Origin: Defluviitaleaceae bacterium
GTDB taxonomy: Bacteria; Bacillota; Clostridia; Lachnospirales; WQUN01
Reading direction: 5' to 3'
DNA length: 49,066 nt
NCBI GenBank assembly: GCA_009785605.1
Contig: WQVY01000009.1
Coordinates: 1 to 49,066, forward strand
Numbering within the stretch: position 1 is the stretch's first letter; every line of letters starts with the position of its first letter. A program made the position numbers and the translations under genes. The notes below the pieces were generated by a model, which made no database searches, was not told the origin of the DNA, and saw nothing but the letters and a program-made list of their open reading frames with translations. This document shows positions 1 through 49,066 of the stretch, piece by piece.

Positions 1-16
1 CTTTTTATGTTATATA

Positions 17-727
17 TTACAAGTACCCCGTCACTAACTGCCCGCGTGCAGCAAAGCTGTAATATGTATCCCCGGCTACGATAATATGGTCTAGCACCTT
101 TACGCCAAAATAGGCAAGCCCTTCTGTTATTTGGCGGGTAACTTCATAGTCGGCACGGGATGGTTTTAACGAGCCGCCTGGGTGGTTGTGAGCGAGTATT
201 ACATTGGCTACCTTGTCTTGGATAGCCACCTGCGCTACCTCGCGTGGGTAAACAGCGGCTTCGTCTACGGTCCCTTCAGATATGAGGGCCGTATTTTTTA
301 GCCTTAATTGGGTGTCTAGGCTAAATACATAAAAATGCTCTACAGAGTGCCCTACAAACAGGCTTATGGCGTATTCGCCAGCGGCACGCTCGCTATCAAG
401 CTTTAGTTTTTGGCTTATTTTGCTGCGGAAATAACGGTTGGATAACGCCGGTATCAAGTTTAGCAGTACGGCTACGTTTTCTGTGCAGCCTAGCCGCTGT
501 ATTAGGGCCTCCACATCTGCCTCGAACAGGTTGTGCAACGAGCCAAACTTGTTAAGCATTGCATGTGCGCGTGCGTTTGTGTCGCCCCTGGGTGTACAGT
601 AATAAAGCAACATCTCAAGTACTTCGTGGTCTGCAAAACCGTCTAGCCCACCAGTGCGGTAGCGCGCACGCATACGTTCTCTATGGCCTTCGTGAGGGTT
701 TTCTTTTTTTGGGGTCTTGTCTGCCAT
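17..727 (-). CDS. radC: RadC/JAB-domain protein
   Basis: A 236-residue RadC-family protein. The N-terminal half carries the helix-hairpin-helix-like region usual in RadC. The C-terminal half is a JAB/MPN domain with the JAMM metal-binding signature, His180-x-His182 followed by a serine and Asp193 (HNHPGGS...SRAD). Despite the old DNA-repair name, the biochemical role of RadC is not firmly established; the fold suggests a metal-dependent hydrolase. Length is normal for the family. The ATG at 727 follows a GGAGGCGGAGGG-type ribosome binding site. It lies 28 bp downstream of the polyphosphate kinase gene on the same strand and is probably cotranscribed with it. Confidence 0.93.
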   Translation of the reverse strand: MADKTPKKENPHEGHRERMRARYRTGGLDGFADHEVLEMLLYYCTPRGDTNARAHAMLNKFGSLHNLFEADVEALIQRLGCTENVAVLLNLIPALSNRYFRSKISQKLKLDSERAAGEYAISLFVGHSVEHFYVFSLDTQLRLKNTALISEGTVDEAAVYPREVAQVAIQDKVANVILAHNHPGGSLKPSRADYEVTRQITEGLAYFGVKVLDHIIVAGDTYYSFAARGQLVTGYL

Positions 728-755
728 AGTGTACCCTCCGCCTCCTGCATTTATA

Positions 756-2237
756 TTACATCAGGGCCTTGTCTAAACTGTCGGTTACTATTTTTAGCAC
801 TTTAACGCGTGCAAATTTTTTGTTGTTGGATTCTACAATACTCCAGGGCGCGTGGGGGTTGTGGGTGCGGGCCAGCATTTCGTCTACGGCATCTTCGTAC
901 TGGGGGCGTTTTTCGTGGTTGCGCCAGTCGTCTGGGGTAATCTTGTGATGCTTTTCGGGGTTGCTTTGGCGGGCGGTTAAGCGGCGGAGCTGCTCGTCTT
1001 TATCTACATGCAGCCAAAATTTGAGCAGTATAATGCCATGGTTTGTTAGATGTTCTTCCATTTCGTTAATTTCTTGATAGCCACGCTGCCATATATGCGG
1101 CGGTGTAAGCTCGTCCACCCTTTCTATAAGCACGCGCCCATACCACGAACGGTCAAAAATAGTAATGTGGCCGTCCTTGGGCATCTTCACCATAAAGCGC
1201 CATAGGTAGTGGCGTGCCAACTCGTTTGGACTGGGTGCGCCTATGGGCACAACCGCATAACAACGTGGGTCAAGCTCGCTTGTGAGGCGCTTAATATTGC
1301 CACCCTTGCCGGCGGCATCCCAACCCTCGTATACAATTACGGCAGAGCGGCGTTTTGCATACAACTTATTGCCCAGCATCCGCATACGTTGCTGGTAATA
1401 GGATAACTCATCGTCATATTCTACATCGTACAAGGCCCGGTATGGGGATATCCCTTGAAGGATGCGCGGGTAAGAGGATGCGTTTGGCTCTTTTGAAATA
1501 GTAGGTTCGGGAGTTACTATGGTGCTTTGCGTTAGTCTGTTGTTTATTGAGGTTATTATTGTGCGCAATATTTTTACGGCGGCGTGCTTCCTGTCTTCGG
1601 CTTCTATTATATGCCATGGGTTGTTTACTGTTTGCGTCCTGTTTAGTATTTTCTCGAAAAGCGACAGGTTTTGGCTGTAGTTTTTGTTTTGTTCCCAGTC
1701 GTGTGGCTTTACGCGCCATGCGGTTGTTGGGTCTTTTTCTAGCGCCTTAAAACGGCGCTTTTGTTCGTCTTGGCTTATATGCAGGAACAGTTTGATAATT
1801 AGTGCACCGTCAACGGTTAGCTGCCGCTCGAAAGCGTTTACATCATGGTAGAAGCCGTAAGCCTCTGTATTTGTCATGCCCCAATTGTCGCGGACATGGG
1901 GCATGATTAGCCTGTGCCAGCTCTTGTCCAATATTACTATCTGCCCCCTAGAGGGCATGTATGTCCAAAAACTCCAAAGGAAGGGGCGCATTAGCTTTTC
2001 TTCGTTGGTCTTGCCTGTGGTGCGTACATCAAAATAGCGCGGGTCTAGGGCATTTACCACGCGGGCAATGGACGTACCTTTGCCAGACGCGCCCCAGCCT
2101 TCGAACACGATAATCACAGGGATTTGAGCCTCGCGCAGGGTTTGCTGAAGGTTGGCAAGGGTTGCTTCCAGCTCACGCATAGATGATTTATATTCTTTTT
2201 TGTCTAGGGTTTGTTGCAGATTTATGTCTGATAGCAT
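756..2237 (-). CDS. Two-domain polyphosphate kinase 2 (polyphosphate:AMP phosphotransferase type)
   Basis: A 493-residue protein of two tandem PPK2 domains, the class II arrangement associated with polyphosphate-dependent phosphorylation of AMP. The N-terminal domain has Walker A EGWGASGKGT at residues 46-55, but its Walker B/lid region reads DKSWHR. The C-terminal domain has EGWDAAGKGG and the canonical DRSWYGR. In known class II enzymes the C-terminal domain does the catalysis, which agrees with the N-terminal motif being degraded. A longer reading frame begins at 2315. I chose the ATG at 2237 (MLSDINLQQT) because it follows a GGTGA sequence and because the extra 26 residues do not look like PPK2. 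Confidence 0.9.
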   Translation of the reverse strand: MLSDINLQQTLDKKEYKSSMRELEATLANLQQTLREAQIPVIIVFEGWGASGKGTSIARVVNALDPRYFDVRTTGKTNEEKLMRPFLWSFWTYMPSRGQIVILDKSWHRLIMPHVRDNWGMTNTEAYGFYHDVNAFERQLTVDGALIIKLFLHISQDEQKRRFKALEKDPTTAWRVKPHDWEQNKNYSQNLSLFEKILNRTQTVNNPWHIIEAEDRKHAAVKILRTIITSINNRLTQSTIVTPEPTISKEPNASSYPRILQGISPYRALYDVEYDDELSYYQQRMRMLGNKLYAKRRSAVIVYEGWDAAGKGGNIKRLTSELDPRCYAVVPIGAPSPNELARHYLWRFMVKMPKDGHITIFDRSWYGRVLIERVDELTPPHIWQRGYQEINEMEEHLTNHGIILLKFWLHVDKDEQLRRLTARQSNPEKHHKITPDDWRNHEKRPQYEDAVDEMLARTHNPHAPWSIVESNNKKFARVKVLKIVTDSLDKALM

Positions 2238-2327
2238 ATTTTCACCGTTTTCGTGTGGGTTTTGTTGCGAGTAGGAGTATACCACAGCTTGTAACACAAT
2301 TGGGACAAACGGCATATTGTATGACTA

Positions 2328-2388
2328 GGAACACCTTAACCGGGGTTCCATGATATAGATTAGGCGCCGGGTGGGTTACGGGACCCGG
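2328..2388 (+). other. GC-rich structured leader of unknown class
   Basis: Two hairpins are visible upstream of the small gene at 2462. GGAAC (2328-2332) can pair with GTTCC (2345-2349), and CCGGGT (2367-2372) with ACCCGG (2383-2388). The stretch is clearly more GC-rich than its surroundings and could be a 5' untranslated regulatory RNA. It matches no riboswitch consensus that I recognise. Confidence 0.35.
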
Positions 2389-2461
2389 GGCAAGAGACCG
2401 TACAGTCAACTGCTTTGCGGCATCCTGCCCGGTGTCAACAAATATTGAAAGGAGGATAACC

Positions 2462-2851
2462 ATGGGCGAATTTTTACTTGAAAGTTTAGGGCGTTATATT
2501 GGCCATACGGTTACCATATTTACCACAAGCGGTGGCTTATCAGGCAATGGTTTTACAGGTGTACTTGCCGGAATTTGCGGTTGCACCGTTAAGCTTATAA
2601 CCGACATTGGCGCACCACCATCTTGCCCCATTGGCAGTGCATGTTGCGGTGGCTTCTTCGAAGACGAATTTGAAGAAGGCGGCTGCGAAGGCATTGGTAT
2701 GGGTGCCGGCTGGTGCGGCATGTGGGGCCGTTGCCGCGGCGAAGGCCGCAGAGGCCGCGGACGCAGGCGCTGGGGCGGCCGCAACTGGCTTGGCTCTGTC
2801 ACAGAGATTCCTATAGATAAAATTGCAAGCTTTACACACAATGCTATATAA
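2462..2851 (+). CDS. Conserved small Gly/Arg/Cys-rich protein, function unknown
   Basis: A 129-residue protein. The N-terminal 60 residues form a compact hydrophobic domain rich in beta-type residues (GRYIGHTVTIFTTSGG, GFTGVLAG, VKLITDIGAPPSCPIG), which suggests an Sm-like or small-barrel fold. A low-complexity middle follows, first acidic and Cys-rich, then Arg/Gly-rich. The C-terminus is again ordered (WLGSVTEIPIDKIASF). Conserved ends around a variable linker resemble clostridial small proteins of unknown role, possibly cell-surface or spore related, but that is a guess. The ATG at 2462 follows AAAGGAGG. The gene has its own promoter region and diverges from the PPK2 gene. Confidence 0.75.
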   Translation: MGEFLLESLGRYIGHTVTIFTTSGGLSGNGFTGVLAGICGCTVKLITDIGAPPSCPIGSACCGGFFEDEFEEGGCEGIGMGAGWCGMWGRCRGEGRRGRGRRRWGGRNWLGSVTEIPIDKIASFTHNAI

Positions 2852-2896
2852 GCCCCTTAGGGTTAATACACATATGATAAAAATCTGATATACAAA

Positions 2897-2942
2897 AACC
2901 CCCCATAAGATAAGGCTTTTACGGCCATGTCTTATGGGGGTT
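2897..2942. terminator. Rho-independent terminator between convergent genes
   Basis: CCCCCATAAGA and TCTTATGGGGG form a stem with a loop of about 19 nt. On the minus strand the stem is followed by TTTTTG, so it terminates the long minus-strand run that ends at 2947. It may also serve the small plus-strand gene. Confidence 0.8.
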
Positions 2943-2946
2943 ATTA

Positions 2947-3951
2947 TCAGTTTTTAACTATTATACTCTCGACTTGCCAGTCGCTCCCTGGCACCATGTT
3001 TAGCATGACGGGCCCGGTAATACCCTCGCCGTCAAGGCTTACAAACCTTGCACACAAAATTTGGTCGCCCATGCGCCACATGTTCATGGGGTCGAAGCCT
3101 GTTAATTTTGCGTCCTTTACTATGACATTTTTGTTGGCGGCTAAGAAATCATCAAACTTGGCTTTTTTGGTTGCGTAGTATTTGCTAAAGCTGTCCGCTA
3201 TGGTGTCTGTCATGGATATTACTTCAAATAGTGAGCTGTCTTTGCCTAGCAGGTGATAAAAATCTACACCCAGCTTCTTTAGTGTAAGACAAAGCACTGC
3301 GCCGGTAAAGTAAGACATATATCTTACAGAGAATAATTTTTCCCCAGGGTTGCTTAGTGTTTGCAAGTGATTTTGGTTTATATGCTTCTCAAATTTTTCT
3401 GGTGAAAGCTGCATTAGTGCGCAAAGTCCGGCAAACTCTGCCGTGCCTTCGCCGGTTTCGCACCAAAACTCGTGTGCTGCTACGTCTCCCAGTAGCTGGG
3501 CACGTGATTTTCTTAGACTTATAAAATCTGCAAGTGCGTCATGGTCGCTTTTTGTATATGCGCGTAGTAGTAGTTTAATTTCTGCGGCTTTTATGCGGTA
3601 TGTGGTTAAATCGTCTGGGTATCGCATTAGTGTCATCTCGTTTGCGCCGCGCCCTTCCCAGGCTCCCTGGAAACCGTGGAACATCTCATGCACCAGGTTG
3701 GACGCAAGTATTTGTATGTCTTCTTCTGCGGGATTTTCTACAATCCAGGTTGCCAACATTTCGCCTTCATATGTGATGACTGTGTTGGCCCAAAACCCGT
3801 CGCCCAGCGGGGCCTCGCGGCCATCTAGGTAAACTTGGTCTTTGCCAACTAAGGCAAAGGGCACAGGCTTGGTCCATCCTGGCCAGATAGCGTTAAAATC
3901 TACGCGGTTTAGTTCTGCTTTAACTGCTGTATATAGCTCTCTCATGTTCAT
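2947..3951 (-). CDS. Putative zinc-dependent peptidase (HExxH), unknown family
   Basis: A 334-residue protein without a signal peptide or membrane segment. His88-Glu89-x-x-His92 (VHEMFHGFQ) is a classical zincin motif. A plausible third ligand is Glu168 in CETGEGTAEFAG, about 75 residues further on. I infer a cytoplasmic metallopeptidase but cannot name the substrate. The start at 3951 is the ATG with GGGGG seven bases upstream; a TTG six bases further upstream would overlap the preceding stop. It follows the HTH gene almost without a gap, so the two are probably translated together and the HTH protein may be its partner or regulator. Confidence 0.7.
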   Translation of the reverse strand: MNMRELYTAVKAELNRVDFNAIWPGWTKPVPFALVGKDQVYLDGREAPLGDGFWANTVITYEGEMLATWIVENPAEEDIQILASNLVHEMFHGFQGAWEGRGANEMTLMRYPDDLTTYRIKAAEIKLLLRAYTKSDHDALADFISLRKSRAQLLGDVAAHEFWCETGEGTAEFAGLCALMQLSPEKFEKHINQNHLQTLSNPGEKLFSVRYMSYFTGAVLCLTLKKLGVDFYHLLGKDSSLFEVISMTDTIADSFSKYYATKKAKFDDFLAANKNVIVKDAKLTGFDPMNMWRMGDQILCARFVSLDGEGITGPVMLNMVPGSDWQVESIIVKN

Positions 3952-3953
3952 GC

Positions 3954-4427
3954 TCAATCCCCCTGTTTTTTCTCTAAAATTTTCATCGCTTCGCCTATAT
4001 AGCGGGGCGAGCCAAATAGAATAAAGCGGGCGCAGCCTTCTTTTTCGTTGTAGCCATATGACATGCGGTTAGAATGGGCATTGTCGGACTTGGCCATAGT
4101 ACCTGGCAGCATTATCAGCTCATCTTTAATTGTTTTTACAGCCTCTATAGGTTTATAGATATCAATAATGGTGCATGTTTGAATCTCGCCAGAGTACTCT
4201 GTAAAGATACCCTCCAAGAAGTCTAGTACATCTTGCTTCTTTTCTGATTTTATCTTGTCGTTTACTCCGCCTTGGTTCATAAATTTGCCGATGTCATCCT
4301 CTGTAAAGCGCCATTGGCCGCCTATCTTGCGCCCGGTTAGCTGGCCATCTTTCAAATAATTGCGGATAGTACGTGTGGTAAACATTGTCATGGTTGCGAT
4401 GTCGTCTACTGTGTAGAATTTTTCCAT
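3954..4427 (-). CDS. Excisionase/MerR-like HTH DNA-binding protein
   Basis: A 157-residue protein. The first 55 residues form a winged-helix domain of the excisionase type (YTVDDIATMT, TRTIRNYLKDGQLTGRKIGGQWRFTEDDI). The C-terminal 90 residues look like a separate alpha/beta sensor domain (IQTCTIIDIYKP ... RFILFGSP) of unknown ligand. The ATG at 4427 has AAAGGAGG at ideal distance; a longer frame beginning at 4466 is not needed. It lies directly upstream of the putative zinc peptidase. HTH and peptidase pairs sometimes act as a repressor and its antagonist, but nothing in this sequence proves that here. Confidence 0.72.
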   Translation of the reverse strand: MEKFYTVDDIATMTMFTTRTIRNYLKDGQLTGRKIGGQWRFTEDDIGKFMNQGGVNDKIKSEKKQDVLDFLEGIFTEYSGEIQTCTIIDIYKPIEAVKTIKDELIMLPGTMAKSDNAHSNRMSYGYNEKEGCARFILFGSPRYIGEAMKILEKKQGD

Positions 4428-4542
4428 ATTGTTTCCTCCTTTCTTGTTTCCTTCCTTTGATTTCATTGTATTTCATGTATTTTCATATGTCAAGTATGTA
4501 TATGCACTTATTTTCATTAATATTCATATGCATAAAAAATAC

Positions 4543-5169
4543 CTATGCAGTGCGCATAGGCATTTGGCCGTACCATTTGTTTAACTCTTTAGTGTCACAA
4601 TACCCTAGCAGTACAGTTACGTCTTGAAATAATTCCGGGACAAGCCCATATGAGGTCATTCTTGCATGCCCTTCAAGGATGATATAACGCTCCTCGTGCT
4701 TATCTGTTAAAAATATTAATGGCGGAAATTTGTGCCCTTGTTTTAATTTTTCTGCACCTTTTATTGAGCCATCGTTGGGTACATCATATACGGTTTTACC
4801 GGACAAAATGGTCTTTGCTGCTTCTAGGGGTGAGCCTGTGTAGTTGGAGAGTTCATTCCAGTAGCTGTATTCTATATATATGATTTTGGGAATATCATCT
4901 CTGTCAAATTTGGTCCATACCCATTCGATATTTGTTGGGAAATTTTCGAACAGCTCTTCATTGTTGTACCCTCTAAAGCGCCTTAATATTTCTGCCCTTG
5001 TGGCATTTTCTTGTTGAGATGTGATATTTGCGTTGGTGATAATGCTCTTGCAAATGTGCATTTCTTTTAGCACTGCCTCTATACTATCGTTGAACCGCTC
5101 TGACTCGATTTCCATTTTTAGAAATTCATAGACCATTTCATTTTCATTTGACGGCCTTATTTTTCGCAT
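4543..5169 (-). CDS. Conserved hypothetical protein, possible ParB/sulfiredoxin-like fold
   Basis: A 208-residue soluble protein. I do not recognise the family with certainty. The C-terminal half contains FPPLIFLTDKHEERYIILEG followed by HARMTSYGL. This resembles the pattern of ParB-like and sulfiredoxin-like domains, in which a proposed value is followed by (D/E)G-H-x-R, but the usual downstream helices are hard to trace. The ATG at 5169 follows GGGGGAAGGA. It lies 24 bp downstream of the methyltransferase gene and is probably in the same transcript. Confidence 0.5.
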   Translation of the reverse strand: MRKIRPSNENEMVYEFLKMEIESERFNDSIEAVLKEMHICKSIITNANITSQQENATRAEILRRFRGYNNEELFENFPTNIEWVWTKFDRDDIPKIIYIEYSYWNELSNYTGSPLEAAKTILSGKTVYDVPNDGSIKGAEKLKQGHKFPPLIFLTDKHEERYIILEGHARMTSYGLVPELFQDVTVLLGYCDTKELNKWYGQMPMRTA

Positions 5170-5193
5170 ATTTTATTCCTTCCCCCGTACGTA

Positions 5194-5958
5194 CTACTCG
5201 GCTATCTTTGTTGCCTCTACAACCAAAATCGATGGATAACGTGTTCTTATCTTTATTTCATTTTCATCAAAATCGTGGTCATCGGGCAATGGAGTGATGG
5301 GGAACAATTCTTCCATACGTGTTGCATAAAGGCGGTTGACGGCTAAACCGTTTATATAATCGCTTAACTGCCTACGATATGTTGTAAAAACATATGAATC
5401 GTCTTTATTCCATTTCCATTCGACCGGACCCCTATAGTTATAGTTGGGATTTGCTTTTTCTTCCGGCCACAGTTCCGTAGCTCCAATGCAAAACATCATG
5501 GGGTGAGTACAGCAAAAGACAAATCGTCCGCCTTTTTTCAAAACCCTGCTGACTTCGGAGCAAACTTTATTAAAATCCTCCACATAATCTAATGCCGACA
5601 TAGAAATTACTAGGTCCATAACACCAGTTTCAACAAACGATAAATCCGCCATGTCTGAACATTTGAATTTTATGTTTACTCCCGCACTTTTTGCAACTTG
5701 CATTCCGATGTTTAATTGCTCTTGTGATATATCTGAGCAGGTTACGTTCGCACCTTTGCGTGCTAATGCAATCCCACAATTGCAGGAGCCCGAGCCAATT
5801 TCTAGAACGTTAAGGCCTTTAACATTGCCAATAATATTTAAATCCTTGTTGGTTGGATATTCATAACTGCCAAAGTCAATATCGTCTAATGATAAATAGC
5901 CCTCTACATAAAAGCGTTGTGCGTGCTTGTCCCATGACTCTTTGTTTGTATTGCTCAT
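5194..5958 (-). CDS. Class I SAM-dependent methyltransferase
   Basis: A 254-residue enzyme with the Rossmann-type methyltransferase fold. Motif I is VLEIGSGSCNCGIAL at about residues 49-63. The acidic residue at the end of strand 2 is in CSDIS, motif II/III is DLVISMSALDYV, and post-motif is VLKKGGRFVFCCTHPMMF. The closest general family is the UbiE/COQ5-like group, which methylates small molecules or tRNA; the substrate cannot be told from the sequence. Its start follows AAGGAGG with a rather long 10-nt spacer. Neighbours are accessory genes of unknown role. Confidence 0.85.
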   Translation of the reverse strand: MSNTNKESWDKHAQRFYVEGYLSLDDIDFGSYEYPTNKDLNIIGNVKGLNVLEIGSGSCNCGIALARKGANVTCSDISQEQLNIGMQVAKSAGVNIKFKCSDMADLSFVETGVMDLVISMSALDYVEDFNKVCSEVSRVLKKGGRFVFCCTHPMMFCIGATELWPEEKANPNYNYRGPVEWKWNKDDSYVFTTYRRQLSDYINGLAVNRLYATRMEELFPITPLPDDHDFDENEIKIRTRYPSILVVEATKIAE

Positions 5959-5994
5959 TTAACTCATGCCTCCTTCTTCGGCAGAGTATATTCG

Positions 5995-6474
5995 CTACAC
6001 CCCTGCTCGTCCACCCTCAATATCACTTTTAATTCCATCAAACATCTTCTTCAAGCAGTTGTATGTTTCTGCATCTGGGTCATAAATCCCCAAAAAACTG
6101 CCGCATAGGTTGTCAAAGACTTTCCCAAAAATATTTTTGCTTATTCCTGGGCTGCAGTTGCCGCAACCAGTTATTTCGCAGGGGCGTACATTTTTCCAGA
6201 TAATTTCTTTAACCTGTTCTTCTATCGGGTATTGCGCACTTTCCCACTCGCTTGGTAAAAGGTTAATAAACATATCAAAGCTTGCCACGTCATCGTTGAC
6301 TTCGACATTTATGGTAAACAAGTCCTTGCCCTTGTACGTGGGGTGCCAAAATAAGTTGTCTGATTCATGGAAGGCAACACCGTTTGCTTTTAGATACGCA
6401 ATAAAATCGAGTGCATTTTTTTGTGCCTCGCCCTTGAGGTGGTCGTTGATTGCTTTTTCGATTGTGATGTGCAT
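5995..6474 (-). CDS. Conserved small cysteine-motif protein, function unknown
   Basis: A 159-residue soluble protein beginning ITIEKAINDHLKGEAQKNALDFIAYL. It has a central beta-rich part and a cysteine cluster CEITGCGNCSPG at about residues 98-109 that could bind a metal. Similar single-domain proteins occur next to MerR and AraC regulators with effector-binding domains in Clostridia, but I know no biochemical role. The ATG at 6474 follows AAGGAGG. The gene lies 21 bp downstream of the 514-residue MerR-type regulator, so it is likely controlled by it. Confidence 0.6.
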   Translation of the reverse strand: MHITIEKAINDHLKGEAQKNALDFIAYLKANGVAFHESDNLFWHPTYKGKDLFTINVEVNDDVASFDMFINLLPSEWESAQYPIEEQVKEIIWKNVRPCEITGCGNCSPGISKNIFGKVFDNLCGSFLGIYDPDAETYNCLKKMFDGIKSDIEGGRAGV

Positions 6475-6495
6475 TATTATTCCTCCTTGGTTTAT

Positions 6496-8040
6496 CTATG
6501 GCCTAACCGGATACCAGTCATACAACGTGCTTGTCATGTCGCGCTCGGCAACCAGTACCGCTGCTGTAATATTGCCGCCCGGGTATACAGTCATCATACC
6601 AGTTATGATGTCGCAGTTAAATTTATATCCTAGCTTTTGCGCTGCTATATGGACATTGTCACCGATGTGGAACGCTGAGCCTTTAGTATATTCGAAAATG
6701 ACCCACTTGGATGCATCAATCTTTTGGATATAAGGGTTATGCTTCATTAGCGCGTTTATATCTGTTATATCTGGCTCAAGAATACCGAAAGTTAGACGCT
6801 GCCCGCCCGTTAGGTCTGCTTCATAATCTACAGAGTGATAGTGGTATATTGGGGCATTGGGCTTCCTATATTCGTTTAAAATATCCAACCGGCCATCGTT
6901 TTTTATTTCTTGGATAAATTGCTCATGGCCATAGTCGTCAGATAGTATTGTTGTAAACCCAATTAATGTTATTTTATTTTTTTGTACATGCCATGCTTTT
7001 ACGCCACATTTTTCTACGCTGCCTGTTATTTCTTTCGGTATTTCCTCTATGGCTTTGTATGGTTTTATAGGGAATAACATTTCCCATTGTACATCGCAAA
7101 AGTTGGGGTCTTGTACATTGTGATAGTAATTTAAATGCTCAAGAAAGTTAAACTCCAGCCCTGCAAAGCTGCTTATGTCCTGTAGCGGTGGGTCAATTCG
7201 TGTGAAGTCACCGTCATATTGGTAAACCTCGCTATTGGTTATCCATGCATATACCCGCTTATAGTCATACCAATTAACATCAAGTGCTGTTACATACATG
7301 CCGCCGTGTAAGCGCTTTTTTACAAGCGGTTCAGGGACTTCTAACTCGCATGGGATAGATACACACATTTCAAACCCATCATCATTTTCGGTTGGGTGGT
7401 AAAATCCTAGCTGGCGTATATCTGGTTTTACTTGATAAATGTTATTGTTTCTTACAAACTCATCAACTATTTTTGCAGCGTTTTCTTTTGGGTTTTCTCC
7501 AATATGCCTATATGAAGCGATGGTCATGGGCGGTATAAACACCACTCTTGCATTATCTAGTTTGGTTAAGACTTCTGACGCTTGGTTTAGGTCGTTGAGG
7601 CTAATCTTCTCCTTGGTATTTTTTTGGACCAAGGAGAGGGGGGCAGTCAACTCTAATATTGCATCGCTGGTTATGTACTTGAGATTTAACTGGATATTGG
7701 TTTTTTCTTCAAGCTCAATTACAAACCTGTCCAAAATCTTTTTTATTGTGGACAAGGCAGTAATTTCTACATCCAGCTCTTGGATGCTTTTTTTGAAGAT
7801 ATCTACGACGGTGGTCGCGCTGGGGTTACTCAAAATAGTGCGTATCTGCTTTACTGGGATTTGTAATTTGCGCAGCACAATAATTTGTTGCAGACGCTCA
7901 ACAGTAGCGGCATCATAAACCCTGTATGAGTAGCCTTCTATCCGCTGGCTCTTTATAAGACCGCTTTGCTCATAGTAGCTTAACATCCTTTTAGAAATAC
8001 CATGTGTTTTTGAAATGGTGCTAACCGTTTGTAGTCCCAT
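6496..8040 (-). CDS. MerR-family regulator with two effector-binding regions
   Basis: A 514-residue protein. Residues 1-70 are a MerR winged helix (SKTHGISKRMLSYYEQSGLI, YRVYDAATVERLQQIIVLRKL), followed by a dimerisation coiled coil to about residue 125. The rest is much longer than in ordinary MerR proteins. It contains one GyrI/BmrR-like effector-binding domain (about 165-350) and a second region (about 360-514) with a similar fold pattern, ending YPVRP. Such domains bind drugs or other hydrophobic ligands. The ATG at 8040 has GGGGG eight bases upstream; an upstream in-frame ATG at 8073 has no such site. It is homologous along its N-terminal half to the regulator at 8821-9810. Confidence 0.85.
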   Translation of the reverse strand: MGLQTVSTISKTHGISKRMLSYYEQSGLIKSQRIEGYSYRVYDAATVERLQQIIVLRKLQIPVKQIRTILSNPSATTVVDIFKKSIQELDVEITALSTIKKILDRFVIELEEKTNIQLNLKYITSDAILELTAPLSLVQKNTKEKISLNDLNQASEVLTKLDNARVVFIPPMTIASYRHIGENPKENAAKIVDEFVRNNNIYQVKPDIRQLGFYHPTENDDGFEMCVSIPCELEVPEPLVKKRLHGGMYVTALDVNWYDYKRVYAWITNSEVYQYDGDFTRIDPPLQDISSFAGLEFNFLEHLNYYHNVQDPNFCDVQWEMLFPIKPYKAIEEIPKEITGSVEKCGVKAWHVQKNKITLIGFTTILSDDYGHEQFIQEIKNDGRLDILNEYRKPNAPIYHYHSVDYEADLTGGQRLTFGILEPDITDINALMKHNPYIQKIDASKWVIFEYTKGSAFHIGDNVHIAAQKLGYKFNCDIITGMMTVYPGGNITAAVLVAERDMTSTLYDWYPVRP

Positions 8041-8061
8041 GCTCGCGCCCCCTCTTGCTAG

Positions 8062-8092
8062 AGCATAAACCATTACATCGTGTATCAGTCAA
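8062..8092 (-). promoter_or_regulatory. MerR-type promoter with 19-bp spacer
   Basis: Reading the minus strand, TTGACT (8092-8087) and TATGCT (8067-8062) are separated by exactly 19 bp. The spacer contains ACACGATGT, a short near-palindrome. A 19-bp spacer with a dyad is the hallmark of promoters that MerR proteins activate by DNA untwisting. The gene just downstream is itself a MerR protein, so autoregulation is likely. Confidence 0.55.
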
Positions 8093-8122
8093 GCACATTT
8101 TTTACCACTTATGCACAAGTTC

Positions 8123-8818
8123 TTATACCTTGACTTTGTAGGGGAAAAATTTCGCAAACAACGCCATATAACCCGGCAGTGCATCCACCGTGGTATGGTA
8201 AAAGGGGAACGTACTGTGGCTACATTTTTGCATTTGTTGCCCGTCAATCGTATACACTTTACCATGTTTGCAGCTTGCGTTGCAGGACGTACAATTTCCG
8301 CCTTCAAATGTGAAGGCGCTTTTTATGTGGCTTGGGGCGCTCTCTATATACGCCATGTGCTTGTCTACTTTGTTTAGGAAGAAGCGGAAGTAGATTTCGC
8401 CATTGGAATGGATATAAAGGCGCGCTGCAACGGGCCTACTTTTTGTTCCTGTTTTGCCGTATACAATCATCATGTGACTCCATGTTAGCCCGCTTGTGAT
8501 TATATTTTCGCAGTCATAGCCAGCATCGTTCATTGCCTTGTCGAATGCTACTATGAAGGCTTTGTCTGATTCGGAAATGTGCTCGCATCTTCTTTCGGCC
8601 AGTAGCTCTGCCATGGTGGTTGGGGCGTGGTTTTTTAGGATATCGTCGGCTACCTCGCTTATGGTTTTACCTGTGTGATAATAAATCCACTTATATAAAT
8701 CGGGTTTGCTGTCTATTATGTCTTTTCCTACTGCATCATAAAGATATTTACGGTATTCGTTAACGGGGTGGTTGCCCCATGATATTTCTGTGGCTGGTGA
8801 GATAAGCTCCTTACTCAT
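8123..8818 (-). CDS. Conserved protein with C-terminal cysteine cluster, function unknown
   Basis: A 231-residue soluble protein. The N-terminal part is helical. The C-terminal part has CTSCNASCKHGKVYTIDG followed by QKCSH at about residues 175-200, a probable zinc site. The last 30 residues (FYHTTVDALPGYMALF) resemble a small conserved tail seen in clostridial proteins of unknown role. The start codon follows AAAGGAAG. Only two bases separate it from the stop of the upstream MerR gene (8821-9810), so both lie in one operon and it is a likely target or partner of that regulator. Confidence 0.6.
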   Translation of the reverse strand: MSKELISPATEISWGNHPVNEYRKYLYDAVGKDIIDSKPDLYKWIYYHTGKTISEVADDILKNHAPTTMAELLAERRCEHISESDKAFIVAFDKAMNDAGYDCENIITSGLTWSHMMIVYGKTGTKSRPVAARLYIHSNGEIYFRFFLNKVDKHMAYIESAPSHIKSAFTFEGGNCTSCNASCKHGKVYTIDGQQMQKCSHSTFPFYHTTVDALPGYMALFAKFFPYKVKV

Positions 8819-8820
8819 GT

Positions 8821-9810
8821 CTACTTCCTTTCTTTTATGGGGACTAGTAAATCAAGTTGCAGTCCGTCACTTTGAGCTGATTTTATGCGGTTGGTATAAT
8901 TCAATGTTTCTTCAAGGCAGCCCCACTGGTTTGGATTGTTCCAATCGCCGTTAAACTCGTATTTTGCGTTAGACAAGACCCACTTCATCAGCCATCCCCA
9001 TTCTTCGAATGCGCCGGCGGGAATCATATGTGCCGCGTACAACCCGCCACAAAAATATTTTTTTGTAAATGGTGCAGGTACAGTAAAGCCATCGGGGATG
9101 GTAACCCACATCTCATATCCATGGGCACCTGTTGGGTCAGATTCAAGAGGGTTGGGTGCGTTGAAGCCGTAATGCCGCAAGTCAGGTTTTAATTGTGGCA
9201 GGTTATTGTCCAGCACAAACTTGGTAATAGCTTGGCCTACGTGTTGTTCTGGTTCTTCTCCTTCAAACTGATATGCGGCGACTTCGGATGGGGGTAGGTA
9301 AATAACCCGTACGTCCTTGTCGGTTAACTTGTTTAGCTTTTCGCTTGCTTGATTAAGCTCACTTATGCTTTTTTCCTCATGTATTATATTTCTGGGAAAC
9401 GAAACACTGTCAACAACTGCAAATACGGAACTATCACCAAGAAAGTCCAACTGTAAGCGCATGTTTGCTTTCTCATACAACTCGTGGACAAGGCGACTAA
9501 GTATGGACTTAACTGTTGCTAAAGCAGTTATTTGTTCGTCCAGCTCGCTTATATTGCGCTCGAATATGTCTATGACACATACGGCATCACTATTGCTAAA
9601 AATCTCGTGTATTTGCTTTACAGGAACACGAAGCTTACGCAATATAATTATTTGGCGAAGCCGGCGTATTGTTTCTTCGTCGTATGCTCTGTAGGTGTAG
9701 TTTTCCATGCGGTTGCTGTTAATCAATCCTATTTGTTCATAATAGCGTAATGTTCGGCTTGATACACCAAGGCTTTTTGCTACTGTGCTAATGGGCTGGA
9801 GTTGGTTCAT
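8821..9810 (-). CDS. MerR-family regulator with GyrI-like effector domain
   Basis: A 329-residue MerR-type activator. The HTH occupies residues 1-70 (STVAKSLGVSSRTLRYYEQ, YRAYDEETIRRLRQIIILRKLRVPVKQ), then a coiled coil to about residue 120. A GyrI/BmrR-like ligand-binding domain follows to the end (EVAAYQFEGEEP ... GYEMWVTIP ... GGLYAAHMI). It is a clear paralogue of the larger regulator at 6496-8040. The ATG at 9810 follows AAAAAGGAGG. An upstream in-frame start at 9882 would run through the promoter and terminator and is rejected. Confidence 0.87.
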   Translation of the reverse strand: MNQLQPISTVAKSLGVSSRTLRYYEQIGLINSNRMENYTYRAYDEETIRRLRQIIILRKLRVPVKQIHEIFSNSDAVCVIDIFERNISELDEQITALATVKSILSRLVHELYEKANMRLQLDFLGDSSVFAVVDSVSFPRNIIHEEKSISELNQASEKLNKLTDKDVRVIYLPPSEVAAYQFEGEEPEQHVGQAITKFVLDNNLPQLKPDLRHYGFNAPNPLESDPTGAHGYEMWVTIPDGFTVPAPFTKKYFCGGLYAAHMIPAGAFEEWGWLMKWVLSNAKYEFNGDWNNPNQWGCLEETLNYTNRIKSAQSDGLQLDLLVPIKERK

Positions 9811-9836
9811 TGGGTACGCCTCCTTTTTGTATTTAT

Positions 9837-9867
9837 AATATAATGGTTGACGCGGTTGTCGTGTCAA
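9837..9867 (-). promoter_or_regulatory. MerR-type autoregulatory promoter with 19-bp spacer and dyad
   Basis: On the minus strand TTGACA (9867-9862) and TATATT (9842-9837) are 19 bp apart. An inverted repeat TTGAC-N11-GTCAA spans from the -35 box into the spacer. This is the expected layout of a MerR operator. The -35 box directly abuts the T-tract of the Hsp70-cluster terminator. Confidence 0.65.
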
Positions 9868-9923
9868 TAAAAAATTGCCCAAACGGAAAAATCATTTATA
9901 CATGATGTTTTCCATTTGAGCAA
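9866..9923 (-). terminator. Strong terminator of the Hsp70 cluster
   Basis: TTGCTCAAATGGAAAA and TTTTCCGTTTGGGCAA (minus-strand sense) form a long stem with few mismatches, followed at once by TTTTTTATT. It closes the minus-strand transcript that includes the Hsp70-vWA gene and separates it from the MerR promoter. Confidence 0.85.
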
Positions 9924-9967
9924 TATTTTAGAAATTACAACGGATTAGTCCAAAATAACATTACATA

Positions 9968-12043
9968 CTACAGCCGTATTAGCTCTGCGATACTCATGGC
10001 GATATTGTCCAAGATGTCAAAGAACTTGTCGTTTAAGTCATAAAACTTGCCATTGGGCTTGGTTAGTGGGTCGTATGCGTCTATGCTTTCCCTGTCTTTG
10101 CGGGCTACTACGTATGTGATAACGCTCCGCTCTGCAAGCATGTTGCATACGTCTGCTACAGATTTGCCGCTTACTGTTGGTACATGTGGCGGTGCGTCTG
10201 TTATTAGGATAAAAATGTTCTTGGCTATCCCTTCTTCGCGGTGAGATTTTAGTAGCTCAACCCCGGTTTCCAGCGCGTCCAAGGAAGATTCTGGTATGTC
10301 TCCGCCATAGGTGCGTGGGATGTTTTTCACTTGTTTTTGGAATTTTGGTACGTCGTCTGTGAAGTTGTACACGCTGGGTTTTTCGTTTTCGCCTAAGTCA
10401 CCAAAACCTATAAGACCTAGCTTGTACGCGGCACCTTTTGAGGCCAGTATTGATGAAAATTCTATTGCCCTATCTTTTACACCGTTAATATAGGTGTCCA
10501 TAGATCCGGTGGTGTCTATCAAGAATACGACGTTTACCTTATCGCTGCCACCAGCGGACTTTGGCGGTGGCGGTGCAGCTGGCTTAGAACGGTCAAACTC
10601 CGCGCGCTCTGCGCGGCCGGTGGCCAAATCTTTTACATATACTTCGAAGATATTGTTTTCGTCTATGGCGTATGTGATTTCTAGTTGGGTGACGCCAGTC
10701 AACCCCGAAAGTGCTACTGTGCCAATATATTTGCGGGCATCTTCGTTGCCTTGTTCCCACTGATATACATCTACATTTACGCGGCTTGCCCCGGACATAG
10801 ACGCAAAATTACTGTCGCTGAATTTGCTGGGGATGGGGCTACCCATGGGTATGATGGGGATGGCTTGGCGCTCCATGGTTGCGATATTGGTTACGGCCTC
10901 TGTCCCAAATACTTGGCGGGTAATTTGCCCTACGCGTACTTGCCTATCTGGCAGGTGAATCAGGTAGTTGTATATGCTTGCGCCCATTGCCACGCTCTTG
11001 GCTGGGTCTGTAGCGCGGTATGGCTCTTTTAGGTAACCGGCAACCATGCGGCGCACCATGGGTATCAAAGTAGAGCCGCCTACTAATACCACCTTGGAAA
11101 CTTCGTCTGTATGGATATCTGCACGCTTTAGGGCTTCTTCTATTATGTCGCGGCTGCGGTCAACATATTTGCGTATCATCGCTTCGAACTCTTCGCGGGT
11201 GATTTCTGCGTTTAAGTTTTTGGGTACGCCGTCTACTATAACTAGCGGGTTGATGCGTACAGATACTTTGTTTGTGCCTGATAATTTTTTCTTGGTCTGC
11301 TCTGCTTCTTGCCTCAGTTTTTGCATTACGCGCTTGCGCTCTGCTGTGTCTAGACTGTCTAGGTCCACGCCGGTTTGCTCCGTAAAAGTGGACTTCATCC
11401 AGCGCACTAGCTCTGCGTCAAAATCGTCGCCGCCTAGGTTCATGTCGCCTACATCTGATAGTTCTTGGAAGATTTCTTGCCCGTTTTCGTCTAAAGATAC
11501 ACGCAATACACAAGCATCGAATGTACCGCCGCCCAGGTCATATACAAGCAGGGTTTGGGCATAGTTTTGGCGGTAGCCGTATTCTATTGCCGCCGCTAGT
11601 GGCTCGCTAAGCAGGTGCACATTTGTAAACCCTGCTATAAGGCCCGCTTGCTTGGTTGCGAAAATTTGCCTGTCGTTGAAGTACGCGGGGTGGGTGATTA
11701 CTACTTCGTCGAAACGTTCGCCTGCTTGGGCCTCGGCAGCTTGCTTTAGCTTGCGCAAAATTGCAGCACTTACCTCTTCTGGGGATTTTTCGCCGGTGCT
11801 TACAAATACCATTTCGCCGCTGCCCATCATACGCTTTACAGACATTATTGTGCTTTCTGGGTAAATAATAGCCCCTGCCTTTGCTTCTGCGCCTACTATT
11901 ACACCTTCGTCGTGGTAGCATACTACGCTTGGTAGTATTTCGTCTGTACCGTCTATTTTTACTACGTCTAGCTGGTCGTTCTTGTCGTTGTAAATGATTG
12001 CTACTGAGTTTGTTGTTCCTAAGTCTATGCCTAGATATGCCAT
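9968..12043 (-). CDS. Hsp70/DnaK-like ATPase fused to a von Willebrand factor A domain
   Basis: A 691-residue protein. The Hsp70 nucleotide-binding domain is complete: phosphate-1 loop GIDLGTTNS near residue 4, phosphate-2 loop VYDLGGGTFD, and the adenosine motif VVLVGGSTLIP. A short beta-type substrate-binding region follows (about 385-485) without the helical lid of DnaK. A proline-rich linker (KPAAPPPPKS) leads to a vWA domain from residue 501 to the end, with the MIDAS metal motif DTTGSM at 510-515 and a second conserved Asp in LITDAPPH. I infer an ATP-driven client-binding protein whose vWA part recognises partners through a metal ion. It is the last gene of the cluster, just before the terminator. 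Confidence 0.92.
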   Translation of the reverse strand: MAYLGIDLGTTNSVAIIYNDKNDQLDVVKIDGTDEILPSVVCYHDEGVIVGAEAKAGAIIYPESTIMSVKRMMGSGEMVFVSTGEKSPEEVSAAILRKLKQAAEAQAGERFDEVVITHPAYFNDRQIFATKQAGLIAGFTNVHLLSEPLAAAIEYGYRQNYAQTLLVYDLGGGTFDACVLRVSLDENGQEIFQELSDVGDMNLGGDDFDAELVRWMKSTFTEQTGVDLDSLDTAERKRVMQKLRQEAEQTKKKLSGTNKVSVRINPLVIVDGVPKNLNAEITREEFEAMIRKYVDRSRDIIEEALKRADIHTDEVSKVVLVGGSTLIPMVRRMVAGYLKEPYRATDPAKSVAMGASIYNYLIHLPDRQVRVGQITRQVFGTEAVTNIATMERQAIPIIPMGSPIPSKFSDSNFASMSGASRVNVDVYQWEQGNEDARKYIGTVALSGLTGVTQLEITYAIDENNIFEVYVKDLATGRAERAEFDRSKPAAPPPPKSAGGSDKVNVVFLIDTTGSMDTYINGVKDRAIEFSSILASKGAAYKLGLIGFGDLGENEKPSVYNFTDDVPKFQKQVKNIPRTYGGDIPESSLDALETGVELLKSHREEGIAKNIFILITDAPPHVPTVSGKSVADVCNMLAERSVITYVVARKDRESIDAYDPLTKPNGKFYDLNDKFFDILDNIAMSIAELIRL

Positions 12044-12067
12044 GTGTTTTCCTCCTTATTCTGAGCT

Positions 12068-12631
12068 TTACAGGTGTGATGTATCGTTTTCCAGCACTAT
12101 ACCGAATGTGCCGTCATCACGTTGTTTAAACATGTGGATAGCCGTGTTGCCTATGGCAAACCGCTTTTTGTCCGTTATGGGAAGTTCGAGCAATCCACAA
12201 ATAATAGCGCGCATCGTCCCATGGTGGCCGACTATAAAAATATTCTCTTTTCCACATGCGATAATTTCTTTTAAGTATCCTTGTACTTGCGCAAAATATG
12301 CTGGCGTACGTGCCTCTAGAAATTTATTAAAGGCGGCGAGGGTTTTTGCGTCATTTATGCTTTTGCCCTCAAACTCGCCAAAGCTAGATTCCCGTAGTAG
12401 CGGCGAGGTAATCATCTCTACATTGTGGCGTGAATTAATTATCTCTGCTGTTTTTCGTGCACGGAGCAGGTCGCTTGTGTAGATGATATCGCATGGCTCG
12501 TTTGCCAGCCTTGCCGCCAACTTTTCTGCCTGTTGTATGCCAGTCTGGTTAAGCTCTATATCTCTGGAGCCTTGCGGCTTGCGTTCACGGTTCCAGTCTG
12601 TTTCGCCATGGCGTATGGTTGTTATTCTCAT
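12068..12631 (-). CDS. Histidine phosphatase (phosphoglycerate mutase-like) family
   Basis: A 187-residue enzyme with the RHG motif at its N-terminus (TIRHGETDWN), a conserved Arg (LLRARKTAEII), the acid residue in LLRESSFGEFEGK and the second catalytic His in VGHHGTMRA. Members include cobalamin, sugar-phosphate and protein phosphatases; the substrate is not evident. Its ATG overlaps the stop codon of the upstream Hsp70 gene by four bases (ATGA), so translation is coupled and it probably works with the Hsp70 proteins. Length is normal for the family. Confidence 0.88.
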   Translation of the reverse strand: MRITTIRHGETDWNRERKPQGSRDIELNQTGIQQAEKLAARLANEPCDIIYTSDLLRARKTAEIINSRHNVEMITSPLLRESSFGEFEGKSINDAKTLAAFNKFLEARTPAYFAQVQGYLKEIIACGKENIFIVGHHGTMRAIICGLLELPITDKKRFAIGNTAIHMFKQRDDGTFGIVLENDTSHL

Positions 12632-14307
12632 CCGCCCACCTCGGCCTTCTTAAACCTATCCGGGTCAAAACTTTCCCTAAAACCACTAGCCGGGAACTCC
12701 GCACCAAAACCCATATCCTCCACCATACCACGCACCAGCCCGCCTTCTTCTTCCACCATTAGCGTAACTTTTAGCTTAGTCTTGCCGCTGGGGCGCACTG
12801 GCAGCCCTTTTATAGAAACCTCGCCTATGGTTTTACAAGCTTCGTATGGGTCGTTGGCGTCAATTCGCTCAAGTATCTTCAAATCAAGCCCAGACATTTC
12901 CTCTGGCGTGGCACCAGAAAGTGTGAACACATGGCTTTTCTTGGCCAGTGCGAAAGAAGTCCCGCGCCGTATCATGGGGAAGAAGCTCTTGCGCGTGCCG
13001 CTGGCAAGCTCCAGCCCGATATCATGGCTGACGGTAACTTCAAACTCTACAGACATCTTTGGCGCGGCTGCGGTACCGGGACTGCTATCGGCCCCAGCCC
13101 CAGTTTTCTCGGACTCAACATCCGGGCTTGCCAATAATCCCATTTTCATGGCGGCGTAATAGGTCGCCCCAAGCGAAATATCCAGCGCTGGCCTTTCCGA
13201 TGAATAAATTTTGTCCTTGTCGCCAAAAATATCTAAAAGCATTTCCCGCACCCATGGCATCTGGGACGAGCCACCGCCTACAAGCACCCTGTTTATATCG
13301 TTGGGTGTGAGGCTGCCGGTGTATGTCTCGCGCAGTGCCTTGAGTACTAACTTGCGGGTTTTATCTATGAAAGGATGGATGAGATCATGAAATTCTTCAC
13401 GGGTGATTTGTTCAACGAAGGGCGGTATGCAGAACGTGAATGGGATGCGGAAACGCTGGACACCAGTGAGCCGTTCCTTGGCTTCCCTGGCCCGCGCAAC
13501 CAGCTCAACTTGATTTTCTATAGCCAACTCGGTCGCGTGTACCCCGGTTTTGGTTTTTATTAAGTCGCCGCACATGGCAATTAGGACGGTATCTACATCG
13601 TCGCCGCCATGATGAGCCTCGCCGCCTTGGCTTATTACTTGCAGTTTTATGCGGGCGTCGTTACGCTCTGTTACATGGAATATTGTAATATCTAGCGTGC
13701 CGCCGCCAAAGTCGAAGACCATAATCCGCTCGTCCTGCTCTAACTGGCGGCGGAAATTGTACTCTAGGGCCGCCGCGTTGGGTTCCTTGATAAGGCAGAT
13801 TAGTTGCTGTTTAAGCCCTGCCATTTCACATGCCCGCACGGTGGCCTTTTGCGCGGCATCATCAAAGTCATATGGCACAGATACTACCAAGCCGGCTATT
13901 TCAGCCTTGGGGTTCATGCTCTGGGCATGGCTAACCAGCTCCTGCAATATCTTTGCGGAGATTTCTTCTGGGAGATAGTCCTTGCCGCCAAGGCTTACTG
14001 TTTCGTTTGTACCCATCTTGCGCTTTATAGAGCGGATTGTTGTCTCTGGGTAGATTTTCATGCTGCGGTAGGCTTCGTCGCCTATTACCCACTCGTCATG
14101 GTCATCGTCTGGGCGGTATTGCACTACCGAGGGTAGCGGTATTTTGCCAAAGCCGTTGCTTATGTCTATAGGCTCTGGCCGCCCGGCTTGGTTGTCCCAG
14201 TACGAGATTACGGAGTTTGTCGTACCCAGGTCTATGCCTAGGATGTACCAATCTTCTGGATACTTGCCGGTTTCTTCTATTTGCTTGCGGTAGGTTTCCC
14301 AGTTCAT
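12628..14307 (-). CDS. Hsp70/DnaK-like protein without lid domain
   Basis: A 559-residue protein with intact ATPase motifs: GIDLGTTNS at about residue 24, FDFGGGTLD at about 199, and VLVGGGSSQMP in the adenosine motif. A leader MNWETYRKQIEETGKYPEDW precedes the domain and resembles the leader of the degenerate paralogue at 15224-16807, so the two arose by duplication. The C-terminal 150 residues form a beta-type region (GLELASGTRKSFFP ... ISIKGLPVRPSGKTKLKV) with no helical lid. The ATG follows AAGAAGG. It is the first of three genes downstream of a palindromic repeat that splits the cluster. Confidence 0.88.
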   Translation of the reverse strand: MNWETYRKQIEETGKYPEDWYILGIDLGTTNSVISYWDNQAGRPEPIDISNGFGKIPLPSVVQYRPDDDHDEWVIGDEAYRSMKIYPETTIRSIKRKMGTNETVSLGGKDYLPEEISAKILQELVSHAQSMNPKAEIAGLVVSVPYDFDDAAQKATVRACEMAGLKQQLICLIKEPNAAALEYNFRRQLEQDERIMVFDFGGGTLDITIFHVTERNDARIKLQVISQGGEAHHGGDDVDTVLIAMCGDLIKTKTGVHATELAIENQVELVARAREAKERLTGVQRFRIPFTFCIPPFVEQITREEFHDLIHPFIDKTRKLVLKALRETYTGSLTPNDINRVLVGGGSSQMPWVREMLLDIFGDKDKIYSSERPALDISLGATYYAAMKMGLLASPDVESEKTGAGADSSPGTAAAPKMSVEFEVTVSHDIGLELASGTRKSFFPMIRRGTSFALAKKSHVFTLSGATPEEMSGLDLKILERIDANDPYEACKTIGEVSIKGLPVRPSGKTKLKVTLMVEEEGGLVRGMVEDMGFGAEFPASGFRESFDPDRFKKAEVGG

Positions 14308-14337
14308 GCATGCACCTTCTTCTTGTGTTGAGTGTAA

Positions 14338-14435
14338 TAGACTTCTCTGGAAACTTCCTCTGCGGCCAAAAAATCTTAGGCATTAGTAAGTTTTTTGGCC
14401 GCTAAATCGGAGTTTCCGGAGAAGTCAAATGTCTA
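14338..14435. repeat. Nested-palindrome repeat, full copy A
   Basis: An outer inverted repeat (GACTTCTCTGGAAACT with AGTTTCCGGAGAAGTC) encloses an inner perfect stem starting GCGGCCAAAAAA and ending TTTTTTGGCCGC around the core TAGGCATTAGTA. The same design with compensating changes recurs near 23.0 and 25.7 kb. It lies between the HEPN gene and the Hsp70 gene and touches the HEPN stop codon. It has no transposase and no open reading frame, so it is a MITE-like or REP-like element. Confidence 0.85.
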
Positions 14436-14882
14436 TGTTATTTCTAATGTTGGAAAAGAGTCTAATTCTAATGCTACATTATTGGATGTTTTTATTAACA
14501 TTTCCAGTTCGGATACGAAATATTTTTCTAGCTCTTCGCATAGTTGTTTTGCCTTTTTTGCTTGGGCTTCTGTGATTTCTGTAAAATTGTCACCAGGATA
14601 TCTTGTGTTAAAATAAAACCCTGTAAGGTATCTTGCTTTGTCTCCTATTTCGCTTGTTGTGTGGGCTTCGTCGTATGATTCTAGGATTTTCTCAACTGCA
14701 TGTGATTTCAACAGCTTATGTTCTGGATATTTTTTTACTAAAAGAGCCTTCGCGCTTTTTTCAGCAAACTGGTGGAAATGAAATACCGCGGTCCTATACC
14801 TTTTATTTTCGTATGTGAAAATAGCATCATCTAAGTCTAGTAGCGCTATGCTTCTATAATCGGCCATAGATAACTTTTCCAT
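14433..14882 (-). CDS. HEPN-domain protein (partner of MNT nucleotidyltransferase)
   Basis: A 149-residue all-helical HEPN protein. Typical features are RYRTAVFHFHQFAEKSAKALL near residue 27, SHAVEKILESYDEAH in the middle and FYFNTRYPGDN near residue 92. HEPN proteins are often RNases or toxins and are commonly encoded with a minimal nucleotidyltransferase, as here. The RX4HXY catalytic motif of the HepT branch is not obvious, so nuclease activity is uncertain. The start may be the ATG at 14882 or the one at 14867 (MADYRS); neither has an ideal ribosome site. It overlaps the MNT gene by 14-29 bp, so the two are coupled. Confidence 0.78.
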   Translation of the reverse strand: MEKLSMADYRSIALLDLDDAIFTYENKRYRTAVFHFHQFAEKSAKALLVKKYPEHKLLKSHAVEKILESYDEAHTTSEIGDKARYLTGFYFNTRYPGDNFTEITEAQAKKAKQLCEELEKYFVSELEMLIKTSNNVALELDSFPTLEIT

Positions 14883-15195
14883 CCTTTCTTATGCTTTCAA
14901 ACACTTGCGAGCCGTTTATCAATTTATTCTTATCACAATATATAAAATCCAACTCAAATTCATTTTGTGTTGTATCATAAAAATAATTTTCTATGTCACG
15001 CTTTTGCTTGATAGATAAATCTTCATCTGACACTATGCAAATATCCATGTCCGAATATTCATTGATATTGTTATTCGCAACCGAGCCAAAGAGGATTATC
15101 ATTTCGGCAGCGAATGTATGGGTCTTTATGTCAGTAAAAAGGATGTTTGCCGCATTTTTCATACGTACAAGTTTTATGTCATTATTCCTATCCAT
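14854..15195 (-). CDS. MNT-type minimal nucleotidyltransferase (antitoxin-like)
   Basis: A 113-residue protein with the nucleotidyltransferase signature GSVANNNINEYSDMDI, in which GS and the DxD pair bind metal and nucleotide. A third acidic residue is in FELDFIYCD. In characterised MntA-HepT systems such proteins transfer AMP groups to the HEPN toxin and silence it; here the pairing with the downstream HEPN gene supports the same idea. It starts 29 bp after the degenerate Hsp70 gene ends, in the same direction, so the pair lies inside the Hsp70 operon. Confidence 0.85.
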   Translation of the reverse strand: MDRNNDIKLVRMKNAANILFTDIKTHTFAAEMIILFGSVANNNINEYSDMDICIVSDEDLSIKQKRDIENYFYDTTQNEFELDFIYCDKNKLINGSQVFESIRKDGKVIYGRL

Positions 15196-15223
15196 GTTAC
15201 CTCCGCGATACTATTGCTTATAG

Positions 15224-16807
15224 CTATAACTTCACCGCAAACTCCCCAGCATAACCCGTCTTGGGAAACAACTCCCCAAAGCCCAAGTCCTCAACACTTA
15301 GCGTCATATCTGTATTGGACTTGAAATTTACGCCAAACCTCAAACGGGTTGTGCCTTTGGGGCGGGCGGGCAGCCCTGTTAGATTATAGTTGCCAAGCTG
15401 ACTTGACTCGCCGGCATATGTGCGCTGGGCCAATGTAATATTTAGCTCACCGTTTACGGGGCTATTTACCAGTATCAGTGTAGACTGGTGCTTTTGCCAC
15501 CAAAACGTACCCATCTGCGCTAGTGGAAGAAATACATCACCTGTACTTATCCCGATATCTACGTGTAGCTGGTGATTGTCCTCTATACTTACGCTGCGCC
15601 CCTTGGTTATGCCCAATATCTTTGCTGCTACATATGCAGCGCCTTCTGCAGTTACTAGCTTGGTGTTTTTGTACATACGTATTTGCGACTGCGTAAATAT
15701 GGCCGATACAGCTTCGCGGGCCCAAAGCATTTCGAAGCCACCGCCAACGCATATCACACTGCCTATATCATGGGGAGGTATTGCTTTGGCACGGGTGTTG
15801 CCAGTAGGCTCTGCACCCATGCTAAGGGTTTTTTCTAATGTGTCGCGGATAAAATCAGCAAACCGCTGGCGGTATGGCTTAATTATTACCTCTGTCTCGG
15901 CATGGGTTATGGTTTGTTGGAAGGGAGGGTACACGAAGTTGAAGTATAATTTTGCCGGCTTTGTGCGGATATTTTTTTGAAACAAGATATCTTTGTGCTG
16001 GTAGGTAAAGGCGGTTAGTTGCTCGCTTAACTGTGAATCATTATTTCCCGGGTCATAGTTGCCTGAGTCGTGTACTTGGTCTTGGTAATAAGACTCAAAC
16101 AGGCTGTAGACTTCGTCTTCCAACATACCCGTACCTATACTATCATCAAATAAACTAGACAAGCTTTTTACATTGGCATCACTGCCCGCTACATACACAC
16201 CACCACGCACTTCACGGCTACCATAGTCAAGTAGCAATACTTTTTCGTCTTTGGGTGTGCCTTGGAAATGGTGTGCTAACACGCACTCCCTGTCCGGGAT
16301 AAGCGCTATAAGTTCCTTTTCATACCCTGCATGTTTAAAAGCCCGCAGTAGTTCTTCATATGCTGCCTCGCTAAGGTAGGCCGGTATGGCGGCCACTATG
16401 CCTACAATTTCGGCTTTGGGGTTTATATTGCGCACGCTTGACAGCAGTTCTCGGATAAACAACCCCAATATGGACACAACACTTACAGGTTTACCCCCTA
16501 TATCCAGATAGTCTGAGTTGCCTAGCCGCCTGGCTAGGGACTGCAGGGTTATTTCTGTACCGGTGCCTTGGTTTAGTATGGCGTACTCGCCAAATACCCA
16601 TTCTTTTGTTTCTGGGATGTATTGCATTGCAGTGGGGATTGTAGGCTTGCCATAACCGCCGCTTGGGTCTATGGGCTCGGGCGCGTTTTCGTATAAGTTG
16701 TAGAAAGCTATCCCTGTAGAGTCGTTGCCTATGTCCAGGCCAATTATATAGTATGTTTCGTCATATTTTTCTGTCAGGGGTAGGTCTTTATAGCGTTTCC
16801 AGTTCAT
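15224..16807 (-). CDS. Degenerate Hsp70-like protein (pseudo-chaperone)
   Basis: A 527-residue protein recognisable as Hsp70 by its overall order and the retained adenosine motif SVICVGGGFEMLWAR. The ATP contacts are altered: phosphate-1 reads GLDIGNDSTG instead of DLGTTNS, and phosphate-2 reads LLDYGSREVRGG with no GGGT. It probably does not hydrolyse ATP normally and may act as a regulatory or scaffold partner. The C-terminal beta region (NYNLTGLPARPKGTTRLRFGV) is conserved with the paralogue at 12628-14307. I chose the ATG at 16807 (MNWKRYKD) because GGAG lies at good distance and the leader matches the paralogue; an ATG 12 bp upstream lacks this. Confidence 0.85.
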   Translation of the reverse strand: MNWKRYKDLPLTEKYDETYYIIGLDIGNDSTGIAFYNLYENAPEPIDPSGGYGKPTIPTAMQYIPETKEWVFGEYAILNQGTGTEITLQSLARRLGNSDYLDIGGKPVSVVSILGLFIRELLSSVRNINPKAEIVGIVAAIPAYLSEAAYEELLRAFKHAGYEKELIALIPDRECVLAHHFQGTPKDEKVLLLDYGSREVRGGVYVAGSDANVKSLSSLFDDSIGTGMLEDEVYSLFESYYQDQVHDSGNYDPGNNDSQLSEQLTAFTYQHKDILFQKNIRTKPAKLYFNFVYPPFQQTITHAETEVIIKPYRQRFADFIRDTLEKTLSMGAEPTGNTRAKAIPPHDIGSVICVGGGFEMLWAREAVSAIFTQSQIRMYKNTKLVTAEGAAYVAAKILGITKGRSVSIEDNHQLHVDIGISTGDVFLPLAQMGTFWWQKHQSTLILVNSPVNGELNITLAQRTYAGESSQLGNYNLTGLPARPKGTTRLRFGVNFKSNTDMTLSVEDLGFGELFPKTGYAGEFAVKL

Positions 16808-16830
16808 ACAAATCTCCATCCTGAGGCTTT

Positions 16831-16849
16831 AGAAGCTGTATTCAACCCC
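16831..16849. repeat. Dispersed 19-nt repeat copy
   Basis: AGAAGCTGTATTCAACCCC sits between the GrpE-like gene and the degenerate Hsp70 gene. The same 19 bases recur exactly at 48948-48966, and a near-identical inverted copy is at 44006-44021. Its origin is unknown. Confidence 0.5.
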
Positions 16850-18712
16850 CTACCTTGCGGCTATTACATTGGCCCGTAGTATCACTTGGTCTTTATACTT
16901 GTAGCCACTGGTCATTACTTTTATTATTTCGCCTTTGGCAAAACCGTCTGTTTCTTCGGCCAACAGCACCTCATGCTCGCGCCCGTTAAAGGGCTCATGT
17001 GCAGCAGGGCGGATTACGGTTATTCCTTTTTCGGCCAACAGTGGTTCTAGTTTAGCAAATGTTTCGTCCAAAAGGCTGACCGCGGCAGCTACGTGCGGCA
17101 GAGGCGACTCCCTTAAGCGGGATACACTGTGGTATAGGATTTCCTCGTAAGTGCTAATCTCGTATAGCAGGGTCTCCTTCTTAAAACGGAAGGAGGCTTT
17201 TTCTATTTTTGCGGATGTGCTTGCAATGTGCTTTGCAAATTGCCCGTCATATGCAGCGAACGCCTCCAAGGATGCACATGCTGCAATAAAATCAGCTATA
17301 GTTTCTAATGTTGGAGGGTTGGCACACCAGGCCTCTTGCATCTGGGCGGCGGCGGTTAGCAAATCTTCTTCTGTAAGACGTGGCAGCCCACTGGGTATGG
17401 ACGCTAATAGTTGGGTGCTGTTTTCTGTAAATTGCTGGAGGCTTTCTGCTAGGCTTTCTACTTTTATTTCTAGAGTCTCTGTAATGCCGGTTAGGATTTC
17501 ATTATCTATGTTATGGCTGGGGATAGCTATAGATTCCTGTACGATGAGTTCGGGTTCGGGTTCTATTTCTGGTGCTAATTCTGGTTCTGATTCTAATTCG
17601 GTTGCATCGCTGGATGCTGGGCTGGGCTCTTGCTGGGTATCATGTAACGATACAAGTCCTGTCCCTGCTTCCACGAAAGAAGATACGATTTTTTCTGCGA
17701 GTGATATTTCATTTTTAACTTCTTGCTGCAGGTTATTAATTGACTCAAGATGGCTGGCGCGTAAACTTTCGAATAACTCGTCTGCCTTTGGCAGCAAGGC
17801 AGCCACGAAGTTTTGGTAGTCTATGTTGATGAGTATGGGCGCTAATATACCGGCTGTTAAAACATGTGTAAAATCTTGCTGTACACCAGGACCAGGCTCT
17901 AGCCGCGATGCATTGGTAGATTGCATCATTTTCCTAAGGCCGCTTACTACCGGCCCGGTTTGCTGATATGCCTCACGCAACTTTGATAGAATTGGGTATA
18001 GGTCATGCGCTGCATTATCGTTTGAGGCTTCGAACGCGTTTTCTATGGCCTTTACTTGCACTTGTATAATTAGGCCCAGCACTTCCCATTCCCGCTCTAA
18101 AAGGTCTGTATAATAGGCGGCGGTTTTGCGGGTATGCAGGTCGTCTATACTGGAAAGGCAAGCTTGTAGAGTTTGGGTGTAGTAGGCTTGTAGGCTTGGT
18201 TGTATTGCTTGTATGATGGATTCTTGCAGGGTATGTTGGGTGAGGTTGCTGCATGACTGGATATCGATACCCGCAAGATATGAATTTTCCAAGCTTTCTA
18301 TGTGCCATGCGATGCTTGTAATGGCTTGTTCTAGGATAGTGTACTTTTCTTTGGCAACTGGGTTGCCTTGACTTGTTGCGTCGTCTTCAAATTGCCTTAG
18401 GCGCGAACATAAAATATCGCAAAGCCCTGCAACCAAGTCTGGTGAGGTATCTTTGATAGGGCTGTCAAATAATCCTATCACTTCGCGATATGTTTCCATA
18501 AGACGTACTAGGTGGTTATAGACGCGCTCGTCACTTTGTCCTAAGCGTGAGCATGACAGCGCCTCTAAAGCCAATGCGTCGCAGGCAGATTGCCGTATGC
18601 ATGTGAAATAATTGGCTGCACCTTTATATAACGCTTCGCTTGTTTTGGCTTGCAAGTCCAGCCACGCACGCCAAAGTGCATCTATTTGGGTATCAAAACT
18701 TGATGCTAACAT
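16850..18712 (-). CDS. Large helical protein with C-terminal GrpE-like domain
   Basis: A 620-residue soluble protein. Residues 1-350 are almost entirely helical. A Glu/Pro-rich linker (about 365-400, ELESEPELAPEIEPEPEL) follows, then more helices. The last 60 residues match the beta domain of GrpE in order and spacing: GITVIRPAAHEPFN, REHEVLLAEETDG, a Gly before IIKVM, then SGYKYKDQVILRANVIAA. GrpE is the nucleotide-exchange factor of DnaK, about 200 residues long; this protein is three times that length. Lying between Hsp70-like genes, it is likely their dedicated exchange factor or co-chaperone. The ATG follows AAAGGGGA. Confidence 0.75.
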   Translation of the reverse strand: MLASSFDTQIDALWRAWLDLQAKTSEALYKGAANYFTCIRQSACDALALEALSCSRLGQSDERVYNHLVRLMETYREVIGLFDSPIKDTSPDLVAGLCDILCSRLRQFEDDATSQGNPVAKEKYTILEQAITSIAWHIESLENSYLAGIDIQSCSNLTQHTLQESIIQAIQPSLQAYYTQTLQACLSSIDDLHTRKTAAYYTDLLEREWEVLGLIIQVQVKAIENAFEASNDNAAHDLYPILSKLREAYQQTGPVVSGLRKMMQSTNASRLEPGPGVQQDFTHVLTAGILAPILINIDYQNFVAALLPKADELFESLRASHLESINNLQQEVKNEISLAEKIVSSFVEAGTGLVSLHDTQQEPSPASSDATELESEPELAPEIEPEPELIVQESIAIPSHNIDNEILTGITETLEIKVESLAESLQQFTENSTQLLASIPSGLPRLTEEDLLTAAAQMQEAWCANPPTLETIADFIAACASLEAFAAYDGQFAKHIASTSAKIEKASFRFKKETLLYEISTYEEILYHSVSRLRESPLPHVAAAVSLLDETFAKLEPLLAEKGITVIRPAAHEPFNGREHEVLLAEETDGFAKGEIIKVMTSGYKYKDQVILRANVIAAR

Positions 18713-18770
18713 TTAAATCCCCTTTACTGCGTATGTTAATGTTATAGCAAACCTAGTCCTAGTCGTAACA

Positions 18771-18855
18771 ACCGAAAGCGCACGGCACCACCCCTTTTTG
18801 GATGGTGCAGTGCGTCTATAAATAAGCCACTTCGGTTTTGATGCTACCGATAAAC
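18771..18855. other. Structured intergenic palindrome plus repeat fragment
   Basis: ACCGAA (18771-18776) can pair with TTCGGT (18831-18836), and inside it GCACGGCACCA pairs imperfectly with TGGTGCAGTGC. On neither strand does a T-run follow, so it is not a standard terminator. It may be an RNA processing or stability element in the transcript between the first Hsp70 gene and the GrpE-like gene. The adjoining GTTTTGATGCTACCGATAAA is shared, with one difference, with 37039-37058. Confidence 0.4.
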
Positions 18856-18859
18856 CATT

Positions 18860-20536
18860 TTAGTATAGCTCGTCCACAGACAACTCCGTTACTACACCGT
18901 CAGTAGATAAGCTGCGTGCAGTCACCTTAAGCATATTATCCTGCCCTACATGGAAGATGACTTTCACCTTTTCTTGACCTCTTGTGCCTTGGGGTATGCC
19001 CCTTAGCGACGTACCTGCCAGCCGTTTCATGCCTTCTTGGCTTACTTGCTGCGGCTTGTCCAAACTGCGGGGCACTGTATTTTCGTATACTACAATAGCC
19101 ATGCTGGTTATATTGTCAAAGTTGGTAACCAGCGGCTCTGTTGCATCTATGGTAAGGCCCTCTTTGGGGATGTCTATCCCTGATGGGACAATTTCCATAA
19201 AGCGGCGGCCGGCAATTTCCAACCCTAGTGGGTGGATGGTTTTTTCATGTACAACCGGGCCTTTGACGGTTGGCATCATTATCATATTGCAATAGTGGGC
19301 CGCACCTTGGGAAATACTCAGCGCTGGGCTTATCCTTGACTTGAATGGCTCTTTCTTAAAGCGCTCAGATATTTGCTCGCTTACATATAGTATAGAAGAA
19401 CTACCACCTACCAGGAAAACTTCGTCTATATCTGCTTCTGTTAGGCCGCCGGCCTCTAGACAATGGTCTACACAGGTAAGCGTCTCACCTATCAAATCTG
19501 TTACAGATTTCCCCTGGAATTTTTCAAAAATAGCAGGGCTGTCGCCTAGGGCGTTTACCCGCTGGTGGGTCAAGAATTGTTCGCGCGTGATTTCCATATT
19601 TATATTAACAATGCGCGGCTCTTGGATTAGTGGGGCCAGGGTTATTTTTGTGGCTTTGGTTTGGCTTAGGCGCTCTTTGGCTTGGGTGGCTGCCTGTTGC
19701 AAGCGCACAAGCGCTACTTTCTTCTGGCGCTTGGATACGCCATCGTCAACATTTTCGTCAAAAAGGTCTATTTCTTCGTTGGTAAGCTTTTTAAATTCTT
19801 CATATACCATATCCATTATAATTTTATCTATGTCGTTGCCGCCTAGGTTGTTGTCACCGTAGGTGCTTATTATGGAGATGGTGGGCTCCCCGGCTTCTTC
19901 TATTTTTACTTCCAGCACACAGGCATCAAATGTGCCGCCGCCAAAGTCGTATACCAGCACTTTCTTGTCGCTTGTTTCGTTGACTGCGTATGATATGGCT
20001 GCCGCAGCCGGCTCTAGCCTTAAATAGATGCTTTCAGGGTCAAAGCCTGCCAGTACGGCTGCTTCCTTGGTCATTTTCTTCTGCTTGTCTGTGGAGTTGG
20101 CGGGGACGGTTATTACGCAACCAGAAAATTCCCCTGTTATTCCCATTTCTTCTTGGGCGTATTCGTCGGCTTTTTGTTTTAGATGGCCAAGTATCTCCCC
20201 GGCAATTTGCTCCGGGGTGAACTGATAGTCTTTATCGTCTACATTTACTGTCAGCTTTGCATCGCTTCCCAGGTAGCGCTTAATAGACAGGACGGTAGAA
20301 AGAGGATAGATGATTGCCGCCTCCTTGGCTTGCACGCCAAATATACGCGACAGTTTGCTTTCGTCTTCCGGGTCAGATTCGAATTGGATAGCTGTGGGGA
20401 AGATGTTAGAACCATCTATAGGGATGGTTTCTGCCTCACCAGATTGAAAGTTGTAGATGCTTACAACAGAGTTGGTAGTACCAAAGTCGATGCCTAAAAA
20501 TAGGCCGCGTTCTGTGTCAAGTCCTAGTGTACCCAT
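18860..20536 (-). CDS. Hsp70/DnaK-like protein, first gene of the cluster
   Basis: A 558-residue protein with complete Hsp70 ATPase motifs: GIDFGTTNSV at about residue 15, VYDFGGGTFD at about 196, and VFLVGGSSSILY. A beta-type substrate-binding region fills the C-terminus (LGLEIAGRRFMEIVPSGIDIP ... LRGIPQGTRGQEKVKVIF), and the helical lid of DnaK is missing. Its sequence is nearest to the Hsp70 part of the vWA fusion. The start has AAGGAGG at 9 bp. A TGCTATACT element ends 27 bp upstream, so it probably leads the operon. No DnaJ gene lies nearby. Confidence 0.9.
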   Translation of the reverse strand: MGTLGLDTERGLFLGIDFGTTNSVVSIYNFQSGEAETIPIDGSNIFPTAIQFESDPEDESKLSRIFGVQAKEAAIIYPLSTVLSIKRYLGSDAKLTVNVDDKDYQFTPEQIAGEILGHLKQKADEYAQEEMGITGEFSGCVITVPANSTDKQKKMTKEAAVLAGFDPESIYLRLEPAAAAISYAVNETSDKKVLVYDFGGGTFDACVLEVKIEEAGEPTISIISTYGDNNLGGNDIDKIIMDMVYEEFKKLTNEEIDLFDENVDDGVSKRQKKVALVRLQQAATQAKERLSQTKATKITLAPLIQEPRIVNINMEITREQFLTHQRVNALGDSPAIFEKFQGKSVTDLIGETLTCVDHCLEAGGLTEADIDEVFLVGGSSSILYVSEQISERFKKEPFKSRISPALSISQGAAHYCNMIMMPTVKGPVVHEKTIHPLGLEIAGRRFMEIVPSGIDIPKEGLTIDATEPLVTNFDNITSMAIVVYENTVPRSLDKPQQVSQEGMKRLAGTSLRGIPQGTRGQEKVKVIFHVGQDNMLKVTARSLSTDGVVTELSVDELY

Positions 20537-20562
20537 TAATGTCTTGCCTCCTTAGTATGATT

Positions 20563-20571
20563 AGTATAGCA
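20563..20571 (-). promoter_or_regulatory. Extended -10 promoter element of the Hsp70 cluster
   Basis: TGCTATACT on the minus strand, 27 bp before the first Hsp70 start codon, is an extended -10 box. No good -35 box is found 17 bp upstream. I see no CIRCE inverted repeat, so HrcA control is not indicated. A second TGCTATACT lies at 20672-20664. Confidence 0.45.
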
Positions 20572-20674
20572 CGATGATTACAACTCGCTTTGCTTACCCA
20601 ATAATGTACGATAACAAAAGGTGCAATGTATGGCGAAATTTGCACAACATATAAATGTTTCTTAGTATAGCATA

Positions 20675-20703
20675 AAAAAATCCATCCCGGAGGATGGATT
20701 TTT
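20675..20703. terminator. Bidirectional rho-independent terminator
   Basis: AAAAATCCATCC and GGATGGATTTTT form a perfect 12-bp stem around a 4-nt loop. On the minus strand a T-run follows. It ends the transcript of the SLH-CAP surface protein gene that stops at 20733. Confidence 0.85.
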
Positions 20704-20732
20704 ATCATATAAATTTATTTGCCAGTTGTTGT

Positions 20733-22802
20733 TTATGGGTTAGCCGTGTTGGCATCGCCAAATTTTTGCACCCAACGGTCCCTAAAGAACCCTACACCCA
20801 TTTGAGTATATTCTGGGTTTAAAATTGCAGCTCTATGGCCGGGGGAACTCATCCACGCTGCAACCACCTCTTCGGGTGTACGCTGCCAGATGGCTATGTT
20901 TTCGGCCCTTATCCTTGAACTAAACAACTCGCGGGATATGTTTGTAAAGTTGCCGTATACGATGCAATCGTGGTCAAAATAATTAAGGTCCGCCATGATT
21001 TGGGCCTTAAACCTTGAAGACATCATAAGGTTTGGGTTCATGTTTAGCGGCGCAAGTCCGGCATTTGCCCTTTCGATGTTGGTCAAGCGCAAAACTTCTT
21101 GCTCAAACTCGTTGACTCCGCCCAAGTAGCGATACTCGGCTATCCATTCGTCTAACTCTGCTTGCGTTAACCGCCTGTTTGGCAATTGTATTTCAGATTG
21201 CGGTATGTTTGGCGGGTTAATTACTCCTTCTTCTGTCTCTACAAGTATCATCGCCCACAGGTTTGAGAACGAACCCTGCCCCAACCCGGTATTAACAGCG
21301 CCTACGCCTACTTCTACGAAGTGCGGGTTAAGCAGGTTTGCCCGTTGGTCGGCTATTGCCATCCACCTTTGTACGACTATTTGTGCAGTTGGGTACCAGC
21401 GCATGAGGTGGTCTGCACCACTTAGTATAACGCCATCATACTCAAACAACTCGCGCACTATATTTGTAAGTGAGCTATAGTACGGGTTTATACCAAAATA
21501 ACTAAGTTCCAACATGCTTTGCGCCTTAAAGCGCGCAGCCAGCATTAGTGTCTGGTTTACGGCCAAGGGTGCAACGTCGGCATTTTCTCTTTCTCTGTTT
21601 ACAAGACGTATAAGCTCCAGCTCAAAGCTGTTGACCCCGCCACGCGCATGATAATTTATAATCCATTGGTCACGCTCTTGTGTTGTTAGGCGGCGACTGG
21701 GGATAGACATCAGTGGCGGTGGGGTGGCAGTTGGTGTATATGGCCCTGGGGTTGAGGTAGGAGTGGCGGTAGGGGTAGCGGTTGGCGTTGCTGTGGGGGT
21801 GGTGGTTGCAGGTGTAGCCGTGGGGGTTGCTGTGGGTATAGGTGTAGTTCCTGGTGTGGCTGTTGGAGTTGGCGCCGGTGTTGCTGTAGGCCTTGCCGTT
21901 GCCGTTGGTGTTGGGGAAGGTGTTTGATTAGGCGCTATAGTAGGTGTAGGCATGGGTGTTGCTGTAGGCATGGGTGTTGGCATAGGTGTGGGGAATGGCG
22001 TTGGCATAGGCGTAGGGTGTGGCGTAGGCATTGGTGTTGGAAACGGTGTAGGCATGGGTGTAGGGAATGGCGTCGGGAACGGCGTTGGAAATGGTGTAGG
22101 GAACGGCGTTGGTGCCGGTATATAAGCCGGTAGCGATGCAGCATCTTGTGCCCTTGCGGTATTGGCATGGGCAAGTAGCCGCAACATAGAAATAATACTT
22201 TGCTCCCTGGTGTAAAGTGCGCGGGGCGCGAACATGTTGTTTCCTACCCCACCCATGATGCCAGTAGCTTGTACTTGCCCAACACCAGTAATGGCCCATG
22301 ATGCGATATTATGGTTGTCACTAAAAGTGGCGTGTTGCATCGGAAGCGGATAGCCTATCGCCACCGCCAAGCGCGAAATTAATGTAGCCGCTTGCTCGCG
22401 GGTTAGCGGGTTGTGAGGCGCAAACATATTATTGCCCACACCATCCACAACACCCAAGTATGCCATCCTTCCAACATTCATATCGTTGGTATCTGCAAAG
22501 GTTACAAACCCTGTAATTACCCGGCCAGTAAATGCCTCATACAAGGCAACCCCCAAAGCCGCAAACTCTGCACGGGTGGTGGCATGGTTATAATGGGACT
22601 GCATATGCGGGGGCACAAGGCCCAACATAATAGCTACTTCAATATCTGCACGCGCCCAACTGCTGGCAGACTCTAAACCTGGGGTGTATGCCTTGGCACT
22701 CGCCTGTACCGGCATAAGCAGTGCCGCAAACAAAAATAACGCTACAGACAGGCATATTTTCCTGTATATAGCGCCGATTATTGCCACTTTGTGTTTATTC
22801 AT
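20733..22802 (-). CDS. Secreted SLH-domain protein with Pro/Thr repeats and two CAP domains
   Basis: A 689-residue extracellular protein. Residues 1-37 are a signal peptide ([21 protein letters not shown]). Three S-layer-homology modules follow (about 40-220; [26 protein letters not shown]), which normally bind secondary cell wall polymer. A 130-residue Pro/Thr linker of PTPFPTPM and ATPTATP repeats follows. Two tandem CAP/SCP domains end the protein (about 385-500 and 545-685), each with the [17 protein letters not shown] and [17 protein letters not shown] type motifs. Bacterial CAP domains resemble YkwD; their role is mostly unknown. The first CAP copy is less canonical. Start follows AGGAGG. 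Confidence 0.9.
21724..22120. repeat. In-frame tandem repeats encoding the Pro/Thr linker
   Basis: Short degenerate repeats built on a GGTGTAGGCATGGGTGT-like unit encode the PTP(F/M/H) and TATP peptide repeats of the SLH-CAP protein. They are coding tandem repeats, likely to vary in number between strains. Confidence 0.75.
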
Positions 22803-22995
22803 TTTGGCCTCCTGATACTAATCATACATCATATGCTGCGATGGTCGCGACGCAAGAACAGACAAGATTAGTATAAATATGTATTGTGTATCACCTACAC
22901 CGCGGTACATGCTAACACAAGTATAAAAAAAAACAATACACTATAAATTACTTTTTTCAGGTATTTTCGTGGCATATCTTATCGCTTATACATTG

Positions 22996-23085
22996 GGCTT
23001 CTTCTGAAACTACCTTTGCGGCTAAAAAATCATAGGCATTAGTATGTTTTTTGGCCGCTGATTCGATGTTTCAGAAGAAGTCTAT
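22996..23085. repeat. Nested-palindrome repeat, full copy B
   Basis: Outer arms CTTCTTCTGAAAC and GTTTCAGAAGAAG are perfectly complementary. The inner stem runs from GCGGCTAAAAAATCAT to ATGTTTTTTGGCCGC around AGGCATTAGT. It overlaps the 3' end of the phosphatase gene and supplies its last residues and stop codon. It fills much of the 268-bp gap upstream of the SLH-CAP gene, in which I see nothing else. Confidence 0.88.
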
Positions 23086-23535
23086 TTCGTATAACTTGTT
23101 TGCCGTCAATTCCAATAGTTTGCGCATCTGCGTGGCGCATGCCCGGTACTCATCTATGCTTCCGCCATACGGGTCGGTAATATTTAAGTCATTGCCAACA
23201 TACTCGGCCAGGGTATAAATCTTCCCCTTAACCGCTGGGTAGTCCGCCAACAATACTGCCCTGTGGCTGCCTGTCATGGTTAGCACAAGTGCCGCTGTAT
23301 CCAACATATCCCCAGACACAACTGCCGCCTTGTGAGATAACAAGCAAAGCCCGCCTTCCTCCATGACCTTAACGGCATGGCGGCTGGCGGGCTGGTTATT
23401 CATAGCATTTACCCCGGCGGAATAAACCTCTGCATTTATCCCGGCGCTTGCAAAAATTTGTGTGGCCATTGCCGCGGCCATTGGGCTGCGGCAGGTGTTG
23501 CCTGTACATACAAATACCACTTTTATAGCGGACAT
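23071..23535 (-). CDS. Low-molecular-weight protein tyrosine phosphatase family
   Basis: A 154-residue enzyme with the P-loop VCTGNTCRSPMA at residues 10-21 (nucleophile Cys, Arg of CX5R) and the general acid Asp in ITDPYGGS at about residue 122. Members remove phosphate from protein tyrosine or arginine, or act as arsenate reductases; YwlE-like arginine phosphatase activity is possible, because a Thr follows the first Gly-Asn of the loop. The final codons, DFF and the stop, lie within repeat copy B, so the C-terminus was probably altered by that insertion. The ribosome site is weak (AAGGGCG). Confidence 0.9.
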   Translation of the reverse strand: MSAIKVVFVCTGNTCRSPMAAAMATQIFASAGINAEVYSAGVNAMNNQPASRHAVKVMEEGGLCLLSHKAAVVSGDMLDTAALVLTMTGSHRAVLLADYPAVKGKIYTLAEYVGNDLNITDPYGGSIDEYRACATQMRKLLELTANKLYEIDFF

Positions 23536-23617
23536 AAACTACACGCCCTTCATATCCTAATTGTTAGCGGTATTTTACCTCAAATACAAGTGCTTTGCAT
23601 AGCCCATAAGACATAAA

Positions 23618-25567
23618 CTACGTTACACTCACACTAAAACTTGTAGAGTGCCCACCGTAGTTGATGGTTATTGTATACAAGCCAGGTGCATCAAATGGCG
23701 TACTGTGTGTTGTAAAACCTGTAGCTACCCTGGTAGTACCGTTGGACAGTGTAGCTGTTACCACCATCCCAGAAGAATCAAACGATTCCCCAACAAGGAA
23801 ATTGGTCCTTGATGGCATTGTTGTTACGGAGATCCCTGTCACAGTAACTGTGTCATGCACGACAATAGTAAATTGCCTGTCACTAAACCCAGCGGCATTC
23901 TGTGCACGCACAGTAAAATAAAATGTAGCAGCAGAAGCTGGTGTACCAGAAATTACACCTGTGCTAGAAAGGGTCAGCCCCGGCGGAAGGTTGCCACCTT
24001 CGATACTCCAGGTAATAGGAGTCGTACCCGAAGACACCGTAAGCGTATGGCTATAAGAGTGCCCACGCTGGGCAATTGGTAGTGTTGTTGTCTCTATGAC
24101 CGGTGCGCCGCCTTGTGTCCATACTGCGTACAAGGTTATATTGCTGGATACGGTTACATTTTGGCCGTTGGTATGGTGTATGTCTATGCCTGTTGGGGTT
24201 GTTCTCCAACCTACAAACGTAAAGCCTGTTCTTGTAAACGTATTAGCGCGCAAGCTTTGTGCGACACCAGGCTGGAACACTTGCGGGTCCATTGTGCCTG
24301 TGCCGCCGTTGGCGTTAAAGGTCACAGTAAAACCACGTACCCACACTGCATACAATGTGCGGTTGCCAGAAATAGTCACGCTTTGGCCATTGATGTATTG
24401 TACTGTGGTGCCGGTTGGGGCTGTCCTCCACCCTGCAAAGTTGTAGCCAGACCTTGTAAACGCGTTTGTGTGCAAGTTTTGTGAAATGCCACGTTGGAAT
24501 AGCTGTGGTGACATTGTCCCTACACCACCATTGGCGTTAAATGTTATGGAGTACCCACGTACCCATACGGCATATAACGTACGGTTGCTGGTTACTGTTA
24601 TCCTTTGGCCGTTGTTGTACTGTACAACAGTACCTGTTGGGCTTGTTCTCCACCCTGCTAGGGTATAGCCTGTTTTAATGAAATTGTTCATCCGCAAATC
24701 TTGTGCTACACCATGTTCAAACATCTGCGGGGCCATTGTACCTGTACCACCATTGGCATTGAATGTCACGGTATGCTGCTGGGGCCCTTCTATAGTAATT
24801 GTGAGACCCCTTGTGTCATTGCCAAACAAGTTTTGTACACGCACAGTAAAATTGAAAGTACCGGGAGTCGTAGGCGTACCCAGGATTACACCTGTTGTCG
24901 CATCTAGGCTAAGGCCAGGCGGTAAGTTTCCGCTTTGGATGGTCCATACATTTCCTGCCCCGGACGACATTAGACTTTGGGTAAAACTTTGCCCTACATG
25001 CCCGGCGGGTATTGATGTTGTAATAATTGACGGCGAGTTGTTCGCCGGAGGCGTGATGCCTAGGTTTTCTAAGACCCTATCCATCAAGTCCTCTGGTGGG
25101 GTGATAACTGCAACGCGGTTAACATTGTCCCAGTTTGCAGTCCCGCCTATTGCCTCTGTAACTGCACGCAGTGGTATTAGCACACGCCCACCTACGTTTT
25201 TTTGAGGGACTTCCGGTGTTACTACCCTTCCGTTGACCGTGAAAGTTGACTGGCCTATGGGTATGATTATACGAGTGTAGCCGTCATACAGTGTTGCTGT
25301 GTCTGTTACAGGGTCCCATGTTGGCTCAAAGCCCATAAGTGTAAAAACCCCACGCACAGGTACGTGAATAACCCCGTCTTGGTGAATGGGCTGCGTACCC
25401 TCGAACTCGACAAAATGCCCCGCTACTTGAATCCTTGTTGCAGGGTTTGCAGAAACTGTAACGCTGCTAAAGCCTATAACGCCAACAACAATGGCCAGCG
25501 CCATAGCAGCTATGGTTGCAAGTATTTTAATCATGTGGCAACCGTTTGTGATGTGTTTCCTTTGCAT
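23618..25567 (-). CDS. Secreted multi-repeat surface protein (Cu-amine-oxidase-N, Ig and InlB-type repeats)
   Basis: A 649-residue exported protein. A signal peptide ends near residue 40. Residues 45-150 form the domain seen in clostridial surface proteins and copper amine oxidase N-termini (VPVRGVFTLMGFEPTWDPVTDTATLYDG). Next come a putative Ig module (about 190-260), three InlB B-type repeats of about 73 residues (VTFNANGGTGTM ... RTLYAVW), a second Ig module (PIAQRGHSYSHTLTV) and a C-terminal bacterial Ig-like domain. No LPXTG or SLH anchor is visible, so anchoring is unknown. The start at 25567 follows GGGAGG; a second Met 11 codons later is possible. Confidence 0.85.
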   Translation of the reverse strand: MQRKHITNGCHMIKILATIAAMALAIVVGVIGFSSVTVSANPATRIQVAGHFVEFEGTQPIHQDGVIHVPVRGVFTLMGFEPTWDPVTDTATLYDGYTRIIIPIGQSTFTVNGRVVTPEVPQKNVGGRVLIPLRAVTEAIGGTANWDNVNRVAVITPPEDLMDRVLENLGITPPANNSPSIITTSIPAGHVGQSFTQSLMSSGAGNVWTIQSGNLPPGLSLDATTGVILGTPTTPGTFNFTVRVQNLFGNDTRGLTITIEGPQQHTVTFNANGGTGTMAPQMFEHGVAQDLRMNNFIKTGYTLAGWRTSPTGTVVQYNNGQRITVTSNRTLYAVWVRGYSITFNANGGVGTMSPQLFQRGISQNLHTNAFTRSGYNFAGWRTAPTGTTVQYINGQSVTISGNRTLYAVWVRGFTVTFNANGGTGTMDPQVFQPGVAQSLRANTFTRTGFTFVGWRTTPTGIDIHHTNGQNVTVSSNITLYAVWTQGGAPVIETTTLPIAQRGHSYSHTLTVSSGTTPITWSIEGGNLPPGLTLSSTGVISGTPASAATFYFTVRAQNAAGFSDRQFTIVVHDTVTVTGISVTTMPSRTNFLVGESFDSSGMVVTATLSNGTTRVATGFTTHSTPFDAPGLYTITINYGGHSTSFSVSVT

Positions 25568-25637
25568 TGATAATATACCTCCCTTTTAAAATAGTTTGTG
25601 AAGAAACAAGAAGTTAATGTACGGCAAATTTTACTAT

Positions 25638-25728
25638 TAGACTTCCTCTAAAATACCGAATAAGCGACCAAAAAACATACTAGTGCCTATGATTTTTTGG
25701 TCGCAAAGGTAATTTTAGAAGAAGCCTA
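25638..25728. repeat. Nested-palindrome repeat, full copy C (reverse orientation)
   Basis: Same architecture as the copies at 14.4 and 23.0 kb, but inverted. The inner stem here is GCGACC with GGTCGC where the other copies have GCGGCC with GGCCGC, and the outer arms are CTTCCTCTAAAAT with ATTTTAGAAGAAG. Paired changes on both arms keep the stem. It occupies the 289-bp gap upstream of the EamA gene. Confidence 0.88.
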
Positions 25729-25815
25729 TGCATCTTACCTTTTAATGCCATGATTTACAAGTACATAAATTTAAACAACCCTAAACATGCCATCCTGCCC
25801 ATGAATGTAGATTAC

Positions 25816-25824
25816 TGCTATACT
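25816..25824 (+). promoter_or_regulatory. Extended -10 element for the EamA gene
   Basis: TGCTATACT lies 32 bp before the EamA start codon, at a suitable distance for a promoter. The same nine bases occur upstream of the Hsp70 cluster and of the tRNA genes. Confidence 0.45.
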
Positions 25825-25856
25825 AGACCATACTATATGTACGGGGGAGGGACAAA

Positions 25857-26738
25857 ATGGACTCATGGCTAATTTTTGCTTCGGGTGCGGCAGTTTTTGC
25901 GGCACTAACAACAATACTTGCTAAGATAGGGCTTAAAAATGTAGATTCTCACCTAGCCACGGCTATACGCACAATGGTAGTGCTGGCCTTTGCGTGGCTT
26001 ATGGTGTTTATTGTAGGCTCTCAAAACGAGATTTTTACTGCCAGCAGCCGCTCATGGGTATTTCTTATTATGTCTGGGCTTGCAGCGGGCGGGTCATGGC
26101 TATGTTTTTTTCGCGCGCTTCAACTGGGCAGTGTCAACCAAGTTGTACCCATAGACAAAAGCAGTACAATTATGACAATGATATTGGCTTTTATATTTTT
26201 GAGCGAGCCAATGGGTATGGTTACGGTAACAGGAATGGTGTTTATGGCCATAGGCACATGGCTGATGCTAGAAAGGCGAACAAATAATGAGTCACAGTCA
26301 CAAACCAACGCAAAATCTTGGCTGTTTTTTGCACTGCTTGCGGCGGTCTTTGCCAGCCTAACAGCTATATTGGGCAGGATAGGCATTGCAGAGATAGAGG
26401 CCAATCTTGGGACTGCAATACGCACTATGGCTGTTGTGCCTATGAGCTGGATTATGGTGTTTATAACCGGCGGCCAAAAACGTATAAAAGGTATAAACCG
26501 CAAGAGCTGGGTGTTTTTATTACTTTCTGGCGTGGCTACTGGGGCAAGCTGGCTACTGTTTTACCGGGCACTGCAGTTAGGGAGTGCCAGCCTTGTGGTG
26601 CCGGTAGACAAACTAAGCATAGTACTAACCATGGGCTTTGCACGTGTATTTTTGGGTGAAAGGTTTACCCGCCGCAGCCTTGCTGGGCTTGTACTACTTA
26701 CAGTTGGGACTTTAATGCCTGTGATATTTTATGGCTAA
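25857..26738 (+). CDS. EamA/DMT-superfamily transporter
   Basis: A 293-residue integral membrane protein with about ten hydrophobic segments in two similar halves (EamA repeats), one starting FASGAAVFAALTTILAKIGL and the other FFALLAAVFASLTAILGRIG. The two halves share AIRTM, SWVFL and VVP(I/V)DK motifs, clear evidence of internal duplication. Family members export metabolites, amino acids or drugs; the substrate is unknown. The ATG follows GGGGGAGGG. It may be cotranscribed with the LytTR gene 31 bp downstream. Confidence 0.9.
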   Translation: MDSWLIFASGAAVFAALTTILAKIGLKNVDSHLATAIRTMVVLAFAWLMVFIVGSQNEIFTASSRSWVFLIMSGLAAGGSWLCFFRALQLGSVNQVVPIDKSSTIMTMILAFIFLSEPMGMVTVTGMVFMAIGTWLMLERRTNNESQSQTNAKSWLFFALLAAVFASLTAILGRIGIAEIEANLGTAIRTMAVVPMSWIMVFITGGQKRIKGINRKSWVFLLLSGVATGASWLLFYRALQLGSASLVVPVDKLSIVLTMGFARVFLGERFTRRSLAGLVLLTVGTLMPVIFYG

Positions 26739-26769
26739 CAAATAAGCGGTTATGGATAGGTGACCACGG

Positions 26770-27204
26770 ATGAAAATCATAATCCAAGACCCCATGCCTG
26801 GGGAAGAAGAAAGCATAATAATCAACGTGCGTACCATGACAGACAAGATATCACGTGCGATAGACATGCTTAAAAGCCCGGGCGATTTAACTGTATATTC
26901 AGGCGACCAAGCGCTTATGCTGCCCATAAGCGCTATTTTCTATGCCGAAAGTGTAGAGTTAAAAACCTTTATATACGCAGAGAAAGAAGTGTACCGCAGC
27001 CGCCGGAAACTATATGAAATAGAAGATATGCTTGGCACAGGAGACTTCTTGCGTATAAGCAAGCAGGTGATTGTTAATGTGCGCAAAATACGAAGTATCA
27101 CCCCGGCTGGGGAAGGGCGGTTTGCGGCAAGACTAGCCAATGACGAAACTGTAATTATATCCCGCCAATATGTACCGGCGCTGAAAGTGAGGTTCGGATT
27201 ATGA
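26770..27204 (+). CDS. LytTR-family DNA-binding regulator
   Basis: A 144-residue protein. The C-terminal 100 residues form a LytTR DNA-binding domain (ALMLPISAIFYAESVELKTFIY, LYEIEDMLGTGDFLRISKQ, VNVRKIRSITP). There is no receiver domain, so it is not a two-component regulator. It overlaps the next gene by four bases (ATGA). LytTR proteins paired with a DUF3021-type membrane protein are known in Firmicutes, where the membrane protein restrains the regulator. That makes this a likely autonomous sensing module. Confidence 0.9.
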   Translation: MKIIIQDPMPGEEESIIINVRTMTDKISRAIDMLKSPGDLTVYSGDQALMLPISAIFYAESVELKTFIYAEKEVYRSRRKLYEIEDMLGTGDFLRISKQVIVNVRKIRSITPAGEGRFAARLANDETVIISRQYVPALKVRFGL

Positions 27205-27692
27205 GATTTAGGAAAGAGCATAAATGGCATATTTTCAAAACCATATTGGACCAGATATTTAAGTATTTTTGCATGGTGACAACTGTGATTGTGCTGGTTA
27301 ATGGGGGCATGGCGTGGCTCTCTGGTGCACAATGGGTACTGTATAGCCGTGATTTGATGCGTATTTTTTTGGCGGCGTTTTTTGCTGTTTTGCCGGTACT
27401 GTTATATGTCTTTTTTGATGATGTTATGCACAAGGGATTCCCGATTTTGCGGGTGATACATTTTACATTAACGGCAGCACTTGTTATGGGGGTGCTGCTA
27501 CTCATAGAGCCTACCGGGAGGGATTTTACACTTGGCACGGGTGTATTTGCCTTTCTTATATATATTGCGGTGTATGGATATGGATATCTTAGGGACAGGC
27601 GTGTGGCGGCAAAACTAAACAAGCAACTCAAGGAATTATACCTGGCGGCAAACGAAACTTGCGACGGTGAAAACGCAACTCACCGGGATTGA
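27201..27692 (+). CDS. DUF3021-family membrane protein (partner of LytTR)
   Basis: A 163-residue membrane protein with four predicted hydrophobic segments (YFCMVTTVIVLVNGGMAWL; FLAAFFAVLPVLLYVFF; FTLTAALVMGVLLLI; GVFAFLIYIAVYGYGYL) and basic ends. It starts on the ATG that overlaps the LytTR stop codon, so translation is coupled. In known pairs the membrane protein inhibits its LytTR partner. The signal is unknown. It precedes an MFS gene that is a possible target. Confidence 0.85.
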   Translation: MRFRKEHKWHIFKTILDQIFKYFCMVTTVIVLVNGGMAWLSGAQWVLYSRDLMRIFLAAFFAVLPVLLYVFFDDVMHKGFPILRVIHFTLTAALVMGVLLLIEPTGRDFTLGTGVFAFLIYIAVYGYGYLRDRRVAAKLNKQLKELYLAANETCDGENATHRD

Positions 27693-27705
27693 TATTGAAA
27701 CAACC

Positions 27706-27748
27706 AAATCACCCCGTTATAGTGAAGCAAATTGTGGCGGGGTGATTT
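27706..27748 (+). terminator. Hairpin: terminator with the next gene's ribosome site in its 3' arm
   Basis: AAATCACCCCG (27706-27716) and CGGGGTGATTT (27738-27748) are perfectly complementary with a 21-nt loop. The 3' arm contains the Shine-Dalgarno of the MFS gene, whose ATG is at 27750. It can act as terminator for the LytTR operon and as a lid on MFS translation. Confidence 0.65.
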
Positions 27749-27749
27749 T

Positions 27750-28985
27750 ATGTCATACATATTAAAAGAAAACCGTAATTTCAGGAATTTTTTACTGTTT
27801 ACATCATTTTGGGGTATTGGCAGGGGCATATTTGCAATCTTTATGATGTGGGTAGTACATGTGCTACATCATAACCCTATCTACACGGGTATTGCTGGGT
27901 TTATGTTTGCGGCACCTCTTGTAGCGAGCTTTATTGCCGGGCCTTTTGTAGATAGGTGGTGCAAGGTTAGGCTGCTAAGAGTCGTGTGTCTTGTGCAGTT
28001 TTGTATTGTGGCCCTTATGTTGGCTGTGCCATACATATACCAGCCTGGGGTATGGTTTTTGCTTGTTTCTATTATGGTGTTTAGTGTCATGGGGGTTGTG
28101 GGTAGCGCGGCGGCTACTGCGCTGCTTCCCAGGATTGTTGGCGACGATGATCTAGTAAAGGCAAATGTCATGACGCAATTTGCCGGCACTGTTGGCGGCC
28201 TTGCCATTGGTGTTGTGCTATATGTGCTTATGGCTCGCGGTGCCGGGGTAGAGTTGGTATATGGTGTTAATGCGGCGGTATTATTTGTGGGTTTTATGAT
28301 TTCTTTGGGCCTGGGTGGTGGCATGGCGCAGAATGCTATACAGCGGGCCCATAATACAGCGCTTGGGGCGTATCTTGATGAGTTAAAGGCTGGGCTGTTA
28401 ATCATACGGCATGGGGTCTTGTTACCACTTGTTATGGCAGTTGTGTTTACTGGCCTTTTTGCTAATATGGCGCATGTTAACCTGCCAATGTTTGCTGAGG
28501 TGCATATTGGTACGGCTTCTGGCTATATTGTGCTTTCTGCCCTTGCTGCGGTTGGCGGTGTTATTGGGTCATATATTGGCGCAATTGTTGGCCCTAAGTT
28601 AGAACTGTCTAAGATTTTTGTATTGTGCTTTGTTGCTGCCGGTGCTGTTAGGATTTTGTTTGTGTATGTAATACCCGATAATTTTATACGAGCGCTGTTG
28701 ATTTTTGCCTTATACGCTGGGCTTGTTGGCACTGTTAATATATTTTTTCATACACTAATACAAAAACTGCCACCAAAGGATGCCATTGGGCGTATATCTG
28801 CATTAAACACTAGTTTGCTTGGGGTTGCTGCCGCCATTGGCGCGCTTGTTGGCGGTTTGGCCGGAAACTTGTTTTCGTGCGTGGACACGGTATTTATATT
28901 ACAGGGTGCTACATATATTGTTATTGGTTTGTGCCTGTGCCTATCTAGGCGTGTAAGGGCACTGCCTAAGATTGGTGATGTATAG
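27750..28985 (+). CDS. MFS transporter
   Basis: A 411-residue integral membrane protein with twelve hydrophobic segments. The loop between segments 2 and 3 is GPFVDRWCKVRLLR, the family-typical acidic and basic signature. The general type is the enterobactin exporter / macrolide-efflux-like branch of MFS, but the substrate is not determined. The start is the ATG at 27750, whose ribosome site is inside a hairpin; a TTG 18 bp upstream is an unlikely alternative. Confidence 0.88.
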   Translation: MSYILKENRNFRNFLLFTSFWGIGRGIFAIFMMWVVHVLHHNPIYTGIAGFMFAAPLVASFIAGPFVDRWCKVRLLRVVCLVQFCIVALMLAVPYIYQPGVWFLLVSIMVFSVMGVVGSAAATALLPRIVGDDDLVKANVMTQFAGTVGGLAIGVVLYVLMARGAGVELVYGVNAAVLFVGFMISLGLGGGMAQNAIQRAHNTALGAYLDELKAGLLIIRHGVLLPLVMAVVFTGLFANMAHVNLPMFAEVHIGTASGYIVLSALAAVGGVIGSYIGAIVGPKLELSKIFVLCFVAAGAVRILFVYVIPDNFIRALLIFALYAGLVGTVNIFFHTLIQKLPPKDAIGRISALNTSLLGVAAAIGALVGGLAGNLFSCVDTVFILQGATYIVIGLCLCLSRRVRALPKIGDV

Positions 28986-29042
28986 CACTTCCCCAAATAT
29001 TAAATATTGCACCCGTCATAACAATATGATACATTTCAGTAG

Positions 29043-29073
29043 AAAACACAGGAAATTTTCCTGTGTTTTTTTA
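29043..29073 (+). terminator. Rho-independent terminator after the MFS gene
   Basis: AAAACACAGGAAAATTTTCC-type stem followed by TGTGTTTTTTT. It separates the MFS gene from lysC. Nothing resembling a lysine riboswitch is seen in the rest of the gap. Confidence 0.85.
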
Positions 29074-29119
29074 TATAATAGAAGCAGAGCATATTTCATC
29101 GCCGGGGCAGGGGACATCA

Positions 29120-30313
29120 ATGTTAATAATACAAAAATACGGTGGCACATCTGTAGCCAACGCCGAAAGAATAATGCACGTAGCGCATCGCATCGCCAAA
29201 GAATACAATAATGGCAACAAAATAGTAGTTGTACTATCGGCCCAAGGCAGCCTTACGGACCGGTTGCTGCAAAAAGCCCATGAAATAAACCCCAATGCCA
29301 GCAAGCGTGAGCTGGATATGCTGCTTACCACAGGCGAACAACAATCTGTAGCGCTGATGGCAATGGCTATCCATACGTTGGGGCTGCCAGCAGTGTCGTT
29401 GAACGCTGTCCAAATTGGGCTTGAGTCCACCAACCAATACGGCAACGCGCGCATAAAACACATCCAAACTACACGCATAAAAAAAGAACTGGACCAGGGC
29501 AATATAGTACTTGTTGCGGGCTTCCAGGGCATTAACAGCCTGGGTGACCTAACCACCCTTGGGCGCGGCGCGTCGGATACGACGGCTGTTGCTTTGGCAG
29601 CCGTGCTGGACGCGGACCTTTGCGAAATATGTACAGACGTAGATGGTGTTTATACAGCAGACCCAAGAGTGGTACCCACCGCAAAAAAACTTAAATATAT
29701 AAGCTATGACGAAATGCTAGAAATGGCCTGCCAAGTACTGGCCAACAGGGCAGCAGAAATAGCCAAGCACTATAATGTAAAACTAATTATACGTTCCAGT
29801 ATGACAGAAGAACCAGGGACGGAAATAGGGGAGGTTTCTAAAGTGGAGGGTTCATATGTAAGCGGGTTGGCAATAGACAGGGACGTAGCGCAGGTATCTG
29901 TCATGGGTGTAAAGCGGCTTGGCGCGGCGTATAATATATTTTCTCTGTTGGCCAAGGAGGAGATATCTGTAGATATTATATTACAAATGCCCAATACTAC
30001 TGTTACGGATATAAGTTTTACCGTGTCCAAGCAAGACATGGATGCCGCACTGGCTATACTTGAAACCAACCGCGAAAGCATCGGCTTTAACACCGTCACC
30101 CACAATAGTAGCCTGGCAAAGCTTTCTATTGTTGGGGCTGGGATGCTAACAAGCCCCGGTGTCGCGTCTACTATGTTTGAAGCATTGCACGAAAACGGTA
30201 TAGATATAATGCTGATAACAACATCAGAAATTAAAATCACAGTACTTATAGAAGACCGGCATACAGAGAAGGCCAAGCTGGCAGTGCATGACAAGTTTGC
30301 ACACCTGATGTAA
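29120..30313 (+). CDS. lysC: Aspartate kinase
   Basis: A 397-residue monofunctional aspartokinase that phosphorylates L-aspartate, the first step to lysine, methionine, threonine and diaminopimelate. The kinase part carries the KYGGTSVAN motif at residues 6-14 and LTTLGRGASDTTAVALA with the substrate-binding residues. Two ACT-type regulatory domains fill the last 140 residues (SVMGVKRLGAAYNIFSLL; LSIVGAGMLTSPGVASTMFEAL). The ATG at 29120 follows GGGGCAGGGG; an upstream GTG-led extension would run into the preceding terminator. asd follows 64 bp on. Confidence 0.95.
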   Translation: MLIIQKYGGTSVANAERIMHVAHRIAKEYNNGNKIVVVLSAQGSLTDRLLQKAHEINPNASKRELDMLLTTGEQQSVALMAMAIHTLGLPAVSLNAVQIGLESTNQYGNARIKHIQTTRIKKELDQGNIVLVAGFQGINSLGDLTTLGRGASDTTAVALAAVLDADLCEICTDVDGVYTADPRVVPTAKKLKYISYDEMLEMACQVLANRAAEIAKHYNVKLIIRSSMTEEPGTEIGEVSKVEGSYVSGLAIDRDVAQVSVMGVKRLGAAYNIFSLLAKEEISVDIILQMPNTTVTDISFTVSKQDMDAALAILETNRESIGFNTVTHNSSLAKLSIVGAGMLTSPGVASTMFEALHENGIDIMLITTSEIKITVLIEDRHTEKAKLAVHDKFAHLM

Positions 30314-30340
30314 TCCTTTATCATTTGTATCAAAACCCAA

Positions 30341-30363
30341 CGGAGTTTCCGGAGAAGTCAAAT
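30341..30363 (+). repeat. Partial palindromic repeat (right arm only), copy D
   Basis: Twenty-three bases here are identical to the right outer arm of copy A (14408-14430), beginning CGGAGTTTCC. No left arm or inner stem is present. It lies between lysC and asd, directly before the asd ribosome site. Confidence 0.7.
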
Positions 30364-30376
30364 TAGGAGTGAAGAC

Positions 30377-31360
30377 ATGAGACCTTTCACATGTGCAATA
30401 GTAGGCGCGACCGGCATGGTAGGCGGTATGTTCATAAAAATACTAGAGCAACGCAAGTTGCCAATATCACAACTATATCTATTCGCCTCGGCCCGTTCGG
30501 CCGGGAAGACGCTTATGTTTAACAACAACGCCATAACCATAGAAGAACTAACCACCACATCCTTTGACCGCGGCATAGACGTTGCGCTTTTTGCGGCAGA
30601 CGATAATACAAGCCTAACCTACCCCCCAATTGCAGTAGCCAAGGGTTGTGTAGTAATAGACAACTCGCCAATATGGCGCATGAACCCAGACGTGCCCCTG
30701 GTGGTGCCTGAAGTAAACGGTGATGACATAGCCACTCACAACGGGATAATTGCCAACCCCAACTGCTGTGCCGCACCGGCGGTTGTTGCGCTCAAGCCTC
30801 TGCAGGAAGCCTACGGGTTAAAGCGTGTGGTCATTTCCACATATCAGTCCGTCTCTGGCAGCGGTGTTGACGGCATCCGCGACTTGGACGCTAACCTTGC
30901 CGGGCAAAAAGAGACGTTTTACCCACATGCCATCGCGCACAACATAATCCCGCACATTGGCAGCTTTGATGAAACAGGTTATACCGGCGAAGAAACCAAA
31001 CTGATGGCAGAGATACAAAAGATGCTGCACCTCCCACAACTCAAAATAACTGCAACTACAGTGCGCGTGCCAGTGTACTATGGGCATAGCCTAAGCATTA
31101 ATGTGACTCTTGAGTCAGAATTTGATATGCACGACCTACGAAAAATATTAGCAAATGCGCCAGGCGCAGTGCTGCACGACGACCCGGCAAGGAATATATA
31201 TCCTATGCCAGCAATGGCGGCTGGCAATGACACTGTATATATTGGCCGCGTACGGCGTGATAACAGTTGCAAAAATAGCATAAACATGTGGGTTGTCACA
31301 GACAATACCCGCAAAGGTGCAGCCACCAATGCCGTGCAAATATTAGAAAAAGTAATATGA
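30377..31360 (+). CDS. asd: Aspartate-semialdehyde dehydrogenase
   Basis: A 327-residue enzyme that reduces aspartyl phosphate to the semialdehyde. The NADP-binding loop is VGATGMVGGMF at residues 9-19. The catalytic Cys lies in NPNCCAAPAVVAL, and the second motif is ISTYQSVSGSG. A catalytic-type His and Arg are in TTVRVPVYYGHS. It follows lysC directly, forming the expected pair. The start has TTAGGAG upstream. Confidence 0.95.
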   Translation: MRPFTCAIVGATGMVGGMFIKILEQRKLPISQLYLFASARSAGKTLMFNNNAITIEELTTTSFDRGIDVALFAADDNTSLTYPPIAVAKGCVVIDNSPIWRMNPDVPLVVPEVNGDDIATHNGIIANPNCCAAPAVVALKPLQEAYGLKRVVISTYQSVSGSGVDGIRDLDANLAGQKETFYPHAIAHNIIPHIGSFDETGYTGEETKLMAEIQKMLHLPQLKITATTVRVPVYYGHSLSINVTLESEFDMHDLRKILANAPGAVLHDDPARNIYPMPAMAAGNDTVYIGRVRRDNSCKNSINMWVVTDNTRKGAATNAVQILEKVI

Positions 31361-31424
31361 TATAGGGGTTTTACAACACAAGAAAATAGGGTATTATATT
31401 CGTCCAGTAAATTTGCAAAAGTAT

Positions 31425-31449
31425 TACCGGAATGCCTTGGCATACGGTA
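31425..31449. other. Palindrome before the DnaD-like gene
   Basis: TACCG and CGGTA enclose a second inverted repeat, ATGC and GCAT, around CTTG, just 17 bp before the start codon. No T-run follows; it could be a protein-binding site or a leader hairpin. Confidence 0.4.
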
Positions 31450-31465
31450 TAGAAGGTAGGATATC

Positions 31466-32710
31466 ATGGGCGCTATTAGGATGCAGCTAGGGTATAAGAT
31501 TTCAGCATTAGAGTTACCGTACCTTTTTATAGACCATTATATGACCGGCTGCGCCCCGGTTTATCCGCTTATATACATATTTAGTTTGCGCCACTTGATG
31601 GGGGGCGACACAGTGTCTGTGCAAGACATTTCCCATCATTTCCAATTAACAGGCACAGATGTAATGGCCGCATGGCGCCACTGGGAGCGCATGGGCCTTG
31701 TTGAAATAGAAGGTAGCGGGGTAGATATTTCTATAACCTTCCTGCCTATACCCGAGCCTGTGAGTGGACATACTGCACTTATGATGGAACTTGTTGCAGC
31801 TCCAAAGTCAGAGCCTACACAGTTGGCTTTGCCTGTGGACGAAAAGCCAACACCTGTGGATAATGCGCCTGTGGATAACCAAGCAAAACCGTCTATAACA
31901 AACCCAAATCTCCCAAAACCCCTTGTGGATAACCATCAAGAAGTTAAGCCAACTGTGGAAAAACCCGCTGCCGCGGCCCCTGTAGAAAGCCGCCCACAAT
32001 ACTCTGTACAAGAGCTGGCACTATATCGCAGCCAAAGCAAGGACATAGAGCGCTTGTTCTCCAAGGCAGAACAGGCTTTGGGCAAGCTTCTTACCTACAA
32101 CGACATGAATATACTATTTGGTTTTTACGATTGGCTAAGGCTCCCGTCAGATGTTATAGAGTATCTGCTAACCTATTGCGCAGAGCATGGCCACCGCAAT
32201 CTCCGCTACATAGAAAAATGCGCCCAAGACTGGGCCGAGCGTGAGATAGACGACCTAGAAAAAGCCATAAACTATGTATATCTGTTCGACAAGCACTACC
32301 GTAGCATTATGCAGCGCATGGGCAAGCTGTCCAGCTTCCCAACCCCAGCTCAGCGCAAACACATAGACAAATGGCTACACGAGATGTATCTACCCCTAGA
32401 CGTAGTGCTAGAGGCATGTGACCGTACAAGCCTGACAGCGGAAAAACCATCGCTTTCGTATGTGGACAAAATCCTTACAAAGTGGCATAAAAGTGGTGTA
32501 AGCACCATGGCCGATGTTTTGCAAGCAGACGAAGATTACGCAAGACAAAAAGAGCAAAAGGAACAAAAAGGGCAAAAAGAAACCAAAAGCACAACCAAAA
32601 CAAATAAACCCAAAACCAACAGGTTCATAAATTTCGAACAACGGGAAAACGACTACACCCAAAGGGAGAAACAAGAGCGCCAGTACCTTCTACAGCGCTT
32701 GAAGGGGTAA
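31466..32710 (+). CDS. DnaD-domain replication protein
   Basis: A 414-residue primosomal protein of the DnaD/DnaB family of Firmicutes. The N-terminal winged helix is visible (SVQDISHHFQLTGTDVMAAWRHWERMGLVEIEG). A flexible linker rich in PVDN and lysine-proline follows (about 120-180). Two DnaD C-terminal-type helical domains come next, one with LLTYNDMNILFGFYDWLRLP and YIEKCAQDWAE, the second around SLSYVDKILTKWHKSG. In Bacillus these proteins recruit the helicase loader to DNA. The loader gene follows four bases downstream. The tail is Lys/Gln-rich and disordered. Confidence 0.88.
   Translation: MGAIRMQLGYKISALELPYLFIDHYMTGCAPVYPLIYIFSLRHLMGGDTVSVQDISHHFQLTGTDVMAAWRHWERMGLVEIEGSGVDISITFLPIPEPVSGHTALMMELVAAPKSEPTQLALPVDEKPTPVDNAPVDNQAKPSITNPNLPKPLVDNHQEVKPTVEKPAAAAPVESRPQYSVQELALYRSQSKDIERLFSKAEQALGKLLTYNDMNILFGFYDWLRLPSDVIEYLLTYCAEHGHRNLRYIEKCAQDWAEREIDDLEKAINYVYLFDKHYRSIMQRMGKLSSFPTPAQRKHIDKWLHEMYLPLDVVLEACDRTSLTAEKPSLSYVDKILTKWHKSGVSTMADVLQADEDYARQKEQKEQKGQKETKSTTKTNKPKTNRFINFEQRENDYTQREKQERQYLLQRLKG
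31855..31932 (+). promoter_or_regulatory. Cluster of three exact DnaA-box sequences inside the DnaD-like gene
   Basis: TGTGGATAA, the reverse complement of the DnaA consensus TTATCCACA, occurs at 31855-31863, 31870-31878 and 31924-31932, with near matches at 31834-31842 and 31954-31962. They lie in the region encoding the flexible linker, where they spell VDN. DnaA binding is inferred, not shown. Confidence 0.5.
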
Positions 32711-32714
32711 GACA

Positions 32715-33728
32715 ATGGGGTACAAAACTGTATACAAAGACGTAATGCGCAGCTATGAAGCATCCCGCAGTAAGGCCGCGGCCATGCTTGACGAACGCCG
32801 CGCTGCGATATACCACAGCTTCCCCAAAATAGCGGAGATTGACCAACAGCTTACGGCAATTGGCATAAGTCTGGCAAAGCTTGCACTGGCAAAAGACCAA
32901 CAAGCCCTGCAAGCCGCCCGCGCAAATGCAGACATGCTAAGGCAGGAGAAGGCCGCAATTTTGGCAGCAAACAGTGTGCCTGAGGACTATCTAACCGCTG
33001 CATACATATGCAAAGCCTGTAGCGACACTGGCTATACCCCACCGGAGCCAGGCAAGCTGCCCCAGCGCTGTAGCTGCCTAAAGCAGAAGCTGGTAGAGGC
33101 ATACTACTCCCTATCCAATGTTAGAGGGATATTGGATGAAGAAAATTTCGACACATTTGACTCTCGCTGTTTTAGCCCCAATGTAATAGCATCTGAAGGG
33201 ATTTCTCCCTTAACCAATATGAAGGCCATATACCATGTAGCTACGGATTTTGTGCAAGATTTTAGTACCAAGTTTGATAATTTGCTGCTATATGGCCGTA
33301 CAGGGCTTGGCAAGACATTTATATGCCACTGCATAGCCAAAGACTTGCTGGATGCCGGCCACACAGTACTGTATCTTACAGCCCCGCGCTTGTTCAAAAT
33401 AATAGAAGATTACCGCTTTAACCGCGAATCCCTTAACGAGCCGGACGAAATGCTGGATGCCGTAGCAGATGTGGACCTACTAATACTGGACGACCTGGGT
33501 GCGGAGTTTGTAACAGTTGTGACCAGCTCAGCTTTGTTTGATATCATCAACCAACGCTTGCTTTCTAGGAAGCCTATGATCATATCTTCAAACCTGTCGC
33601 CTCATGAGTTGGAGAATCATTACTCTGAAAGGATAGTATCCAGGTTTAGCGGGTATTACCGCATGATAAAGTTCTTTGGCGAAGATATACGCACAAACAA
33701 AATGTACGGAGGCAGGAATGATACCTAA
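32715..33728 (+). CDS. DnaI/DnaC-type helicase loader ATPase
   Basis: A 337-residue AAA+ protein. The N-terminal third is helical. A zinc-binding cysteine set follows (CKACSDTGY ... RCSCLKQ, about residues 95-120), as in DnaI. The ATPase has Walker A YGRTGLGKT at about 195-203, Walker B LLILDDLGAE, and sensor region MIISSNLSPHEL with the arginine in SERIVSRFSG. It loads the replicative helicase with the DnaD-type partner encoded directly upstream; the gap of four bases suggests coupled translation. The start follows GAAGGGG. Confidence 0.9.
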   Translation: MGYKTVYKDVMRSYEASRSKAAAMLDERRAAIYHSFPKIAEIDQQLTAIGISLAKLALAKDQQALQAARANADMLRQEKAAILAANSVPEDYLTAAYICKACSDTGYTPPEPGKLPQRCSCLKQKLVEAYYSLSNVRGILDEENFDTFDSRCFSPNVIASEGISPLTNMKAIYHVATDFVQDFSTKFDNLLLYGRTGLGKTFICHCIAKDLLDAGHTVLYLTAPRLFKIIEDYRFNRESLNEPDEMLDAVADVDLLILDDLGAEFVTVVTSSALFDIINQRLLSRKPMIISSNLSPHELENHYSERIVSRFSGYYRMIKFFGEDIRTNKMYGGRNDT

Positions 33729-34257
33729 ATCTATAAAATATGAAAGCATAGACCTCCTGCCGGAAAACGTTAATAAGCTAAAAACATTGCGAAGATTTGC
33801 GATTAAACTAGCGGCCGTGCAGGTCGCTATTTTTTTATGTATAGGGCTGATGATATATGGCATAAACACATTGGGCCAGCGCGCATGGGAGTATACGAGC
33901 GAGTTGGACCGGCAGGTCTACGCTATAAGGCACATGATAGACATAGATGCACTAGCATATGCCCGTGACATAGGGCAGCGCCTAGCCGCAGAAGATGCGT
34001 TTTTACAAGCATACGCCCCAGCAGATTTTGACCCGGTGTGGATAACGTCAATTATACAAGCAGGCAGCGAGCATATGGTTATGCTTGACTACAGCAGCAC
34101 AGGCATCATGATAACCGGCATGTCAGATGATATGACGGCAATAGAAGCTCACAGGCAAGACCTCACACAAACTGGGGTGTTTGGCTATGTAGAGCTTGGT
34201 AGGATAATAATGCAGGACTGTGGGCGGTATTTTTATGAGTTGCGGGTAAGGTTATAA
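33718..34257 (+). CDS. PilN-like single-pass membrane protein
   Basis: A 179-residue protein. A short cytoplasmic lead (IPKSIKYESIDLLPENV) precedes one membrane helix (LAAVQVAIFLCIGLMIYGI), then a coiled and alpha/beta region. This topology and the -IDLLP- opening resemble PilN-type type IV pilus assembly proteins, but no other pilus gene is in the window. The ATG at 33718 overlaps the end of the loader gene by 11 bp and has GGAGGCAGG upstream; a longer frame from 33676 is less likely. Function here is uncertain. Confidence 0.65.
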   Translation: MIPKSIKYESIDLLPENVNKLKTLRRFAIKLAAVQVAIFLCIGLMIYGINTLGQRAWEYTSELDRQVYAIRHMIDIDALAYARDIGQRLAAEDAFLQAYAPADFDPVWITSIIQAGSEHMVMLDYSSTGIMITGMSDDMTAIEAHRQDLTQTGVFGYVELGRIIMQDCGRYFYELRVRL

Positions 34258-34805
34258 TTTATTTCCCGGACAATAATGTCCAGCCCTTTTTGGGGAAACA
34301 TGGACCCGTTGATAATCAAGTCAGCCTTCCATTTGCAATGCTCTACATATTGGTCGTGCCTATACCTCACCATGTCAAGATAGACATCAGAAATTTCATC
34401 AAAAGTCAGGCCTCGTGCCATGTTTCTTCGTAGACGGCGCACTATGCGCTCGTCTGGTCGGCATTCTACATATAGCTTTAGGTCCAGCATCTGGCAAATT
34501 GCATCGTCGTACAGGGTTAGCAGGCCCTCTACAATAATAATGTCTGCTTTGGCCTCATCTACAGCCGCAAATAAGTCTTGTTGCAGCAGTGGCAAGTTTA
34601 TTGTGGTTGGATGATTGTCATCTAGGTACATTTTGTTTGTTATGGGTGCAGCTACGTAGGGGCGTTTATTTTTGGGCTTGAAATAATCGTCCATATGAAA
34701 TGTAATAACCTTGCGGCCTTCGAGCGCGCTTTCCAACTGCTGGCATAGTGTTGATTTACCGCTGGCGCTGCCGCCCGCTATGCCTACTACATAAGGTTTT
34801 TGCAT
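34233..34805 (-). CDS. udk: Uridine kinase-family P-loop kinase
   Basis: A 190-residue kinase with Walker A GIAGGSASGKST at residues 8-19. The substrate region FHMDDYFKPKNKR and DNHPTTINLPLL match uridine/cytidine kinases, although the usual DHPDAFD is altered. The probable reaction is phosphorylation of uridine to UMP. It lies three bases downstream of the HelD-like gene on the same strand, so both form an operon. Its 3' end overlaps the convergent PilN-like gene by 25 bp. Confidence 0.82.
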   Translation of the reverse strand: MQKPYVVGIAGGSASGKSTLCQQLESALEGRKVITFHMDDYFKPKNKRPYVAAPITNKMYLDDNHPTTINLPLLQQDLFAAVDEAKADIIIVEGLLTLYDDAICQMLDLKLYVECRPDERIVRRLRRNMARGLTFDEISDVYLDMVRYRHDQYVEHCKWKADLIINGSMFPQKGLDIIVREINYNLTRNS

Positions 34806-34808
34806 GGC

Positions 34809-37001
34809 CTAGCCCTCCGTGCTTGTATGCTCTTGCAAAAGATATAAGTTATGCAGTGCCCGTGTGCATACAAGGTACAACATCTTTTTCCCAAGCGGCC
34901 CTTCAAATATTGGCTGGCCGTACTGCGGGCAGATTACCGCGTCAAACTCCAGCCCTTTTGCATATGGTAGGGCCATAACCATCAACCCATGGCCAAACCT
35001 GGCATTGGAGCTGGCTATAAGCTTTGGAGCGCCAATGGCCTGCGCGTCGCCTGGCGGGATGTGGGCCAATAGCTGGTCATAAAAATTGCAGGCATCTTCT
35101 GCTGATGACAATAATATCCCCACTGTGTTGTACTCACGTGGCAAGTTGCGGATTATTTCCCATGTTGTAGCGGCAGCACACTGGCTTTGTCTGATAGCGG
35201 GCTCGTCCCCGCGGCGGTGGTATATTGTGCTTTCTGCAATTGTACTAGCACCAGCGTCATCACTGCCCAGCAAGTTTATCGCAAAACGGCTTATTTCGTA
35301 GGTAGACCTGTAGCTGGTGGTGAGTGGTATCACCTTTGCCTTGGTATACTCCTGTTGAAGCTCTGGCTGCGTGTGCAAGTTTATACATGGGTAAAGAGCC
35401 TGGTTGACATCGGCTAGCACAGTAAAATGGCTGCTTGGAAACAGGCGTTTAAGTATGCGGTGCTGTATGATGGATATATCTTGGGCTTCGTCTATCAAGA
35501 TATGTTTTACGTTTTTGTCGGGCGTTATGCGGCCGGTTAATATATCTATATACAGCAGCATTAGCGCGTCTTCGAAGTACAATTGCTCTTGACGCAGGGC
35601 CTCCCTTGCATACTGCATGGATATACGGCGTGTCTTGCCCCACGAGGCCAGCGCACGCTCATATAAGCGGCTTGCATTGGGCATTAGCCTATTATATAAA
35701 TCCGCATGTACTATGTTTTTTTCTTCTTCGTATAGGCGGCGTATCTCGTCGTCTGTAAAGTCGTTGTCATGTATGGCATTAAAAAGGTCTGATATTGGCC
35801 TCCTGCTTTTTTTGAAATATTCGCTATACCGCTGGTTTACATAGGTCACAACCCGCGCTGTCTTGGTTGCCAGGTTGCCGGCCGAGGTACGGTCTGCATA
35901 CAGGGCGGCTAGGCGGTCTTTGTGGCAAAGGACATCTTGGTTAAAACATACATCGTCCAAGACAGGCGAATAATTCTTGATAGATTCCTCAAGATGAGCG
36001 ATAAAACTGGGAGAGTATTTTTCCTCTAACCACCTGCGGCGTGGGTCGTGGCTTGGGGCATTTTGGATATATTCTATCTGCTGATATTGGTCGTGGAAGG
36101 GGCGCTTCTTTGGCGATATCTCTTGCATCAACCCTGGGAAGTCCAGGGTGTCTACATCTTCTTCCCCCAAATCTGGGATTATGCCCTCTATATACGAAGC
36201 AAAGATAGGGCTGGGTGAAAAAATCCGCACCATGCGCGAAGATAAATTGTCCCTATGCCTATACAACAAGTACGCCAGGCGGTGCAAGCCTACAGAGGTC
36301 TTGCCACTCCCCGCCGGGCCAAAAACCAGCACGTCTGTGGCTTCGCTTCTTATTGCGGCATTTTGCTCTTTTTGGATGGAGTGGATGATGGTCTTAATTT
36401 TTGCGTCAGAAGCCTTAGAAAGCTCTAACCGCAAAATTTCGTCTTCTACTGCCAGGTCCGAGTCAAAAAAGTACGACAGCTCGCCCTTTTCTATTTGGTA
36501 CTGGCGTTTTAGGCTTATTGCGCCTTCTATCGGAGGCAACTCGCCACGGGTAGTAGCTGGGATATTAAAACGCGCACGCCCAACTCCGTAGTCATAGTAC
36601 AAGGAGGAAATGGGCGCGCGCCAGTCGTATACATGGAAGGTATGGGTTTTTTCGTCAAGCAGGGAGTGACGGCCAATGTAGATTTCTTCTACTTGGTCGT
36701 ACCCGTCTTCTGTAAAGTCTATGCGTGCAAAATACGGCGAGTTTAATAGGCGTTTGAGTCGGTGTAGGCGTTTACTTGCTTCGTAGTATACATGCTCTTG
36801 CTGGGCCACTTCTGTCACCAAAATAGTCAGGTGCGCTACATCGTCAAAGTCACGTATTACACCTGTAGCTTTGGACATGACGCGGCGGGCTTCTATTACA
36901 TCGCTGCGGTTGGTCTTGAGCCCTTCGGCCACTTTGTTTATTTGCGTCAAAATGCGCTCACGCGTGTCGGACAGCTTTTTTACTTCTTTTGGGTCGGTCA
37001 T
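34809..37001 (-). CDS. helD: HelD-like superfamily 1 helicase (RNA polymerase-recycling type)
   Basis: A 730-residue UvrD/Rep-type ATPase. The Q-motif-like IQKEQNAAIRS precedes Walker A VFGPAGSGKT at about residue 229. Walker B is HILIDEAQD, with LTTSYRS and the late VMALPYAKGLEFDAVI motifs. The N-terminal coiled-coil arm (about 1-110) is that of HelD, which removes stalled RNA polymerase from DNA in Bacillus. Length is close to the Bacillus protein. The start follows GATAGGAG, and uridine kinase follows. Confidence 0.85.
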   Translation of the reverse strand: MTDPKEVKKLSDTRERILTQINKVAEGLKTNRSDVIEARRVMSKATGVIRDFDDVAHLTILVTEVAQQEHVYYEASKRLHRLKRLLNSPYFARIDFTEDGYDQVEEIYIGRHSLLDEKTHTFHVYDWRAPISSLYYDYGVGRARFNIPATTRGELPPIEGAISLKRQYQIEKGELSYFFDSDLAVEDEILRLELSKASDAKIKTIIHSIQKEQNAAIRSEATDVLVFGPAGSGKTSVGLHRLAYLLYRHRDNLSSRMVRIFSPSPIFASYIEGIIPDLGEEDVDTLDFPGLMQEISPKKRPFHDQYQQIEYIQNAPSHDPRRRWLEEKYSPSFIAHLEESIKNYSPVLDDVCFNQDVLCHKDRLAALYADRTSAGNLATKTARVVTYVNQRYSEYFKKSRRPISDLFNAIHDNDFTDDEIRRLYEEEKNIVHADLYNRLMPNASRLYERALASWGKTRRISMQYAREALRQEQLYFEDALMLLYIDILTGRITPDKNVKHILIDEAQDISIIQHRILKRLFPSSHFTVLADVNQALYPCINLHTQPELQQEYTKAKVIPLTTSYRSTYEISRFAINLLGSDDAGASTIAESTIYHRRGDEPAIRQSQCAAATTWEIIRNLPREYNTVGILLSSAEDACNFYDQLLAHIPPGDAQAIGAPKLIASSNARFGHGLMVMALPYAKGLEFDAVICPQYGQPIFEGPLGKKMLYLVCTRALHNLYLLQEHTSTEG

Positions 37002-37037
37002 TGGTTATGCTCCTATCTGGTTGTGTATGGGATGTTT

Positions 37038-37091
37038 GGGTTTTGATGATACCGATAAAGGTTTATTGGGTATTGCAGAGGAAGTCTATTT
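37038..37091. repeat. Partial palindromic repeat (right arm), copy E, with neighbouring shared motif
   Basis: Bases 37062-37091 follow the right outer arm of copy C read in reverse: TTATTsGGTATT, then AGAGGAAGTCTA. The stretch before it contains GTTTTGATGATACCGATAAA, shared with 18836-18855. The remainder of the 279-bp gap between the HelD gene and the first tRNA holds only the tRNA promoter. Confidence 0.55.
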
Positions 37092-37205
37092 AATTTATGG
37101 CTTTTTATTGCCAATCATGCAAGTTATATTGTAATAAGAAATACTTGTCAACGCTTAGATGTTTTGCAAGATGCTTATTAATTTTTGCAAATTTGTGTTT
37201 TGCCC

Positions 37206-37234
37206 TTGCGTCCTATTAATACCTGTGCTATACT
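37206..37234 (+). promoter_or_regulatory. Promoter of the tRNA pair
   Basis: TTGCGT (37206-37211) and TATACT (37229-37234) are 17 bp apart, with TG one base before the -10 box. It lies 46 bp upstream of tRNA-Arg. Confidence 0.7.
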
Positions 37235-37280
37235 CCCCTCCGTCACGTTTCGGGCATTAATGGATGTTTGTATCGTGTAT

Positions 37281-37354
<74 letters not shown>

Positions 37355-37359
37355 TTGTT

Positions 37360-37396
37360 AAAACCCGTTGTGTCAATTGTTGACTGACGGGTTTTT
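37360..37396 (+). terminator. Terminator between the tRNA genes
   Basis: AAAACCCGT and ACGGGTTTTT form the stem, with a T-run. It lies between tRNA-Arg and tRNA-Ser and may give partial termination or a processing site. Confidence 0.7.
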
Positions 37397-37400
37397 GCGA

Positions 37401-37486
37401 GGAAGGTTACCGAAGTGGTCATAACGGGGCGGTCTTGAAAACCGTTAGGGCGCAAGCCCACAAGGGTTCGAATCCCTTACCTTCCG
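37401..37486 (+). tRNA. tRNA-Ser (anticodon TGA)
   Basis: Acceptor GGAAGGT with ACCTTCC, anticodon loop CTTGAAA (TGA), a long variable arm (TAGGGCGCAAGCCCACA) typical of serine tRNA, and T-loop GGTTCGAATCC. No encoded CCA. The downstream accessory genes may have used this tRNA as an insertion site, but I find no second copy of its 3' end. Confidence 0.95.
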
Positions 37487-37490
37487 TGAT

Positions 37491-37524
37491 AAGGGTTGAG
37501 TCATAAAATGGCTCAACCCTTTTG
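37491..37524 (+). terminator. Terminator after tRNA-Ser
   Basis: AAGGGTTGAG and CTCAACCCTT pair perfectly, followed by TTTTG. It ends the tRNA transcript. Confidence 0.75.
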
Positions 37525-37603
37525 TGTTATCAAGTTTTTATGAAAAAATGTATGTTTTGCGAAAGGGTATAGTCGGCGTACGTCGGCTACGGGGTGAAGA
37601 ACT

Positions 37604-37888
37604 CTGCTAACACACGAAAAGATTTGCTCTGCTATCGCTAAAGCTGCTGAAACACATCCCATTAAAAAGGTGTCGTATTTTGGATCATTTGCTGATGGTC
37701 GAGCCACAAGCAAAAGTGACTTAGACATACTTGTTGAATTTCACAAACCGAGAATATCCCTGTTTATTTTATCAGCGATAAAATTAGACTTAGAGGATTT
37801 ATTAAATGTTTCAGTAGATGTTATCCATGCGCCACTTCCTGAAGATTCACTAATTGAACCTAAAGAGGTGGTATTGGCTTACGGATAA
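37604..37888 (+). pseudogene. MntA-like minimal nucleotidyltransferase, probably decaying
   Basis: Ninety-four codons that read as an MNT protein (KKVSYFGSFADGRATSKSDLDILVEF), with GS and DxD in place. The natural start position holds CTG (37604) with GGGGTGA upstream; the nearest usable alternative is a GTG at 37670, which would remove the first helix. Its partner downstream is destroyed, so the gene is likely a remnant, though it may still be expressed. Confidence 0.6.
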
Positions 37889-38008
37889 AAGAGATGCTGT
37901 CCTACTGATATTAATATAGGTGAGCTTGTTAAGCTCATATCAGACAAGTTAAAGTGTGATAATTCCTATATCCCATGGCGGTCTATTGCTGGTTTACGTG
38001 ACGTTGCA
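37884..38008 (+). pseudogene. HepT (DUF86) toxin remnant with internal deletion
   Basis: Two HepT-like pieces in different frames. DKRDAVLLI (37884-37910) matches the usual start, and IGELVKLISDKL then IPWRSIAGLRDVA (37916-38008) match the C-terminal half. The stretch between, normally about 45 codons, is missing, and the RX4HXY catalytic motif is lost after RDVA. From 38009 to 38222 I see nothing else that looks coding. Confidence 0.65.
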
Positions 38009-38222
38009 AGAACAAATCAAAAAAATGTTGTAGCAAGGAGGGAAAGCGAACACCATCAATTGGTTTTTTGTTGGTGAAGCGTTTGCAGTAGTGTTCACGT
38101 TGGAACAGTTTGGTGGTTTATAATCCATTAGGCTGTTTTTTGTTGCAGCAAAAATTTCCTTAAATCCTGAACCATGTTATGAGATGAAGCCACTATATAA
38201 ATGAAAGCACTTGGTGATGAAG

Positions 38223-39804
38223 ATGAGTGTTACAACACTTGACAAGGGAAGGCTACAAAAACTGTTTTACTTTTCACTTAAAAAAACAGGAAATCCACAT
38301 GAGGCAGAAGAGCTTGTGCAGGAAACAGCATTTGAAATGATAAAAATGCTGAACAGAGGGTATGAGCCTGATAATTTTAATGCTTGGATGTGGACGGTAG
38401 CCAAAAAAAGATATGCGCGTTGGTGCAAGGGCAAACAAATAAAGTTGTCAAAATATGAGCTTGACGACGTATTTGACCATACCGAAATTGCGGACGATGA
38501 GTCTGTTGAAGATGCCATTCTATCGGGAGATTGTCGTCTCATATTATTTCGGCAACAAAAAAATCGAGGCCATATCTAAAATGACGGGATTGCCTGCGGG
38601 AACTGTAAAACGCAAGCTACATGAAGCAAGAAAAAATATTAAGGAGGGCATGAAAATGGCCAGAGCAAAAGGACAAAGAAGTTATAACCCAGAGGATATT
38701 GATTTTGGTTACAATGTAAACAACTCCCCGGAGCCATATCCGTCAGGCAGACCGTGGAGTCTGATGAAACGGCTGGCTGCAAAAAACATAGTGCTTGAAG
38801 CATATAATAATCCATCAACGATAGAAGAATTAAGTCTTGCGCTTGGAATTTCGGTACCCTATATTGAGGATGAACTGAAATTGATTCTCGAAAGTGATGT
38901 TATAATCAAACACCCGAATGTCCGCCTCGAAACTAACTTCATTATATACAATGCAGAAATGCAAAAGCGTAAAATGGAAATCATGGAAGAAGCGGGTAAA
39001 CAAGTATCTCAGTTGATTTGTGAGGTTATCGAAAAGAACATGGATAAAATCCGGGGCATAGGGTTTGTTAACCATGATATGCCAAAGGAGTATCTGTATT
39101 GGTGCCTAATTCATATCACCCTTGAGAAATTATTTAGCAAGATACAAGCTGAAAAAAACGTTGGGATTTCATGGACTAAAAGGCATGACGGCGGTGAGTG
39201 GGATATTACTGCATTTGAACAATGGGAGCAGCCTATTTCCTATTCCAGCTCGGCGCATAACACCGGATATAACACAAATGTCCACGGGGAAGGAGTAAGA
39301 TACTTCTACGGGCATCATACGATTCATGTCGATGATTTATATACCAAGGACAGCGATTACGCCATGCCGAACAACGATTTATTGTTGCTTGCTGATATTG
39401 TAAGGAATAATCGAGGTAAATCCACACTTAACTCGTCGGAGTGCGAGATTGTCGATGCGCTTGTTAAAAATTGCGTTGTTCATGTATCAGAGGACGCGAT
39501 AAAAATTAATTTCCCTGCCTTTGATGAAAGCGAGAAAAAGGAATTTTCAGCGTATCACGATATTGTTAGGGAGATATATGAAGGTGAAGTTTACCGCCTT
39601 TTTGAAAATGTATATAGCTCTCTATATGAAACAATGTCGAACTCATTGCCCGACAGGTTCAAAAAAGATGGCAGCGTAAAAAAAACAGCAGCTGATTTAT
39701 ATTCGTTCAGATGTATACTGGCGCGTCACGCTTATAAAAATGGGATAATTAAGATACCCGAAGGCGACGACAAAAGTATGATTACGATGTATATGGGTTA
39801 TTAA
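38223..39804 (+). pseudogene. Sigma-70-like factor with long C-terminal extension, frameshifted
   Basis: A sigma region 2 (NPHEAEELVQETAFEMI, FNAWMWTVAKKRYARW) is read from 38223 in one frame. Region 4 (REIVVSYYFGNKKIEAISKMTGLPAGTVKRKLHEARK) and a 360-residue extension continue in another frame to 39804. The intact paralogue at 42398 has about 17 more residues at the junction, so a short deletion near 38520 shifted the frame. The start ATG at 38223 matches the paralogue, with GGTG six bases upstream in both. The C-terminal part has YNPEDIDFGYN and NNPSTIEELSLALGISVPY, as in the paralogue. No sign of programmed frameshifting. Confidence 0.75.
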
Positions 39805-39919
39805 ACAGCAGACCGCGAAGCGGGCTTAACGCCCACACTGCTTGCTAAATCGAAAAATAGCGTTTTGGCTACTCGGTATTGCCGCCTATATACACAGCTT
39901 CTTAAAGTTGGAGGACACA

Positions 39920-40690
39920 ATGAAAATTGCGTTAATAGTACCGCGCTTATATGAAGATATTAACACGAACACAACCAAAATAAATGAGTTAATTTCGGAT
40001 GCGTGTATGGGTGGTGCAAAGCTCATTTTACTACCCGAAGCAACATTGACAGGATTAATCAACAATGATGTCTACGAGCATGATATAAGTATTGCAATTT
40101 CTATCAGCGATAAAGTCATAACCAATTTTTGCGACAAAGCCAAAGAATATGGTATCTGGTTGTGTTTTGGGTTTTTGGAAAAAGAAAATGATTGCATATA
40201 CGATAGCGCTATTTTAATTAATCCTGTTGGTGAAATATCTATACATTACAGACGCATTAATCCACAATGGCGCGCGAAAAGTCTCCCCTCAAATCAATAT
40301 TCAGAGGGTTTTGAAATGGAATCCGCAATGACCCCACTTGGCAAAACAGCAGTGTTAATTTGTGGCGACCTTTTTGATGATAATGTTTTGTCATTGCTTG
40401 ACCCGATAAGACCTGAATTTGTGTTGTTCCCATTTACGAGGTGTTTCCCTTCGGGAGTAAAAGATATACAAAAGCAATGGGATGACGTAGAAGTACACGA
40501 ATATGTAAAACAGGCTCAACGGACAGGTGCAATTGTTGCCATGACAAACTATATTGGTACTGCTGATATAAACGATACTTCCTTTGGGGGAGCATTTATA
40601 ATCGATAAGGATGGAGATTTGCATGCTTCATTACCATTGTTACAAGAAGGGATACTCTACTACGACGTTAAGGGATGCGGGGACAAATAA
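39920..40690 (+). CDS. Carbon-nitrogen hydrolase (nitrilase) family protein
   Basis: A 256-residue protein. The Glu motif is LLPEATLTGL, the region that normally carries the catalytic Lys reads HYRRINPQW, and the Cys motif is LICGDLFDD. The lysine seems to be replaced by Arg in my reading, so activity is uncertain. The family cleaves amide or nitrile C-N bonds. The ATG at 39920 follows GGAGG; a longer frame from 39842 is rejected. Its stop shares one base with the start of the next gene, so they are translated together. In the 115 bp before it I see no gene. Confidence 0.8.
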   Translation: MKIALIVPRLYEDINTNTTKINELISDACMGGAKLILLPEATLTGLINNDVYEHDISIAISISDKVITNFCDKAKEYGIWLCFGFLEKENDCIYDSAILINPVGEISIHYRRINPQWRAKSLPSNQYSEGFEMESAMTPLGKTAVLICGDLFDDNVLSLLDPIRPEFVLFPFTRCFPSGVKDIQKQWDDVEVHEYVKQAQRTGAIVAMTNYIGTADINDTSFGGAFIIDKDGDLHASLPLLQEGILYYDVKGCGDK

Positions 40691-41211
40691 TGATTATTTG
40701 GGTAAATGGTGCGTTTGGTTCAGGGAAATCCACCACAGCAGTTAAATTGCAAAAATTATTGTCAGGTTCACACATATATGACCCGGAAGAAGCAGGGTTT
40801 TTTATACGCGACAATGTTCCTAAGACAATGTTAAAGGATGATTTTCAAGACATACCCCTTTGGAGGGAAATTAACTACAAGATGTTGAGGACAATGAGCG
40901 AAGGCCACAATGGGGATATTATTGTACCTATGACACTTATCAATCCCGAGTATTATCACGATATAATTGGGAGGCTAACAGCTGAAGGCGTTGATGTACG
41001 ACATTTCATTTTGTATCTTGATAAAAATATGCTTGCCAAGCGCCTAAGAAAAAGGGCTAGCGGTTTTATACACAGGGAAAAATTCGCACTAGATTCAATC
41101 GACTGTTGCATACATTCTTACGATAATTATATAACCGAAACAAAAATAATGGCTCATAGCAAAAGTGCAGATGATATTGCTTTGGAAATCGTTAATTTAT
41201 GTAAGCTATAA
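40690..41211 (+). CDS. TmrB-like P-loop ATP-binding protein
   Basis: A 173-residue protein with Walker A NGAFGSGKSTTA at residues 6-17. YDPEEAGFFIRDNVPK, DDFQDIPLWREINYKML and IIVPMTLINPEYY follow the order and spacing of Bacillus TmrB, which gives tunicamycin resistance. Actual resistance here is inference; related P-loop proteins have other roles. The start codon overlaps the nitrilase stop (TAATGA), with GGGGA upstream. Confidence 0.82.
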   Translation: MIIWVNGAFGSGKSTTAVKLQKLLSGSHIYDPEEAGFFIRDNVPKTMLKDDFQDIPLWREINYKMLRTMSEGHNGDIIVPMTLINPEYYHDIIGRLTAEGVDVRHFILYLDKNMLAKRLRKRASGFIHREKFALDSIDCCIHSYDNYITETKIMAHSKSADDIALEIVNLCKL

Positions 41212-41244
41212 GGCTGATAAGTTCTATATAACAGGAGCGATTTC

Positions 41245-41282
41245 AAAAACCCCTGAACACAACCTGCATTCAGAGGTTTTTT
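41245..41282. terminator. Bidirectional terminator between convergent genes
   Basis: AAAAACCCCTGAA pairs with TTCAGAGGTTTTTT (one mismatch) around a loop of about 11 nt, with A- and T-runs on both sides. It serves the TmrB-like gene and the AraC-type gene. Confidence 0.85.
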
Positions 41283-41292
41283 CGTTACCATT

Positions 41293-42165
41293 TTATATTT
41301 TTTTAACAGGAATCCAAATTTCAAATACATAATCGTTGCTTCCTGCATCCCCGGGCGGATAAATTTCAACGGTATACTGCATTGATTGCTCATACCCGCT
41401 TGACGGAAGCCACTCAGTATATATTTTTGTAAACATTGCGTTTACGCCCTCGATTACTTTACCCTTCCCTGGGAATAGTGCCCATGTTGTTGCTGGAATT
41501 TCAAATATATCAAATCCTGGGTATTCGCTGTCCCCGGCCTCTGCACCAATAGACAATACAGTGTTGCCATCCTCCAAAACACGTGATACACCCACCTGCC
41601 ACAACGGGGCGCGGTCGAGGTTAAAATCATAAGCGATAGCCTCGTTCGGTGTTCTGCCTGTTTTTTCATCTTTGATGTCTAGGTACTGGTTCCATGCGTT
41701 GGCACAAACATCTTCACCCTTCATGATGTGATACGTTTTGCCTACACATCTAATGGTACCTTTTTCTTCAATGCGGTAATCCATATTAACCGCTCCTTTA
41801 ATATAAATTTGAAAGGAGATTCTGGGAAACATTGTGAGTGTAACGCTTTTGGAGCGCGCTTCCATTGGCGAAACACCGTGCATTTCTCTAAATGCGCGAG
41901 CGAATGATTCGGGAGAATTGTAACCATACTTTATGGCTGTATCTATGACCTTTGCGCTGTTGTGTTGCATTTCCAATGCGGCAAGCGACAGGCGTCTGTT
42001 TCGTATATATTCGGCAAACGATACGCCCACAACATATGAGAATATTCTTCCGAATTGGTATATGCCGCAGCAAGCTATTTTCGCCACATCGTTAAAATTG
42101 ATATCCTCGGTGATATGCTCTTCAACATAGTCAATCACTTCCGTCATTCGTTTTAAGAAATCCAC
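41293..42165 (-). CDS. AraC-family regulator with GyrI-like effector domain
   Basis: A 290-residue regulator. Two AraC-type HTH motifs occupy residues 1-105 (DINFNDVAKIACCGIYQFGRIFSYVVG; AIKYGYNSPESFARAFREMHGVSP). A GyrI-like ligand-binding domain follows, about 135-290 (ATTWALFPGKGKVIEG ... YTVEIYPPGD), the Rob type of arrangement. The GTG at 42165 follows AAAGGAGGGG seven bases upstream and matches the usual N-terminus; an ATG-led frame from 42273 would include the leader hairpin. It is transcribed divergently from the sigma gene at 42398. Confidence 0.87.
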   Translation of the reverse strand: MDFLKRMTEVIDYVEEHITEDINFNDVAKIACCGIYQFGRIFSYVVGVSFAEYIRNRRLSLAALEMQHNSAKVIDTAIKYGYNSPESFARAFREMHGVSPMEARSKSVTLTMFPRISFQIYIKGAVNMDYRIEEKGTIRCVGKTYHIMKGEDVCANAWNQYLDIKDEKTGRTPNEAIAYDFNLDRAPLWQVGVSRVLEDGNTVLSIGAEAGDSEYPGFDIFEIPATTWALFPGKGKVIEGVNAMFTKIYTEWLPSSGYEQSMQYTVEIYPPGDAGSNDYVFEIWIPVKKI

Positions 42166-42203
42166 AGTAACCCCTCCTTTCAAATTTAATATAAGTCGCT
42201 GGG

Positions 42204-42244
42204 CAATAAAAAACCTTGCATTTTTATAACAAATGTGCAAGGTT
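42204..42244 (-). terminator. Attenuator-like hairpin in the AraC-gene leader
   Basis: On the minus strand AACCTTGCA and TGCAAGGTT form a 9-bp stem followed by TTTTTATT, about 40 bp before the GTG start of the AraC-type gene. A promoter would have to lie upstream of it, so transcription attenuation is possible. Confidence 0.5.
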
Positions 42245-42397
42245 ATTAAGCATAGGCTCTCTGTGAAAATCATAGCATTTTCGTTGTGTCAAGGTCAACG
42301 TTAAACGGGGGTTTGCACGACAAAATTATTGGCAAAAATATTTTTCTACCCCACCAATCAACCTTCAATTTTGGACACTATATAAGCGGTGATGTAA

Positions 42398-43990
42398 ATG
42401 AATGTAAACATGGTTGTCGAAGAGTACGCAGGCAAGGTGTTTGGGTTTTGTCTGCGAAAATGTGGTTCCCCTGCCGAAGCAGAAGATTTGGCGCAGGATA
42501 TTTTGTTATGCGTTTTATCCGCGCTGCGCGAGAGGAATCCGGATAACCTCGCCGCGTATATATGGCGCATTGCGCGCAACCGTTATGCTAGATGGGCAAA
42601 GCAAAAAAGCGGGCGAAGGGATATACATGTCGAGTCAGACGTCTTTGAAGCCTCCGGCATAATAGATGACACCACACCCTTCGATGATGCTTTTATCCGT
42701 AGCGAGGATGTGCATATATTATGCCGCGAGCTTGCTTTCATCGCAGAGGACTACCGGCAAATTATCGTCGCGCATTACATCAACAACCAAAGCACACAAA
42801 CCATCGCCAACAACCTTAACGTGCCAAGAGGTACCGTGCTGTGGCGGCTTAGCCGAGCGCGGCAAAAATTGAAGGAGGGCATGGAGATGTCACGTACTTT
42901 TGGAACAAAGAATTATAACCCAGAAGAAGTTTATTTTTCATCGTCTGGCAACCAGAACCACGGTTTGCCGCATAGTGCAGTGCAGCGTATGTTGCCAAAA
43001 AATATTTTATTGCAAGCAAATAATAACCCGTCAACCATCGAGGAACTGGCGGTAGAGGTTGGTATTGCCGTACCGTATATGCACGAAGAAGTTGAAATGC
43101 TTGTAGATGTACAATTATTAAAACAGGTCGGGGACAAATATGTCACCAATTTTTTTATTACCGACAAAGATTGTGACCAAGATGTGCAGAAGGCGCAGGA
43201 GGTTGACATGGTACGTCGCGCTGCGCTAATTGGGGAGATTGCGACCGCCTTTGTAGCGGCCACACCCATTGACATCGCGCCGCCGCACATGCCGCGGGAA
43301 GAAGTATTGTGGACGGTCGCGTTGATGCTGACCGATTACAGCATGTGTTTTGCAGACGGCTTTACAACTGATTTCCCGGTTAAGCATAAACACGAACATG
43401 ACACATGGGGGTTTATAGGGTTTGAAAGCGGCGCAAAGTTAAACCACTACCCAGATTTTAACCACTGCGGCAACGGGGGTGAAAACAATGCCTGTATTAC
43501 CGAATATGGCGGACTTTCTTCTGTAAAACTGGCGAGTCAATCCTGTTTGCCTCACAATTATATGCTGGTTGGGTTGCTGGGCGAAATATTGCGGCAAAAG
43601 CGCAGCATTTCCGGCTTGTCTGATGTAGAGCGCAACCTATGGCAAACAATTATTGAACTTGGCATTGCAAAGGAAGTAAATGACCGCTGTATATTAAACA
43701 CGGTTACGTTTACTTACACAGGGCAGGAGCGCGGGTTGATGCAGGGCTGGTGGAAGGCTCACTCTGCATGGGCAGCACTAATGCAACTAATGCAAAAGGC
43801 ATATGACGACACCAAGGCAATCCTACGGCGATATGCAAACCCAATTTTAGAAGAACAAATAAATTACTGTACAACAATGTTGTTGCATGGTACACGCGGG
43901 ATGGCCATACAGGGGCTACTTGATAGCAGTGTATTAAAGCCAATAATCAATTTGGATACAAGCACGGCAGGCGTATATATCGAGTATTAG
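42398..43990 (+). CDS. Sigma-70 family factor with long C-terminal extension
   Basis: A 530-residue protein. Region 2 is at about residues 5-75 (GSPAEAEDLAQDILLCVL, LAAYIWRIARNRYARWAKQK) and region 4 at about 120-165 (YRQIIVAHYINNQSTQTIANNLNVPRGTVLWRLSRARQ), as in ECF sigma factors. A 360-residue extension follows. It begins YNPEEVYF, contains a winged-helix-like piece (NNPSTIEELAVEVGIAVPYMHEEVE) and a His/Asn/Cys-rich segment, and may be a ligand sensor. No anti-sigma gene is adjacent. A broken paralogue lies 3.5 kb upstream. Both have CACTATATAA a short way upstream. Confidence 0.82.
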   Translation: MNVNMVVEEYAGKVFGFCLRKCGSPAEAEDLAQDILLCVLSALRERNPDNLAAYIWRIARNRYARWAKQKSGRRDIHVESDVFEASGIIDDTTPFDDAFIRSEDVHILCRELAFIAEDYRQIIVAHYINNQSTQTIANNLNVPRGTVLWRLSRARQKLKEGMEMSRTFGTKNYNPEEVYFSSSGNQNHGLPHSAVQRMLPKNILLQANNNPSTIEELAVEVGIAVPYMHEEVEMLVDVQLLKQVGDKYVTNFFITDKDCDQDVQKAQEVDMVRRAALIGEIATAFVAATPIDIAPPHMPREEVLWTVALMLTDYSMCFADGFTTDFPVKHKHEHDTWGFIGFESGAKLNHYPDFNHCGNGGENNACITEYGGLSSVKLASQSCLPHNYMLVGLLGEILRQKRSISGLSDVERNLWQTIIELGIAKEVNDRCILNTVTFTYTGQERGLMQGWWKAHSAWAALMQLMQKAYDDTKAILRRYANPILEEQINYCTTMLLHGTRGMAIQGLLDSSVLKPIINLDTSTAGVYIEY

Positions 43991-43992
43991 AT

Positions 43993-44022
43993 AAGAAGCG
44001 TTGGTGTTGAATGCAGCTTCTT
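43993..44022 (+). other. Hairpin containing an inverted copy of the dispersed repeat
   Basis: AAGAAGC and GCTTCTT pair around 16 nt. The right half, GTTGAATGCAGCTTCT, is the reverse complement (one mismatch) of the repeat at 16831 and 48948. There is no T-run, so termination of the sigma gene is uncertain. Confidence 0.4.
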
Positions 44023-44093
44023 AATTGACAATGCACTTATTCTGTGCCAAAATCACATAAGTACCACAAAATACAAAGAAAGGCGGTGCAAAC

Positions 44094-44312
44094 ATGACCA
44101 ATCTTTTCCCAAGGGTTAGTATATCTCCCAATTTTGGTAGCGATACTGTGCGCAAGTACAGCTTCAAAGCAATTTTAGTACGGGATAATTCTGCCCTTTT
44201 GGCAAGAGCGAATCACAATCTCGCAATGACTTTTGCCAGCACAAGGGGGCAGTCTGCCCTTTTTCAGGAAAAGATTGTTTTGAATGCCTGTCACCTTTCT
44301 TCGAGTAGATAG
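44094..44312 (+). CDS. Leader peptide ORF upstream of the ABC-F gene
   Basis: A 72-codon reading frame that begins MTNLFPRVSISPNFGS and has AAAGAAAGGCGG upstream, so it is probably translated. Its end contains AAGGGGGCA with TGCCCTTTT, a hairpin inside the frame. A strong terminator follows 30 bp downstream of its stop. This is the arrangement of ribosome-mediated attenuation: drug-stalled ribosomes on the leader change RNA pairing and let transcription reach the ABC-F gene. The peptide itself need not have a function. Confidence 0.55.
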   Translation: MTNLFPRVSISPNFGSDTVRKYSFKAILVRDNSALLARANHNLAMTFASTRGQSALFQEKIVLNACHLSSSR

Positions 44313-44342
44313 CGGCGTATACCGCTCCTTTGCCGTTGATTA

Positions 44343-44379
44343 CCCTGTGCAGACAAAACAGTCTGCACAGGGTTTTTTT
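44343..44379 (+). terminator. Strong terminator/attenuator before the ABC-F gene
   Basis: CCCTGTGCAGAC and GTCTGCACAGGG are perfectly complementary (12 bp) with loop AAAACA and a TTTTTTT tail. It lies between the leader ORF and the ABC-F gene. Confidence 0.9.
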
Positions 44380-44388
44380 ATGCCTGTA

Positions 44389-44443
44389 GGAAATTGCATG
44401 CAATTTCCACTTGCATCCTCATCAAAAGCGGCGTAGCCGCTTT
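44389..44443 (+). other. Two further palindromes before the ABC-F gene
   Basis: GGAAATTGCATGCAATTTCC (44389-44408) is a perfect 20-nt palindrome. AAAGCGGC and GCCGCTTT (44425-44443) form another hairpin, followed by ATTATT. With the attenuator they make three tandem structures in the leader. Confidence 0.55.
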
Positions 44444-44480
44444 ATTATTGCAATATGAAGTCAATATAAGGGAGATTATT

Positions 44481-46358
44481 ATGATTGATATTTCGGTACA
44501 CGAACTAAACAAATATTACGGCTCCAACCATGTGATAAAAGGCATCACATTTGAAATATACAGTGGCGAAAAAGTTGGGCTGTTGGGGAGAAACGGCTCA
44601 GGCAAGACCACATTGTTTAAGATTATTTCCAAAGACGAACCCTACGAAAGCGGGAAACTTGTAACTGCGTCTGGCAAGTCGGTAGAAGTACTTTCGCAAA
44701 TCCCGGTTTTTGCAGATGGGGATACCGTAGAAGATATTTTGCGTTCGCCATTCACACAAGTCATGGAAGTTTACGAGGCCATGAAGACATTAGAAGACAG
44801 TTGGTCACATGGTACCGGCAGTGCTAATGACACAGATATTGCGCGATACGGGAAGCTCATGCAGCAATATGAGCTGCAGGGCGGCTATGAGATTGACGTC
44901 AAAATCGAAAAAATATGCAACGGCATGAACATCACAAGCAAATTAAGGAAGGGCTTGTTTAAAGTACTAAGCGGCGGGGAAAGGACGCGCGTAAACCTAG
45001 CCCGCATCCTGCTGCGTGACTGCGACATACTTTTACTTGACGAGCCTACAAACCACCTGGATTTAGCATCCCTTAGCTGGCTAGAGCATTTTTTGCAAGA
45101 ATTTAGCGGGACTGCGGTAATTATTTCGCATGACAGGGTATTCCTAGACAATGTTGTGTCCCGCATTATAGAAATCCAAGATGGCAAGTTAAACTTCTAT
45201 ACAGGCAATTATACTTTTTATGTACAAGAGCGCCTTCAGCGCTATCTTACCCAAGCCGAGCAATACAAACAGCAACAGCGCAAGATTAACCAGCTAGAGG
45301 TAGCCATAAAGCGGCAGCGGGTATGGGCACAGATAAACCCCTCCAACACAGGCTTAGCCAAGCGCGCAATAGCAATGGAAAAACGCATAGAACAAATGGA
45401 CAAAGTAGAAAAGCCAACCCAGTCAAAAAAGTTAGCAGAGGACTTTAACACCGGCGGCTACTTGGCAAAAGAGGTCGTGTCGTTCGAAAATGTATGCAAA
45501 AGCTATGGGGCCAAGCACCTGCTTAACAATATAAACCTTTCTGTTACCAGAAACGACCGCATTGCACTTATAGGCGAAAATGGCTGCGGCAAGACCACAC
45601 TGGTCAAGCTGATAACCGGCGCTGTAGCCAGTGACAGCGGCTGCGTAAAAATAAGCAGCAATGCAAAAATTGCATACTTGCCACAGATAGTCATGTTTGA
45701 TAACGAGGCCCACACAGTGCTCGAAACCATGCGCTATGCCTTCGATATACCAGAAGAAAAAGCCCGCAGTATTCTTGCAAATTTCCGGTTCAATGCACCT
45801 GATGTGATTAAAAAAGTATGCAACCTTTCTGGTGGCGAAAAAAGCCGTCTTAAACTTTGTATGCTTATGCAGGACAAAGTCAACTTTCTTATACTCGACG
45901 AGCCTACCAACCACCTGGATATAGAGTCAAGAGAATGGATCGAAGATGCCGTAGCCGATTGGGACGGTACAATCCTTTTTATATCCCATGACAGGTATTT
46001 TCTTAACAAATTTGCATCAAGGATATGGGAGATGAAAGATGGAAATATAACAGACTATCACGGTAATTTTGACGATTTCCTGCAAGCCACAGCAAATAAA
46101 AATCCCCCCAAAACAACCACACCCCCCACAGATAGCAAAAAGAAAAAACCTGCCAACAAAAGCAAAGAACCGCCAGCGCCTCATATGCCAGTTGAAACAC
46201 AAATATATGAGACAGAGATTAAACTGGAAAAAGTAAATGTGGCAATCGAGTCAGAAACACAAACAGACTATGTAAAGCTTGACATGCTATATCAAGAAAA
46301 ACATCTGCTAGAGGAGCAGCTTAACGCTCTGTATAGCCAGTGGGCTAACGAAAGCTAA
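44481..46358 (+). CDS. ABC-F family ATPase (ribosomal protection type)
   Basis: A 625-residue soluble protein with two ABC domains and no membrane segment. Domain 1 has LLGRNGSGKTT, LSGGERTRVNLARI and LLLDEPTNHLD; domain 2 has LIGENGCGKTT, LSGGEKSRLKLCM and LILDEPTNHLD. An inter-domain helical linker at about residues 240-325 carries the region that reaches the ribosomal exit site. A C-terminal Lys/Pro-rich and coiled tail follows. Antibiotic-resistance members protect ribosomes from lincosamides, pleuromutilins or streptogramins. The attenuator leader supports a resistance role, but the spectrum is unknown. The ATG at 44481 follows AAGGGAG. Confidence 0.9.
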   Translation: MIDISVHELNKYYGSNHVIKGITFEIYSGEKVGLLGRNGSGKTTLFKIISKDEPYESGKLVTASGKSVEVLSQIPVFADGDTVEDILRSPFTQVMEVYEAMKTLEDSWSHGTGSANDTDIARYGKLMQQYELQGGYEIDVKIEKICNGMNITSKLRKGLFKVLSGGERTRVNLARILLRDCDILLLDEPTNHLDLASLSWLEHFLQEFSGTAVIISHDRVFLDNVVSRIIEIQDGKLNFYTGNYTFYVQERLQRYLTQAEQYKQQQRKINQLEVAIKRQRVWAQINPSNTGLAKRAIAMEKRIEQMDKVEKPTQSKKLAEDFNTGGYLAKEVVSFENVCKSYGAKHLLNNINLSVTRNDRIALIGENGCGKTTLVKLITGAVASDSGCVKISSNAKIAYLPQIVMFDNEAHTVLETMRYAFDIPEEKARSILANFRFNAPDVIKKVCNLSGGEKSRLKLCMLMQDKVNFLILDEPTNHLDIESREWIEDAVADWDGTILFISHDRYFLNKFASRIWEMKDGNITDYHGNFDDFLQATANKNPPKTTTPPTDSKKKKPANKSKEPPAPHMPVETQIYETEIKLEKVNVAIESETQTDYVKLDMLYQEKHLLEEQLNALYSQWANES

Positions 46359-46384
46359 GTACCCGCTTATGAAAGGAGGTTAAT

Positions 46385-47152
46385 ATGCAAAAATATATTA
46401 TTACCGCCAGTACCGCCATGCGTAGTAAGACCAATGGCGGGGTTGTATACATGTTTCCTGTGATAATTATGAAAATTGTCTATCTCGTGCCGCTGATGTT
46501 TATATGGCGGACTATAACGGCAAGCGGTGCCGCAATAGAAATGTCTCTGTCACAGCTACTAACCTACACCTATGTAAACGCGCTGCTTGCGGATATGTTA
46601 ATTATCCAAACATACATGACCGGTTGGGATTTTGACAGCAAAAGCACAGCCATGTTTACACGGCCCATGTCTGTTTATGGGCAGGTAATATCACGCACGG
46701 TTGGGGAGTGGGGGCCTACATTGCTGTTGTTTTCGCTACCCATGGCTGTTATCGCACCTTTTTTGGGGATACAAATTATACCGTATACTCTTTGGTTTAT
46801 ACCTTCATTGATACTATGTATTTCGCTGGGCTTTGCGCTTGAGTTTGTGTTTTTTTGCATAACCTTGCGGCTTAGAAATGTTTCATGGCTGATGCATGTT
46901 ATTCGCGCGGCTATTATTTCGTTTTTTTCTGGCACGGTTATCCCGTTTAGGATACTCCCTTTTGGGCTTGATAGGTGGATGGCATATCAGCCTTTTGGCA
47001 GCTTGGGCGGTGCGCCTTTAGCGTTATATGTTGGTGTTAATCAGCCAGTACGGGTTATTACGGCCCAGGTTGTATGGAATGTGGTTTTTTGGTTAATAGC
47101 GATATGTTGGTTTAAGCAGTCACGGGAACGGATGGTGAGTTTTGGTGGGTAA
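46385..47152 (+). CDS. ABC-2-type transporter permease
   Basis: A 255-residue integral membrane protein with six hydrophobic segments and the ABC2_membrane_6-like order (YVNALLADMLIIQTYMTGWD; LRNVSWLMHVIRAAIISFFSGTVIPF). It has the first position in a three-gene exporter operon with the next permease and the ATPase. AAAGGAGG precedes the ATG. The substrate is unknown. Confidence 0.88.
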   Translation: MQKYIITASTAMRSKTNGGVVYMFPVIIMKIVYLVPLMFIWRTITASGAAIEMSLSQLLTYTYVNALLADMLIIQTYMTGWDFDSKSTAMFTRPMSVYGQVISRTVGEWGPTLLLFSLPMAVIAPFLGIQIIPYTLWFIPSLILCISLGFALEFVFFCITLRLRNVSWLMHVIRAAIISFFSGTVIPFRILPFGLDRWMAYQPFGSLGGAPLALYVGVNQPVRVITAQVVWNVVFWLIAICWFKQSRERMVSFGG

Positions 47153-47984
47153 AATCACGTTTAAGCGTTATATGCAGCTTGTTGGCATATATGCAAAGAT
47201 GGACTTTGCAACAGTGCTGCGCGATACAAAGTTTATGATGTTTTGCATTGTTTCGGACTTGTTTGGGAATATATCGTCTGTTTCGGGGATATTTTTGCTT
47301 GCGTGGAGGTTTGACGGGATTGGCGGGCTAGACAGGTATGAGGTCCTGTTTATGTTGGCATATGGCAATATTGTTATGGGTGTCATGAACATGATGGGCG
47401 GGTGCAATGCACTGTTTCCAAGCCGGATTATAGGCCGCGGACAGTGGGAGCATATGTTTATAATGCCCCTTCCGTACGGCGTACAAATGACTATTGGGGT
47501 GTACCCATTTACAACCTCTAGCAAGCTTGTTACTGGGATAGCGCTAATGTGGTTTGCGGTTGCTAATATCAACATGGCTCTACCTTGGTGGTGGGTTTTT
47601 GCGCTTATTATCAATGTAATTATAAGCATGGTTATTGTTGCAGCACTTTCGTATTTGGTCTCTAGTTTGACCTTTTATGCCCCGGTGCAGTGCGAGGAAA
47701 TATCAAGCACGGTTGTTTATAGTGCAGAGTATACATCCACATTTCCTCTTTCAGGTATGCCGCTTTATATAAGGATGCCACTACTGTCTATCTTCCCAGC
47801 GGGGCTGCTGGCGTGGCTTCCTACGCTTATCATACTTGGCAAGACCCCAATACTTACAAATTTATATCCTATCATGTTTGCGGTGTTGGTCTCATTTGCC
47901 GCTACTTATTTCTTCAAGAAGGGATTTGAATACTATGTCAAAAAAGGAATCAACAGATATGTCGCGGGCGGGCACCGCAGTTAG
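47145..47984 (+). CDS. Second ABC-2-type transporter permease
   Basis: A 279-residue membrane protein with six hydrophobic segments, of a different family branch from the first permease (FLLAWRFDGIGGLDRYEVLFML; IISMVIVAALSYLVSSLTFY). The probable start is the GTG at 47145, overlapping the preceding stop; a TTG at 47142 is also possible. Together the two permeases form a heterodimeric channel. Confidence 0.85.
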   Translation: MGKITFKRYMQLVGIYAKMDFATVLRDTKFMMFCIVSDLFGNISSVSGIFLLAWRFDGIGGLDRYEVLFMLAYGNIVMGVMNMMGGCNALFPSRIIGRGQWEHMFIMPLPYGVQMTIGVYPFTTSSKLVTGIALMWFAVANINMALPWWWVFALIINVIISMVIVAALSYLVSSLTFYAPVQCEEISSTVVYSAEYTSTFPLSGMPLYIRMPLLSIFPAGLLAWLPTLIILGKTPILTNLYPIMFAVLVSFAATYFFKKGFEYYVKKGINRYVAGGHRS

Positions 47985-48948
47985 TGTAAAAAACATCACA
48001 AAGGTTTTTGCCCAGTGGCAGCGCGAAAATGACGTAAAAGGGCTCATCAAAAACCTGCTTAAACCCCAAAAAAAGATTATTTCTGCGTTAGACGATGTAT
48101 CATTTTCTGTCAAACGTGGGGAATTTGTGGCATATGCCGGGCCCAACGGTGCTGGTAAAAGTACAACCATGAAACTACTAGCAGGGATGTTGCAGCCTAC
48201 AAAAGGCAGCATAAGCGTACTAGGCATGTCACCGGACAAGGAAAGGATCAAAATCATGAGCCGGCTTGGGGTATTGTTTGGCAACCGGACAGAATTGTGG
48301 TGGGACCACCCCGTATCACAAAGCTTCGAATGGAAAAAAGTTGTATGGGATATCCCTGGTGATGTATATGAGCGTAATATAAAAATGCTTATCGAGCTCT
48401 TGGGTATAGACGACTTGCTTAAGACATTCGCAAGAGAGTTGTCGCTAGGCCAGCGCATGAGGGCAGACCTTGCAATGATGCTCTTGCACTCGCCGGAGCT
48501 TATATTGCTAGACGAGCCAACCCTTGGGCTTGACGTAGTAGCAAAACGGCAAATGATTGACTTTCTTAAAAAGATAAACCGTGAAAATAATGTGACAATT
48601 ATAGTCACCAGCCACGACATGGACGATTTAGAAGAAATGGCCCAAAGGATACTCATGATAACAGGCGGTAAAATTGCATATGATGGCAGCTTTGACGGCC
48701 TTCGTGATATTACCGGTAATTTGACACGGCTAACAGTAACAATGGATGGCGCAGCCGCCCCCAGGCTTGACTGTGGGAGGCTTGTAAGTCATGCAAGCGG
48801 CGTATATGAGTTTGAAGTTGATGTTGCCAAAACGCCCATTAAACAGTTACTAAAACAGCTTTCGGAGGCAGATGGTATCAAAGATGTAGAAATCAACAAA
48901 GCACCTATAGAGCAAGTTATCGCCGGGTTGTATACCGTCTGGAAATAA
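47935..48948 (+). CDS. ABC transporter ATPase (ABC-2 exporter)
   Basis: A 337-residue ATPase. Walker A is AGPNGAGKSTT at about residue 63, the signature is LSLGQRMRADLAM, Walker B is LILLDEPTLGLD and the switch His is in VTSHDMDDLEE. A C-terminal domain of about 80 residues follows. The layout (N-terminal VKNITKVFAQWQRENDVKG, long C-terminus) is of the uncharacterised export type that pairs with two ABC-2 permeases. It starts within the end of the second permease gene (ATG at 47935, or 47959), so all three are coupled. Confidence 0.9.
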   Translation: MSKKESTDMSRAGTAVSVKNITKVFAQWQRENDVKGLIKNLLKPQKKIISALDDVSFSVKRGEFVAYAGPNGAGKSTTMKLLAGMLQPTKGSISVLGMSPDKERIKIMSRLGVLFGNRTELWWDHPVSQSFEWKKVVWDIPGDVYERNIKMLIELLGIDDLLKTFARELSLGQRMRADLAMMLLHSPELILLDEPTLGLDVVAKRQMIDFLKKINRENNVTIIVTSHDMDDLEEMAQRILMITGGKIAYDGSFDGLRDITGNLTRLTVTMDGAAAPRLDCGRLVSHASGVYEFEVDVAKTPIKQLLKQLSEADGIKDVEINKAPIEQVIAGLYTVWK

Positions 48949-49066
48949 GAAGCTGTATTCAACCCCGCCAACGGCGCCTTTTCGGTCAGATTTTCACCAC
49001 TTTTCGTTGGCCCCTCCTTGCTTGCCTTAATGGCAAGCCGCGTCAGAGCCGCCTCAATTGGCAAAA
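48948..49066. repeat. Dispersed repeat copy and window end
   Basis: Bases 48948-48966 are identical to 16831-16849. The remaining 100 bases to the window edge have short GC-rich palindromic pieces (GCCAACGGCG, TTGCTTGCCTTAATGGCAAG) but no convincing gene. Confidence 0.4.

Follow-up and report, generated by a model that had tools for sequence, protein, structure and literature searches.

A 620-residue protein with a C-terminal GrpE domain, encoded among lidless Hsp70s, is a candidate dedicated nucleotide-exchange factor

GrpE is regarded as a homodimer that is small, uniform, and generalist, and residues of its helix bundle (D100, N101, R104, A105, and G122) matter for DnaK binding. Structurally, GrpE forms an asymmetric dimer, a wing of which enters the cleft of the nucleotide-binding domain (NBD) (PMC8215388), and, in human mortalin, the second GrpE wing contacts the lid (PMC11685456). 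An Hsp70–GrpE theme has been described in Firmicutes among the GAP1-N2 GTPase systems (eLife 2020, PMC7159879); as the relevant section of that paper sets out, it combines an Hsp70, a GrpE, an Hsp70 that lacks the peptide-binding domain, and a protein in which beta-repeats are joined to TPR or DnaJ. Searches of the open-access literature returned no account of a long GrpE of the kind described below, nor of the function of DUF5716 or DUF5717.

The window analyzed here, a stretch of 49,066 nucleotides from a Defluviitaleaceae bacterium, encodes a long GrpE-domain protein, GrpEL, within a cluster of Hsp70 genes (Table 1). The open reading frame drawn in the earlier note is real, with exact coordinates, and lies on the minus strand: it starts at an ATG at position 18712 with AAAGGGG immediately 5', and encodes 620 residues with no internal stop. 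GrpEL is found as a single reading frame in dozens of genomes from many families of one bacterial order, judged from gene content to be clostridial and perhaps Lachnospirales, at 17–54% identity to the window protein. This conservation across the order, with conserved neighbors, rules out a fusion that arose by chance or recently and has no special function, and likewise an error of annotation; we assign these a negligible likelihood even though the length is far beyond the GrpE range and an acidic Pro/Glu-rich linker (residues ~355–400) is present only in the window's species among 40 aligned GrpEL sequences. Matches at E ≤ 0.001 occur in 62 of 96 relatives, part of them ordinary GrpE near E 1e-4; by a strict count, GrpEL is carried by about 55 of the 92 tabulated genomes of the order. 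When the phylum (398 genomes) and the class (291) were sampled evenly, nearly every match besides the window's own protein was an ordinary GrpE of short length that scored far less significantly than GrpEL, so the family appears restricted to one order within the samples searched. No orthologue was found in viral contigs or plasmids, and one scan of a collection of genome contigs returned a single locus, that of an ordinary GrpE.

Table 1. Features of the GrpEL locus, with window coordinates and the basis of each assignment.
Feature	Coordinates	Strand	Basis
GrpEL, 620-residue protein with C-terminal GrpE domain	16850..18712	-	ORF with Shine-Dalgarno sequence; Pfam GrpE; orthologues in the order
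GrpE homology region of GrpEL (residues 483-620: distal stalk helix, helix bundle, beta-wing)	16853..17266	-	hhalign; residue comparison
N-terminal region of GrpEL (residues ~1-351), family-conserved, without known domain	17660..18712	-	40 orthologues; Pfam, PDB, and hhalign comparisons
HspD, 558-residue Hsp70, ATPase motifs intact, lidless, first gene of the cluster	18860..20536	-	PF00012 E 1.7e-69
HspC, 531-residue pseudo-Hsp70 with DUF5716_C	15224..16819	-	PF18980 E 6e-24; PF00012 E 3e-14
HspB, 559-residue Hsp70, phosphate and catalytic-Lys motifs intact, lidless	12628..14307	-	PF00012 E 8e-58; tracks GrpEL
HspVWA, Hsp70 (NBD and beta SBD) fused to von Willebrand A	9968..12043	-	PF00012 E 1e-94
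Likely terminator AAAATCCATCCTCCGGGATGGATTTTTTT, parting the cluster from the upstream gene	20660..20710	-	Direct view of the sequence; not called by the terminator scan

Gene order is shared by about 40 loci: DUF5717 (two proteins of ~400 and 900 residues), HspD, GrpEL, HspC, HspB, HspVWA, and a TPR protein (~390 residues), an arrangement that is sometimes split or partly dispersed in relatives. The window's genome keeps these outer genes away from the Hsp70 cluster: the DUF5717 pair is on contig C7 (locus L162, 7240–11187), its first protein weakly matching a HYDIN-like Ig domain, and the TPR protein is on contig C35. Beyond the window's family, 53 of 54 genomes agree in having both or neither of GrpEL and HspB (both in 21, neither in 32, HspB alone in none), and the lone exception, G042, has GrpEL only, at a contig end. 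Fisher's test gives p = 4e-14 for this co-occurrence, a value that overstates the evidence as the genomes are related and not independent. The tie to several Hsp70 paralogues proposed in the earlier note is strongly supported: in the window and in most relatives, Hsp70 genes flank GrpEL on both sides, and across families it comes and goes with HspB. DUF5717 is slightly more widespread than GrpEL, being present without it in G052 and in four genomes of family f5; the latter also have no HspB, and in two of them a recognizable DUF5716 gene adjoins DUF5717.

Other genes of the minus strand are interspersed with the cluster or flank it. Between HspB and HspC (14433–15195) lie genes for a HEPN protein and a nucleotidyltransferase of the MNT type, a pair typical of HEPN/MNT toxin–antitoxin systems that is absent from this site in most relatives. 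The gene for a histidine-phosphatase-family protein (12068–12631), outside the conserved operon, lies between HspB and HspVWA and overlaps the HspB reading frame by four bases. Close to each other at 6496–8073 and 8821–9882, with a small unknown protein in between, are two related regulators of the MerR type joined to Cass2/GyrI-like effector-binding domains. At 20733–22802, a secreted-looking protein of 689 residues has a long Pro/Thr repeat tract and, by eye, apparent SLH-like and CAP/SCP-like parts. PADLOC assigned no defense family to GrpEL, and only weak ones to neighboring genes.

The Hsp70s of the cluster are of two kinds. HspD, HspB, and HspVWA keep the phosphate-1, catalytic-Lys, and phosphate-2 motifs throughout their orthologues, and in HspD the ATPase motifs are invariant in 32 sequences. 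HspC lacks the catalytic lysine (DnaK K70) in 37 of 37 sequences, which carry L, I, V, A, M, T, or P instead (here SIKR has become SLAR), and a search of the same 37 sequences for the phosphate-2 loop (GGGT; GGGTxD-type) found none; judged by these residues, HspC is a pseudo-Hsp70. All four end early or are rebuilt at the C-terminus: HspD matches DnaK residues 2–492 and stops 14 residues past the equivalent of 492, HspB and HspC terminate after the beta SBD and so have no lid, and in HspVWA the von Willebrand A domains, from residue 504, take the place of the lid.

Besides GrpEL, a single GrpE is found in the window's genome; it is 187 codons long and belongs to a separate grpE-dnaK-dnaJ operon on contig C36, where it adjoins a full-length DnaK and the sole J-domain protein found in this 90% complete genome. 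Because of this operon, GrpEL is a second, specialized GrpE-type protein of the genome. The GrpEL locus itself has no gene for a J-domain protein. A weak Hsp70-profile match (37.6 bits) was seen on contig C42 of genome G000 (13027–13347, minus strand) in a 342-codon frame, perhaps of an MreB- or EutJ-like protein.

The C-terminus of GrpEL belongs to the GrpE family. Pfam GrpE (PF01025) matches residues 548–617 (profile positions 94–162 of 165) with E 4.4e-14 and a score of 52.9 bits, where the cut-off is 25.8, so that the profile search proposed in the earlier note came out positive, with no placement in another family. Thirteen NCBIfam GrpE models also match at E < 0.03, all far under their equivalog cut-offs (top score 31.8 bits versus 176). 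When the C-terminal half of 40 aligned GrpEL orthologues was compared by hhalign with ordinary GrpE (68 sequences, to which that of E. coli was added), residues 483–620 aligned with E. coli GrpE 67–194 (probability 98.3, E 2e-14), a span from which it follows that GrpEL holds the distal stalk, the bundle region, and the wing. The earlier note had placed a GrpE-like domain at the C-terminus and quoted its motifs, all of which are present; its extents need revision, from the last 60 residues to about 138, and from about 550 preceding residues to about 480.

Within this domain, the wing and the bundle have fared differently. In the merged alignment, the conserved F, H, GY, and R of the beta-wing are found in GrpEL (E. 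coli F149, H154, G177, Y178, and R186 correspond to F575, H580, G603, Y604, and R613), at 92–100% in the family, with one residue inserted in the wing relative to ordinary GrpE; the position of R183 (E. coli numbering) is variable. The bundle signature (PVLDNFERA, G122) is missing although the region aligns: D100, N101, R104, A105, and G122, each at 92–98% in ordinary GrpE, are replaced, and GrpEL has its own conserved signature, S/C-T-Y/F-E-E-I, within the family-specific set LLYEISTYEEIL..SVSRLRES. In a tree, the GrpE domains of GrpEL form one clade on a long branch (support 0.998). Ordinary GrpE has about 200 residues arranged as a disordered tail, a long stalk, a bundle, and a wing; because GrpEL has 620 residues with a conserved extra N-terminal half, we class it, from its sequence, among proteins that contain a GrpE domain and not as a GrpE orthologue.

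Since the ordinary bundle signature is replaced, the Hsp70-facing helices of GrpEL may bind differently or may not exchange nucleotide at all. Taken further, the GrpE domain would have lost exchange activity and kept only Hsp70 binding, and as an adaptor it would tether the Hsp70s to HspC, to DUF5717, or to some other structure. The substituted bundle and G122 speak for such an adaptor, and, as the pseudo-Hsp70 demonstrates, this operon does accept binding parts that do not catalyze; against this stand the wing residues, which are retained, and the absence of GrpEL where HspB is absent, as expected of an exchange factor. We regard loss of exchange activity as unlikely.

The N-terminal half is conserved (residues ~9–350 across the 40 aligned orthologues) and resembles nothing described. 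Searches gave no Pfam domain above cut-off and no hhalign match to ordinary GrpE (probability 2.5); the PDB chains that came up were weak matches, generic helices, or of low significance, and none was convincing. Matches to ADRM1 (residues 253–315, E 0.01–0.06) disappeared once the family profile was used and were rejected, as were those to apolipoprotein and designed bundles, which reflect helical composition. The N-terminal region is predicted to be helical in a single-sequence model of full GrpEL of very low confidence (mean pLDDT 38); a model of the C-terminal half aligned with one ordinary GrpE from locus L033 has pLDDT 44, and both models are too poor for a fold search.

A possible origin for this region is an internal duplication, of which the sequence gives a hint. 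The N-terminal half would be a degraded duplicate of the helical portion, making GrpEL a one-chain, single-wing pseudo-dimer in place of a two-winged homodimer. The profile of residues 91–291 aligns collinearly with that of 404–587 at a score of 34.7, above the best of 120 block shuffles (28.8) and two reversed profiles (18.6–19.8), and the alignment is led by a shared pattern (IL.GI..vL..rl..fee / IL.GI.ETi.IKi.sL.E). The operon Hsp70s also have no lid, the element that the second wing contacts in human mortalin (PMC11685456). The hhalign probability is only 40%, however, the shuffle test is small, helical profiles yield false matches, and the failure to match ordinary GrpE also speaks against a copy. 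A duplication is, in our estimate, quite improbable; it concerns how GrpEL is built and is compatible with the protein being a dedicated exchange factor.

GrpEL is probably a dedicated GrpE-type nucleotide-exchange factor for the Hsp70s of its own operon, for which the supports at hand are homology, conservation, co-occurrence, and co-location. In its favor are the GrpE profile matches, the retained wing residues, the separate clade, synteny, the co-occurrence with HspB, the four f5 genomes that have DUF5717 but neither HspB nor GrpEL, the ATPase motifs retained by three of the Hsp70s and missing from HspC, and the separate grpE-dnaK-dnaJ operon; against it are the replaced bundle signature, the variable R183, and the operon without a J-domain protein. 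Exchange activity, binding specificity, the clamping or scaffolding of several Hsp70s raised in the earlier note, and a single-chain pseudo-dimer are putative properties of GrpEL. In a dedicated exchange factor, the wing would enter the cleft in which HspD, HspB, or HspVWA binds nucleotide and would speed ADP release. The helical N-terminal half could dock GrpEL to a fixed partner, either the pseudo-Hsp70 HspC or the DUF5717/TPR proteins, in which case nucleotide exchange would take place inside one assembly. Because the locus encodes no J-domain protein, ATP hydrolysis might be triggered by the single DnaJ of the cell or by a TPR or DUF5717 protein, or the Hsp70s might hydrolyze ATP without a trigger. 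A fuller picture, tentative and somewhat unlikely as a whole, is a self-contained multi-Hsp70 machine of three lidless ATP-hydrolyzing Hsp70s and one pseudo-Hsp70, with one oversized GrpE as exchange factor and scaffold, possibly a one-winged single-chain pseudo-dimer, and no J-protein from the operon.

If GrpEL is a dedicated exchange factor, bacteria evolve private exchange factors for specialized Hsp70 machines, and the function of the DUF5716/DUF5717 families becomes testable. If it is also a single-chain protein with one wing, it offers a direct test of whether GrpE needs two wings.

Among known systems, the nearest described analogy to the GrpEL operon is the Hsp70–GrpE theme of GAP1-N2 systems (PMC7159879), whose description in the relevant section makes no mention of a long GrpE. 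The GrpEL locus differs from it in having more than one Hsp70 as well as a pseudo-Hsp70, partners of the DUF5716 and DUF5717 families, and no DnaJ domain, and no GTPase or GAP1 genes were found in the cluster, its 10-kb side within the window, or some flanks of locus L045. Within the same order, the f5 genomes share a core of HspC (DUF5716) and DUF5717, in some of them with a short TPR relative, but have neither HspB nor GrpEL; at L158 and L160, the reduced set consists of DUF5717 as one 1200-residue protein, DUF5716, and, in some genomes, a short TPR-like protein. This set is possibly an ancestral core or a reduced form. From the GrpE family itself (PF01025; E. coli GrpE, mitochondrial GrpEL1), GrpEL is set apart by its length (620 versus ~200 residues), its extra conserved N-terminal half of ~350 residues, its replaced bundle signature and G122, its coexistence with an ordinary GrpE, and its confinement to one order among the samples searched. 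What it shares with that family is the aligned distal stalk, bundle region, and beta-wing, the retained wing residues, and a genetic link to Hsp70.
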